Source of the DNA: Candidatus Eremiobacterota bacterium
GTDB lineage: Bacteria; Vulcanimicrobiota; Vulcanimicrobiia; Vulcanimicrobiales; Vulcanimicrobiaceae
Reading direction: 5' to 3'
NCBI GenBank assembly: GCA_019235885.1
Contig: JAFAKB010000093.1
Location: 1 to 43,364 of the forward strand
DNA length: 43,364 nt
Shown here: positions 1 through 43,364 of the stretch, one piece after another
Layout: the number at the start of each line of letters is the position of its first letter
Position numbering within the stretch: the first letter of the stretch is position 1
Made by a program: the position numbers and the translations under genes
Notes under the pieces: model-generated
What the model saw: only the letters and a program-made list of their open reading frames with translations
What the model was told of the DNA's origin: nothing
Database searches by the model: none

Positions 1-1
1 G

Positions 2-381
2 ACGCGGCCAGACCTCCTGCTGATGCTCGGCTGGATGCACTTGGTGCCACCGGCGTTCTTGGAGCGCTTTCCACAGACGATCAACGTGCATCCGGCGTTC
101 TTGCCGCTCGATCCCGCCGCCGACCACGACGTCGCGCCGGACGGGACGACGATCCCGGCGCTGCGCGGCGCGCATGCGCTGCGCGACGCGCTCACGCAGC
201 GCGTCGCGTGGATCGGCGCGACCGTGCACTACGTGACGGCCGAGACCGATCGCGGCGAAGTGCTCGCGCGCATCCCGGTCGCCGTCGACGATGCGGCGAC
301 CGAGAGCGCGCTGCGGGAGAAGGTGCGCGCCGCCGAGTTTGCGGCGGTCGACGAGGCGATTAGGAGCTGGTGCGCGCGGCG

Positions 382-385
<4 letters not shown>
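2..385 (+). CDS. purN: phosphoribosylglycinamide formyltransferase, 3' part (PurN)
   Basis: This is the C-terminal 127 residues of a formyltransferase-fold protein; the 5' end lies outside the window and the frame is open from base 2. GAR transformylase moves a formyl group from 10-formyl-THF to GAR in purine synthesis. The visible core has the family's Asn-x-His pair in INVHPAFLP, and the later aspartate in TAETDRGEVLA, which together form the catalytic Asn/His/Asp set. The substrate loop normally seen after the His (GxHA..) reads LRGAHALRDAL here. Full PurN is about 200 residues, so roughly 70 are missing. The stop overlaps the stop of the converging lipoprotein gene by 4 nt. Another formyltransferase-fold enzyme remains possible because the N-terminus is not visible. 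Confidence 0.8.
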
Positions 386-795
<410 letters not shown>

Positions 796-892
796 ATCCA
801 CCCCTTCCGTGAGTAAGCGGCCGCTTCGTTGGCGGCACAGGAGTGACATTCGCGATGCAGTCTATGGTGCGCTGCATCACGTTATGTGTCCC

Positions 893-1894
893 TTATGCGA
901 AGGCGAGATTCGGGTCGGCGACGAGCGTGAGGGCGTCGGCGCGCGCGAGCCCCGCACGATGCTCGGCGGCGGCCGCGATCATCGCGGCATTGTCGGTGCA
1001 GAAGCGCCGCTCGGGGACGAAGTGCGGGAGCTTGCGGCGGCGCGCGAGCTGCACGAAGGCGTGTTGCAGCGCGCTGTTCGCCGCGACCCCGCCGGAAAGG
1101 ACGAGCGCGTTGTAGTCGCCACGGTCGAGCGCGCGCGCGGTGCGATCGATCAGCACGTCGACGACCGCCGCCTGGAACGATGCTGCGACGTCTTCCCGGC
1201 GCACGTGCTTCCCCTCGTCCGATTCGAGAAAGTAGCGCACCGAGGTCTTGAGTCCGGAAAAGCTCATGTCGAGCGAACCCTCGTCGGGGCGATGCCGTGG
1301 AAACGCGATCGCTTTGGGATCGCCGTCGCGCGCGAGCGCGTCGAGCGCGGGTCCGCCCGGGAACGGAAGATCGAGCAGCCGCGCCGTTTTGTCGTAGGCT
1401 TCACCGGCGGCGTCGTCGCGCGTCTTGCCGATCACGCGCAGGTTCGTCGGCGAATGCACCTCGACGAGCTGCGAGTGGCCGCCGGAGACCAGCAGCGCGA
1501 GAAACGGGTACGGCGGCGGTTCGTCGCGCTCAAGGAATGCGGCGAAAATATGACCGTGCAAGTGGTTGACCGCATAGAGCGGGAGGCCGGTCGCGAACGC
1601 GAGCCCCTTCGCAGCGGCGACGCCGACGACGAGGCTGCCGATCAAGCCCGGCCCGGCGGTCACCGCGATCCCGTGGAGCTCGCCGAGGGGGACGCCGGCG
1701 CGGGTCAGCGCGTCGTCGACCGCCGCCGAGAGCAGAGCCGCGTGGCGGCGCGAGGCGATCTCGGGGACGATCCCACCGTACTTGGCGTGGAATTCGTCCT
1801 GGCTGGTCGAGACGTTCGAGAGCACGCGCACGCCGTCGCGGACGACCGCGGTCGCCGTGTCGTCGCAGGACGTCTCGATCCCGAGCAGCAGCAC
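893..1894 (-). CDS. tsaD: tRNA N6-adenosine threonylcarbamoyltransferase TsaD
   Basis: TsaD transfers the threonylcarbamoyl group to A37 of ANN-decoding tRNAs, working in the cytoplasm with TsaB, TsaC and TsaE; the partners are not in this window. The 333 residues match the usual family length. The N-terminus GIETSCDDTATAVV is the ASKHA phosphate-1 motif, and the metal-binding HxxxH is seen as NHLHGHIFA. Further conserved stretches are KYGGIVPEIASRRH and the late LSGGVAANSALQ. The start is GTG at 1894. It is transcribed leftwards, away from the MFS gene, with a small TPR gene now lying between the two. Confidence 0.96.
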   Translation of the reverse strand: MLLLGIETSCDDTATAVVRDGVRVLSNVSTSQDEFHAKYGGIVPEIASRRHAALLSAAVDDALTRAGVPLGELHGIAVTAGPGLIGSLVVGVAAAKGLAFATGLPLYAVNHLHGHIFAAFLERDEPPPYPFLALLVSGGHSQLVEVHSPTNLRVIGKTRDDAAGEAYDKTARLLDLPFPGGPALDALARDGDPKAIAFPRHRPDEGSLDMSFSGLKTSVRYFLESDEGKHVRREDVAASFQAAVVDVLIDRTARALDRGDYNALVLSGGVAANSALQHAFVQLARRRKLPHFVPERRFCTDNAAMIAAAAEHRAGLARADALTLVADPNLAFA

Positions 1895-1919
1895 TTCCGA
1901 TCAGACTCGTAGCGCGGCG

Positions 1920-1941
1920 CCGCCGGTTGCGGTACGGTGCT
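1920..1941. repeat. 22-bp direct repeat, copy 1
   Basis: Bases 1920-1941 are identical to 2565-2586, exactly 645 bp downstream, and identity resumes for five more bases (1945-1949 and 2590-2594). The second copy is the -10 and start region of the MFS gene. This copy lacks the -35 element and leads into no gene. The TPR gene lies between the two copies. Confidence 0.9.
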
Positions 1942-1998
1942 CAGGTGCGCGCCACGAGATCAAAATGCAACCGCCAGGTGACACGTTTTTCCGCCCCT

Positions 1999-2412
1999 CT
2001 AGGGCCGGCCCCGCGGATGTTCCAGCCGTTGCCGACACTCCTTGATGCCGGCTGCAATCCCGATTCGTTCGTAGAGCTCAAGCGCACGGGTCCACAATGG
2101 GTCGGCGTCACCTCCGCGCTTGTCGAGCAGCACAGCGTAGGCGCGCACGGCGTTCGCCAAATCCAAGGGTTTCGCGTCGTGAGTTCGGTACAGCTCAAGC
2201 GTCTCGCGGTAAACTTCCTCCGCCTCTTCAAGCGACCCCATCTCGCTCAGCACATCGGCGGCATGGCGCAATGCGTGAGCTTCACCAGCAGTGTCCCCAG
2301 CCATTCTGAATGCTTCGGAGGCGCGCCGGTAGTCAGCGAGAGATTCCTTCCGCAAGCCGCTGCGCCTCAGTTCGTACGCCTCTCGTTCTATCGCATATCC
2401 ATCGTTTTGCAT
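1999..2412 (-). CDS. small tetratricopeptide-repeat protein
   Basis: This encodes 137 residues made almost wholly of TPR-like helix pairs. Examples are ADYRRASEAFRMAGDTAGEA, ALRHAADVLSEMGSLEEAEE and LWTRALELYERIGI, with the small-residue and Tyr/Ala spacing typical of TPRs. There are about three repeats, no signal peptide and no membrane segment, so it is probably a cytoplasmic scaffold or a remnant of a longer TPR protein. The start is ATG 2412 and no strong ribosome site is visible. It sits between direct repeats that copy the MFS promoter, which suggests it arrived by insertion or local duplication. No specific partner can be assigned. Confidence 0.7.
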   Translation of the reverse strand: MQNDGYAIEREAYELRRSGLRKESLADYRRASEAFRMAGDTAGEAHALRHAADVLSEMGSLEEAEEVYRETLELYRTHDAKPLDLANAVRAYAVLLDKRGGDADPLWTRALELYERIGIAAGIKECRQRLEHPRGRP

Positions 2413-2554
2413 CGTCGTTCGCCTCTGCGTTACGAACCGGCTGAGCAGTGATGCCGCCCCGACCTCCGGCCGGCCGCGAGCTTGGGATGGGTTGATATTG
2501 CTCGATGAGCTCGGCCGGCGTCAAGCCGCCGAGAGCAGTTTGCCGCCGGCGGAG

Positions 2555-2589
2555 TTGTCGTCGACCGCCGGTTGCGGTACGGTGCTGAC
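2555..2589 (+). promoter_or_regulatory. leaderless promoter of the MFS gene
   Basis: A -35 TTGTCG (2555-2560), a 17-bp spacer and a -10 TACGGT (2578-2583) are followed by six bases and then GTG at 2590. Transcription would start at or next to the start codon, which decides GTG 2590 over the in-frame TTG at 2572. Confidence 0.55.
2565..2586. repeat. 22-bp direct repeat, copy 2
   Basis: This is identical to 1920-1941. It covers the spacer, the -10 and the first bases after it in the MFS promoter. Confidence 0.9.
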
Positions 2590-3777
2590 GTGCGGCCCCA
2601 ACTGCGCTACCTGGCTGTCGCCGCGTGCGGCGGCAGCGCGTTCTTGGACATGTACGCGACGCAGCCGCTCTTGCCGGAACTGCGCGCCGAGTTCAACACG
2701 GGCGAGGCGGCGGTCGGCGGGACGATTTCGGTTCTGACGTTCGCCTGCGCGCTGGCCGCGCCGTTCGTCGGCCCGCTCGCCGACGCCGTTGGTCGCAAGC
2801 GCGTGATCGTCGGCGCGATCCTCGGGCTCGCCGCGGTGACGTTCGCCGCGGCGCACGCGCAGACGCTGCGCGAGCTGCTCGTCTGGCGATTCGTGCAAGG
2901 GTTGTTCATGCCGGCCGTGTTCGCCGTGACGCTGGCGTACATGGCCGAGGAGTTTCCGCCGTCGGTCGGCGGTCGCGCGGTCGCCGCGTACATTTCCGGC
3001 AACGTCTTGGGCGGATTTCTCGGGCGGTACGTGGCGGCGCTGGTGGCCGACCGCTGGGACTGGCACGCCGCGTTCGTCGTGCTCGGCGTTCTGAACTTGG
3101 TCGGTGCGGCGTTCGTGTGGTTCGCGCTGCCGCGCGCACGACGGTTCACGCGCCAGCGCTCGGCGCGCGATGCGTTCGGCGCGGTGGGAAAGTTCTTGCG
3201 CGATCCGCAGCTGCTCGCGACGTACGCGATCGGCGGGAGCGTGCTGTTCTCGCTGGTCGCCGCGTTCACGTTCGCGACCTACCATCTCGCCGCGCCGCCG
3301 TTCGGCCTGGGCACGGTCGCGCTCGGCAACGTGTTCTTCGTTTACCTGGTCGGCGTCGTGGCGACGCCGCTCGCGGGACGGCTGATCGACCGCGTCGGCC
3401 ACCGCACCGCGCTGCTGTTCGCGATGGCGCTGAGCGCCGCGGGGATTCTCCTGACGCTGATTCCGACCGTTGTGACGATCGTCGCCGGCTTGGGCCTCAT
3501 GTCGACCGGCGTGTTCGCCTCGCAAGCCGCGTCGCAAGGCTACATCGGCGTCGTCGCGCGCGAGCGCCGCTCGACCGCCGCGGCGCTCTACCTGACGTTC
3601 TACTACACCGCCGGCGGACTCGGCGCGGTGCTTCCCGCGGCGGTGTGGTCCCACGGCGGCTGGCCACCGACCGCGGCGCTGATTCTCGCAGTGCAAGTCT
3701 TCGGCGCCGCGCTCGCGGCGATCTTCTGGACGAAACCGGTGCGCGCCGATTCCGCCGGCATCAGCACGGTCGGCTAG
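2590..3777 (+). CDS. major facilitator superfamily exporter (YnfM/AraJ-like)
   Basis: This is a 395-residue integral membrane protein with about 12 hydrophobic segments, of the COG2814-type drug/arabinose-efflux MFS group. It opens with FLDMYATQPLLPELRAEF, characteristic of YnfM-like exporters. The MFS loop 2-3 signature is present as GPLADAVGRKRVIVGA, and the second half repeats it as GRLIDRVGHRTALL. It probably exports small molecules by proton antiport; the substrate cannot be read from sequence. The start is taken as GTG 2590 because a -10 box ends six bases before it; TTG 2572 is an alternative. It ends 27 bp before the converging thrS stop. Confidence 0.88.
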   Translation: MRPQLRYLAVAACGGSAFLDMYATQPLLPELRAEFNTGEAAVGGTISVLTFACALAAPFVGPLADAVGRKRVIVGAILGLAAVTFAAAHAQTLRELLVWRFVQGLFMPAVFAVTLAYMAEEFPPSVGGRAVAAYISGNVLGGFLGRYVAALVADRWDWHAAFVVLGVLNLVGAAFVWFALPRARRFTRQRSARDAFGAVGKFLRDPQLLATYAIGGSVLFSLVAAFTFATYHLAAPPFGLGTVALGNVFFVYLVGVVATPLAGRLIDRVGHRTALLFAMALSAAGILLTLIPTVVTIVAGLGLMSTGVFASQAASQGYIGVVARERRSTAAALYLTFYYTAGGLGAVLPAAVWSHGGWPPTAALILAVQVFGAALAAIFWTKPVRADSAGISTVG

Positions 3778-3804
3778 CGCTCGCACCCGCGCAAGCGCGT
3801 TCTC

Positions 3805-5553
<1,749 letters not shown>

Positions 5554-5604
5554 GCGGCCCTCTTCGCCGCGCGCGTTCGGCTTGCCTCACACGCCGCCGT
5601 AGGC

Positions 5605-5639
5605 GTGACGAAATCGGGCCGCTCCGCTACACTCGCGGG
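5605..5639 (+). promoter_or_regulatory. leaderless promoter of the VIT family gene
   Basis: A -35 GTGACG (5605-5610), 17 bp, and a -10 TACACT (5628-5633) are followed by six bases and then ATG 5640. No ribosome site is needed or seen. The geometry is the same as at 2555-2590 and at 37400. Confidence 0.55.
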
Positions 5640-6344
5640 ATGCTCCAAGCAGCCAGCCATGAGCGCCACCGTGGCGGACCGCAGACGATCCGCGATCTCG
5701 TCCTCGGGATGGCCGACGGGCTGACGGTCCCCTTCGCGCTCGCCGCCGGCGTGACCGGTGCGATCGCCGCGAGCAAGATCGTGCTCACCGCCGGCTTGGC
5801 GGAGATCGTCGCCGGCGCGATCTCGATGGGGCTCGGCGGTTACTTGGCCGCCCGCAGCGAGCTCGCGCACTACAACAAAGAGTACGCCCGCGAGGTGCGC
5901 GAGACGCACGAGATCCCGAACGAAGAGAAGGCCGAGGTCGCGCAGATCCTGCACGACTACGGCGTCCGCGAGCCGACGCTCTCGCGCGTGGTCAACGAGA
6001 TCGCAAGCGACCGCGAGCAGTGGGTCGAGTTCATGATGCGCAACGAGCTCGGTCTCGAGCGCCCCGACGACCGCGCGGCGCCGCGCAGCGCGATCCTGGT
6101 CGGCGGCGGCTACGTGCTCGGCGGAATCTTCCCGCTCGCGCCATACGCGCTCGTCCACGACGCACACCAAGCGCTGACGTGGTCGATCGTCTTCACGACG
6201 TTCGCGCTGCTCGTGTTCGGCGCCGTCCGCGCCCGCGTGCTCGCAACGCCGGTCCTCCTCGGCGCGCTACAGACCTGGTTCATCGGCGCGCTCGCCGCAG
6301 GCGTCGCATATGCGCTCGCGCGGCTGGTAAACCACGCGGTCTGA
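5640..6344 (+). CDS. VIT1/CCC1-family Fe2+/Mn2+ transporter
   Basis: This is a 234-residue membrane protein of the VIT1/CCC1 family. The first helix region IRDLVLGMADGLTVPFALAAG matches the family signature, with the ion-pathway Asp in GMADGL. GAISMGLGGYLAARSE is the second conserved helix. A cytoplasmic acidic loop (YAREVRETHEIPNEEKAEV to LGLERPDD) carries the Glu-rich metal-binding part, and three more hydrophobic segments follow. Family members move Fe2+ or Mn2+ out of the cytoplasm by proton exchange; this role is inferred. The stop directly abuts the converging GNAT toxin stop. Confidence 0.9.
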   Translation: MLQAASHERHRGGPQTIRDLVLGMADGLTVPFALAAGVTGAIAASKIVLTAGLAEIVAGAISMGLGGYLAARSELAHYNKEYAREVRETHEIPNEEKAEVAQILHDYGVREPTLSRVVNEIASDREQWVEFMMRNELGLERPDDRAAPRSAILVGGGYVLGGIFPLAPYALVHDAHQALTWSIVFTTFALLVFGAVRARVLATPVLLGALQTWFIGALAAGVAYALARLVNHAV

Positions 6345-6878
6345 CTAGCCGGCTTGGCGCTGCCGGTCAGCGCGGCCGAGCAGCTCGCGCACCGTCGCTA
6401 TCGGGATGAACAGCTTCAGCGACCCGGGCTCGAAACGGCGGAAGCCGACGCGTTCGTAGAACGCGACGACCTTTTCCTCGAGCGCGTCGACGACGATCGC
6501 GACGCCGCCGACCTCGTCGGCGACGCGCGCGCAGCGCGCCATCGCGTCCATCAGCAACAGCTCTCCAATGCCGCGGCGCTTGACGGACTCCGAGACCGCC
6601 AACCGCGCGACCAGCGATGCCGGAAGCTCGTGCTTGGGCAGCTTCAGCTTCTTTGCGATGGTGTCGGGGAGGGCGCCGGCGTCGATGCGGCACGTCGTCA
6701 CCGTGTAGTATCCGAGGATCACCGTTTCGTCCGCTTCGTCGACTGCGACGTACGTTTTCGAGAGCCCCTTGGCGAGTGCCTGATGCGCGTACTCGTGAAT
6801 GAACCGGTCGAGCGGCTCTTTGCCTGATCTAAACGCCAGGCGGTGGTGCTTGTCCTTTTGCAGGGACTCGATGATCAC
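6345..6878 (-). CDS. GNAT-family toxin of a DUF1778-GNAT toxin-antitoxin pair (TacT-like)
   Basis: This is a 177-residue GNAT acetyltransferase of the TacT/AtaT/ItaT toxin group, whose members acetylate the amino acid on charged tRNAs and stop translation. The family N-terminus is clear: FRSGKEPLDRFIHEYAHQ and then YVAVDE. The acetyl-CoA loop reads SVKRRGIGELLLMDA (R/QxxGxG/A), and AFYERVGFRRF is the conserved C-terminal tyrosine region. The start is GTG 6878, overlapping the antitoxin stop by 4 nt as GTGA, so the two are translationally coupled. Toxicity and target are inferred from the family and the gene pairing. Confidence 0.9.
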   Translation of the reverse strand: MIIESLQKDKHHRLAFRSGKEPLDRFIHEYAHQALAKGLSKTYVAVDEADETVILGYYTVTTCRIDAGALPDTIAKKLKLPKHELPASLVARLAVSESVKRRGIGELLLMDAMARCARVADEVGGVAIVVDALEEKVVAFYERVGFRRFEPGSLKLFIPIATVRELLGRADRQRQAG

Positions 6879-7210
6879 GGGCGGCTCTTGACCTCGCGCG
6901 CATAGCGTTTGGCGAGCGCAACGAGCCGGTCGTTCGGCCGAGGCGGCTTCGCCAATGCCGTGAGGAACGTCTCACGGGCGCGGTCGTTAAGAACGATCCG
7001 CTCATGCTCGGCGATGACGCGCTTCGCGCGCTCTTCCACCGCGGTTCGCATGAACTCGGACAGCGTCTGCCCGGTCAGCGTGGCAGCGCGAATCAGGAGT
7101 TCCTTCTGCTCCGCCGTGGGGCGGAATTGCGCGCGGTCCCGCGTCTTGCGCGCGCCGCTGGACGCCAATGCGGTAATGCGGTCATCTTCGGATTTCGAAA
7201 GCGGCGACAT
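6875..7210 (-). CDS. DUF1778-family antitoxin (TacA-like)
   Basis: This 111-residue antitoxin is of the DUF1778 ribbon-helix-helix type. RAQFRPTAEQKELLIRAATLTGQTLSEFMRTAV, read in pieces, is the DNA-binding part. The C-terminus NDRARETFLTALAKPP is the typical toxin-neutralising segment with its Phe and Pro. It precedes and overlaps the GNAT toxin by 4 nt. An AGGAG ribosome site lies 9 nt upstream of ATG 7210. About 33 nt further upstream is a perfect palindrome containing the promoter, which is the expected site of autorepression by the antitoxin or the complex. Confidence 0.92.
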   Translation of the reverse strand: MSPLSKSEDDRITALASSGARKTRDRAQFRPTAEQKELLIRAATLTGQTLSEFMRTAVEERAKRVIAEHERIVLNDRARETFLTALAKPPRPNDRLVALAKRYAREVKSRP

Positions 7211-7243
7211 GCGAACAAGCTCCTGAGGTGAGTTCCGGCGAGG

Positions 7244-7278
7244 CTTGCATTGTACGCCATTTTGGCGTACAATGCAAG
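7244..7278. promoter_or_regulatory. palindromic promoter/operator of the DUF1778-GNAT operon
   Basis: This is a perfect inverted repeat with 16-bp arms (7244-7259 and 7263-7278) around TTT. On the minus strand it holds -35 TTGCAT (7277-7272), a 17-bp spacer and -10 TACAAT (7254-7249), placing a start about 35 nt before the antitoxin ATG. Because of the symmetry the plus strand has the same promoter (TTGCAT 7245-7250, TACAAT 7268-7273). An RHH antitoxin bound here would block both. Confidence 0.8.
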
Positions 7279-7405
7279 GCGTGCCTCAGCGGCTAGCGGT
7301 TCTTGAGCGCCGTTCGGTCTCATCTTGTTATCTTGTGCCTTGAAGATAAAACGCTGGAGACGCCGCCGATGCACAAAACCCGGATCGTGTTACGACCCGG
7401 GTTTT
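7279..7405 (+). ncRNA. possible short transcript divergent from the toxin-antitoxin promoter
   Basis: The plus-strand half of the palindromic promoter would start RNA near 7280, and the terminator hairpin at 7375-7405 would end it, giving about 125 nt. No convincing reading frame lies in it. It holds a small hairpin (TATCTT near 7329 pairing with AAGATA). Inferred only; the plus-strand promoter may simply be a by-product of operator symmetry. Confidence 0.25.
7375..7405. terminator. hairpin terminator, usable in both directions
   Basis: AAAACCCGG (7375-7383) pairs with CCGGGTTTT (7397-7405), with a further TCGT/ACGA pairing in the loop. It starts 7 nt past the 3' end of tRNA-Val on the minus strand and would give a run of U in either direction. 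Confidence 0.8.
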
Positions 7406-7412
7406 CTGACGA

Positions 7413-7487
7413 TGGTGGGCGGCAGAAGGATTGAACTTCTGACCTCTACAGTGTCAATGTAGCGCTCTCCCACTGAGCTAGCCGCCC
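7413..7487 (-). tRNA. tRNA-Val(GAC)
   Basis: The sequence folds into a full cloverleaf. The acceptor GGGCGGC pairs with GCCGCCC, the D arm is GCTC..GAGC, and the anticodon stem CTACA/TGTAG surrounds TTGACAC, giving anticodon GAC. The T arm is AGAAG-TTCAATC-CTTCT. The 3' CCA is encoded. A hairpin terminator follows. Confidence 0.95.
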
Positions 7488-7546
7488 GTCCAAGGGGTGA
7501 GTGTACCGGATGCGCCCGGCGAAAGTCAAACCCCTTTCCCGTGCCG

Positions 7547-8602
7547 CTATGCCCGGGCCGCGCTGCTGCCAAGCGCCGCCCGAACGGGCTTGAATCGGCG
7601 CTCGAGCGCGCCGCCCAGCCCGCCGGGGACAAAGAGGACCAGCACGATGAAGAGCACGCCCAGCAGAAAGAGCGGTTCCGAGAGCGGGACGCGCAGCACG
7701 CCGGGGAGTGACTGCACCGCGGGCGTGTTCGAGAGCGCGACCAGGCGGAAGTCGAGGTACTCGTAGACGATCCCGCCGAGCACCGCGCCCCATAGCGTCC
7801 CGACGCCGCCGAGTACGACCATCACCAGCAGCGCGAGCGTGAAGTCGGCGGTCGTCACCTGCGGGTTCGCGCCGCCTTGCAGCAGCAGGTAGACCACGCC
7901 GGTCGCCGACGCCAGAAACGCCGAGAGCACGAACGCCCCGAGCTTGTAGAGGTACGGGTTGAGCCCGAGCACGCCGACGCGGCGCTCGTTCTCGCGGATC
8001 GCCTGCCACACGCGGCCCGGCGGCGAGTTCACAGCCCGCCACGCAATCGCGTACACCACCAGCAGCAGCGCCAGCGCGATCCAATAGACGTTGTGCGTGT
8101 TCGCGACGCCGACCAGCGCGGGCGGGAGCGTGTCGCTGCCGAGCGCGAGACCCTCTTCCCCGCCGGTCAGCCCGAACGGGTTCTGGCTCACCAGAATCGA
8201 GCCGGCCTGCGCGAACGCCAGCGTCACCATCGCGAACGGAATGTCGCGCATCCGCAGGCAGATCGCGCCGAGCGCCAGCGGCAGCACGACGGAGACGACG
8301 GCGGTCAGCGCGAGCGCTTGCGGCAGGCTCCAGTGCCAGCGCGTCAGCGCGATCGCCGTCACGTAGACGCCGGTAGCGAAGTACAGCGCGTGCCCGAACG
8401 AGAGCAGCCCGACGTACCCGAACACGAGATCGTACGTGAGCGCGAGCGCGCCGAAGACGAAGCACAGCCCGAGCAGGTTCAACGTGCCGGGCGCATTGAG
8501 CGCGCCTTCGAACAAACCCGGAATCGCGATCCCGATCCACGGCAGCGCGATGCACAGCGCGAGCACGACGCCGAGCGCGATCAAGCGCGTGCGACGCGTC
8601 AT
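7547..8602 (-). CDS. livM: branched-chain amino acid ABC transporter permease LivM
   Basis: This is a 351-residue permease with about ten hydrophobic segments. The LivM signatures are present: YDLVFGYVGLLSFGHALYFA, the substrate-pathway loop NPFGLTGGEEGL, and the transmission-helix region REN..RVGVLGLNPYLYKL, which contacts the ATPases. The end GTLWGAVLGGIVYEYL and FVPGGLGG are also typical. It pairs with LivH to form the membrane channel. ATG 8602 overlaps the livH stop by 4 nt (ATGA). It is the last gene of the five-gene liv operon and ends about 60 bp from tRNA-Val. The exact substrate (Leu/Ile/Val, amides or urea) cannot be fixed from sequence. Confidence 0.93.
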   Translation of the reverse strand: MTRRTRLIALGVVLALCIALPWIGIAIPGLFEGALNAPGTLNLLGLCFVFGALALTYDLVFGYVGLLSFGHALYFATGVYVTAIALTRWHWSLPQALALTAVVSVVLPLALGAICLRMRDIPFAMVTLAFAQAGSILVSQNPFGLTGGEEGLALGSDTLPPALVGVANTHNVYWIALALLLVVYAIAWRAVNSPPGRVWQAIRENERRVGVLGLNPYLYKLGAFVLSAFLASATGVVYLLLQGGANPQVTTADFTLALLVMVVLGGVGTLWGAVLGGIVYEYLDFRLVALSNTPAVQSLPGVLRVPLSEPLFLLGVLFIVLVLFVPGGLGGALERRFKPVRAALGSSAARA

Positions 8603-9483
8603 GCCGTCGAAGCTCCCGCGAAACCGCCGGGCCGTATCAGCAGCACCACCGCGAGCAGCAGCACGACCGAGAAGTCGCCGACCCCCGTCGCGCCGTAGAA
8701 GTTCAGAAACTGCTGCAGCTCGCCGACGACGACCGCCGCGGCGGCGGAGCCGGTGACCGAGCCGAGCCCGCCGATGATCACGACGATGAACGCGAAGATA
8801 AGCATCCCGGTGCCGCGCCCCGGATCGATCGTGCCGTAGTACGTTCCGGCGAGCATCCCGGCGAGCCCGGCCGCCATCCCGCCGATCGCGAACACCAGCG
8901 TGAAGGCGCGCTGCACGTCGATGCCGAGCGCCTGCACCATGGCGCGGTTCTCGACCCCCGCGCGCACGATGAGCCCGAACCGCGTGCGACGCAAGAAGAA
9001 CAGCAGCAGCCCAAACACGATCAGCGCCGCGACGATGACCAGCAGCCGGGTGTTCGGGATGTTCGCGCCGACGACCGATGTCGTTCTCGTCATCCAGTCC
9101 GGCAGCGCGAGCCGCTGCGGATCGCTTCCGAAGCCGCCTTGCACCAGCGCGATCGTCGCGAGAGCGAGCCCGACCGTCACCAGCACCTGGCCGACGTGGC
9201 GCGCGTACAGCGGGCGAATCAACACGACTTCGGTCAACGCGGCAAACACGCCGCCGACGACGATCGCCACCGCGACCGCCGCGATCCACTGCACGCCGGG
9301 CGACTGACCGCCGAGCGCGCGCGCCACCGACCAGCCCGCGTACGCCGCGACCGTGAAGAACGCGCCGTGCGCGAAGTTCAGCACGCGCATCAAGCCCCAG
9401 ATCAGCGAGAGCCCCGCGGCGATCAGGAAATAGAGCGCGCCCAGGCCGAGCCCGGTGATCAGCAGCAGCGCGAAGGTCGTCAT
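8599..9483 (-). CDS. livH: branched-chain amino acid ABC transporter permease LivH
   Basis: This is a 294-residue permease that dimerises with LivM. The family opening LGLGALYFLIAAGLSLIWGL and MRVLNFAHGAFF is exact. The ATPase-contact loop RTRFGLIVRAGVENRAMVQALGIDV and the end GSVTGSAAAAVVVGEL are also typical. Eight hydrophobic stretches are visible. The start is ATG 9483, 4 nt after the livF stop, and the stop overlaps the livM start. No signal peptide is expected for this family. Confidence 0.94.
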   Translation of the reverse strand: MTTFALLLITGLGLGALYFLIAAGLSLIWGLMRVLNFAHGAFFTVAAYAGWSVARALGGQSPGVQWIAAVAVAIVVGGVFAALTEVVLIRPLYARHVGQVLVTVGLALATIALVQGGFGSDPQRLALPDWMTRTTSVVGANIPNTRLLVIVAALIVFGLLLFFLRRTRFGLIVRAGVENRAMVQALGIDVQRAFTLVFAIGGMAAGLAGMLAGTYYGTIDPGRGTGMLIFAFIVVIIGGLGSVTGSAAAAVVVGELQQFLNFYGATGVGDFSVVLLLAVVLLIRPGGFAGASTA

Positions 9484-9487
9484 GGCG

Positions 9488-10207
9488 TCAGTGGCTCCCC
9501 GCCGCGGCGAGGCCGAGATGCTTGCGCGCCAGCGCCGCGTCGCCCATCAGCTCGTCGACCTCGCCGGTGAACGAGACGCGGCCTTGGTCGAGCACGATCA
9601 CCTCGCGCACCAGCGCGTGCGCGACGCTGAGGTTTTGCTCGACGAGCAGGATCGTCGCGACGTCGGCCGCGCGCCGCAGCGCGTCGACGACGTGCCGCAC
9701 GACCAGCGGCGCGAGCCCCTTCGTCGGCTCGTCGATCAGCAGGATCCGGTCGTCCGGATTCAGCAGTGCGCGCGCCAGCGCGACCATCTGCTGCTGCCCG
9801 CCCGACAGCGTGCCGCCTTTTTGCGCGGCGCGCTGCTTGAGCTCCGGAAACAGCTCGTAGACCAGCTCGTACCGCGGCGCCGGCGCGCGCTCGGCCAGGC
9901 GCAAATTTTCCGCGACGGTCAACCCCGCGAAGACGTCGCGGTCCTCCGGAACGTACGCCACCCCGCGCCGCACGATCTCGTGCGTCGGCAAATTGATCGT
10001 CTCATCGCCGCCGAGCAGCACGCTGCCCGTGCGCGGAACCAGGCCCAGGATTCCGCGCAGCGCCGTCGTCTTTCCGACGCCGTTGCGGCCGAGCAGCCCG
10101 GTGATCCCGCCGCGCCGCACGTCGAACGAGACGCCTTGCAGGACGTGCGACTCGGCGAGGTACACGTCGAGCTCGCGCACCGCGAGCAGCGGGCCGGCGC
10201 CGTTCAC
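9488..10207 (-). CDS. livF: branched-chain amino acid ABC transporter ATP-binding protein LivF
   Basis: This is a 239-residue ABC ATPase. It has Walker A GRNGVGKTT, the LivF-specific switch GVAYVPEDRDVFAGLTVAEN, ABC signature LSGGQQQMVALARAL, Walker B RILLIDEPTKGLAP and the H-loop replaced by the family's usual LLVEQNL form. It works as a heterodimer with LivG to power import. The start is GTG 10207, chosen because it makes a 4-nt GTGA overlap with the livG stop; the open frame itself continues further upstream in a meaningless reading. Confidence 0.94.
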   Translation of the reverse strand: MNGAGPLLAVRELDVYLAESHVLQGVSFDVRRGGITGLLGRNGVGKTTALRGILGLVPRTGSVLLGGDETINLPTHEIVRRGVAYVPEDRDVFAGLTVAENLRLAERAPAPRYELVYELFPELKQRAAQKGGTLSGGQQQMVALARALLNPDDRILLIDEPTKGLAPLVVRHVVDALRRAADVATILLVEQNLSVAHALVREVIVLDQGRVSFTGEVDELMGDAALARKHLGLAAAGSH

Positions 10208-10944
10208 AGCGGATCTCCGAGGTATGCCGACTGCACCGTCTCGTTCGCGACGATGCGCTCGGGTGTGTCGACGGCGAGCAGCGCGCCGTGGTGCATCACC
10301 GCCATCCGGTCGGCGAGTCCCATCACCAAGTCCATGCGGTGCTCCACCATGAGCACCGTCTTGCCGCGCTCGCGGTGGATGCTGCGGATCAGCGTCATCA
10401 TCTCGGGGACGTCTTCGACCGCGATCCCTGCCGTCGGCTCGTCGAGCAGCACCACCTGCGGATCGCCGCACAAGAGAATCGCAAGGTCGAGCTTGCGCTT
10501 CTCGCCGTGCGAAAGCAGCGCGGCCTTCGTCTGCGCGCGCGCTTCGAGGCCGACCGAGGCCAGCGCGGCGCGCGCGCGCTCCAGCGCGTCGCGCTGCGCG
10601 TCGGCCAGCACCCAGACGCGGTTCGAGCCGCCGAGGTACGCCTGCGCGGCGAGCCGCGCGTTCTCCAGCGTCGTGAGCTCGGCGAAGATCGTGGAGGTCT
10701 GAAACGTGCGGCCCAGACCGAGCCGTGCGCGCACGTACGCCGGCGCACGCGTGACGTCGGTTCCGCGAAAGACGATGCGGCCCGCGGTCGGGCGCGTGAC
10801 GCCCGAGAGCAGGTTGAACAGCGTCGTCTTGCCGGCGCCGTTCGGCCCGATGATGACGAGGAACTCGCCCTCGTTCACCGCCAGGCTCACGTCGTCGACG
10901 ATCACGGCGCCGCGGATGTGCAGGCCGAGCTGCTCGGTCTCCAT
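10204..10944 (-). CDS. livG: branched-chain amino acid ABC transporter ATP-binding protein LivG
   Basis: This is a 246-residue ABC ATPase. It has Walker A GPNGAGKTT, the LivG-typical IARTFQ-like segment GLGRTFQTSTIFAELT, a signature region reading LSHGEKRKLDLAILL (the LivG variant of LSGGQ), Walker B QVVLLDEPTAGI and the H-loop MVEHRMD. The start is ATG 10944; two GTG codons immediately upstream are alternatives. The gene begins 32 bp after the livK stop, so the binding protein is the first gene of the operon. Confidence 0.93.
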   Translation of the reverse strand: METEQLGLHIRGAVIVDDVSLAVNEGEFLVIIGPNGAGKTTLFNLLSGVTRPTAGRIVFRGTDVTRAPAYVRARLGLGRTFQTSTIFAELTTLENARLAAQAYLGGSNRVWVLADAQRDALERARAALASVGLEARAQTKAALLSHGEKRKLDLAILLCGDPQVVLLDEPTAGIAVEDVPEMMTLIRSIHRERGKTVLMVEHRMDLVMGLADRMAVMHHGALLAVDTPERIVANETVQSAYLGDPL

Positions 10945-10976
10945 CACCACGGCGCCGGACCGTTCCGGCGCCGGCG

Positions 10977-12173
10977 TTACTTGAACGGCTTCACCGGCGG
11001 CGCGACCGCGCCGGGCGGAACCGTGCGCAGCAGCCGCGGCTCGAGTGATCCCGGCTTCCCTTCGAGCTTCGCGACGAACATCGGCTGCAGCATCGCGTGG
11101 TCTGCCGCGCGCACCGTCTGCCGGCCCTTGGGCGCCTCGAACGTCCAGCCTTCGAGCGCCGGGATCATCTTGGCGACGTCGTCCCCGTCGGCTTTCTCGA
11201 TGGCGTGCACGATCATCTGCGCCGCGACGAACCCGTCGGCGGAGAAGATGTCGGGGACTTTGTTCTGCTTCTTGAGCCCGGCGATCAGGGCGTCGTTGAC
11301 CTTGTTCTTCGGCGCCTGGTAGAAATAGTGCGAGAGGAACGAGAGCTTCGATCCGGCGCTGCCCAGCGTCTCGTACGTCGAGCGCTGGTCGAGCCCGGTC
11401 ACCACCTTGGTTGCGCCGAGCACGCCGGAGTCGTCGAGCGCCTTCCACATCGCGGGCGCGGTCGCGCCGGCCCAGGCGACGAAGAGCAGATCGGGCCTCG
11501 CGTCCTTGATCTTCTGCGCGAACGGCGCGAAGTCGTTGGCCGAGGGCGGGGCCAGCACGCTGGAGACCTCGCCGCCGGCGCCGCCGAGCACCGCGCGAAC
11601 CGCGTTGACGTTGGCTTGCCCGAAGGTCGAGTCTTGTGCGAACACGACGACCTTCTTGCCGCGCAAGTTCGTGCCGACGATCGTTCCCGCGGTCAGCACG
11701 TCCTGGTACGTCTGGCGCCCCGAGCGAAACGTGTTGCGGTTGATGCCGGTGAGCGCGTCGGTCGCGGCCGGCCCGGAGACGAAGAGGACGTTGTTCTCCT
11801 TCGCGAGCGGCGCGAGCTGCGTCCCGGCGCCCGAGCTGGTCGAGCCGCCGATGATCTTGAAGCCTTGGCCGATGAGCTCTTTGGCCGCCGCGACCGCCTT
11901 GGCGGCGTCGGTCGCGTCGTCGCGCTCGGTGACGACGATCTTGTGGCCCGCCGCCGTCCCCGTCCCGTGCGTGGCGTAGTCGAGCCCGACCGCGAACCCG
12001 TCGGCGTACTGCGCGCCGTACGACGCGAGCGCGCCGGTCTTCGAGTAGATCAGCCCGACGTTGACCGGGCCCTTCGGCCCGGCGGCTTGCGCGGGCGCGA
12101 TCCCGCTCAGCGCGACGAGCTCGACGAGCAGCGCCGACGCCGTCAGCGCAGCAACAACCTCACGTAACCTCAA
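10977..12173 (-). CDS. livK: branched-chain amino acid ABC transporter substrate-binding protein LivK
   Basis: This is a 398-residue type I periplasmic binding protein. It has a Sec signal peptide (LTASALLVELVALSGIAPAQA) and then VNVGLIYSKTGALASYGAQ, the usual ligand-binding opening. GGSTSSGAGTQLAPLAKENNV and the DALTGINRNTFRSG region form the first lobe. The start is TTG 12173, selected by an AGGAG ribosome site 7 nt upstream; the open frame running on to 12287 is spurious. In a didermic cell it delivers ligand to LivHM. First gene of the operon. Confidence 0.92.
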   Translation of the reverse strand: MRLREVVAALTASALLVELVALSGIAPAQAAGPKGPVNVGLIYSKTGALASYGAQYADGFAVGLDYATHGTGTAAGHKIVVTERDDATDAAKAVAAAKELIGQGFKIIGGSTSSGAGTQLAPLAKENNVLFVSGPAATDALTGINRNTFRSGRQTYQDVLTAGTIVGTNLRGKKVVVFAQDSTFGQANVNAVRAVLGGAGGEVSSVLAPPSANDFAPFAQKIKDARPDLLFVAWAGATAPAMWKALDDSGVLGATKVVTGLDQRSTYETLGSAGSKLSFLSHYFYQAPKNKVNDALIAGLKKQNKVPDIFSADGFVAAQMIVHAIEKADGDDVAKMIPALEGWTFEAPKGRQTVRAADHAMLQPMFVAKLEGKPGSLEPRLLRTVPPGAVAPPVKPFK

Positions 12174-12288
12174 AGTTCTCTCCTGTTGAAGCACCTGCGT
12201 TCGCGCACAGATTCTGCCGGCTAGGAAAAATCGCCTCGCCGGGAAACCGTGGGCGGACCAGGCACGCCTTTCGGAGGGAGCGCCCACG

Positions 12289-12705
12289 ATGCCTCACCTG
12301 GAGTACGAGTCCGTCGCGCCGGTGATGATCGTCGAGCGGGTCGCACCGACGCGCGACTTCTTTCGCGACCGCCTCGGGTTCACCGAGACGGTCGCAATGG
12401 ACCACGACGGAGAGCTCGGCTTCGTCATGCTGGTCAAGGACCGTGTGACGCTGATGGTCCAGTCGCACGCGGCAACGATCGGGGACGTCGGTCACGACGC
12501 CGCGCGCAAGGTGAACGAGACGCTCTCCGGCCGCGGCGCGGTAATGCTGTACGTGACCGTCAGTGACGTCGAGCTGGTCGTGCCCGCGGTCGCCGACGCC
12601 GACGTCATCGTTCCGCTGCGCAAGACGTTCTACGGGATGCACGAGATCACGATCCGCGAGCCGGGCGGGCACGCGGTGATGCTCGCCTCCCGGCTCCCGG
12701 AGTGA
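12289..12705 (+). CDS. VOC-superfamily (glyoxalase/bleomycin-resistance-like) protein
   Basis: This is a 138-residue protein with the vicinal-oxygen-chelate fold pattern. PVMIVERVAPTRDFFRDRLGFTE is the first beta-alpha unit, VMLYVTVSDVELVV begins the second, and EITIREPGGHAVMLASRL is the final strand with a conserved Glu. The start is ATG 12289 with GGAGGGA upstream. Members include dioxygenases, glyoxalases and antibiotic-binding proteins; none can be chosen here. It diverges from the liv operon and its stop lies 4 nt from that of the next, converging gene. Confidence 0.85.
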   Translation: MPHLEYESVAPVMIVERVAPTRDFFRDRLGFTETVAMDHDGELGFVMLVKDRVTLMVQSHAATIGDVGHDAARKVNETLSGRGAVMLYVTVSDVELVVPAVADADVIVPLRKTFYGMHEITIREPGGHAVMLASRLPE

Positions 12706-12709
12706 GAGT

Positions 12710-13081
12710 TCAGCCTTTCTGCTGTTTGACCGGTTTTTGGGCGCGGTTCAGGACCAGGATGCGGTCGGCGTGGCGCGCGCCCAGCGCCTTCTGGTCGCAG
12801 AACACTTTGACCAGCTGCCCTGAGTGCAGCGACTTCATCTGATACGTCGTCTTGCCGTCCTCGGAGAAGACTTGGTCGAAGTGCGGAAGGAGTAGGAAGC
12901 TCCGCTCCTTGCCGGTCTTGTCGTCCTTGACCTTGATGTTGGTGGTCGAGATGTGGACGAGGGTGCCCTCGACCCACGACGAGCCGACCGGCGCGGCCAT
13001 GGCCGTGCCGCCTGCGGACGTGCCGACGAGGGTGACGATTTGAAGTGCCGCGAGCCCCGCGGCAACGAGAAGAGTACGCAT
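12710..13081 (-). CDS. small secreted protein of unknown function
   Basis: This is a 123-residue protein with a clear Sec signal (MRTLLVAAGLAALQIV..GGTAMAAPV, cleaved near residue 30). The mature part alternates beta-strand-like stretches: WVEGTLVHISTTNIKVKDD, RSFLLLPHFDQVF and SGQLVKVFCDQKALG. This resembles small OB-like periplasmic domains, but no family was recognised. It ends in a basic tail. The start is ATG 13081 behind GGAAGAG. It lies downstream of the LamG lipoprotein gene on the same strand with an 84-bp gap, so co-transcription is possible. Confidence 0.75.
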   Translation of the reverse strand: MRTLLVAAGLAALQIVTLVGTSAGGTAMAAPVGSSWVEGTLVHISTTNIKVKDDKTGKERSFLLLPHFDQVFSEDGKTTYQMKSLHSGQLVKVFCDQKALGARHADRILVLNRAQKPVKQQKG

Positions 13082-13165
13082 GTGTTCACTCTTCCCGGTT
13101 CAGCGTGTTTTTCGCACGCGAGCCGGGCGCCGCTTCCGGCGTCCGGCTCCGTGGCGTTCAGCCGG

Positions 13166-16066
13166 TCACTGAGCCAGGATCACGCCGCTCGTGGCGCCGA
13201 TCGTCGTAGGGACGCTCGTCGACCACTGGGCGGTGCCGCCCGCGGCCCACGTCGTGCTCGTGTTCTGAACCAGGACGTGGCCGTAGCTGTACGAGAGGCC
13301 GGTGATCGTTTTCGACGAGGTGTTCGTGTTGACGACCGCCGCGCAGCGGCCGATCGAGCTGCCGGCCTGATAGCAGGTCGCGTACTCGCGCACGAACAGC
13401 CCGGGGGTCGAGGTCTGAAACGTCGTGACGTCGTTGTTCGACGGCGTCGCGACGCGCGGCGAGGACGGGACCACCGACTCTTCCGGGAAGGTCGTGTCGT
13501 TGGTCCACGCGCTCGTAGTCGCGGGGTTCACCTCGAACAGCGCTTCCACCGAGTACGTCGGGTCGTACACGATCCAGTGGCTCGCGATCTCGAAGAGGAG
13601 CAAGGTCTCGTCGGTGTCCTCCTCGACCACGTACTTGCCGCGGTTGTGATAGTTCAGGATCGCGTCGGCGATCTTCACCCACTTGCCGCTGTCGTACTGG
13701 TTCGGGCTCCACGTTCCCTCGAGCATCGCGCCCTTGACCTTGGTGGCTGCCAGCCATTGCAAGTCGTAGCTGTTCGTCGCGATGCCGTTGTTCCCGATGA
13801 CGTTGTGAGCCGAGGCGTTCGCCAGCGCGATCGCGTCGTTCGCGTACGCTTGTTGCGGGTTGCTGGCGCCGTCCCACTCGACCGCCGTCTCGCCGTACTT
13901 GTAGCACCAGTAGCCGCCCGACGAGTCGCACAGCGGCGGCGAGTAGTGCGCAGAGCCGAACGATGAGCCGGAGTCGCAGCGCCCGTAGTCGATCAGGCAG
14001 TTGTACGCGCCGCCCGCGTCGTCTTCGAAGACGTCGGTCGCATACGGATTCTGCGAGGTTGCCGCGGCGAAGGCCGCCTGCACGTCGGGATCCCCGATGT
14101 ACAGCGGTTCGCCCACGTCGCCGTTGTACAACCCGTCGGCGCGGTCGAACAGGCGGTTTCCGTTCGTCTGGTGCTGGTATGCGTGCGCATAGCTTCCGCT
14201 CTGCGCGTGCAGATACGAGGCGACCTGCCCGCCGCAGTTCGCACCGTTCTCCGGGAAGTCGTTGGAGTTCACGCTGTAGCCGCTCGGGATGGCGCAGTAG
14301 TACGTGATGTTCGGGTCGACGTAGACGACGATGTGCTTCGCGCCCGAGGCGGCCAGGTTTGCGCCGGTGGTGTCCTGGTCGTTTCGGAAATAGACTTCGT
14401 TCCAGTCGACGTGCGAGGCCATCCAGCTGTCGCTGATCCCCGTGTTCTGGTCCGATACGCACGTCTGGTTCGCATCGCAGGCGTAGAGCCAGTTCTGCAC
14501 GTGCGTGGGCCCGGCGGGGGCGCTCGCCGCACCCTTCGAGTGATGGTTCGCGATCTGGGTCGACGTGAGCACGCTCGGGTAGACCGCGACTTCGTCGATC
14601 GTCCCCGGCAAGGTGTTGCGCGAAGAGTTCTGGCCGCCGCCGATCGAGAGCCCGTAGCTGCCGATTCCGCTGTAGCTCACCGAGCCGCTGGCGGTCGCGC
14701 TCGCTTCGAGGGTGCCGTTGACGTAGATCTTCGCCGTCGTCCCGTCGTATGTGCCGACGAGATGGTAGACCGTGCCGGTCGAGAGCGTCGTCGTCCCCTG
14801 CACGTAAAAGTACCCCGCCCCGGCCGTCGTGTTGCCGTAGAAAGCGGCTTGGTTCGTCGAGTAGATCTGCAACGAATAGCCTTGTCCGTGCTGGTCGCCG
14901 TACGAAACGACGTCGATGATGCCGCTCGGCGTGCTCGATTCCTTGACCCACGCTTCGACGCTGACCGAGGTGGGCTGCAGCGTCGAGCTCTGCGAAACTT
15001 GGGCCGTCGTCGTGGAGCCGGTGGCCGAGCCCGAGAAGGTCGCGGCGTAGTCGGACGTTCCGGTGACCAGACCGGTCGCATGGTGCGTGATCGAGCTGCC
15101 GTAGCTCCCGTTGAGCTGATGCGTCGTCGCGTCGGCGAGCAGGCTGCCCGCGTCGTCGAGGCGGTAGTACGCGGCCGGCGAGTCGCCCATCACCGTCGTT
15201 GCATAGGGATCGCCGGTCGACGTCGGCGTCGTCGTGCCGGCGGCGTAGTGGGCCTGTATCCGCGCGGCCGTCAGCGCGCTGCCATAGATCGAGACGTCGT
15301 CGACCGCGCCGTTCAAGATGTTGCGCGAGGTCGACTGGCCGCCGCCGATCGAGAGCCCGTAGGTGCCGACGCTGCCGTAGTTGACATTGCCCGATCCCGC
15401 TGCGCTAGCCTCGAGCTGACCGTTGACGTACAGCCGTGCGGTCGTGCCGTCGTAACTGCCCGCCACGTGGTACGCGGTGCCCGTCGAGAGCACCGTGCTG
15501 CCGGCGACGTAGGCGTAGCTCGTCGGCGTGAGGACGTAGAAGCTGAACGTGTTCGACGGCGTGATCTGGATCGACCACGCCTGTCCGCTCGACTGCGGGC
15601 CGTACGAGACGACGTCGATGAAGCCGCCCGAATTCGCGGCAGATTCCTTGACCCAGCCTTCGATCGTAATGTTGGTCGGCTGGAGCGCCGTGTTTTTCGC
15701 GACGGTGGCAATGCCGTTCGCGCTCCACGACCCGCCGGGGAACGTCGTCGCCGCGTCCGAGTTCGTCGAAACGAGGCTGGCGGCGCCATGTGTAACGGAA
15801 CTGCCGTAGGAACCATTGAGCCCGTTCGACGAGGAGTCGGTCAGCGTGCTGCCGGTGTCGTCGAGCCGGTAGTAGGCGAGCGGCGAGTCGGCGAGGACGG
15901 CATTCGGATAGGCGGCCTCGACGATCGTCCGAACGTGTCTTGCGCCGCCACTCGCCTCCCTGGGCAAGACGGAGACCGCTGAGTGGCGCCCACCGCAGCC
16001 GGTGAGCGCAAGAAAAGAAGCGCACACCATCGTCACCATGGTGAACGCACGAAGATAGTGCTGCAC
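13166..16066 (-). CDS. lipoprotein with two LamG domains and a glycosidase-like C-terminal region
   Basis: This is a 966-residue exported protein. The start is taken as GTG 16066, behind AGAGGG; GTG 16090 is in frame but has no good ribosome site. MQHYLRAF to LALTGCGG is a lipoprotein signal. Residues about 55-275 and 285-510 are two homologous concanavalin/LamG-like domains, each opening DSP.AYYRLDD and ending in a V.IYGSALT or VAVYPSVLT motif. The remaining 430 residues contain WMASHVDWNEVYFRND, HIVVYVDPN, DVFEDDAG, VEWDGASN and KGAMLEGTW. The spacing of acidic residues after beta-strand-like runs suggests a TIM-barrel glycoside hydrolase-like fold, which is inference. It probably binds and perhaps cleaves surface polysaccharide. 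Confidence 0.8.
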   Translation of the reverse strand: MQHYLRAFTMVTMVCASFLALTGCGGRHSAVSVLPREASGGARHVRTIVEAAYPNAVLADSPLAYYRLDDTGSTLTDSSSNGLNGSYGSSVTHGAASLVSTNSDAATTFPGGSWSANGIATVAKNTALQPTNITIEGWVKESAANSGGFIDVVSYGPQSSGQAWSIQITPSNTFSFYVLTPTSYAYVAGSTVLSTGTAYHVAGSYDGTTARLYVNGQLEASAAGSGNVNYGSVGTYGLSIGGGQSTSRNILNGAVDDVSIYGSALTAARIQAHYAAGTTTPTSTGDPYATTVMGDSPAAYYRLDDAGSLLADATTHQLNGSYGSSITHHATGLVTGTSDYAATFSGSATGSTTTAQVSQSSTLQPTSVSVEAWVKESSTPSGIIDVVSYGDQHGQGYSLQIYSTNQAAFYGNTTAGAGYFYVQGTTTLSTGTVYHLVGTYDGTTAKIYVNGTLEASATASGSVSYSGIGSYGLSIGGGQNSSRNTLPGTIDEVAVYPSVLTSTQIANHHSKGAASAPAGPTHVQNWLYACDANQTCVSDQNTGISDSWMASHVDWNEVYFRNDQDTTGANLAASGAKHIVVYVDPNITYYCAIPSGYSVNSNDFPENGANCGGQVASYLHAQSGSYAHAYQHQTNGNRLFDRADGLYNGDVGEPLYIGDPDVQAAFAAATSQNPYATDVFEDDAGGAYNCLIDYGRCDSGSSFGSAHYSPPLCDSSGGYWCYKYGETAVEWDGASNPQQAYANDAIALANASAHNVIGNNGIATNSYDLQWLAATKVKGAMLEGTWSPNQYDSGKWVKIADAILNYHNRGKYVVEEDTDETLLLFEIASHWIVYDPTYSVEALFEVNPATTSAWTNDTTFPEESVVPSSPRVATPSNNDVTTFQTSTPGLFVREYATCYQAGSSIGRCAAVVNTNTSSKTITGLSYSYGHVLVQNTSTTWAAGGTAQWSTSVPTTIGATSGVILAQ

Positions 16067-16165
16067 GGAGACACCCTCTCTGTTAGTCACCCCGCATTTT
16101 GGGGTCGCGAAAGGGCCATACCGCGCCAGCAGTCGCGCTAAACGTCAGTATTCTGCGAGTGTGCG

Positions 16166-17317
16166 CTATGCCGCTTTGCGGGAGCGCCCCGCCGCCTTAG
16201 GCTTCCGCTTGCGCTTCGCGCGCTCGGCGCGGACGGATTTCGCCAGCACGTCGGAGAGCGGCTCAGCCTCGCTCGCGATCAGCCGTTCGATGAGCGCGAC
16301 GACCGCCGTCTCGTGGCGGTCGAGGGCGTCCGCCGACGCGCGCGCCGCGGCGTTCTCGAGCAGCTGCAGCGCGCCGTTCTTGAGGAACTCGTCGATCACG
16401 CCTGGATAGATGTACGACTTCTTGCAGACCGCCGGCGTGTTGCCGAGGTGCGCGGCGACGCCCTTGACGACCTCGGCGATCAGGTGCTTGCGCGCGGTGA
16501 CGCTCTCTTCTTCGGCTTTGAGTGCGGCCAGCTCGAGCGCGCAAAGCATCGTGCCGTCCCACGTGCGGAAGTCTTTGGCGGTGAACTCGCCGCCGCTGAT
16601 CTCCTTGATGTATTCGTTCACGTCCTCGGAGCGCACCGGCCGCACGACGCCGTCGTCGTCGACGTACTCGAAGAGCTGCTGGCCCGGAAGGTCCTGCGCG
16701 CGCTGCACGATGCGCGCGATGCGCTTGTCGCGGACTTCGATCTCGTGTTCCTTCCCGCTCTTGCCGCGGAAACGGAAATAGACTTTCGAGCCCTCGACCT
16801 CGGCGTGCTCGTCGCGCAACGTCGTCACGCCGAACGACTCGTTCTCGCGCGCGTACTCCTCGTTGCCGACGCGGATCGCGGTGCGCTCGAGCAGCGAGAC
16901 GATCGCCGCCAGCACCTTCTCGCGCGGCATCCCCGGCCGGCCCAAGTCGCTGTGCACTGCCGTGCGGATCGCGGGCAGCGCCTTGGCGAACTCGATCATG
17001 CGGTCGAACTTGTTCTCGTCGCGGACCTCGCGCCAGCGCTTGTGGTAGCGGTACTGCTTGCGCCCGCGCGCGTCGCGGCCCGTCGCCTGAAGATGGCCGT
17101 TGGAGATCGGCGAGATCCAGACGTCCGTGTAGGCGGGCGGGATCGCCAGCGCCTTGATCCGCGCGATCTCCTTCCGATCGGTGATCGGCTTCCCGTCGGC
17201 CGCGATGAAGGAGAAGCCTGCCCGGCGCTTGACCCGCCGGATCCCGGGGATCGCGTCGGTGATGTAGCGCAGCCCCGCCGCCTTCGCGGCCTCCGGTCCC
17301 TCGGTCGGTTGCAGCAT
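16166..17317 (-). CDS. eukaryotic-type DNA topoisomerase IB
   Basis: This is a 383-residue poxvirus/eukaryote-like type IB topoisomerase. It relaxes supercoils of either sign through a 3'-phosphotyrosine. The N-terminal domain is seen in GIRRVKRRAGFSFIAADGKPI, AIPPAYTDVWISP and ATGRDARGRKQYRYH. The catalytic domain has the first Arg in RVGNEEYARENESFGVTTLR, the Lys in FRFRGKSGKEHE, the second Arg in KDFRTWDGT and the nucleophile Tyr in CKKSYIYPGVID. The tail is Lys/Arg rich. The start is ATG 17317. It ends about 100 bp from the LamG gene start, and that gap holds a small ACCCC/GGGGT hairpin. Confidence 0.95.
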   Translation of the reverse strand: MLQPTEGPEAAKAAGLRYITDAIPGIRRVKRRAGFSFIAADGKPITDRKEIARIKALAIPPAYTDVWISPISNGHLQATGRDARGRKQYRYHKRWREVRDENKFDRMIEFAKALPAIRTAVHSDLGRPGMPREKVLAAIVSLLERTAIRVGNEEYARENESFGVTTLRDEHAEVEGSKVYFRFRGKSGKEHEIEVRDKRIARIVQRAQDLPGQQLFEYVDDDGVVRPVRSEDVNEYIKEISGGEFTAKDFRTWDGTMLCALELAALKAEEESVTARKHLIAEVVKGVAAHLGNTPAVCKKSYIYPGVIDEFLKNGALQLLENAAARASADALDRHETAVVALIERLIASEAEPLSDVLAKSVRAERAKRKRKPKAAGRSRKAA

Positions 17318-17406
17318 GCGGGACGGTTTGTACCCGCCGGAAGCCCTAGACAGGCTTCGGGAAGTCCCGGTAGAATGTGCCGGTTCGCCAAAACGGCGGT
17401 GGACGT

Positions 17407-17481
17407 GGGCGCGTAGCTCAGTGGGAGAGCATCCGCTTCACACGCGGGGGGTCGTTGGTTCAATCCCAACCGTGCCCACCA
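17407..17481 (+). tRNA. tRNA-Val(CAC)
   Basis: The acceptor GGGCGCG pairs with CGTGCCC (one G-U). The anticodon stem TCCGC/GCGGG surrounds TTCACAC, giving anticodon CAC. The T arm is GTTGG-TTCAATC-CCAAC. CCA is encoded. This is the second valine tRNA of the window and is paired with tRNA-Asp 11 bp downstream. Confidence 0.93.
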
Positions 17482-17492
17482 TCTCGTCGATT

Positions 17493-17570
17493 GGCGCTGT
17501 AGCTCAGTTGGTTTAGAGCGCCGCCCTGTCACGGCGGAGGTCGAGGGTTCGAGCCCCTTCAGCGTCGCCA
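17493..17570 (+). tRNA. tRNA-Asp(GTC)
   Basis: The acceptor GGCGCTG pairs with CAGCGTC. The anticodon stem CCGCC/GGCGG surrounds CTGTCAC, giving anticodon GTC. The T arm is GAGGG-TTCGAGC-CCCTT. CCA is encoded. It is probably co-transcribed with tRNA-Val(CAC). Confidence 0.95.
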
Positions 17571-17579
17571 GTACGCGAG

Positions 17580-17617
17580 CGCCGGATCACGGAAACGAGG
17601 TCCGGCGTTCGGTTTTC
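17580..17617 (+). terminator. terminator after the Val-Asp tRNA pair
   Basis: CGCCGGA (17580-17586) pairs with TCCGGCG (17601-17607) and is followed by TTCGGTTTT. It separates the tRNAs from the ABC genes starting at 17633. Confidence 0.65.
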
Positions 17618-17632
17618 CGAACACGCGCAGGC

Positions 17633-18373
17633 GTGGCGTCGATCGCGATCGAGCACGTGTCGAAGCGGTATCCGACAGGGACCGTGGCGCTCGACGACGT
17701 GAGCTTGGAGATCGGCGAGGGCGAGTTCGTCGCGGTCGTCGGTCCGAGCGGATGCGGGAAGAGCACGCTGCTGCGCATCCTCGCCGGGCTCGACCGGGCG
17801 ACAGAGGGCCGCGTCGCGATCGCCGGCGCTGCGCGCGACGACGAGCTGCCGAGCGCGACCGTGTTTCAAGAGGCGTCGCTCTTTCCGTGGATGCGCGTGC
17901 ACGAGAACGTCGCGGTCGCGTTCGACTCGCTCGGCGTGCCGCGCGACGAAGTGCGGGCGCGCGTGCGCGAGGTGTTGGGACTCGTCGGCCTCGCCGACTA
18001 CGCGCGCGCGTGGCCGCACGAGCTCTCGGGCGGGATGAAGCAGCGCGCCGCGGTCGCGCGCGCGTTCGTCACCGACCCGCCGGTGCTGTTCATGGACGAG
18101 CCGTTCGGCGCGCTCGACGAGCAGACGCGCGTCGGTCTCGCCAACGAGCTCATGCGGCTGTGGGAGCGCTCGCCGAAAACGATCGTCTTCGTGACCCACG
18201 GGATCGAAGAAGCGGTGACGCTCGCCGACCGCGTGGTCGTGCTCTCCGCGCGCCCGGGGCAGGTCAAGGAGATCGTCCCGATCGATTTTCCGCGCCCGCG
18301 CGACGCGGTGGCGATCCGCGGCGAGCCGCGCTTCGGCGAGCACGTCGTGCGCATCTGGGAGCTGCTGCGGTGA
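17633..18373 (+). CDS. nitrate/sulfonate/taurine-type ABC transporter ATP-binding protein (SsuB-like)
   Basis: This is a 246-residue ATPase with Walker A GPSGCGKST, Q-loop VFQEASLFPW, ABC signature LSGGMKQRAAVARAF, Walker B VLFMDEPFGALD and H-loop VTHGIEEA. FQE..LFPWM and MDEPFGALDEQTR are typical of the SsuB/TauB/NrtD group. The start is GTG 17633; no strong ribosome site is seen. It is followed by a permease with a 4-nt overlap, but no binding-protein gene is adjacent. Sulfate-activation genes lie 3.5 kb downstream, so a sulfur substrate is possible but unproven. Confidence 0.9.
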   Translation: MASIAIEHVSKRYPTGTVALDDVSLEIGEGEFVAVVGPSGCGKSTLLRILAGLDRATEGRVAIAGAARDDELPSATVFQEASLFPWMRVHENVAVAFDSLGVPRDEVRARVREVLGLVGLADYARAWPHELSGGMKQRAAVARAFVTDPPVLFMDEPFGALDEQTRVGLANELMRLWERSPKTIVFVTHGIEEAVTLADRVVVLSARPGQVKEIVPIDFPRPRDAVAIRGEPRFGEHVVRIWELLR

Positions 18374-19128
18374 ACGGCGTGCGCTGGATGAAGATCGCGG
18401 CGCCGCTCTCGCTGATCGCGCTGTGGCAGCTCGCCGTCTCGACGCGCTTCTTGAATTCCGGACTCTTTCCGCCGCCGAGCGCGATCTTTGCGAACTTCAT
18501 CGCGTACGCCGCCAGCGGCGAGCTCGGCACGAACGCGTACTGGACCCTCTCGCGGCTGCTGATCGGGCTTCTGCTCGGCGGCGTTCCGGGCACGCTGATC
18601 GGGCTCGCGATGGGGACGAGCACGTGGGTGCGCGCATACTTCGGCCCGGTGATCGCGCTGCTCTACCCCATCCCGAAGATCGCGATACTGCCGCTGTTCT
18701 ACTTCATTTTCGGCACCGGCGAGGCGGCGAAGTGGGCCGCCGTCGCGGTCGGCGTGTTCTTCTTGATGGCGATCAACACGGAAGCCGGCGTGCGGCAGAT
18801 CGAGACGATCTATCTCGACGTCGCGCGCGCGTACCGCCTCCGGCCGGCGACGTTCTTTTTCCGCGTGCTGCTCCCGGGCGCGCTGCCGAACATCTATGCG
18901 GGGCTCAAGCTGAGCATCGGGATCGCGATCGTGCTCGCCGTCGCCGCGGAGTATCAGCTCACGAGAACGGGCTTGGGCTTCGCCATCTTCAACGCGCAGC
19001 AGCTGCTCGACGTCGAGCGCTTGTATGCCGCGCTGGTCGCGGTCTCGCTGCTCGGGTTCGTGTTGTCGGGACTCCTCGACGCGATCGAAGCGGTCGCGAT
19101 ACCGTGGCGAGCGCACCGCCGGCCGTAG
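18370..19128 (+). CDS. nitrate/sulfonate/taurine-type ABC transporter permease (SsuC-like)
   Basis: This is a 252-residue BPD-type permease with about six membrane segments. The opening LIALWQLAVSTRFLNSGLFPPPSAI is the SsuC/TauC signature, and the ATPase-contact EAA loop is seen in DVARAYRLRPATFFFRVLLPGALPNIYAGL. The start is GTG 18370, overlapping the ATPase stop by 4 nt (GTGA); ATG 18388 is an alternative. Together with the ATPase it forms half of an importer whose periplasmic binding protein must be encoded elsewhere. Confidence 0.9.
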   Translation: MNGVRWMKIAAPLSLIALWQLAVSTRFLNSGLFPPPSAIFANFIAYAASGELGTNAYWTLSRLLIGLLLGGVPGTLIGLAMGTSTWVRAYFGPVIALLYPIPKIAILPLFYFIFGTGEAAKWAAVAVGVFFLMAINTEAGVRQIETIYLDVARAYRLRPATFFFRVLLPGALPNIYAGLKLSIGIAIVLAVAAEYQLTRTGLGFAIFNAQQLLDVERLYAALVAVSLLGFVLSGLLDAIEAVAIPWRAHRRP

Positions 19129-19156
19129 CTCACGCACGATTCGTCCCCCGCGTACG

Positions 19157-19170
19157 CACGAATGTTCGTG
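19157..19170. other. 14-bp palindrome upstream of the REC-GGDEF-EAL gene
   Basis: CACGAA-TG-TTCGTG is a perfect 6+2+6 inverted repeat lying 44 bp before the start of the c-di-GMP gene. It could be a regulator site, but no known consensus was matched. Confidence 0.3.
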
Positions 19171-19213
19171 ATCGCGAGCACAAGGCGTGGCCTGAAGAGC
19201 CCACACAAATGTC

Positions 19214-20971
19214 GTGGGCTATTTGCTTGGGAACGAACCGGCTGTGGAGACCGACGGAGGAACCCCGGTCCGCAAGCACATTCGCGCGATCTTGGTCACG
19301 GCGGACCCGATCGAGGCATCCCGCTGGGCAGACGCCGTGCGCACCGACGTCTCGATGGAGCTGCGCTGTGCCGGCAGCCTCGAAGCGATGGTGAAGATCC
19401 TCGGGCGCGCGGAATTCGACGTCGCGCTCCTTGGTCGCAGCCTTCCCGACGGCTCGTACCGCGACGCGCTCCGGGCGCTCCACCTCACGCAGGAAGGTTT
19501 GCCGGCGATCGTCATCGCGACGCTCGACCGCGAGGCGATTCGTGACGCGCACGCGCTCGGTGCGGTCGACGTCGTCGCGCCGCTGAACCTCTCGCGCTTG
19601 GGCCCCGCGGTTGCGCGCGCGCTGCGCGAAGCGGTCCTCGTCTGCTCGCTGCGCCACGTGCGCGCGGAGTTCGACCGCGTGATGCTGGAGCGGCGTGATC
19701 CGGTCACCGGGCTCCCCCCGCGCGAAGCGTTCGAGCGCCATGCGCGCAGCGCGCTCGCGGACTACGACCGCGACGGAAAGTCGCTCGCCGTGCTGTTCGT
19801 CGACGTCGACCGCTTTCGCGTGGTGAACGATCTCGGCGACCACGCGACCGGCGACGGCGTCTTGCGGCAGATCGCCTCGCGGCTGCACGACGCGCTTCCC
19901 GACGCGTACGTCGCGCGCTTCGGCGGCGACGAGTTCGTGCTGCTGCGCTGCGAGGACGACGGCGCGCCGGAGACCGCGGCCGACGCCGTGGCGCGCGCGT
20001 TCGCTTCGCCGTTCCACGTCTCCGGAAAGCTCGTGTATCTGACGGCGAGCATCGGCGTCGCGCACGCCCCCGAGGACGCGACCGACGTCGCAGGCTTGAT
20101 CGGGACGGCTGAGGCCGCGGTGTTCGAGGCGAAGCGGCTGGGCCGCAACATGGTGCGCGCGTACCGCTCGCCCGGCACGGCGTCGTCGCTCGAGCGCGTC
20201 CTGACCCGGCGCGATCTGCACGGCGCGATCGAGCGCCAGGAACTCGAGCTCGACTACCAGCCGATGTACGACATCCGAACGCGCGCGATCCAGGGCGTCG
20301 AGGCGCTGCTGCGCTGGCGCCATCCGGTCCACGGCCGCGTCCTGCCCGACCGCTTCGTCCCGATCGCCGAAGAGTTCGGGCTGATCGAAGAGATCGGCGC
20401 GTGGGTTCTCGAGCGCGCGATCGCCCAGGTGCGCGAATGGTCCGACGCCGGCATCCCGTCGATCCGCGTCAGCGTGAACGTCTCGGCGCGCCAGCTGCAC
20501 GGCGACGCGCTCCCCGTGCTCGTGTGTGCGCTGCTCGAGAAGTACGGCGTCGCCGCGTCCTGCTTGGAGGTCGAGATCACCGAGTCGTCGATCGTGCGCG
20601 ACGTGCCGGCCGCGTTGCGGCTGCTCCATGCGCTGCGCGAGCGCGGCGTGCGCGTCTCCATCGACGACTTCGGAACCGGCTACACCTCGCTCGCGTTCCT
20701 GAAACGCTTCCCCGTCGACATGCTGAAGATCGACCGCAGCTTCGTCGCCGACGTCGCGCGCGACGGCTTCGACGGCGCGGTCGTGCGCGCCGTGACGACG
20801 CTGGCGCGCGGTCTGGGAGTGCGCACCGTCGCCGAAGGCGTCGAGGTGCAGGAACAGTTCGAACGCCTCCGCGCGCTGGACTGCGACATCGTGCAAGGCT
20901 TCCTGTTCAGCCGCCCGCTCCCGGCGGCCGCCTGCACCGGCCTGCTCTCGGCGACCAAGCTTCCCGCCTGA
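19214..20971 (+). CDS. c-di-GMP enzyme: degenerate REC-like, GGDEF and EAL domains
   Basis: This is a 585-residue cytoplasmic protein. Residues about 20-140 resemble a response-regulator receiver, but where the phospho-acceptor Asp is expected it reads VALLGRSLPDGS, so phosphorylation is unlikely. The GGDEF domain keeps RFGGDEF, with no RxxD inhibitory site five residues before it. The EAL domain keeps QGVEALLRW, NVSARQL, EITESS, DDFGTGYTSL, KIDRSF and AEGVE, so phosphodiesterase activity is expected. Both activities may be present, or GGDEF may act as a GTP sensor. GTG 19214 is the longest start; GTG 19244 is an alternative, and neither has a clear ribosome site. Confidence 0.92.
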   Translation: MGYLLGNEPAVETDGGTPVRKHIRAILVTADPIEASRWADAVRTDVSMELRCAGSLEAMVKILGRAEFDVALLGRSLPDGSYRDALRALHLTQEGLPAIVIATLDREAIRDAHALGAVDVVAPLNLSRLGPAVARALREAVLVCSLRHVRAEFDRVMLERRDPVTGLPPREAFERHARSALADYDRDGKSLAVLFVDVDRFRVVNDLGDHATGDGVLRQIASRLHDALPDAYVARFGGDEFVLLRCEDDGAPETAADAVARAFASPFHVSGKLVYLTASIGVAHAPEDATDVAGLIGTAEAAVFEAKRLGRNMVRAYRSPGTASSLERVLTRRDLHGAIERQELELDYQPMYDIRTRAIQGVEALLRWRHPVHGRVLPDRFVPIAEEFGLIEEIGAWVLERAIAQVREWSDAGIPSIRVSVNVSARQLHGDALPVLVCALLEKYGVAASCLEVEITESSIVRDVPAALRLLHALRERGVRVSIDDFGTGYTSLAFLKRFPVDMLKIDRSFVADVARDGFDGAVVRAVTTLARGLGVRTVAEGVEVQEQFERLRALDCDIVQGFLFSRPLPAAACTGLLSATKLPA

Positions 20972-21014
20972 GGCAGGGCCGAAGCCCGACCTGCCGAACC
21001 CAGGTCGGTCGCGA

Positions 21015-21087
21015 GCCCAGATAGCTCAGTTGGTAGAGCACAGGTCTGAAAAACCTGGGGTCGCCCGTTCAATTCGGGCTCTGGGCA
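21015..21087 (+). tRNA. tRNA-Phe(GAA)
   Basis: The acceptor GCCCAGA pairs with TCTGGGC. The anticodon stem CAGGT/ACCTG surrounds CTGAAAA, giving anticodon GAA. The T arm is GCCCG-TTCAATT-CGGGC. After the discriminator A comes TGT, so CCA is not encoded, unlike in the three other tRNA genes of this window. Confidence 0.95.
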
Positions 21088-21094
21088 TGTGCTG

Positions 21095-21126
21095 AAACCC
21101 CGTCACGGAAGTGGCGGGGTTTCTTG
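21095..21126 (+). terminator. terminator after tRNA-Phe
   Basis: AAACCCCG (21095-21102) pairs with CGGGGTTT (21115-21122), followed by CTTG. It separates the tRNA from the nuclease gene. Confidence 0.75.
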
Positions 21127-21175
21127 TACATCGTGCCGGGGTGTTGGCACAAGCGCATGCTATGTAATCGGTACA

Positions 21176-21652
21176 ATGAGACGAACATCGGCATGTGGGA
21201 AATGTGGAGCAATAAAAATTCGTTTGCGCACCGGCGCTTCTCGATGCCGGCCCTGTAGTAGACGACACAGCCGCGAGTACTACCATAACAGCGCGCTGCG
21301 ACGCCACAAAGAGCGGTGCGGTTATCTCTTGCGCCGGTATGGCACGACGTTCGAACAGCTTGAGCAATTGCTCGTCGAGCAAGGCGGCCGGTGCGCAATT
21401 TGCCACAAGCGATGGCAACGCTGCAAGGCCGCCAAGCGCGCCCGAGACGAAGGGCTCTTCCTGCATTATCTTTGCGTGGATCACGACCACGACCGCAACG
21501 TGGTCCGCGGCTTGCTGTGCAACAACTGCAACACCGCGATCGGCCTCTTCGAAGAAGACCTCGACCGGTTCGAGTCCGCGGTGACGTACTTGCGAACACA
21601 TCGCGACCGCCCGACACCGCTTGTATCGCCTAGCGAATCTAGCTTGGCTTGA
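21176..21652 (+). CDS. recombination endonuclease VII-like HNH nuclease
   Basis: This 158-residue protein belongs to the T4 endonuclease VII (PF02945-like) group of His-Me finger nucleases. The first 30 residues carry CGKCGA..CRPCSR, a zinc ribbon. The nuclease core has RCAICHKRW, then LCVDHDHDRNVVRGLLCNNCNTAIGLFEED, where DHDH and the paired CxxC motifs give the catalytic site and structural zinc. The start is ATG 21176; the open frame from 21089 runs through the tRNA terminator and is rejected. Base composition at the 5' end is visibly less GC-rich than the neighbours. Its place just behind a tRNA gene and its phage-type family suggest a mobile-element relic; no integrase is seen. Confidence 0.88.
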   Translation: MRRTSACGKCGAIKIRLRTGASRCRPCSRRHSREYYHNSALRRHKERCGYLLRRYGTTFEQLEQLLVEQGGRCAICHKRWQRCKAAKRARDEGLFLHYLCVDHDHDRNVVRGLLCNNCNTAIGLFEEDLDRFESAVTYLRTHRDRPTPLVSPSESSLA

Positions 21653-21668
21653 TCGGGGCGGAAAAATA

Positions 21669-21763
21669 GGCCGGTCGGCGTGTTACCTGGTTCACGGGGC
21701 GGGAAACACCCTTGCCGGGACACACAGCCCACTGTCCCGCGCCTCGGGCCCTTCAAACCGGCC
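21669..21763 (+). ncRNA. possible structured 5' leader of cysD-cysNC
   Basis: A closing stem GGCCGGT (21669-21675) with ACCGGCC (21757-21763) encloses three hairpins: GGCGGG/CCC..GCC (21698-21716), CGGGACA/TGTCCCG (21716-21722 and 21733-21739) and GCC/GGC (21741-21749). The block lies in the 216-bp gap before the sulfate-activation operon. It did not match the SAM, SAH or cobalamin consensus known to me. GC-rich DNA forms stems by chance, so this is tentative. Confidence 0.3.
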
Positions 21764-21868
21764 GGGGCGCATCATGCCGCGTGAGCCGGCTGAATTAATC
21801 GAACGCTAACCGAACGCACGATCCCCTGGTCCCTCGATGCAGAAGAGGCGGATCGAACCGGAGGACGA

Positions 21869-22669
21869 TTGGACACGGACGCGCTGGAAGAGCTCGAGGC
21901 TCAGGCTATCACGATCATCCGCGACGCCTATCGGCTGTTCGCGCCCTGCTGCGTGCTGTGGTCGATGGGCAAGGACAGCACCGCGCTGCTGTGGCTGATG
22001 CGCAAGGCCTTCCTGGGCGCCGTGCCGATCCCGGTCGTGCAGCTCGACACCGGGATGGAGCTGCCGGAGGTCTACGAGTTCCGGGACCGCATCGCGCGCG
22101 AGTGGCAGCTCGACCTGCGCGTCGAGCAGTGCCCCTCGGAAGAGTCGTCCGATGCGGCGCTCCCGCCGCAGGCGCGCGCGGCGGCCCGCAAGACGGAAGG
22201 ACTCCGCGCGCTGCTTGCGCGCGAAGGCTACCGCGCGGTCTTCGTCGGGATCCGCCGCGACGAGCAGGCGACGCGCGCCAAGGAACGGCTCGTCAGCCCG
22301 CGCGCGCACGACGGCGCGTGGAACGTGCGCGAGCAGCCGCCGGAGTTCTGGGGCTACACGGTGAGCGAGATCGCGCACGGGGGGCACGTCCGCGTGCACC
22401 CGCTGCTCGCGTGGACCGAGCTCGACGTGTGGCGCTACACGCGCGCCGAACCGATTCCGTTCGTGCCGCTCTACCTCGCGCGCAACGGCCTGCGCTACCG
22501 CTCGCTGGGCGAGAAGAACATCACCGTTCCGATCGCCAGCACCGCAAGCTCGCTCGACGAGATCATCGACGAGCTCGCGACGACGCGCGAGCCCGAGCGC
22601 GCCGGCCGCACGATGGACCACGAGAGCGAAGCCTCGTTCGAGCACCTGCGCGCCGGGGGGTACATGTGA
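21869..22669 (+). CDS. cysD: sulfate adenylyltransferase subunit 2
   Basis: CysD makes adenosine 5'-phosphosulfate from ATP and sulfate, driven by the CysN GTPase. The 266 residues show the ATP-pyrophosphatase P-loop LWSMGKDSTALLWL, LDTGMELPEVYEFRDR and the conserved FVGIRRDEQATRAKER. They also show PLLAWTELDVWRYTRAEPIPFVPLY, all diagnostic of CysD. The usual C-terminal end MDHESEASFEHLRAGGYM is intact. The start is TTG 21869, selected by GGAGGA immediately upstream. It overlaps cysNC by 4 nt. Confidence 0.96.
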   Translation: MDTDALEELEAQAITIIRDAYRLFAPCCVLWSMGKDSTALLWLMRKAFLGAVPIPVVQLDTGMELPEVYEFRDRIAREWQLDLRVEQCPSEESSDAALPPQARAAARKTEGLRALLAREGYRAVFVGIRRDEQATRAKERLVSPRAHDGAWNVREQPPEFWGYTVSEIAHGGHVRVHPLLAWTELDVWRYTRAEPIPFVPLYLARNGLRYRSLGEKNITVPIASTASSLDEIIDELATTREPERAGRTMDHESEASFEHLRAGGYM

Positions 22670-24495
22670 GCGACGCGCGCGTCGTTCTGCTCGGTCACGT
22701 CGACCACGGCAAGTCGACGCTGATCGGACGCCTGCTGCTCGACACCGGCTCGCTCCCCGAGGCGCGCATCGCGGAAGTCGTTGCGAGCAGCCGCCGCCGC
22801 GGTTTGGAACCGGAGTGGTCGTTCGCGCTCGACGCGCTGCAGGACGAGCGCGACCAAGCGGTCACAATCGACACGACGCGCGTGTGGCTGCGCATCGGCG
22901 AGCGCCGCTTCGCGATCATCGACGCGCCCGGCCACGAAGAGTTTCTCGCCGGCGCGATGACCGGCGCGAGCGACGCCGACGCCGCGATCCTGGTCGTCGA
23001 CGCGCAGCGCGGGATCGAAGACCAAACCCGGCGGCACGTGTACCTGCTCGGGCTGCTGAACGTCGCGCACGTGATCGTCGCGGTGAACAAGATCGACGCC
23101 GGCGCCGGTGCCGAGCGAGTTGCGGCGGTCGGCGATGCGGCGCGCGCCGCGCTCGCCGCGGTCGGGGTCGCCGCGAGCGCGATCGTTCCCGTCTCCGCGC
23201 GCGAGGGCGACAACGTCGTCAACCGTTCCGAACGCACGCCGTGGTACGCGGGCCCGACGCTCGCCGAGCTGCTCGCCGCCTTCGCGCCGCACGCGCAGAC
23301 GGCGCGGCTCGGCCCGCTGCGCATGTGGGTGCAGGACGTCTACCGGCGCGGCGAGGAGCGCGTCGTGGTCGGCACGCTGCGCAGCGGCCGCGTCGCCGTG
23401 GGCGATCTCGTTCGCGTCTCGCCGAGCGGCAAGACGGCGCGCGTCGCGGCGCTGCGCGGCTGGCCGCACGACCTCGCGTCGGCCGGCCCGGGGACCGCGG
23501 TCGGCATCGTCTTGGACCGCCCGCTCTACGTCGATCGCGGCGATCTGCTCTCGCACGACGGCGAGCCGCCGGTGACGGTGCGTTCGCTGCAGGTGCGCGC
23601 ATGCTGGTTCGACCGCGAGCCGCCGCACGTCGACGAGACGGTGCGCCTGCGCGCGGGCAGCGCCGACGTCGCCGCGCGCATCGTCGCGGTGCTCGACGCC
23701 ACCGACCCGCGCACGCTGCAGCTCGCCGAGCACGGCGTCGCCTCGCGCGGGATGGTCTACGGGCTCGCGCTGCGCACCGCCGTCCCGGTCGCGCTCGACG
23801 AGGGCGAACGCTGCGCGGTCGCGCGCCGCGGCGTCCCGATCGCGGCCGCGCACGCCGTGCAGCTCCAGCCGCAAGGCGAGAACGTCTTCGCTTCCTCGCA
23901 CCTGGTCACGACGGCCGAGCGCGCCGAGCGCAACGGCCACCGCGGCCTGGTGCTGTGGCTGACCGGGCTCCCCGGCGCGGGAAAAACGACGCTCGCGATG
24001 CGGCTCGAGCGCGAGCTGTTCCAGCGGGAGCTCGACGTGTTCGTCCTCGACGGCGACACGCTGCGCACCGGGCTCACCAGCGACTTGGACTTCTCTGCCG
24101 AAGGGCGGCGCGAAAACATCCGCCGCGTCGCGGAGGTCGCCAAGCTGCTCGCCGACGGCGGTGCGATCGCGATCGTCTCGCTGATCTCGCCGGCGGCCGA
24201 GGACCGCGCGCGGGCGCGCGAGATCGTCGGCGCGCCGTTTCGCGAGGCGTTCGTCTCCGCGTCGCTCGCGACGTGCGAGGCGCGCGATCCGAAGAACCTC
24301 TACAAGCGCGCGCGGGCCGGCGAGATCGACGGCTTCACCGGCGTCGGCGCGCCGTACGACGTCCCCGAGTCGCCCGATCTGTTGATCGACACGGAGCACG
24401 CCGACGTCGACCGCTGCGTCGCCGCCGCGGTCGAGTTCGTCATCGACTCGGTCCGTCTCGGACCGCTGCGGGTGCTGCGCCGCCGCTCCGGCTGA
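22666..24495 (+). CDS. cysNC: bifunctional sulfate adenylyltransferase subunit 1/adenylylsulfate kinase
   Basis: This is a 609-residue CysN-CysC fusion. The CysN part is an EF-Tu-like GTPase with G1 GHVDHGKST, G3 DAPGHEE and G4 NKID, followed by two beta-barrel domains. From about residue 425, CysC phosphorylates APS to PAPS: P-loop GLPGAGKTT, LDGDTLRTGL, SAEGRRENIRRVAEVAKL and GFTGVGAPYDVPESPDL. The start is GTG 22666, which overlaps the cysD stop as GTGA. The pair covers sulfate activation up to PAPS; the PAPS reductase gene is not in this window. Confidence 0.96.
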   Translation: MSDARVVLLGHVDHGKSTLIGRLLLDTGSLPEARIAEVVASSRRRGLEPEWSFALDALQDERDQAVTIDTTRVWLRIGERRFAIIDAPGHEEFLAGAMTGASDADAAILVVDAQRGIEDQTRRHVYLLGLLNVAHVIVAVNKIDAGAGAERVAAVGDAARAALAAVGVAASAIVPVSAREGDNVVNRSERTPWYAGPTLAELLAAFAPHAQTARLGPLRMWVQDVYRRGEERVVVGTLRSGRVAVGDLVRVSPSGKTARVAALRGWPHDLASAGPGTAVGIVLDRPLYVDRGDLLSHDGEPPVTVRSLQVRACWFDREPPHVDETVRLRAGSADVAARIVAVLDATDPRTLQLAEHGVASRGMVYGLALRTAVPVALDEGERCAVARRGVPIAAAHAVQLQPQGENVFASSHLVTTAERAERNGHRGLVLWLTGLPGAGKTTLAMRLERELFQRELDVFVLDGDTLRTGLTSDLDFSAEGRRENIRRVAEVAKLLADGGAIAIVSLISPAAEDRARAREIVGAPFREAFVSASLATCEARDPKNLYKRARAGEIDGFTGVGAPYDVPESPDLLIDTEHADVDRCVAAAVEFVIDSVRLGPLRVLRRRSG

Positions 24496-24580
24496 GACAG
24501 CCGGCGCACGCGATCGTCGATGTCTCGACGAGCGTTCGAGAAAGCGTGAACACGGGTACTCGGTAGGCAAGGAGGTGCCG

Positions 24581-25054
24581 ATGGCAACCCGTTCTACGAC
24601 CACGCGCCGGCAGAAGAGCTCCGGCCGCAAGAAAACCACACGGAAGCGGACCGCCGCCCGCAAGAAGAGCACCGGCCGCAAGAAGAGCACCACGAGCCGC
24701 AAGAAGTACGGCAGACGGAAGAAGACCGGCGGCCGCAAGAAGAGCACCGGCCGCAAGAAGACCGGCGGCCGCAAAAAGACCGGCGGCCGCAAGAAGAGCA
24801 GCAGCCGCAAGAAGGCCGGCGGTCGCAAAAAGACCGGCGGCCGGAAGAAGAAGGGCGGTCGCAAGAAGGGCGGTCGCAAGTACGGCCGCGGCGCGTCGCG
24901 CAGCGTCGAGAAGGAGATGCACGAGTACAAGCGCGGGAAGGCGCGCAGCGGGGGCAAGGGCGGCAAGGTGAAGAGCCGCAAACAGGCGATCGCGATCGGC
25001 CTTTCCAAAGCGCGCCGGTCCGGCAAGAAGGTTCCGAAGAACCCGAACCGCTAG
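24581..25054 (+). CDS. histone-like GRKK-repeat protein with DUF6496-like C-terminus
   Basis: This is a 157-residue, extremely basic protein. The start is ATG 24581 behind a perfect AAGGAGG at the right spacing; GTG 24575 is in frame but lies inside that ribosome site region. Residues 1-105 are about ten copies of a GRKK(T/S)xG repeat, resembling eukaryotic histone H1 tails, so DNA compaction is inferred. The last 50 residues (VEKEMHEYKRGK, KVKSRKQAIAIGLSKAR, GKKVPKNP) match the small DUF6496 domain. No catalytic residues are apparent. The gene stands alone, 85 bp after cysNC, and converges on xth. Confidence 0.85.
   Translation: MATRSTTTRRQKSSGRKKTTRKRTAARKKSTGRKKSTTSRKKYGRRKKTGGRKKSTGRKKTGGRKKTGGRKKSSSRKKAGGRKKTGGRKKKGGRKKGGRKYGRGASRSVEKEMHEYKRGKARSGGKGGKVKSRKQAIAIGLSKARRSGKKVPKNPNR
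24640..24890 (+). repeat. in-frame repeats encoding GRKK units
   Basis: About ten variants of a 12- to 15-bp unit built on GGCCGCAAGAAG run in tandem. All are multiples of three, so copy-number change would keep the frame. Confidence 0.85.
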
Positions 25055-25097
25055 CCCGATCTCGATGCGGCGGGCGTCCCCACGACGCTCGCCGCGC

Positions 25098-25877
25098 TCA
25101 CAGCTCGTAGTCGATGGTGACCGGCGCGTGGTCGGAGAACCGTGCGCCCTTGTAGATCGAGGCGGCGCGCACGCGCGGCGCGAGGTCCGGGGTGACCAGC
25201 TGGTAGTCGATCCGCCAGCCGAGGTTGTTCTCCCACGCGCCTTTCCAGCCCGACCACCAGGTGAACTGTTTTTTCTCGTCGGGCCGCGCGACGCGGAACG
25301 CGTCGACCCAGCCGACGCGCTCGATCACGTCGTCCATCCAGGCCCGCTCCTGCGGCAGGAAGCCCGTGACGGTCGCGCACCGCGCGGGGTTGAACACGTC
25401 GATGTCGCGGTGGGCGATGTTGTAGTCGCCGCAGATGATGAACGGGTGACCTTCGTTCTTCATCTGCGCGAGGTTGGCGATGAAGCGGTCGAGGAACGCT
25501 TCCTTCACCGCTTGGCGCGCCGGCCCGGTCGTCCCCGACGGCACGTACAGCGACGCGACCGACAAACCGCCTTCGAAGTCCATCCGCACGAAACGGCCTT
25601 CCGCGTCCATGTCTTCCATCCCGAGGCCGCGCACGACGCGCAGCGGCGGCCGCTTCGAGTAGACGGCGACCCCGCTGTAGCCTTTCTTCTGCGCGTCGAC
25701 GAACGCCGAGTTGTAGCGCGTGAGGTCGAGCGCTTCGGGCGGCAGCTGGTGCTCCTGCGCCTTCGTCTCCTGCAGGCACACGACGTCGGGGTCCTGCGTG
25801 TCCATCCATGCAAAGAACCCCTTGCGCGCGGCGGCCCGGATCCCGTTCAAGTTGCAGGTGATGACTTTGAAGGGCAT
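25098..25877 (-). CDS. xth: exodeoxyribonuclease III
   Basis: This is a 259-residue endonuclease/exonuclease/phosphatase-fold AP endonuclease for base-excision repair. Visible motifs are CNLNGIRAAARKGFFAW, VVCLQETKA (metal Glu), GYSGVAVYSK, ICGDYNIAHRDIDV (catalytic Asp and Asn), the WWSGW..NLGWRIDY segment and the final SDHAPVTIDYEL with the catalytic His. The start is ATG 25877 behind TAGGAG; the upstream extension to 25916 has no support. It diverges from the LigD-type polymerase gene, so repair functions are grouped here. Confidence 0.95.
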   Translation of the reverse strand: MPFKVITCNLNGIRAAARKGFFAWMDTQDPDVVCLQETKAQEHQLPPEALDLTRYNSAFVDAQKKGYSGVAVYSKRPPLRVVRGLGMEDMDAEGRFVRMDFEGGLSVASLYVPSGTTGPARQAVKEAFLDRFIANLAQMKNEGHPFIICGDYNIAHRDIDVFNPARCATVTGFLPQERAWMDDVIERVGWVDAFRVARPDEKKQFTWWSGWKGAWENNLGWRIDYQLVTPDLAPRVRAASIYKGARFSDHAPVTIDYEL

Positions 25878-25943
25878 GGCTCCTACGAGGCTTCCCGCGG
25901 GAGCGGAGGAGAACATCCCGGCACACCGGCTCGGAGCGCTCGC

Positions 25944-26960
25944 ATGCCACGCAACACGAACCCCAAGGTTGAGCTAGGAACGTTCCCGGTCCCTCGCGAC
26001 CGCGAGGCGGCCGTCGTTCGCGCCGCGGGCAAAGACGTCGCGCTCACGAATCTGAAGAAGCCGTTCTTTCCCGAGACCGGGGCGACGAAGGGCGACCTGC
26101 TGCAGTACTACGCCGACGTTGCGCCGTTCTTGGTCCCGTACATGCAGGACCGCGCGCAGGTGATGAAGCGCTACCCGAACGGCGCCGCCGGCGAGTTCTT
26201 CTACATGAAGCGCACGCCCTCGAACGCGCCGCCGTGGCTGCGCACCTGCTCGATCGAGCACGGGTCGGGGAGCATCATCGCCTTTCCGATGATCGACGAT
26301 CTGGCGAGCCTGCTGTGGCTCATCAACCTCGGCTGCATCGACCTGAACGAGTGGTACTCGCGCTGCGATGACATCGACCGGCCCGACTACCTGCACTTCG
26401 ACCTCGATCCGGTCAAAGACGGCTCGACGACGTTCGCGACGGTGCGCCAGGTCGCGCTCTACGTGCACGAAGCGCTGGAGGACCTCGGCATCCCCGCGTT
26501 CGCGAAGACCTCGGGCTCCTCGGGGATCCACGTCTACGTCCCGATCGAGCGCGGGCCGCTGCAAAAAGAGGTGTGGACGTTCGCCAAGGCGTTCGCGCAG
26601 ACGATGGAGCGGATGCATCCCGACGTGATCACCGCGGAGTACCGCGTCGCGAAGCGGCCCTCGGGCCGCGTGCTGGTCGACTACAATCAGAACGCCTGGG
26701 GCAAGACGCTGGCCTCGGTCTACTCCGTGCGCGCCAAACCGAAGGCGACCGTCTCCACGCCCGTGACGTGGGACGAGATCGCCGCGGGATGCGCGATCGA
26801 AGACTTCCGCCTCGACAACGTGCGCGAGCGCCTCGCGAAGCTCGGCGACCTGTGGGCGCCGATGAAGAGCAAGACCGGCCGGCTCAAACTCGAGCGGTTC
26901 ATCCCGGAAACGCCGGCCCGCGGCGCGCGCAAAGCGCGTGGCTCGGCGGCCTCTACGTAG
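25944..26960 (+). CDS. LigD-type polymerase domain protein (archaeo-eukaryotic primase fold)
   Basis: This 338-residue protein is the stand-alone polymerase module of the bacterial non-homologous end-joining ligase LigD. It has [23 protein letters not shown] at the N-terminus and the metal-binding HFDLDP about residue 150. [14 protein letters not shown] and [21 protein letters not shown] are further signatures of the family. It fills gaps, preferring ribonucleotides. The start is ATG 25944. The ligase module is encoded separately at 29087; no Ku or phosphoesterase module is in the window. Its stop overlaps the converging chemoreceptor gene by 8 bp. Confidence 0.93.
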
Positions 26961-29022
26961 AGACGACGACCGGGCCGACGTCGGCCGCGTGCGCAGCGCC
27001 GTTCGACGCGCCGTTCGACGCATTGCGCGCGAGGCGGAAGCGGCTCACCAGCTCGCGCATGCGCGCGGCGGTCGCTTCGAGCGTGGTCGCTTCGGCGCGC
27101 ACGCGGGTGGCGTCGTCTTCCATCTTCGCCGCCGAGGCCGAGACGGCGGCGGTGTTGCGCGCGTTCTCCTCCGCGGTCGTCGCGATCGCGCCGATCGCGC
27201 GCGCCAGCTCGCCTGTCTGCGAGGCCATCTCTTCGGTCGCCGAGGAGTTCTGCTCGACCACCGCGTTGATCGAGTCCATCGACTGGCCGACGCTGCGCGC
27301 GCCCTCGGCCATCTCGCACATCGCCTCGGCGATCTCGCCGACGCGCGCGACGGTCTTGTCGACCGCGGCGATGATGTCGCCGAGCGCCGCGCTCGCCGCG
27401 CCGACCTTCGCCGTCCCACGGTCGGCGATCGCGGCGCCCGCTTCGACGGCGCCGACCGCTTCGCGCGTGCGGCGCTGCACCTCGACGATCAGCCCGCCGA
27501 TCTCCTTCGTTTGGTGCGAGGCCGACTCGGCAAGCTTGCGCACTTCGTCGGCGACGACCGCGAAGCCGCGGCCGTGCTCGCCGGCGCGCGCCGCCTCGAT
27601 CGCCGCGTTCAGCGCGAGCAGGTTCGTCTGATCGGTCAACGCGTCGATCGTCTCGACGACGACGCCGATCTGCGCCGAGATGTCGCCGAGCTCGCGGATC
27701 TTCGCCGCCGCTTCCGCGACGCCGCGCTGGATCGCGCGCATGTCGCCGATCGTCTCGCTCACGGCGGCGGCGCCGCTCTGCGCGGTCGCGCGGCTGCCGT
27801 GGCCGGCCGCGGCGAGGTCGGCGGTGATCTCCGCGACGCGCTGCACGTCGCCGGCCATTCGCTGCGCGTCGGTTGAGGCGGTGCGCACCTGCAGCGCCTG
27901 GTCGACCGCGCCGCGCGCGATCCCGTCGATCGCGCTCTCGAACTGGCGCACGATCACGTTCGAGGTCTCCGCCGCGCCCGAGAGCTCAGATGAGCCGGAC
28001 GCGAGCTCGCGGACCGCGACGCCGACGCCGCCGACGATCTCGGCCGAGCCGGAGGCTGCGAGATCGAGCGCATGCGCGTGCTCGGCCAGCTCGGCCGACG
28101 AGTCCTGCAGTGCGAGCACGACCTCACGCAACGTCTCGGTCATCCGCGCGACCGCGTGCCCGAGCCGGTCGCCCTCGCTCGCGGCCGCGACTCGCTGCGA
28201 AAGATCGCCGCCGGCGATCGCTTCGGCGTGCTCGGCGAGCGCGCGCTGGTACATCGCGATCCGCGCGAATGCGCCCGCAACGCGGCCGAGCTCGTCCGGG
28301 CCGGCGCGCGAGACCACCATATCGCCCCGGCCTTCGGCGAGCGCTTCGGCGTCGCCGGCAAGCGCTTTCGCGTTCACCGAGAGCGGCCGCACGATGAACC
28401 ACAGTGAGAGCAGAACGGCGGCGATCGCGCCGACCGCGGTGAAGAAGATCGAGACGAACGCGCGCGAGATCGCATCGTTCATCGCGTCGAGCGCGATCCC
28501 GTCGTACAGGATTCCGACGGCCTCGCCGAGATCGTTCCGGACGATCGCGTAGTGGTTCACGTACGGACGGCCTTGGATCGTCGCGATCCCGTCGAAGTCG
28601 TGCTCTTTCTCGAACGCCTCGAGCGCCGCGCCCGCCAACCCTTCGCCACGAACGCGGTTGTCGCCGCGCATGAAGGTGGTCGCGACCGCGACCGGCTTGC
28701 CGCCGGCGACTTGGTAGACGACCACGTCCGCCCCGGTGACTTCCTTGACCCGGTCGACGAGTGCGTTGTCGCCGTTGGCCACGTGCGTCCCGAAGGCAAG
28801 CTTCCCGTCGCGGGTGACGTTCGGGGGCCCGGCGGCGTCGGTCTCGCTGCGCAGGATCTTCGCGGCGGTCGTGACCCGTTCGGCCATCTCGGCTTGGACG
28901 GTCTGCGCGATGTCCCGCCTGACGACGTACAGCAGGACCGCAGCGAACGCCAAAAAGACCGCCGCCGTCACGACCAGGATCCGCGCGGCGCGCGAACGCC
29001 GCCACCAGCCGAAGCCGCCCAA
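26953..29022 (-). CDS. methyl-accepting chemotaxis protein
   Basis: This is a 689-residue transmembrane chemoreceptor. TM1 is at about 15-34 ([20 protein letters not shown]), followed by a periplasmic single-Cache-like sensor with the [25 protein letters not shown] segment. TM2 is near 185-205, then HAMP and a second HAMP-like stretch. The signalling hairpin tip [22 protein letters not shown] is unmistakable. No C-terminal CheR/CheB-binding pentapeptide is present. The start is TTG 29022, chosen because AGGAGGG lies just upstream; ATG 29088 would overlap the ligase start. It sits between the two LigD modules, while cheR and cheB lie 13 kb away. Confidence 0.92.
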
Positions 29023-29086
29023 GCTTCCCTCCTTCCTTAGACCATCGGCCGGAACCAAGGGCGGTTTGAAGGGGTAGGAGCGGACC

Positions 29087-30109
29087 ATGATCCCGTTCGG
29101 CTACCCGCCCATGGAGATGCGCGCGGTCTCCGACGTCCCGGTCGGCCCCCAGTGGCAGTACGAGCCGAAGTGGGACGGCTTCCGGTGTCTGGCGTTCCGC
29201 GACGGACGCGACGTCGCGCTGCAGTCGAAGGCGGGCCAGCCGCTGGGGCGCTACTTCCCCGAGATCGCCGGCGCGCTGGCCGGCCTGAGCACGAAGCGGT
29301 TCGTGCTGGACGGCGAGCTGGTCGTTCCGCTCGCGGGCGCGTTCTCGTTCGACGCGCTGCAGCAGCGCATTCACCCGGCGGCCTCGCGGGTCGCGATGCT
29401 GGCGAAGAAGACGCCGGCCTGGTACTTGGTCTTCGACCTGCTCGACGAGGACGGACGGGACCTCGTCGAGCTTCCGCTGAGCGAGCGCCGCGCGCGGCTC
29501 GAAACGTTCGCGCGGCAGTTCGACGGCGAGACGCTGCGGCTCTCGCCCGCCACGCGCGACCGTGCGGTCGTCGACGACTGGTTCGCGCGAGTCGGCGGCG
29601 CGCTCGACGGCGTCATCGCGAAGCGCGCCGACGCGCCGTACGCGAGCGGCACGCGCGATGCCGCGGTGAAAGTGAAGCGCACCCGCACGGCGGACTGCGT
29701 GATCGGCGGCTTTCGCTATGCGAAGGGCTCGACGAGCCAGATCGGCTCGCTGCTGCTCGGGCTCTACGACGACGACGGGCTGCTCGACTACATCGGTTTC
29801 TGCAGCGCGTTTCCCGCCGACGAGAAGCGCGCGCTCATGCAGCGGCTCAAGCCGCACGTGGGCGAGCCGGGCTTCACGGGCGGCGCGCCCGACACCGCGC
29901 CGAGCCGCTGGGACCGCGGCCAAGACCGCGACAAGAGCTACGTGAAATTGAAGCACGACTTGGTGCTCGAGGTCGCGTTCGACCAAGTCACCAGCGGGCG
30001 GATCCGCCACGGCACGCGCCCGGTGCGCTGGCGCACCGACAAGGCGCCGCGCCAGTGCACGGTCGAGCAGCTGGAGACACCCGGCCGCGCGCTGGCACTG
30101 CTCGAGTAA
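29087..30109 (+). CDS. ATP-dependent DNA ligase, LigD-type ligase module
   Basis: This 340-residue ligase contains the adenylated lysine motif I as YEPKWDGFR (KxDG with Trp), motif [12 protein letters not shown], motif [13 protein letters not shown] and motif [16 protein letters not shown]. These are followed by an OB-fold domain ending in [11 protein letters not shown] and FRHGTR-like [12 protein letters not shown]. It closes nicks, probably with the LigD-type polymerase encoded 2.1 kb upstream on the same strand. The start is ATG 29087 behind TAGGAG. In many genomes the modules are fused or adjacent; here a chemoreceptor gene on the other strand separates them. Confidence 0.93.
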
Positions 30110-30164
30110 CGTCGCGCATCGCGCGCGGAACTGATCGTTCGCGACCGCGGGCACCGCCCGCGGT

Positions 30165-31250
30165 GTGATCCGTTGGCTTCGCGACGACGTGCCGGCGCCC
30201 GCACCGCGCTGGGACGCCTCGATCGATCTAGAGCTGGAAGTCCAAAACGGCCAATATTTGTGCTGGGCCGCCGTCGCCAAGGGGATCGTCGAGCACTACG
30301 GTGGACCGAAGCGAAAGCAATGCCAATACGCAACGCAGTTCCTGCGTCAGAAGCGAACCTGCTGCCGCGCCGGCAAACCGGCGCCGCGCTGCGACCGGCC
30401 GATGGACGTCGACTCGGTGCTCGTGCACTTCGGGATGTACGCGGCGCCGCCGTTTCACCGCCCGATCGGCCTGCAAACGCTGCACCGGGAATTGGAACGG
30501 GATCGGCCGGTCGTCGCGCTGCTGCAATTTCCCACATCGGTGCACGCCGTCGTCATCACGGCCGTCGACGTGAAGAGTGGACTTCTGCGCTGCTCCGATC
30601 CGCGACCCGTCGGGGACCGCATTCGCGTGTTCGATATCGATTCGTTGAAACGGGGAGACGACCGGATCGGCCGGTGGTTTTACACGATTTTGACGCGCCC
30701 GTCTGCCGCGCTTCGTTCGAAGGTGTCTCTCTTGCGTGACCGCATGGCTCAGCCCGAGGAAGAGCTCGTTCCCGCCCGCAGGCCGCTCGGCGAGCCGCTG
30801 GAGATGGGCGTCTACCAGCTGGATCCCTACCGGCTGGCCGACGGAACCGGATTGCAAACGCCGGAATTCAGCCAGCGCTATTCCTTCCAGCCGAACTCCG
30901 GGCGGACCGACGGTTGGGGCGTGCTCGACGACGAGCTCATGCCGATGCGCGAGGAGATCGAGGCCCGGCTTGCGCGCGGCTTCGAGGTGCGGATCGTGCT
31001 CTGCTTCGCCTTCAACCTTCAGGCGCTCTGGTTCACCGATCCCGCCGATCCCTCACACCGCGCCGACCATTATCTGCCGTTCGGCCGCTTGTTCTATCTC
31101 GAAGAAGGCAAGGAGTACAGTCCCGCCGAGCTGCGCGACGCACTGCTCAAGAACGCTCCGATCGCGCTGGCAGCGATGGAGCACAACCGCGCGTGGATCG
31201 AGCGGCTCGACCGCGAGACCGCCTACCAAACCGACGACGAAGAAATCTGA
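30165..31250 (+). CDS. papain-like cysteine peptidase-fold protein (C39/C70-like)
   Basis: This is a 361-residue protein. Its N-terminal half reads EVQNGQYLCWAAVAKGIVEHYGG, with an oxyanion Gln and a catalytic CWAA as in AvrRpt2-type (C70) and C39 papain-like peptidases. Later come RPVVALLQFPTSVHAVVITAVD with the catalytic His and LLRCSDPRP as the third position. The C-terminal half (about 200-361) has no recognised family, though it contains GVLDDELMPMREEI and HYLPFGRLFYLEEG. There is no signal peptide, so it acts inside the cell or leaves by another route. The start is GTG 30165. It follows the ligase gene by 55 bp. Confidence 0.75.
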   Translation: MIRWLRDDVPAPAPRWDASIDLELEVQNGQYLCWAAVAKGIVEHYGGPKRKQCQYATQFLRQKRTCCRAGKPAPRCDRPMDVDSVLVHFGMYAAPPFHRPIGLQTLHRELERDRPVVALLQFPTSVHAVVITAVDVKSGLLRCSDPRPVGDRIRVFDIDSLKRGDDRIGRWFYTILTRPSAALRSKVSLLRDRMAQPEEELVPARRPLGEPLEMGVYQLDPYRLADGTGLQTPEFSQRYSFQPNSGRTDGWGVLDDELMPMREEIEARLARGFEVRIVLCFAFNLQALWFTDPADPSHRADHYLPFGRLFYLEEGKEYSPAELRDALLKNAPIALAAMEHNRAWIERLDRETAYQTDDEEI

Positions 31251-31294
31251 CCGGCGCTCGCCGGCTGAAGGCTGTCATCGTGGAGCACAGCCCC

Positions 31295-31450
31295 CTAGGC
31301 GGCGATCGGGGGCCGGACCGTCAGCCTGATCTCGAACGCCAGGTCGATCTCGATCTGGCAGTCGAGACAGCGGACGCCTAGGCCGAGGCCGGCGTCGGCT
31401 GGGTCGGCGTGCGGGGCGCCGCAGTCGGGGCACAGGTAGCTCATCTCCAT
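31295..31450 (-). CDS. 51-residue zinc-ribbon protein
   Basis: This is a short complete frame on the minus strand: MEMSYLCPDCGAPHADPAD, then LGLGVRCLDCQIEIDLAF, ending TVRPPIAA. Two CxxC pairs spaced 17 residues apart form a clear zinc ribbon. Nearly every third codon position is G or C, as in the real genes around it, which supports coding. No ribosome site is seen; TACCGT, a possible -10, ends 7 nt before ATG 31450, so it may be leaderless. Function unknown; such ribbons often bind nucleic acids or act as small adaptor proteins. It diverges from the GGDEF-EAL gene. Confidence 0.7.
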   Translation of the reverse strand: MEMSYLCPDCGAPHADPADAGLGLGVRCLDCQIEIDLAFEIRLTVRPPIAA

Positions 31451-31550
31451 GGCGCTGACGGTATGGGGTCCGAGTGCCCACTGGGTGGCACTGTGGGACG
31501 ACCGGTCAGCTGCTAGGGACCGGGTCGTGCCGCGCCGATATCCTTAAAGA

Positions 31551-33467
31551 ATGTCGGTCGAGCGTCGTTTCGAGCGCGTCCTCGAGATCACGCGGGATAT
31601 CCTGCGCCTCCGCGAGCTCGATCTCGCGTTGGAGTCGATTGCGCGCGGGGTCGTGGACCTGTTCGGGTTCCGGTACGTCACCATCGTCCTCGCCGACGGC
31701 AACCAGACCGGCGAGATGACCCGCCGCATCGTGCTCGGCTATCCCGAGTCGGTCGTGCGCGAGCGGCGCAACGAGCGGGTCGCCAAGGCGGACATCCTCG
31801 CCGTCCTGGCGCCGAACTACGAAGTCTTCGAGAACGCGTACTACATCCCGGCGGAGCGCGAGTTTCACTGGGAGCGTGCGATCTACGCCAGCGAGACCGA
31901 GCGCGACTCGGCCCGCAGCACGCCCGACGCCTGGCACGAGCGCGACTCGATCTGCTTGGTGCTGCGCGACTCGGACGGCGAGATGATCGGGTACCTGAGC
32001 CCCGACGGCCCGGCCGACGGGCGCATTCCGACCCGCGAGACGCTGCGCGGCCTGCAGCTCTTCGTCAACCTCATGGGGCTCGCGCTCGCAAACGCGCAAG
32101 CGCACCGCGCCGAGGTCGAGCGCCGCCGGCTGCTCGAAGCGAACCAGGCGCGGCTGCGGCACGAGGCGACGCACGACGCGCTGACCGGGTTGCCGAACCG
32201 CACCTTCTTCCAGGAGCGTTTGGCTGCGACGCTGGAGCACGCGCGCGCGCGGCCGGATCAGGTCTACGCGGTGCTCTTCGTCGACCTCGACGAGTTCAAG
32301 TCGATCAACGACTCGCTCGGCCACATGGCGGGCGACGCGCTGCTGATCGCGGTCGCCGACCGGATGCGCGCCACCGCCTCCAGCGACGATTTTATCGCGC
32401 GAATCGGCGGCGACGAGTTCGCGGTGCTGCTCGCGCAGCGCCACGACCTCGGCCAGGTGGAAGACGCGGTCGAAGCGATTCAGGACGCGCTGGTCGCGCC
32501 GATGCTGCTCGAAGGCCGCGCGGTCTACAACACCGCATCGATCGGGATCGCGGTGATCGAGCCAACCGAAGAGCGGATCGAAGAAGTGCTGCGCAACGCC
32601 GACACCGCGATGTACCATGCGAAGTCGCTCGGCCGCGGCCGGCACGCCTTCTTCGACCACCACATGCACTACGAAGCGGCCCGCCGGCTCTCGCTCACCA
32701 GCGATCTGCGCGCGGCGATCGAAGGCGAGCAGTTCAACGTGGAGTACCAGCCGATCGTGCGGCTCGGCGACGCGCGGCTGGTCGGCTTCGAAGCGCTGGT
32801 GCGCTGGCGCAACCCGAACACCGGCGAAGTGCTACCGGGCGAGTTCATCCCGCTCGCCGAAGAGGTCGGCTTGGTCGTGCCGATCGGCCGCTTCGTCTTC
32901 GTCGACGCGTGCCGGCGGCTGGCGGAATGGCGCCGGCGCGCCCCGCTGCTCGACCTGCGGATGCACGTGAACCTCTCGGTGCAAGAAGTGCTGGAGCCGG
33001 ATCTCGACGCGTTCGTCGCGCGCAATCTGCGCCGCTTCGGCCTCTCGTCCGACGACATCGTGCTGGAGATCACCGAGAGCGCGGTGATCCGCTCGAACAC
33101 GCTCTCGCTCGGTTCGCTGGCGCGGCTGCGCGCGACCGGCGTGCACCTGTGCATCGACGACTTCGGGACCGGCTACTCCTCGCTGCGTTACCTTCACCAG
33201 CTGCCGTTCGACGCGATGAAGATCGATCGCTCGTTCGTCGAGAGCGCCGACGGGAGCCTGGGCAGCGCGCCGATCGTGCGGATGCTGATCCAGCTCGCGC
33301 GCTCGTACGGGATCGACGTCGTCGCCGAAGGCGTGGAGACGCCGCGCCAAGCGGAAGAGCTGGTCGCGCTCGACTGTGAGTACGCGCAAGGATTCCATTT
33401 CCACCGCCCGATGAGCGCCGCCGCGATCGGCGCCCTCCTCGACACGATGGTCGCCGTCGCCGGCTGA
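31551..33467 (+). CDS. c-di-GMP enzyme with GAF-like sensor, GGDEF and EAL domains
   Basis: This is a 638-residue cytoplasmic protein. Residues 1-185 form a GAF-like domain (LDLALESIARGVVDLFGFRYVTIVLAD, SICLVLRDSDGEMIGYLSPDG). GGDEF follows with THDALTGLPNR and ARIGGDEF, without the RxxD inhibitory site. The EAL domain has VGFEALVRW, NLSVQEV, EITESAV, DDFGTGYSSL, KIDRSF and AEGVE. Both catalytic sets look complete, so dual activity is possible. The start is ATG 31551; TATCCT ends six bases before it, which again suggests a leaderless transcript, though the -35 is poor. Its stop is 17 bp from the converging trpS stop. Confidence 0.94.
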   Translation: MSVERRFERVLEITRDILRLRELDLALESIARGVVDLFGFRYVTIVLADGNQTGEMTRRIVLGYPESVVRERRNERVAKADILAVLAPNYEVFENAYYIPAEREFHWERAIYASETERDSARSTPDAWHERDSICLVLRDSDGEMIGYLSPDGPADGRIPTRETLRGLQLFVNLMGLALANAQAHRAEVERRRLLEANQARLRHEATHDALTGLPNRTFFQERLAATLEHARARPDQVYAVLFVDLDEFKSINDSLGHMAGDALLIAVADRMRATASSDDFIARIGGDEFAVLLAQRHDLGQVEDAVEAIQDALVAPMLLEGRAVYNTASIGIAVIEPTEERIEEVLRNADTAMYHAKSLGRGRHAFFDHHMHYEAARRLSLTSDLRAAIEGEQFNVEYQPIVRLGDARLVGFEALVRWRNPNTGEVLPGEFIPLAEEVGLVVPIGRFVFVDACRRLAEWRRRAPLLDLRMHVNLSVQEVLEPDLDAFVARNLRRFGLSSDDIVLEITESAVIRSNTLSLGSLARLRATGVHLCIDDFGTGYSSLRYLHQLPFDAMKIDRSFVESADGSLGSAPIVRMLIQLARSYGIDVVAEGVETPRQAEELVALDCEYAQGFHFHRPMSAAAIGALLDTMVAVAG

Positions 33468-33484
33468 GCCACGCGCGGCTGAGG

Positions 33485-34480
33485 CTACACGAGCCCGACG
33501 GCGTCCTTCACGCTGCGCAGCGTCTCGGCGGCGATCGCGTGCGCGCGTTGCGCGCCGTCGCGCAGGACGCCGTCGAGGTATTCCGGGTCGCGCATGATCT
33601 CTTCGTAGCGCGCGCGGATCGGCGCGAGCGCTTCGGCGACGGCATCGGCGGCCCAGCCTTTGAGCTGGCTGTAGCCCTTGCCGTCGAGCTCACGCTCGAT
33701 CTCCGCTTCGCTCTTCCCGGAGAAGATGCGAATTAGTTCAAGCAAATTGCGCACGCCCGGCTGCGCGCCGGCAAACGTCGTATCGCGCCCGAGATCGGTG
33801 ACCGCGACGCGGAGCTTCTTCCGAATCGTCGCCTCGTCGTCTTGCATGAGGATCGCGTGGTTCGGCCGTTCCGCCGCGGTGCTCTTGCTCATCTTTTCGG
33901 TCGGGTCGTCGAGTCCCATGATCCGCGCGCCACTGGCCGGGATCAGAGGCTCAGGCGTCTTGAGCTGGATCCCGAACAGCGACTTCATCCGCCCCGCGAT
34001 GTCGCGCGTGAGCTCGACGTGCTGCTTCTGATCGGCGCCGACCGGTACGTAGTCGGCGTGGTACAAAAGGATATCCGCTGCCTGAAGCGCCGGATAGGTC
34101 AACAACCCGCTGCCGACACTCTCGGCGCCCGCGCTCTTCGACTTGTACTGCGTCATCCGTTCCAGCCACCCGATCGGCGTCGCGCAGGTGAGGATCCACG
34201 CCATCTCCGCGTGGGCCGGCACCGCCGACTGCCGAAAGATCACGCAGCGCTCGGGATCGAGCCCACTCGCCAAATAGAGCGCAACGGTGACGCGCACCGA
34301 CTCGCGCAGCGCCGCGGCCTCCACCTGCTCCGGAATCGTCAGCGAGTGCAAGTCGGCGACGAAGAAGAAACACTCGTACTCGTCCTGCAGCTCGACCCAG
34401 CGCTTCACCGCCCCGACGTAGTTCCCGAGGTGAAGGAATCCCGTCGGCTGGACGCCGGAGACGACGCGCTTCTTGGCCAT
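33485..34480 (-). CDS. trpS: tryptophan--tRNA ligase
   Basis: This is a 331-residue class I synthetase that charges tRNA-Trp. The HIGH motif is seen in SGVQPTGFLHLGNYVGA and the KMSKS motif in GLDDPTEKMSKSTAAE. CATPIGWLERMTQYKSKS and LTYPALQAADILLYHADYVPVGADQKQHVELTRDIA are family signatures and place the Trp-binding Asp. Length is standard. The start is ATG 34480. It lies 27 bp downstream of the glycosyltransferase fragment on the same strand and could share its transcript. Confidence 0.97.
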   Translation of the reverse strand: MAKKRVVSGVQPTGFLHLGNYVGAVKRWVELQDEYECFFFVADLHSLTIPEQVEAAALRESVRVTVALYLASGLDPERCVIFRQSAVPAHAEMAWILTCATPIGWLERMTQYKSKSAGAESVGSGLLTYPALQAADILLYHADYVPVGADQKQHVELTRDIAGRMKSLFGIQLKTPEPLIPASGARIMGLDDPTEKMSKSTAAERPNHAILMQDDEATIRKKLRVAVTDLGRDTTFAGAQPGVRNLLELIRIFSGKSEAEIERELDGKGYSQLKGWAADAVAEALAPIRARYEEIMRDPEYLDGVLRDGAQRAHAIAAETLRSVKDAVGLV

Positions 34481-34507
34481 TGCGCCGGAAGTTGTCGTTC
34501 GCGTCCG

Positions 34508-35080
34508 TCACGTCCTGTGCAGGCTTCGTCCGATCGCCGCACCCAGCGCGACCACGTCGCCCGCCGCTACCGTCACGAGATTGCCGCGCGCGTCGATCCC
34601 GCACGCTTCCGAAGCAACGACCGGCATCCCGAGGCGCGATGCAAGAAGCAACCGCCGTGGCTGGTGTTCGACAAAAGCCGGCAAGACGACCGCTCGCGCA
34701 CGACCGAGCCCATCGGAGAACGAGGTCCGCTCGACGGAGACGCCGTTCCAAAATCCAGGCGCTTCAAGGTCGGGCCCCGTGAGGATCACGTGCAGGTCCA
34801 AAGCGCGCGCAACGTCGCGAAGCTCGTATGCTCCCGCGCGCCCCAGCGTCGAGGCTGGAAACAACACCGTTCGCTCGCCTCGCACCGTTCCGTTTTGGGT
34901 AACCGGCGCCGAGCTGAGCCACGGCAGCCGCACCGTTCGCGCGCCGAACATCGTCGCGGCGACGGCATGAGGCGTCACGATGCGGCTCGCCGCACCGAGC
35001 GCGGTTTCCTCAGCCTCGATCAGCGCATCGTCGCAGCGAAAATCGCCCAGCGTCCGGCTCTCGGGATGAAGCGCATACGC
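34508..35080 (-). pseudogene. C-terminal glycosyltransferase part cut off by a frameshift from the VanW gene
   Basis: About 190 codons in a different frame from the upstream VanW gene, with no plausible start codon at their beginning. The text YALHPESRTLGDFRCDDALI runs into AASRIVTPHAVAATMFG, then RTVLFPASTLGRAGAYELRD and VVLPAFVEHQPRRLLLASRLGMPV. This is a GT4-like Rossmann half with the nucleotide-sugar region. Joining LQRRLERR from the VanW frame to YALHPESR gives one smooth protein, so one base seems to be missing near 35078-35085. Either the genome carries a true lesion or the assembly has an error; programmed frameshifting has no visible slippery site. If intact, the whole protein would be about 580 residues. 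Confidence 0.7.
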
Positions 35081-36198
35081 CGCTCGAGCCGCCGCTGCAG
35101 CTCGCGCAAGGGTAACCCCGTCATCAGCACGTCGAACGTGCGGCCGCCCAAGAACCCGCCCGTCCACAACGCGGGAAGCATGTGCTGCATAACGACGACG
35201 TGCGTTACGTCGTACGGAAGGCGAGCCGCGAACCTCTCGCCCATTCTCTGCGCCCAGCGAAGCAGCAGCCGCTGCCGCTCCGCGCCGTGTTCGGCCAGCC
35301 GCCTCGACTGATACGACCGCAGCACCGTCAAGAGCACGTTCTCGTGGACCGTGCCGGTGCGCGATGTATCCCACCGATACTTGGCGAAACCGCGCCGCAT
35401 TCCGTCGAGCGGCAGCGCCATGATGTCGTCCGGTCCGACAATGCGCGCAACGTACGCGTCGTACTCAGGCCAGTACGCGTCGAGCAAGAACGCGCTGCGC
35501 TCCGGCGCAGCGGTTCCCCGCCGGAGCGCGGCGTGCCGAAAACACTGCTCGACGCCGCACGTGGCGCAGTCGCCCGACGGATGCGAACCCACCGCCGCGA
35601 CGTCCCGCGCGGGCGCCGCTACTGCCGGCGTGCCGGAGCGGCGCCGTCCCCAGAACCGAACGGTGAGCGAGTCGGTACCGACCGTCGCTTCGATCCGGAC
35701 GGCCGAGTGCGGCCGAAACCGCAGGTCGACGTAGTTCCAGAAAACGGTCGCATCGCGCCCTACCGCAGCCAGCGACCCGGGTACGACCATGGTGTGCGGA
35801 TGCCGTTCGACGATCTCGAATCCGGCGCGCAGCGCCGCATCGTACAGTGCATTCGAAAGCTGGCACAACCCGCCGCCGACGCTCGGCACAATGCAGCCTT
35901 CGCGCAGCTCGCGCCCTTCGACAAAGCCGCGCCGCGCCGTAGCGCGCCCCACCTGCTTCCAAAAGCTGAACGTCTCGCCGCCGGGGACTACAACGCCGTC
36001 GAGTCGTCGCACGGCGACCCGCAAATTCTGAATCTTGCCGAGCGTCAAACGACGTTCCGCGCTGCTCGTATCGCGCCCGCGCGGCCACAGCACCCCGATC
36101 GACTCGCCGAGAAGCACCTCGCCGCTTTGAGCGCCGGTTCTGGGGTACCGCTTCAGCCTCGCACGAAGGTCGCGCGAAGCCCGAGCACACTGCAGCAC
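35020..36198 (-). CDS. VanW-family protein fused to glycosyltransferase N-half, truncated by frameshift
   Basis: This is 392 residues as read. The VanW domain covers about 30-190: GVVVPGGETFSFWKQVG, EGCIVPSVGGGLCQLSNALY, GFEIVERHPHTMVVPG and GRDATVFWNYVDLRF. A cysteine cluster follows (CATCGVEQC, CxxCxxxxC). A helical section then ends HVVVMQHMLPALWTGGFLGG, the first half of a glycosyltransferase-like region. After LERR the frame runs into out-of-frame sequence and stops at 35020, whereas the other frame continues the glycosyltransferase. The start is uncertain: GTG 36198 is chosen; the open frame goes to 36399 but overlaps the RES toxin gene. A cell-envelope role is inferred. Confidence 0.7.
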   Translation of the reverse strand: MLQCARASRDLRARLKRYPRTGAQSGEVLLGESIGVLWPRGRDTSSAERRLTLGKIQNLRVAVRRLDGVVVPGGETFSFWKQVGRATARRGFVEGRELREGCIVPSVGGGLCQLSNALYDAALRAGFEIVERHPHTMVVPGSLAAVGRDATVFWNYVDLRFRPHSAVRIEATVGTDSLTVRFWGRRRSGTPAVAAPARDVAAVGSHPSGDCATCGVEQCFRHAALRRGTAAPERSAFLLDAYWPEYDAYVARIVGPDDIMALPLDGMRRGFAKYRWDTSRTGTVHENVLLTVLRSYQSRRLAEHGAERQRLLLRWAQRMGERFAARLPYDVTHVVVMQHMLPALWTGGFLGGRTFDVLMTGLPLRELQRRLERRMRFIPRAGRWAIFAATMR

Positions 36199-36328
36199 TC
36201 CAGCCCTTCCCGCGAAAGCGGAGCGCCGTCCAAACCGTAGGAACCGACTCCCGCTCCGCCACGTCCTTTCCGAGCCTCCACCAAATGTTTCGCCGGGCAA
36301 GCCTACAAAACTTCCGAACGACCGTGCA

Positions 36329-36834
36329 CTAGCGGCGGCGCAGCAGACGGCGGTCGAAGGCGAAGGGTTGAACTTCGCCGATCCGGACGGCGGGTTCATA
36401 GTCGGGATGCTCCGGGTTGAGCACGAAATTGCGTTCCGACCGGATGACGACGGACGGAACGCTCAAGACGACACTGCGCCGCTGGTGAGCCCACTCGGTG
36501 CCGAAACGTACTGAAGCGTAGGGAGGCGTCGCATCCCAACCCGGCACCGTGTCGGCGTCCACGGTTTCGACGACTTCCTCGTCGAACTCGGCCCACACCG
36601 AGACCAAGTCCGCCGGCGCATCGTCGAGGTCGACGAGCGTTCCGAGAAACTCGAGTGCCGCCAGCGACAACGTTGCCGACGCGTACGCGGCGCGAACGCG
36701 CCGCGCATTCCAGCGCTGCCCGTTCCGCGCCGCGCATTCCAGCGCTGCCCGTTCCGCGCCGCACCGTTGCCGTCAAATGCGCGCTCCGGCGGCTCGGCAT
36801 ACGGATGCCGAGCCAGGCGCCAAACGCGGATCAG
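36329..36834 (-). pseudogene. RES-domain toxin gene broken by a 29-bp tandem duplication
   Basis: Removing one copy of the 29-bp repeat at 36698-36755 restores a 158-residue RES toxin. It has IRVWRLARHPYAEPP, FDGNGAARNGQRWN (the RES Arg-Gly-x-Arg-Trp-Asn region), RAAYASATLSLAALEFL, VVLSVPSVVIRSERNFVLNP and FAFDRRLL. RES toxins degrade NAD+ by phosphorolysis or hydrolysis. As sequenced, the frame shifts after RWNARR and stops at 36463. The expected start, in a 4-nt overlap with the antitoxin stop, reads CTG (36834-36832) rather than ATG or GTG, a second possible lesion. The 3' half from TTG 36670 is still open. Inactive unless frameshifting or repeat loss occurs. Confidence 0.85.
36698..36762. 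repeat. 29-bp tandem duplication inside the RES toxin gene
   Basis: Bases 36698-36726 and 36727-36755 are identical 29-bp units, with seven bases of a third (36756-36762). Since 29 is not a multiple of three, the extra copy shifts the toxin frame; one copy restores it exactly. Confidence 0.95.
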
Positions 36835-37400
36835 GTGATGCCGCCGTATTCGATCCGGTCTAGCGCCGCAAGGATTTGCCGCGTGCCGATCTCCGTCCGA
36901 ACGAGGTCGATCGGCCGCCGTCCCCCAAGCGAAGGAACGGTGCGCTTCATCCAGCGCAGTGCTTTTTCCACGTCGCCGAAGGCGCGCACCGCCGACGCGA
37001 CAACCTCGAAGAGCCGATACGCCCGATCGGACTCCGCCGGGGCGAGCCGCTCGTCATGTGCGAGCTTCCGCGAGATCGTGCGCTCTGAGGTGCCGACGAG
37101 CGACCCGAGATCGCGCGCGCTCATCCCGGAAAGCGCGCCGAAATCGGCCAGTACGGAAGCGGGAATCCCGGCTTCCACGACGTCGTTCGCCGACGCCTCG
37201 GGCGGCAAATTCAATCCCGCGCCGCTTAAAACGTTTTCCGGCTTAAGATCGCGGTGCACGAACATTGCGAGGTCCGGTGCAGCGACCAAAACCCGTATCG
37301 GCCCGCCCAAATAGGAAACAGATGGCCGCTTCCGGTTCAGTCGCCGCACGAATTCAACCCGACCCGGGTTGTCGCCAGTTGGCGGAGTTCGCTCCGTCAT
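36831..37400 (-). CDS. MbcA/ParS/Xre-type (DUF2384) antitoxin
   Basis: This is a 189-residue antitoxin of a RES-Xre pair. Residues about 85-110 form a helix-turn-helix (GMSARDLGSLVGTSERTISRKL). The C-terminal DUF2384 part shows AFGDVEKALRWMKRTVPSLGGRRPIDLVRTEIG and ends DRIEYGGIT, as in MbcA/ParS antitoxins. It should bind and neutralise the RES toxin and repress its own promoter. The N-terminal extension is unusual and contains MFVHRDLKPENVL, identical to a protein-kinase catalytic loop. The start is ATG 37400, placed at the transcription start by a leaderless promoter; ATG 37265, just before that motif, is an alternative. Its stop overlaps the toxin start position by 4 nt. Confidence 0.87.
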   Translation of the reverse strand: MTERTPPTGDNPGRVEFVRRLNRKRPSVSYLGGPIRVLVAAPDLAMFVHRDLKPENVLSGAGLNLPPEASANDVVEAGIPASVLADFGALSGMSARDLGSLVGTSERTISRKLAHDERLAPAESDRAYRLFEVVASAVRAFGDVEKALRWMKRTVPSLGGRRPIDLVRTEIGTRQILAALDRIEYGGIT

Positions 37401-37435
37401 TTGTCAAGCATACCACAACGTGACCGTCGCGCCAA
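37401..37435 (-). promoter_or_regulatory. leaderless promoter of the antitoxin-toxin operon
   Basis: On the minus strand, -35 TTGGCG (37435-37430), a 17-bp spacer and -10 TATGCT (37412-37407) are followed by TGACAA and then ATG 37400. The -35 borders directly on the long inverted repeat at 37436. Confidence 0.6.
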
Positions 37436-37576
37436 GTCGCGGGAGCGGCCTAGCACCGTGGCGGGCCGTGTGAGCGAGCGTGCGCAGGATGCGCGGAAGC
37501 GATGCGAAGACAGAGCGGCCCCGGACAGGAAGTCCGGGGCCGCGTGCCCGTCACGGTGCTAGGCCGCTCCCGCGAC
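37436..37576. repeat. 141-nt element: 25-bp perfect inverted repeat with an inner hairpin
   Basis: Arms 37436-37460 and 37552-37576 are exact reverse complements. Pairing continues inward to 37466/37546 with one G-U, giving a 31-bp stem. The loop carries a second perfect hairpin, 12-bp arms 37515-37526 and 37532-37543 around AGGAA, plus a small TGCGC-type stem near 37480-37495. No gene lies inside. It starts 12 bp past the hppA stop and ends at the antitoxin -35. No target duplication and no U-run are visible. Confidence 0.9.
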
Positions 37577-37587
37577 CCGCCACCATC

Positions 37588-39723
<2,136 letters not shown>

Positions 39724-39861
39724 ACCGATAGTCCTTTACGACACAAAGAGAGACCCCGGCCGCGGCCGAGCGCCTCGAACGGTCCCGGGTTTAGCACGTC
39801 TGCTTTGGGGTCCTTTGCCCAGGACGGGCATCAGCGCACCGGCCGCGAAGGGCCGCCGCGC

Positions 39862-41061
39862 ATGGAGTCGACGGAGTTTCTCGTCGTGGGATGCGGGCCG
39901 TGCGGGGGAACGGCCGCTCGCGAAGCGGCGCGCCGCGGCGTCGCGACGGTCGTGCTGGAACGCGACCCGGTCGTCGGCGCGAAGCGCGTGTGCGCGGCGG
40001 GGCTGCGGCCCGGGTTCTGCGAGGACTTCGACCTGCCGCGCTCGATCGTGCACCTCGATCCGCCGACGATCACGCTGACCACGGCGCGCCGCACCTACGC
40101 GTTCCAGGTCGGCCCCGCGCACACGACGACGCGCGAAGAGCTCGACGGTACGATCGCAGCGCTCGCACGCCGCGAGGGCGCGGAGATCCGCACGGCGGCG
40201 CTGTTCCGCGGGCTCGCGCGCGAGCGCGACGGGATCGTCGTCGAGTACGCCGACACGCGCGCCGGCGTGCGCAAGCGAATCAAAGCGCGCGGCGTCTTGC
40301 TCGCGCAGGGCTCGAGCGCGCGCCTCGACGCCGTCGAGCCGCGCTTTCACCACCCCGGCTGGAACGCCGGCCTGATCACGTGCTTGCAGTACCGCGTCTA
40401 CCCCGAACGGCCGGCGAGCCCCGAAACCTACGCGACGCTGGAGATGCACTACTACCTGAGCGCGCGCTCGGGCCGCACCGTGATCGCGTGGATGTTTCCG
40501 AAGCGCGACCACCTCGCGATCGGACTCGGAATCCAGGCCAAGCTTCCCGGCGCCGAGCTGCGCGCCGAGCTCGACGGTTTTCTGGCGACGGTCGAGCGGC
40601 GGCTCTTTCCCGGCGTCGGCTACACGCTGCGCGAAGAAGGCAACTTGCTCTACGGCGGGCTCCCGCGCGCGACGATCGGCGCCGATGGAGTGATGGTGGG
40701 TGGGACGGCGGCCGGGCTCGTCGACGCGACGACCGGCGAAGGAATTCACGAGGCGGCGATGACGGGGCGGTTCGCCGCCGAAGCGATGGCGGCGGTGCGA
40801 GCCGGACGCGCGGACGACGCGGCGCCGGGCTACCAGCGCGCGACGCGCCGCATGTTTTACGGAAGGCTCGCGCGCCGGCACCGGCTGATGACGTTTCTCG
40901 AGCGGCGGCCGGCGCGCTTCGACGTGCTCTTTCGCCAGTTCGAGCAGACGCCGCGTTTCGCACACCTGCTGCAGGGCGACCGCGACGCGTTCTCGGCCTG
41001 GGACCGTCTCTACGTCTACGCGCAGGCGATGAAGTTCTCGCTCGCCGCGCTGCGCGCCTGA
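39862..41061 (+). CDS. geranylgeranyl-reductase-family FAD-dependent oxidoreductase
   Basis: This is a 399-residue flavoprotein. The FAD Rossmann motif is FLVVGCGPCGGTAAREAARRG, followed by VLERDP, the family's VCAAGLRPG and AIGLGIQAKLPG. The second FAD signature is VMVGGTAAGLVDATTGEGIHEA (the GD/GG..G..P/D..GEGI motif). These mark the geranylgeranyl reductase/DGGGPL reductase family, which saturates isoprenoid chains of quinones, lipids or pigments; the real substrate is unknown. GCGPCGG has Cys where most relatives have Ala. The start is ATG 39862. The very long open frame upstream, antisense to hppA, is a composition artefact. A permease gene starts 6 bp after the stop. Confidence 0.88.
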   Translation: MESTEFLVVGCGPCGGTAAREAARRGVATVVLERDPVVGAKRVCAAGLRPGFCEDFDLPRSIVHLDPPTITLTTARRTYAFQVGPAHTTTREELDGTIAALARREGAEIRTAALFRGLARERDGIVVEYADTRAGVRKRIKARGVLLAQGSSARLDAVEPRFHHPGWNAGLITCLQYRVYPERPASPETYATLEMHYYLSARSGRTVIAWMFPKRDHLAIGLGIQAKLPGAELRAELDGFLATVERRLFPGVGYTLREEGNLLYGGLPRATIGADGVMVGGTAAGLVDATTGEGIHEAAMTGRFAAEAMAAVRAGRADDAAPGYQRATRRMFYGRLARRHRLMTFLERRPARFDVLFRQFEQTPRFAHLLQGDRDAFSAWDRLYVYAQAMKFSLAALRA

Positions 41062-41067
41062 GGCTCG

Positions 41068-42087
41068 ATGGCGCGTTTTCTGGTCGACCGTCTGGTGCGG
41101 CTGGTGCTGGTGCTGTTCGCGATCACGGTGGCGAGCTTTCTGTTCATGCACGCGATCCCGGGCGATCCGGTCGCGATCCGGCTCGGCGAGCACACGACGG
41201 CCGAAGAAGCCGCGCGCCTGCGCGCCTCGCTCGGGCTCGACAAATCGCTGCCGGTGCAGCTCGCGCTCTACCTGGGCGCGGTCGCGCACGGCGATCTCGG
41301 CCAATCGGTCTTCGACTCGCAGCCGGTCGGGCAGAAGCTCGCCCAATACTTTCCGGCGACGGTCGAGCTCGCGCTGAGCGCGATGGTCTTTGCGGTCGCG
41401 GTCGGCATCCCGGCCGGCGTGATCGCGGCGGTGCGCCACCGCACCGCGCTCGACGCGCTCACGATGAGCGCCGCGCTGCTCGGCGTCTCGATCCCGGTTT
41501 TCTGGCTGGGTTGGATTCTCGTCTACTTGCTGGCGGTGGTGCCGGCGCAGCACGGGCTCAACCTCTTCCCGATCTCCGGGCGCATCGCGGTGACGTACTT
41601 CGTCCCGGCGCGCACGCACTTGGTGATCCTCGACGCGCTGCTGGCGGGGAACGGCCGCGCCGCGCTCGACGCGCTCTGGCATCTGGTGCTGCCGGCGGTG
41701 ACGCTAGGGACGATCCCGCTCGCGATCGTGGCGAAGATCACCCGCAGCGGGATGCTCGACGTCCTCTCGTCCGACTACATCCGCACCGCGCGCGCGAAAG
41801 GGCTCGGCCGGCGCGCGGTCGTGGTGAAGCACGCGCTGCGCAACGCGCTGATCCCGATCATCACCGTGCTCGGCTTGCAAACCGGCCTGCTGCTCGGCGG
41901 AGCCGTCCTGACCGAGTCGGTGTTCGCCTGGCCCGGCGTCGGCCGCCTCGCCTTCGAAGCGATCTCCAACCGCGACATGCCGTTGATCAACGGCTGCATC
42001 CTGTTGTTCGCCACGGTCTTCGTCGTGGTCAACGCGATCGTCGACGTGTTGTACGCGGTCGCGAACCCCCGCATCCGGTACAGCTGA
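41068..42087 (+). CDS. dipeptide/oligopeptide-type ABC transporter permease (DppB-like)
   Basis: This is a 339-residue permease with six main membrane segments. The DppB/OppB opening is typical: FLVDRLVRLVLVLFAITVASFLFMHAIPGDP. GDLGQSVFDSQPVGQKL and the EAA loop DYIRTARAKGLGRRAVVVKHALRNALIPI are further signatures, as is ESVFAWPGVGRLAFEAI near the end. In most genomes a DppC-like permease and ATPases follow directly; here the next gene is cheR, so the partners must lie elsewhere. The start is ATG 41068. Substrate (peptides, nickel or others) cannot be told. Confidence 0.93.
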   Translation: MARFLVDRLVRLVLVLFAITVASFLFMHAIPGDPVAIRLGEHTTAEEAARLRASLGLDKSLPVQLALYLGAVAHGDLGQSVFDSQPVGQKLAQYFPATVELALSAMVFAVAVGIPAGVIAAVRHRTALDALTMSAALLGVSIPVFWLGWILVYLLAVVPAQHGLNLFPISGRIAVTYFVPARTHLVILDALLAGNGRAALDALWHLVLPAVTLGTIPLAIVAKITRSGMLDVLSSDYIRTARAKGLGRRAVVVKHALRNALIPIITVLGLQTGLLLGGAVLTESVFAWPGVGRLAFEAISNRDMPLINGCILLFATVFVVVNAIVDVLYAVANPRIRYS

Positions 42088-42099
42088 TGCAAACGCTCC

Positions 42100-42930
42100 A
42101 TGCTTGACATCTCGGATCACGAGTTCGTCTCGCTGCGCGATCTGATTCGGGAGCGGTTCGGGATCTGGTACGACGACCAGAAGCGCTACTTGCTGCTGAG
42201 CCGGCTCTCGACGCGGCTGGCGCGGCGGGGGATCGAAAGCTTCGGCGCGTACGCGCAGTTTCTGCGCTACGATCCCCGGCGCGATGACGAATGGACCGAC
42301 CTCGCCTCGGCGCTCTCGAACAACGAGACGTACTTCTTTCGCGAGCGGGCGCAGCTCAAGGCGCTGGCCGGGAAGATCCTCGACGAGTTTCTCGCGCGCT
42401 CGCCGCGCGTACGCCTGTGGTCGGCGGCGTGCTCGTCGGGGGAGGAACCGTACTCGCTCGCGATGACGCTCATCGAAACCGGCAAGGTCTCCGACGCGAG
42501 GCTCTCGATCCGCGCCACCGACCTCTCGCCGCGCGTCCTCGAGCTCGCCGAGAAAGGGTTCTACCGCGCGCTCTCGTTTCGCGCGACCGAGCCCGCGATG
42601 ATCCAGAAGTGGTTTCAGCCGCAAGGCGAGGGCTTCGTCGTCGACGAGCGCGTGAAACGGCTCGTCTCGTTCGGCCGCCTGAACCTGCTCGACGGGACGC
42701 GCGTCGCGGCCGAGGGACCGTTCGACGCGATCTTCTGCCGCAACGTGCTGATCTATTTCGACAAGCCGACCCAGAAGCGGGTCGTCGAGTCGTTCGCGAA
42801 AGCACTCCGCCCGGGAGGCTACCTGTTCTTGGGCCACGCCGAGTCGCTCTTCCACCTGACGGACCTCTACGAGCCGATCGTCGGCGCCGACGCGATCGTC
42901 TACCGCCTGAAGGCGCCGGTGCCCGCGTGA
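42100..42930 (+). CDS. cheR: chemotaxis protein methyltransferase CheR
   Basis: This is a 276-residue SAM-dependent methyltransferase that adds methyl groups to receptor glutamates during chemotactic adaptation. The N-terminal helical domain has FVSLRDLIRERFGIWYDD and LSRLSTRLARRGIESFGAY. The catalytic domain has SNNETYFFRE, the SAM motif LWSAACSSGEEPYSLAM, IRATDLSPRVLELA, FCRNVLIYFDKPTQKRVV and PGGYLFLGHAESL, all standard. The start is ATG 42100, 12 bp after the permease stop. It overlaps cheB by 4 nt. The receptor encoded at 26953-29022 may be a substrate, though it lacks a tethering pentapeptide. Confidence 0.96.
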   Translation: MLDISDHEFVSLRDLIRERFGIWYDDQKRYLLLSRLSTRLARRGIESFGAYAQFLRYDPRRDDEWTDLASALSNNETYFFRERAQLKALAGKILDEFLARSPRVRLWSAACSSGEEPYSLAMTLIETGKVSDARLSIRATDLSPRVLELAEKGFYRALSFRATEPAMIQKWFQPQGEGFVVDERVKRLVSFGRLNLLDGTRVAAEGPFDAIFCRNVLIYFDKPTQKRVVESFAKALRPGGYLFLGHAESLFHLTDLYEPIVGADAIVYRLKAPVPA

Positions 42931-43364
42931 ATCCTCGCGTGATCACCGTCGTGGTGACCGACGACTCGGCGTTCATGCGGCGCGCGATCCAGAAGATGCT
43001 GGAGAAGGAGCCCGAGATTCGCGTCGTCGGGACGGCGGCGTCGGGCGAAGAGGGGATCGCGATGATCGAACGGCTGCGGCCGGACGTCGTCACGATGGAC
43101 GTCGAGATGCCGGGGATGGGCGGGCTCGAAGCGGCGCGCGCGATCGTCGAGCGGCGCGGCCCGCCGATCATCATGGTCAGCGCGTTGACGCGCGAGGGCG
43201 CCGAGACGACGCTGCGCGCGCTCGAAATCGGCGCGGTCGACTTCATCCCGAAACCGGACTCGGCGCTGATCGACATCGTGAACGTGCAGCGCGAGCTGGT
43301 CGAGAAGGTGAAGCACTTCGGCTCGCGCGGCGCGTACCTGCGCGCGATGCAGGCCGCGCGCGGC
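42927..43364 (+). CDS. cheB: protein-glutamate methylesterase CheB, 5' part
   Basis: The gene runs off the right edge in frame after 146 codons. The receiver domain is complete: VVVTDDSAFMRRAIQKML with the acidic pair, VVTMDVEMPGMGGLEA with the phospho-acceptor Asp, MVSALT and the Lys in DFIPKP. The wording of the last motifs and the following linker are typical of CheB. The C-terminal methylesterase domain is outside the window, so a different receiver protein is not formally excluded. The start is GTG 42927, overlapping the cheR stop as GTGA. CheB removes methyl groups from receptors when phosphorylated by CheA. Confidence 0.9.
   Translation, partial: MNPRVITVVVTDDSAFMRRAIQKMLEKEPEIRVVGTAASGEEGIAMIERLRPDVVTMDVEMPGMGGLEAARAIVERRGPPIIMVSALTREGAETTLRALEIGAVDFIPKPDSALIDIVNVQRELVEKVKHFGSRGAYLRAMQAARG

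Follow-up and report, generated by a model that had tools for sequence, protein, structure and literature searches.

A perfect palindrome upstream of a tacAT toxin-antitoxin operon: probable autoregulatory operator, with an opposed promoter as the probable by-product of its symmetry

Does a palindrome that reads as a promoter on both strands control one transcript or two? The question is raised by a 35 bp palindrome at 7244-7278 of the window, the 43,364-nucleotide stretch of DNA analysed here, which is contig C93 of a 4.5 Mb genome in 105 contigs. An earlier note on this DNA had described the palindrome as an operator that is at the same time two opposed promoters, one driving a DUF1778-GNAT gene pair and the other facing a stretch from which a short, co-regulated RNA could be made. 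The arms, CTTGCATTGTACGCCA and TGGCGTACAATGCAAG, enclose a centre of 3 nt and pair at 16 of 16 positions, giving a perfect 16-3-16 arrangement. In 20 windows simulated with a first-order Markov model and scanned with loops of 0-8 nt, the longest perfect arms were at most 14 bp, compared with the 16 bp observed. A search of the same genome found no second copy of the full palindrome with up to three mismatches, and none of its core (7251-7271) with up to one.

Reading both strands of 7244-7278 confirmed the sequence TTGCAT-17-TACAAT on each. On the minus strand, the predicted tacAT promoter (7249-7277) consists of a -35 element at 7277-7272, a 17-nt spacer, and a -10 element at 7254-7249, with a predicted start near 7242. 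Its mirror image on the plus strand (7245-7273) has the -35 element at 7245-7250, the same 17-nt spacer, and the -10 element at 7268-7273, with a predicted start near 7281. The promoters had been called perfectly spaced, and this holds for the spacers; the hexamers are only moderate, TTGCAT matching the consensus at 3/6 positions and TACAAT at 5/6. With a total of 8/12, the pair lies below the limit of our promoter scan (9/12) and was not listed by it. Single promoter-like sites of this grade were as frequent in the window (5) as in 30 simulations (mean 5.3), and a lone site is therefore no evidence of a promoter. An opposed pair overlapping by at least 25 bp was found in none of 60 simulations. 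The two promoters nevertheless count as one observation, because any -35/-10 pair centred on a dyad reads on both strands automatically.

Many promoters of E. coli and Salmonella are bidirectional; in the available parts of the reports, their starts lie 7-25 bp apart, mostly 18 bp, and the -10 element is shared (PMC12825309, PMC10268837). The palindrome resembles these promoters, described by Warman, Grainger and colleagues, in that symmetric DNA could likewise seat polymerase in either direction. In contrast to the arrangement given in the accessible portions of that work, the two -10 elements of the palindrome (7249-7254 and 7268-7273) are separate, each overlaps the opposite -35 element, and about 40 bp separate the predicted starts, a distance that places the palindrome outside that definition.

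The genes on the tacAT side are readily assigned. A 111-aa ribbon-helix-helix antitoxin of the TacA family (DUF1778) is encoded at 6875-7210 on the minus strand (PF08681, E 5e-21; 74.9 bits against a Pfam cut-off of 21); its structural relatives in the PDB include KacA (5zgn, E 5.6e-14) and the DUF1778 chain of 6ajm (E 1.7e-12), which we take to be AtaR. The gene is preceded, 9 nt before its start, by AGGAG (7220-7224, minus strand), a probable ribosome-binding site. The toxin gene (6345-6878, minus strand; 177 aa) overlaps the tacA stop by 4 nt (6875-6878), and its product matches the Pfam GNAT family, with 6g96, presumably Salmonella TacT, as the best PDB match (E 1.2e-23) and KacT (5zgn) at E 1.6e-16. 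The toxin sequence AFYERVGF aligns with AFYLRLGF of KacT, so that the conserved tyrosine near the C-terminus, to which we attribute a catalytic role, is present. A ribbon-helix-helix antitoxin, an adjacent GNAT gene, the tyrosine, and, as sequence, a dyad operator were thus all found, and on these grounds the palindrome and the genes downstream of it are an ordinary TacAT module of the type II toxin-antitoxin class with a well-defined operator. Beyond such sequence features, the class is marked by a toxin that acetylates aminoacyl-tRNA and is neutralised by its antitoxin, and by an operon under repression by the complex. Neither protein matched a PADLOC defence-system profile at E 0.01.

KacAT of Klebsiella and AtaRT of E. 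coli combine the same two protein families with the antitoxin gene first, as in the window, where the two genes overlap. Both systems come from a different phylum, and the window antitoxin is extended at its N-terminus by about 23 residues. This extension (PLSKSED..., encoded at 7142-7210) is common to the closest homologues, L003 and L014 in genomes G007 and G081, and the KacA match to the window TacA begins only at residue 24. In the portions of the literature available, Salmonella TacAT was reported to bind its own promoter in vitro (PMC5449658), and AtaRT and KacAT to repress their own operons with a complex that depends on the toxin-antitoxin ratio (PMC10135005). The accessible part of the Salmonella report describes two binding sites in the promoter, compared with one dyad in the window (PMC5449658).

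We then compared the operator core, TGTACGCC-N5-GGCGTACA (7251-7271), which contains two GTACG half-sites, across 149 genomes of the phylum. The exact core was present in three of them (the window genome, G007, and G081), always before the closest TacAT homologues. With one mismatch allowed, 13/149 genomes had a match, compared with 6/149 for a reversed control pattern; around the one-mismatch sites in other genomes no TacA or TacT match was found, and such matches accompanied exact cores only. In the tacAT direction the three loci read TTGCAT-TGTACGCCAAAATGGCG-TACAAT in the window, TTGCACG-TGTACGCCGTTTTGGCG-TACAAT in G007, and TTGTGTT-TGTACGCCAAAATGGCG-TACAAT in G081, the -10 element being kept at the same position in both relatives. 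Seven stretches of viral contigs with the exact TGTACGCC core were dropped, because neither TacA nor TacT was matched in them at E 1e-3.

For a wider comparison, PF08681 was found in 40/149 genomes at 51 places. The census profile recovered 50 of these (L118 in G062 gave no match and was dropped), and two domain sequences, L026 and L031, were identical to others, leaving 48 distinct loci. Together with seven plasmid loci, drawn from the 40 records listed out of 625 with a match, 55 tacA loci were compared. A GTACG-N3..14-CGTAC palindrome lay upstream of tacA in 18/55 loci, which are not independent (one genus contributes 8 of the 48 phylum loci, and L019/L020, L036/L037/L038, and L001/L003/L014 are related); an equal downstream stretch contained it in 0/55, and mononucleotide shuffles gave an expectation of 0.1. 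The core was 19 nt long in 16 of the 18 operators. Four of the seven plasmid loci had the palindrome (Rhizobium beringeri, Marinobacter, Citrobacter, and E. coli). In the remaining 37/55 loci it was absent from the upstream stretch read, and judging from these sequences the TacA operator is either not universal, or degenerate, or located further away.

Viral contigs were scanned for TGTACGG-N7-CCGTACA, which gave at least 120 loci with at least 121 palindromes. Among the matches listed, a recognisable tacA lay within 350 nt in only 17 of the 120 loci, and the operator motif alone is therefore not specific; many of these 17 TacA-linked operators are of one type. The claim that the palindrome is the operator and promoter of the DUF1778-GNAT pair was borne out by the core before the closest homologues in two other genomes and by the half-sites before tacA in other phyla, on plasmids and in viral contigs. 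GTACG, mostly 9 nt, and CGTAC can thus be put forward as a candidate operator motif for many TacA-type antitoxins that can be both scanned for and tested. A literature search, for which most subscription papers were out of reach, returned no paper on a palindromic operator of a DUF1778/GNAT pair or on a GTAC operator of a GNAT antitoxin.

Two loci deserve separate mention. The operator of a second tacAT pair in the window genome (L012, G000:C18:125066-125845), GTACGCCACTTGGCGTAC, resembles that of the window but is shorter by one base, and cross-regulation with the window TacA is possible. At L004/L018 (G002:C6:31663-32360), the antitoxin match covers residues 57-111 only, the GNAT gene retains 62% identity, and no good palindrome was found upstream; this may be a toxin with a decayed antitoxin.

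Taken together, we are fairly confident in reading the palindrome as the operator through which a TacAT (DUF1778-GNAT) type II operon regulates itself, and the mirror promoter as a by-product of that operator's symmetry. The toxin-antitoxin pair is very probably switched on and off at this palindrome. The two GTACG half-sites are very probably bound by TacA, either by itself or together with TacT. They fill the spacer between the tacAT -35 and -10 elements, and the downstream half-site supplies the TAC of the -10 element TACAAT. On such shared DNA, repressor and RNA polymerase would compete, with TacA or TacAT excluding polymerase. In this genome the symmetry reaches outward from the core to arms of 16 bp, so that a -35 and a -10 element are also present on the other strand. 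Use of this mirror promoter by polymerase may give at most a short RNA, stopped at the terminator of the neighbouring tRNA-Val gene, and the binding of TacA or TacAT would block polymerase in the rightward direction as well.

Beyond the core, eight outward pairs were counted in the window, 11 in G097, nine of the first 10 in G096, and five each in G133 and the Citrobacter plasmid; the other 13 of the 18 operators had at most two outward pairs in a row. Extended symmetry is thus commoner than chance (at least five outward pairs in 5/18 operators, one of them with a mismatch), implying that it may be selected rather than incidental. The perfect arms may reflect extra repressor contacts or template-switch correction. 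Quasipalindrome correction by template switching is a mutational mechanism, and it could have copied the -35 flank across the dyad. We regard this as a plausible origin, at somewhat less than an even chance: the left flank TTGCA(C/T) is common to the window and G007, the right flank GCAAG is found in neither G007 nor G081, and outward pairing is nearly all-or-none among the 18 operators. However, just two close relatives are available to polarise the change, and selection would give the same pattern.

The outer arms could instead be extra binding sites, with a larger TacA-TacT complex covering all 35 bp and the promoter symmetry following from repressor recognition. The outer sequences CCTTAAG...CTTAAGG are kept in G096 and G097 despite differing bases between them, and the five operators with at least five outward pairs also fit such an account, as do the two TacAT sites described in the available part of the Salmonella report (PMC5449658). 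We nevertheless consider it unlikely, given that by eye the outer arms differ among the window, G096/G097, G133, and the Citrobacter plasmid, that 13 of the 18 operators have no outer arms, and that the first five outward pairs are present in 0/17 viral operators among the matches listed. In the two related loci that keep these arms (L019 in G097 and L020 in G096), the bases adjoining the core vary, and another GTACGGAT half-site comes next.

Neither of the two nearest relatives has kept the mirror -10, which reads TACACG in G007 and TACAAA in G081; both retain the core and the TACAAT of the tacAT direction. Among the 18 operators, an exact TACAAT was present in the tacAT direction in eight and in the mirror direction in the window alone, which is also the only operator with both. 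Under a looser rule (at least 4/6 matches with T at position 6), a -10 was found in 11/18 operators in the tacAT direction and in 4/18 in the mirror direction (the window, G096, G133, and the Citrobacter plasmid); when a -35 of at least 3/6 was also required, the counts were 10/18 and 4/18. The four mirror elements compare with about two expected (P(>=4) = 0.13, with equal base frequencies assumed).

The viral set, which is independent of these 18, gave a similar picture for the mirror direction, with mirror promoters in 0/17 TacA-linked operators among the matches listed. By the same rule (T at position 6), a good promoter in the tacAT direction was present in only 2/17 of the listed matches; 11/17 of them had TTGACA or TTGACG 17 nt before TACATA or TACATG in that direction. 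TACAAT occurred on one side of 97 viral sites, five of which were linked to tacA, and in two of these five it pointed away from tacA; the two operators, L334 and L335, lie beside tacA on viral contigs.

The mirror side in G007 and G081 faces other ORFs than in the window, presumably an MsrA-like gene in G007 and an argF-like gene in G081, as judged from their translations. In G096 it faces what we take, likewise from translation, to be a TatD-like gene. As sequence the mirror promoter is genuine, but it is conserved in neither of the nearest relatives and is probably incidental. Where a symmetric repressor site sits on a promoter, a second promoter in the opposite direction comes with it at no cost. 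Since the TacA half-site contains the start of an outward -10 element (GTAC, then AnT), operators of this kind would be a few mutations away from a repressor-gated bidirectional promoter. It is conceivable, although we think it improbable, that the window, G096, G133, the Citrobacter plasmid, and two viral operators took this step, so that TacAT came to control a neighbour or a short RNA. No paper on a toxin-antitoxin system with a bidirectional promoter, a palindrome, and antisense transcription was found in a literature search that had most subscription papers outside its reach.

We next consider the stretch downstream of the mirror promoter (7279-7371, plus strand); the earlier note had proposed the conservation of 7279-7405 as a check on its short RNA. 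With up to six candidates scored per genome, nothing in the other 148 phylum genomes matched 7279-7371, and its predicted fold was close to that of shuffled sequences (z -0.74). The longer segment 7281-7412, which includes the terminator hairpin, gave z -3.59. A scan of 6900-7800 against Rfam yielded the tRNA as the only family at gathering score. Neither conserved sequence nor unusually stable structure, either of which would mark a small regulatory RNA, was therefore found in 7279-7371, and a small RNA from the mirror promoter was rejected as a candidate on conservation, fold without the terminator, and Rfam. A small plus-strand ORF was also rejected: the TTG-initiated ORF at 7303-7434 extends into the tRNA and matches no Pfam family.

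These results leave the co-regulated short RNA, as far as sequence can tell, with no support beyond the promoter motif. It was not upheld, given the loss of the mirror -10 in both nearest relatives, the few mirror promoters elsewhere, the unmatched and ordinarily folding stretch, and a terminator that belongs to a neighbouring gene. We accordingly regard it as very unlikely that the mirror promoter is working and selected, with TacAT co-controlling a plus-strand RNA from 7281 to about 7410, even though the mirror copy of TTGCAT-17-TACAAT is exact, the hairpin at 7372-7408 has a short T-run on the plus strand too, and divergent RNAs from near-symmetric promoters are described as common in E. 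coli and Salmonella in the parts of the reports available (PMC12825309, PMC10268837). The different ORFs on the mirror side in G007 and G081 also argue against such selection. A rightward transcript from the mirror promoter is possible and would probably be incidental.

The strong terminator that had been placed at the end of a 125-nt stretch facing the mirror promoter is real as a hairpin (7372-7408), which ends about 127 nt from the predicted plus-strand start and has a short T-rich tail on both strands; it was not listed by a consensus terminator scan. Its assignment did not stand. The hairpin directly follows tRNA-Val (gac), which lies at 7413-7487 on the minus strand (Rfam tRNA at gathering score) downstream of the promoter-like sequence TTGACT-18-TACACT (7500-7529, minus strand), and a similar -10 was seen there by eye in relatives. 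In 9/9 genus relatives, one locus each, a hairpin follows the tRNA on the tRNA's strand; the arm sequences differ, and the tail is T-rich, weakly so in L051-L053. The tRNA is tRNA-Val in eight of the nine and a different tRNA in L054; four further loci (L055-L058) were left out because the tRNA piece was absent. The hairpin is thus most simply read as the tRNA-Val terminator, on the strand opposite to the proposed RNA. As a caution for similar loci, a mirror promoter with a terminator nearby need not mean a small-RNA gene.

The relatives also suggest how the tacAT module came to lie beside this terminator. On its left, the module is bordered by a VIT1-family gene (5640-6344, plus strand; PF01988, E 4.7e-67). 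In three of the nine relatives read, VIT1 lies directly beside tRNA-Val, the distance from its stop codon to the tRNA being 41, 52, and 78 nt in G003, G006, and G004, with the hairpin between; in the window the distance is 1068 nt. VIT1 was not found at this position in the DNA examined from the other six. LivM, tRNA-Val, VIT1, and ThrS follow the window's order in G004, without tacAT. These arrangements point to an insertion of tacAT between VIT1 and tRNA-Val as the most likely course of events. Earlier, the two genes would have converged on the hairpin and probably shared it, and this would account for its having a T-run on each strand. The stop codons of VIT1 and tacT now abut tail to tail at 6344-6345, and the insertion would have moved VIT1 away from the hairpin, which in three relatives comes next after this gene, making convergent antisense transcription possible.

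Follow-up and report, generated by a model that had tools for sequence, protein, structure and literature searches.

What is the long palindrome that separates hppA from a toxin–antitoxin operon in a Candidatus Eremiobacterota contig, and which of its two neighbours, if either, does it belong to? The window analysed here, the whole 43,364-nt stretch of contig JAFAKB010000093.1, contains at this point a 141-nt element for which three roles had been suggested: control of the toxin–antitoxin operon, a folded RNA after hppA, or a substrate for single-stranded-DNA recombination. The inverted repeat is real (Table 1); its 31-nt arms are 97% complementary, with one mismatch, and lie 79 nt apart, enclosing a perfect 12-bp hairpin with a 5-nt loop. 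The predicted RNA fold of the 141-nt element has an energy of −119.9 kcal/mol, compared with −72.1 ± 3.9 kcal/mol for shuffles (z = −12.4), and amongst inverted repeats within 150 nt it is clearly the strongest in the window. Conserved ends stretch outward beyond the 141 nt, so that the element reaches the hppA stop codon (37588–37590); gene sense here corresponds to the minus strand of the window, which makes the element the 3′ end of hppA. Judged by hppA, the closest named relative is a Candidatus Eremiobacterota genome (83% identity). The original prediction also stated that the element lacks the U-run of an ordinary terminator, which is only partly correct, since TCTGTCTTCG directly follows the inner hairpin (P2) on the hppA strand, and a terminator scan flags the hairpin together with this tail.

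Table 1. Features of the element at the hppA 3′ end and of its surroundings, in window positions.
Feature	Position	Strand	Basis or remark
hppA, H+-pumping pyrophosphatase	37588..39723	−	Pfam PF03030, E 9e-261; element at the gene's 3′ end
Whole element with conserved outer ends	37426..37587 (ends approximate)	−	Covariance-model alignment of copies; adjoins hppA stop codon
Whole-element ends, gene sense			5′ GATGGTGGCGG..., 3′ ...TTGGCGCGAC
Element end sequences			GATNGTGG...GGCACGAT
Outer stem, 5′ arm in gene sense (GTCGCGGGAGCGGCCTAGCACCGTGACGGGC)	37546..37576	−	Pairs covary across copies
Core, 79 nt	37467..37545	−	No differences between the hppA, gdh and rpsM copies in the window's genome and the G008 hppA copy
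Hairpin P2 (GCGGCCCCGGAC-TTCCT-GTCCGGGGCCGC), terminator-like	37515..37543 (stem 37515-37526 / 37532-37543)	−	Inverted-repeat search and terminator scan
U-rich tract TCTGTCTTCG, directly 3′ of P2	37505..37514	−	Terminator scan
Hairpin P3 (GCGCA-TCC-TGCGC)	37482..37494	−	UCC loop near-invariant across copies
Outer stem, 3′ arm in gene sense	37436..37466	−	Contains one mismatch, A.C in gene sense and G.U on plus strand
Putative antitoxin promoter, outside the paired element and bordering it	37407..37435	−	By eye; absent from promoter-scan output
Putative antitoxin promoter boxes	−35 TTGGCG 37430-37435; 17 nt; −10 TATGCT 37407-37412	−
Xre/MbcA/ParS-type antitoxin, incidental neighbour	36831..37400	−	Pfam PF09722, PF20432
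RES-domain toxin, incidental neighbour	36329..36670	−	Pfam PF08808

A DNA search of the window's genome (4.5 Mb in 105 contigs) yielded seven further good copies, which rules out a unique repeat, and the oriented alignment of copies gives one common fold comprising the outer stem, hairpin P2, a U-rich stretch and hairpin P3. Both sides are altered in 29 of 53 pairs, whereas shuffles give 13.3 and sliding the partner gives no more than 11; the P2 stem varies with compensation around a fixed loop (WTCST), and the UCC/UCG loops and an inner core are fixed whilst the stems covary strongly. A covariance model (R1) built from the aligned first copies detects 17 copies in the window's genome and copies in 11 of 11 genomes of the genus, with others scattered in the family, order and class. 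A second subtype (II; the hppA element is of subtype I) was aligned separately to give the model R2, which adds six copies in the window's genome, bringing the totals to at least 23 there and more than 100 in the genus. Searches of the whole genome and of relatives, put forward with the original prediction as checks, thus both returned copies, and the occurrence of covarying copies in independent genomes rules out an assembly artefact. The distribution across the order (Eremiobacterota/Vulcanimicrobiota) is patchy, and the copy counts are lower bounds, as several contigs of the fragmented genomes end inside a copy. Contig ends within or adjoining an element were seen in G010 (C22, C126, C255 and C374) and in G007 (C35 and C287); for annotation, the pattern suggests that the elements are breakpoints of short-read assemblies in this group.

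No Rfam family matches the element above its gathering score, no copies were found on the plasmids, phages and viral contigs searched, and an exact 25-mer search of named genomes gave no match, as expected because the arms are variable. The family is lineage-specific and previously uncatalogued; hardly any RNA biology has been studied in the phylum, which here gains a well-supported family of structured, covarying elements. Two covariance-model matches (L049 and L113 588–712) are apparently an unrelated CCTGAGCTTGTCGAAGG-type palindrome and were left out of the arm counts. That palindrome is a separate dispersed repeat, also present downstream of many copies (L080, L085, L086, L087 and L094); in the rpsM element of G002 (L092:1519–1679), P3 has been replaced or invaded by it.

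The copies are positioned with respect to genes in a near-uniform manner. By gene calls from a script trained on codon usage in the window, 77 of 85 copies are located 3′ of the stop codon of a same-sense gene, at a median distance of about 12 nt and mostly within 20 nt; amongst the 45 copies detected by R2 only, which served as a held-out set, 42 do so (median 17.5 nt). About two thirds of these stop-codon-trailing copies (51 of the 77, and 29 of the 42) face a convergent downstream gene, and convergent gene pairs often have one element each. The upstream genes that recur between species are rpsI, nusG, hppA, rpsM, gdh, ffh, pyrE and infB, names which, except for hppA, were read by eye from C-terminal residues without a family search. 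Orthologous sites are found in 8–9 species for rpsI, four each for nusG, hppA and rpsM, and three for gdh, with conserved gene flanks at the recurring sites; the elements at many housekeeping genes are vertically inherited. A folded RNA after hppA is consequently the best of the three roles suggested at the outset, because the family consistently trails same-sense stop codons and hppA carries the element in four species.

Arms and cores differ in how they vary. The cores listed as identical in Table 1 are flanked by arms that differ, and between the copies L080 and L073 the core is 94% alike whilst the arms are about 43% alike, which is the level of shuffled arms. Over 37 subtype-I copies, arms at the same gene in other species are more alike than those at other genes in the same species (permutation P = 0.014), whereas the cores show no same-gene preference (permutation P = 0.80). 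As judged from these sequence comparisons, the arms are probably inherited with the locus and the cores exchanged between copies, with gene conversion as the likely route. Locus-inherited arms, combined with cores that move between loci, present the first of two evolutionary puzzles.

Most copies of subtype I, that at hppA included, have the sequence features of an intrinsic terminator, namely a GC-rich hairpin and then a U-rich tract, in gene sense and 3′ of a stop codon; at least four T are present in the nine bases after P2 in 30 of 37 copies, compared with 5% of background windows. Subtype II does not, its alignment having neither a U tract nor a long P2. The rpsI site of the window's genome (G000) has a plain hairpin, AAGGCCCGGGTCGACGACCCGGGCCTT, with the tail CTCGTTT, and the stem of this terminator (AAGGCCCGGG) resembles the P2 stems of the sisters' rpsI elements; the G010 rpsI site has only P2, with eight consecutive T after it (TCTTTTTTTT). 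The hppA site has an ordinary terminator in G005 and, in G002, a short hairpin that resembles an element whose core has been deleted and whose outer ends remain. In G006 (a genus member assembled as one contig of 3,508,363 bases and carrying several copies), the gdh copy retains nothing but P2, the U tract and the outer stem. The plain terminators at sister sites, the U tracts of subtype I and this gdh copy together form the main argument for a role at transcript ends; since subtype II has no U tract, termination cannot be the family-wide function and the common role must be wider.

Further arrangements were observed around these sites. The hppA 3′ end of G003 (L231) has a different nested palindrome, in which GATGAAAACACCCTC arms surround a GC-rich hairpin together with an A-run; this may be a third type of gene-end element. 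A subtype-II core, for example that at L060:2168–2318 (−), contains about seven UCC and zero GGA in gene sense, which leaves many GGA on the opposite strand; the pattern might act as anti-Shine-Dalgarno sequence, be connected with CsrA, or merely reflect composition. Next to subtype-II elements, L060:1200–2700 and L061:1500–3700 are gene-poor intergenic islands with several interspersed kinds of repeat, one of which is a 63-nt unit in four copies.

The residual mispairs of the arms are asymmetric between the strands. In gene sense, A.C mismatches outnumber G.U mismatches 79 to 24, and A.C prevails in 44 copies but G.U in 9 (P = 1e-6). Amongst the held-out copies the corresponding counts are 51 and 15 (P = 1e-5), or 28 and 7 by copy, and the P2 stems lean alike (7 to 1). 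Related copies are not fully independent in these counts, and when similar mismatch contexts are aggressively merged, the count of 79 to 24 weakens to 28 to 16 (P = 0.10). Composition bias was rejected as the cause, as neither fourfold-site nor intergenic composition has such a lean. A gene-sense A.C is a G.U on the opposite strand, where more of the pairing is therefore preserved; this strand also folds better in 79 of 83 copies. The A.C to G.U ratio is 58:17 at convergent and 21:7 at tandem gene ends, and its constancy at the latter means that opposite-strand RNA from convergent neighbours is no simple explanation. Either the opposite-strand fold matters, or G.T mispairs in gene-strand hairpins are preferentially repaired; this replicated asymmetry is the second evolutionary puzzle.

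The best explanation of these findings, which we regard as about evenly balanced between right and wrong, is that the hppA element belongs to a family of composite gene-end elements, oriented and specific to this lineage, with a transcript-end role, insulating the gene end; that it marks a transcript end is probable. In gene sense, it would form part of the hppA 3′ untranslated end, with an outer stem of about 31 bp around a core containing two UCC/UCG-loop hairpins. P2 and the U-rich tail of subtype I may end the upstream transcript, whilst the long outer stem would form in RNA that crosses the element unstopped, whether by read-through or as opposite-strand RNA, and could there act as an RNase III substrate or as a barrier. 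Insulation of the gene end in this manner would fit the frequent position between convergent genes. The family presumably spread by copying, probably with core conversion between sites, and would later have become fixed at particular genes. Subtype II, without the U tract or long P2, speaks against a transcript-end role, as does the excess of A.C over G.U in both sets, which is the reverse of what a sense-RNA stem predicts. That excess, the better fold of the opposite strand and the failure of base composition to account for the excess favour a functional form on the strand opposite the gene, namely an antisense RNA whose hairpin loops carry GGA (and might, for instance, bind CsrA, which is encoded) or a template-strand single-stranded DNA hairpin; however, no conserved promoter reading in from the far side was seen in the flanks, the P2 loops are often ACGA rather than GGA, and the sole Rfam hint is a far sub-threshold match to RsmY, and we consider this form unlikely. 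A broader proposal, in which an undescribed gene-end class has its working fold opposite the gene (as antisense RNA or template-strand DNA hairpin) and exchangeable cores are swapped into locus-specific palindromic arms, strikes us as rather doubtful. Replication template switching, which would keep the palindromes perfect with the arms unselected and make covariation a by-product of DNA mechanics, would accommodate arms that evolve far faster than cores yet remain paired, and the rarity of G.U intermediates; it fails to predict the stop-codon orientation, the fixed loops and the strand asymmetry, and is very unlikely.

The element might instead be mainly a non-autonomous mobile palindrome (compare Correia, ERIC and MITEs) without any set function for the host, inserting or converting preferentially 3′ of stop codons, a reading that we consider less likely than not. 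The copies are dispersed, cores are 94–100% identical between unrelated loci and species, presence at one gene differs between species, and the outermost ends are partly conserved (37–38 of 83 copies; the 3′ end motif GSCRCGAT occurs in 37 of 83, compared with 1.2% of random 40-mers) whilst the arms differ between loci. Against mobility, the arms are locus-specific, many sites are common to several species with compensated changes, plasmids, phages and viral contigs yielded no copies, and the lack of target-site duplications stated in the original prediction extends to the whole family, direct flanking repeats (5 nt) numbering 27 compared with 31.1 with mispaired flanks. A RAYT/REPIN system was rejected because PF01797, for the RAYT-type Y1 transposase that was the only transposase type searched, has no match in the window's genome, with controls positive. 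Integron attC was likewise rejected, the R boxes RYYYAAC / GTTRRRY being present in 0 of 83 copies on either strand; the integron integrase profile TIGR02249 gave sub-threshold matches only, as in all control genomes. An autonomous transposon between inverted pairs was also rejected, as nothing but short ORFs and other repeats lies between the pairs in L060 and L061. A single-stranded-DNA recombination substrate is still conceivable in view of the strand asymmetry, but neither integron motif, integron integrase nor Y1 transposase was found; dispersal must nonetheless have occurred despite the negative mobility searches. Regulation of the adjacent Xre/RES toxin–antitoxin operon is extremely improbable: the element does adjoin the putative antitoxin −35 box, which is plausible by eye although the promoter scan gave no such promoter, but the remaining copies adjoin unrelated genes and have no such operon beside them, and the element belongs to the 3′ end of the upstream gene. 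The antitoxin ORF could start at 37400, very near the putative promoter, and its transcript may then be almost leaderless.

SPRITE, BOX/RUP, Correia, REP/BIME and ERIC repeats are relatives in kind of the present family, none of them shown to be related by descent. An integron attC is a palindrome directly 3′ of a stop codon, in gene orientation and with the bottom-strand fold favoured. The element described here shares each of these properties; it differs in having no R boxes, no integrase above cut-off and a location at conserved housekeeping loci. ERIC, BOX, RUP and REP/BIME are intergenic palindromes with paired stems, some of which are found at 3′ ends and convergent genes (PMC3049150, PMC3733652). 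The present family resembles them in these respects, but we found no sequence relation to them; the window's genome has no RAYT transposase, and the arms and core of the family evolve separately. Correia elements (CREE/NEMIS) of Neisseria are similarly dispersed, with inverted repeats around a core and an RNA form that RNase III would cleave (PMC2649163); in a comparison limited to anatomy, the elements here differ in having arms unshared in sequence, no target duplication and a near-strict stop-codon orientation. SPRITE, in which a U-rich tract comes after a duplex of 18 bp, is likewise a dispersed, terminator-like chromosomal repeat enriched at gene 3′ ends (PMC3049150), whereas the element at hppA, from an unrelated phylum, places a 31-bp stem around its terminator-like hairpin and a second hairpin.
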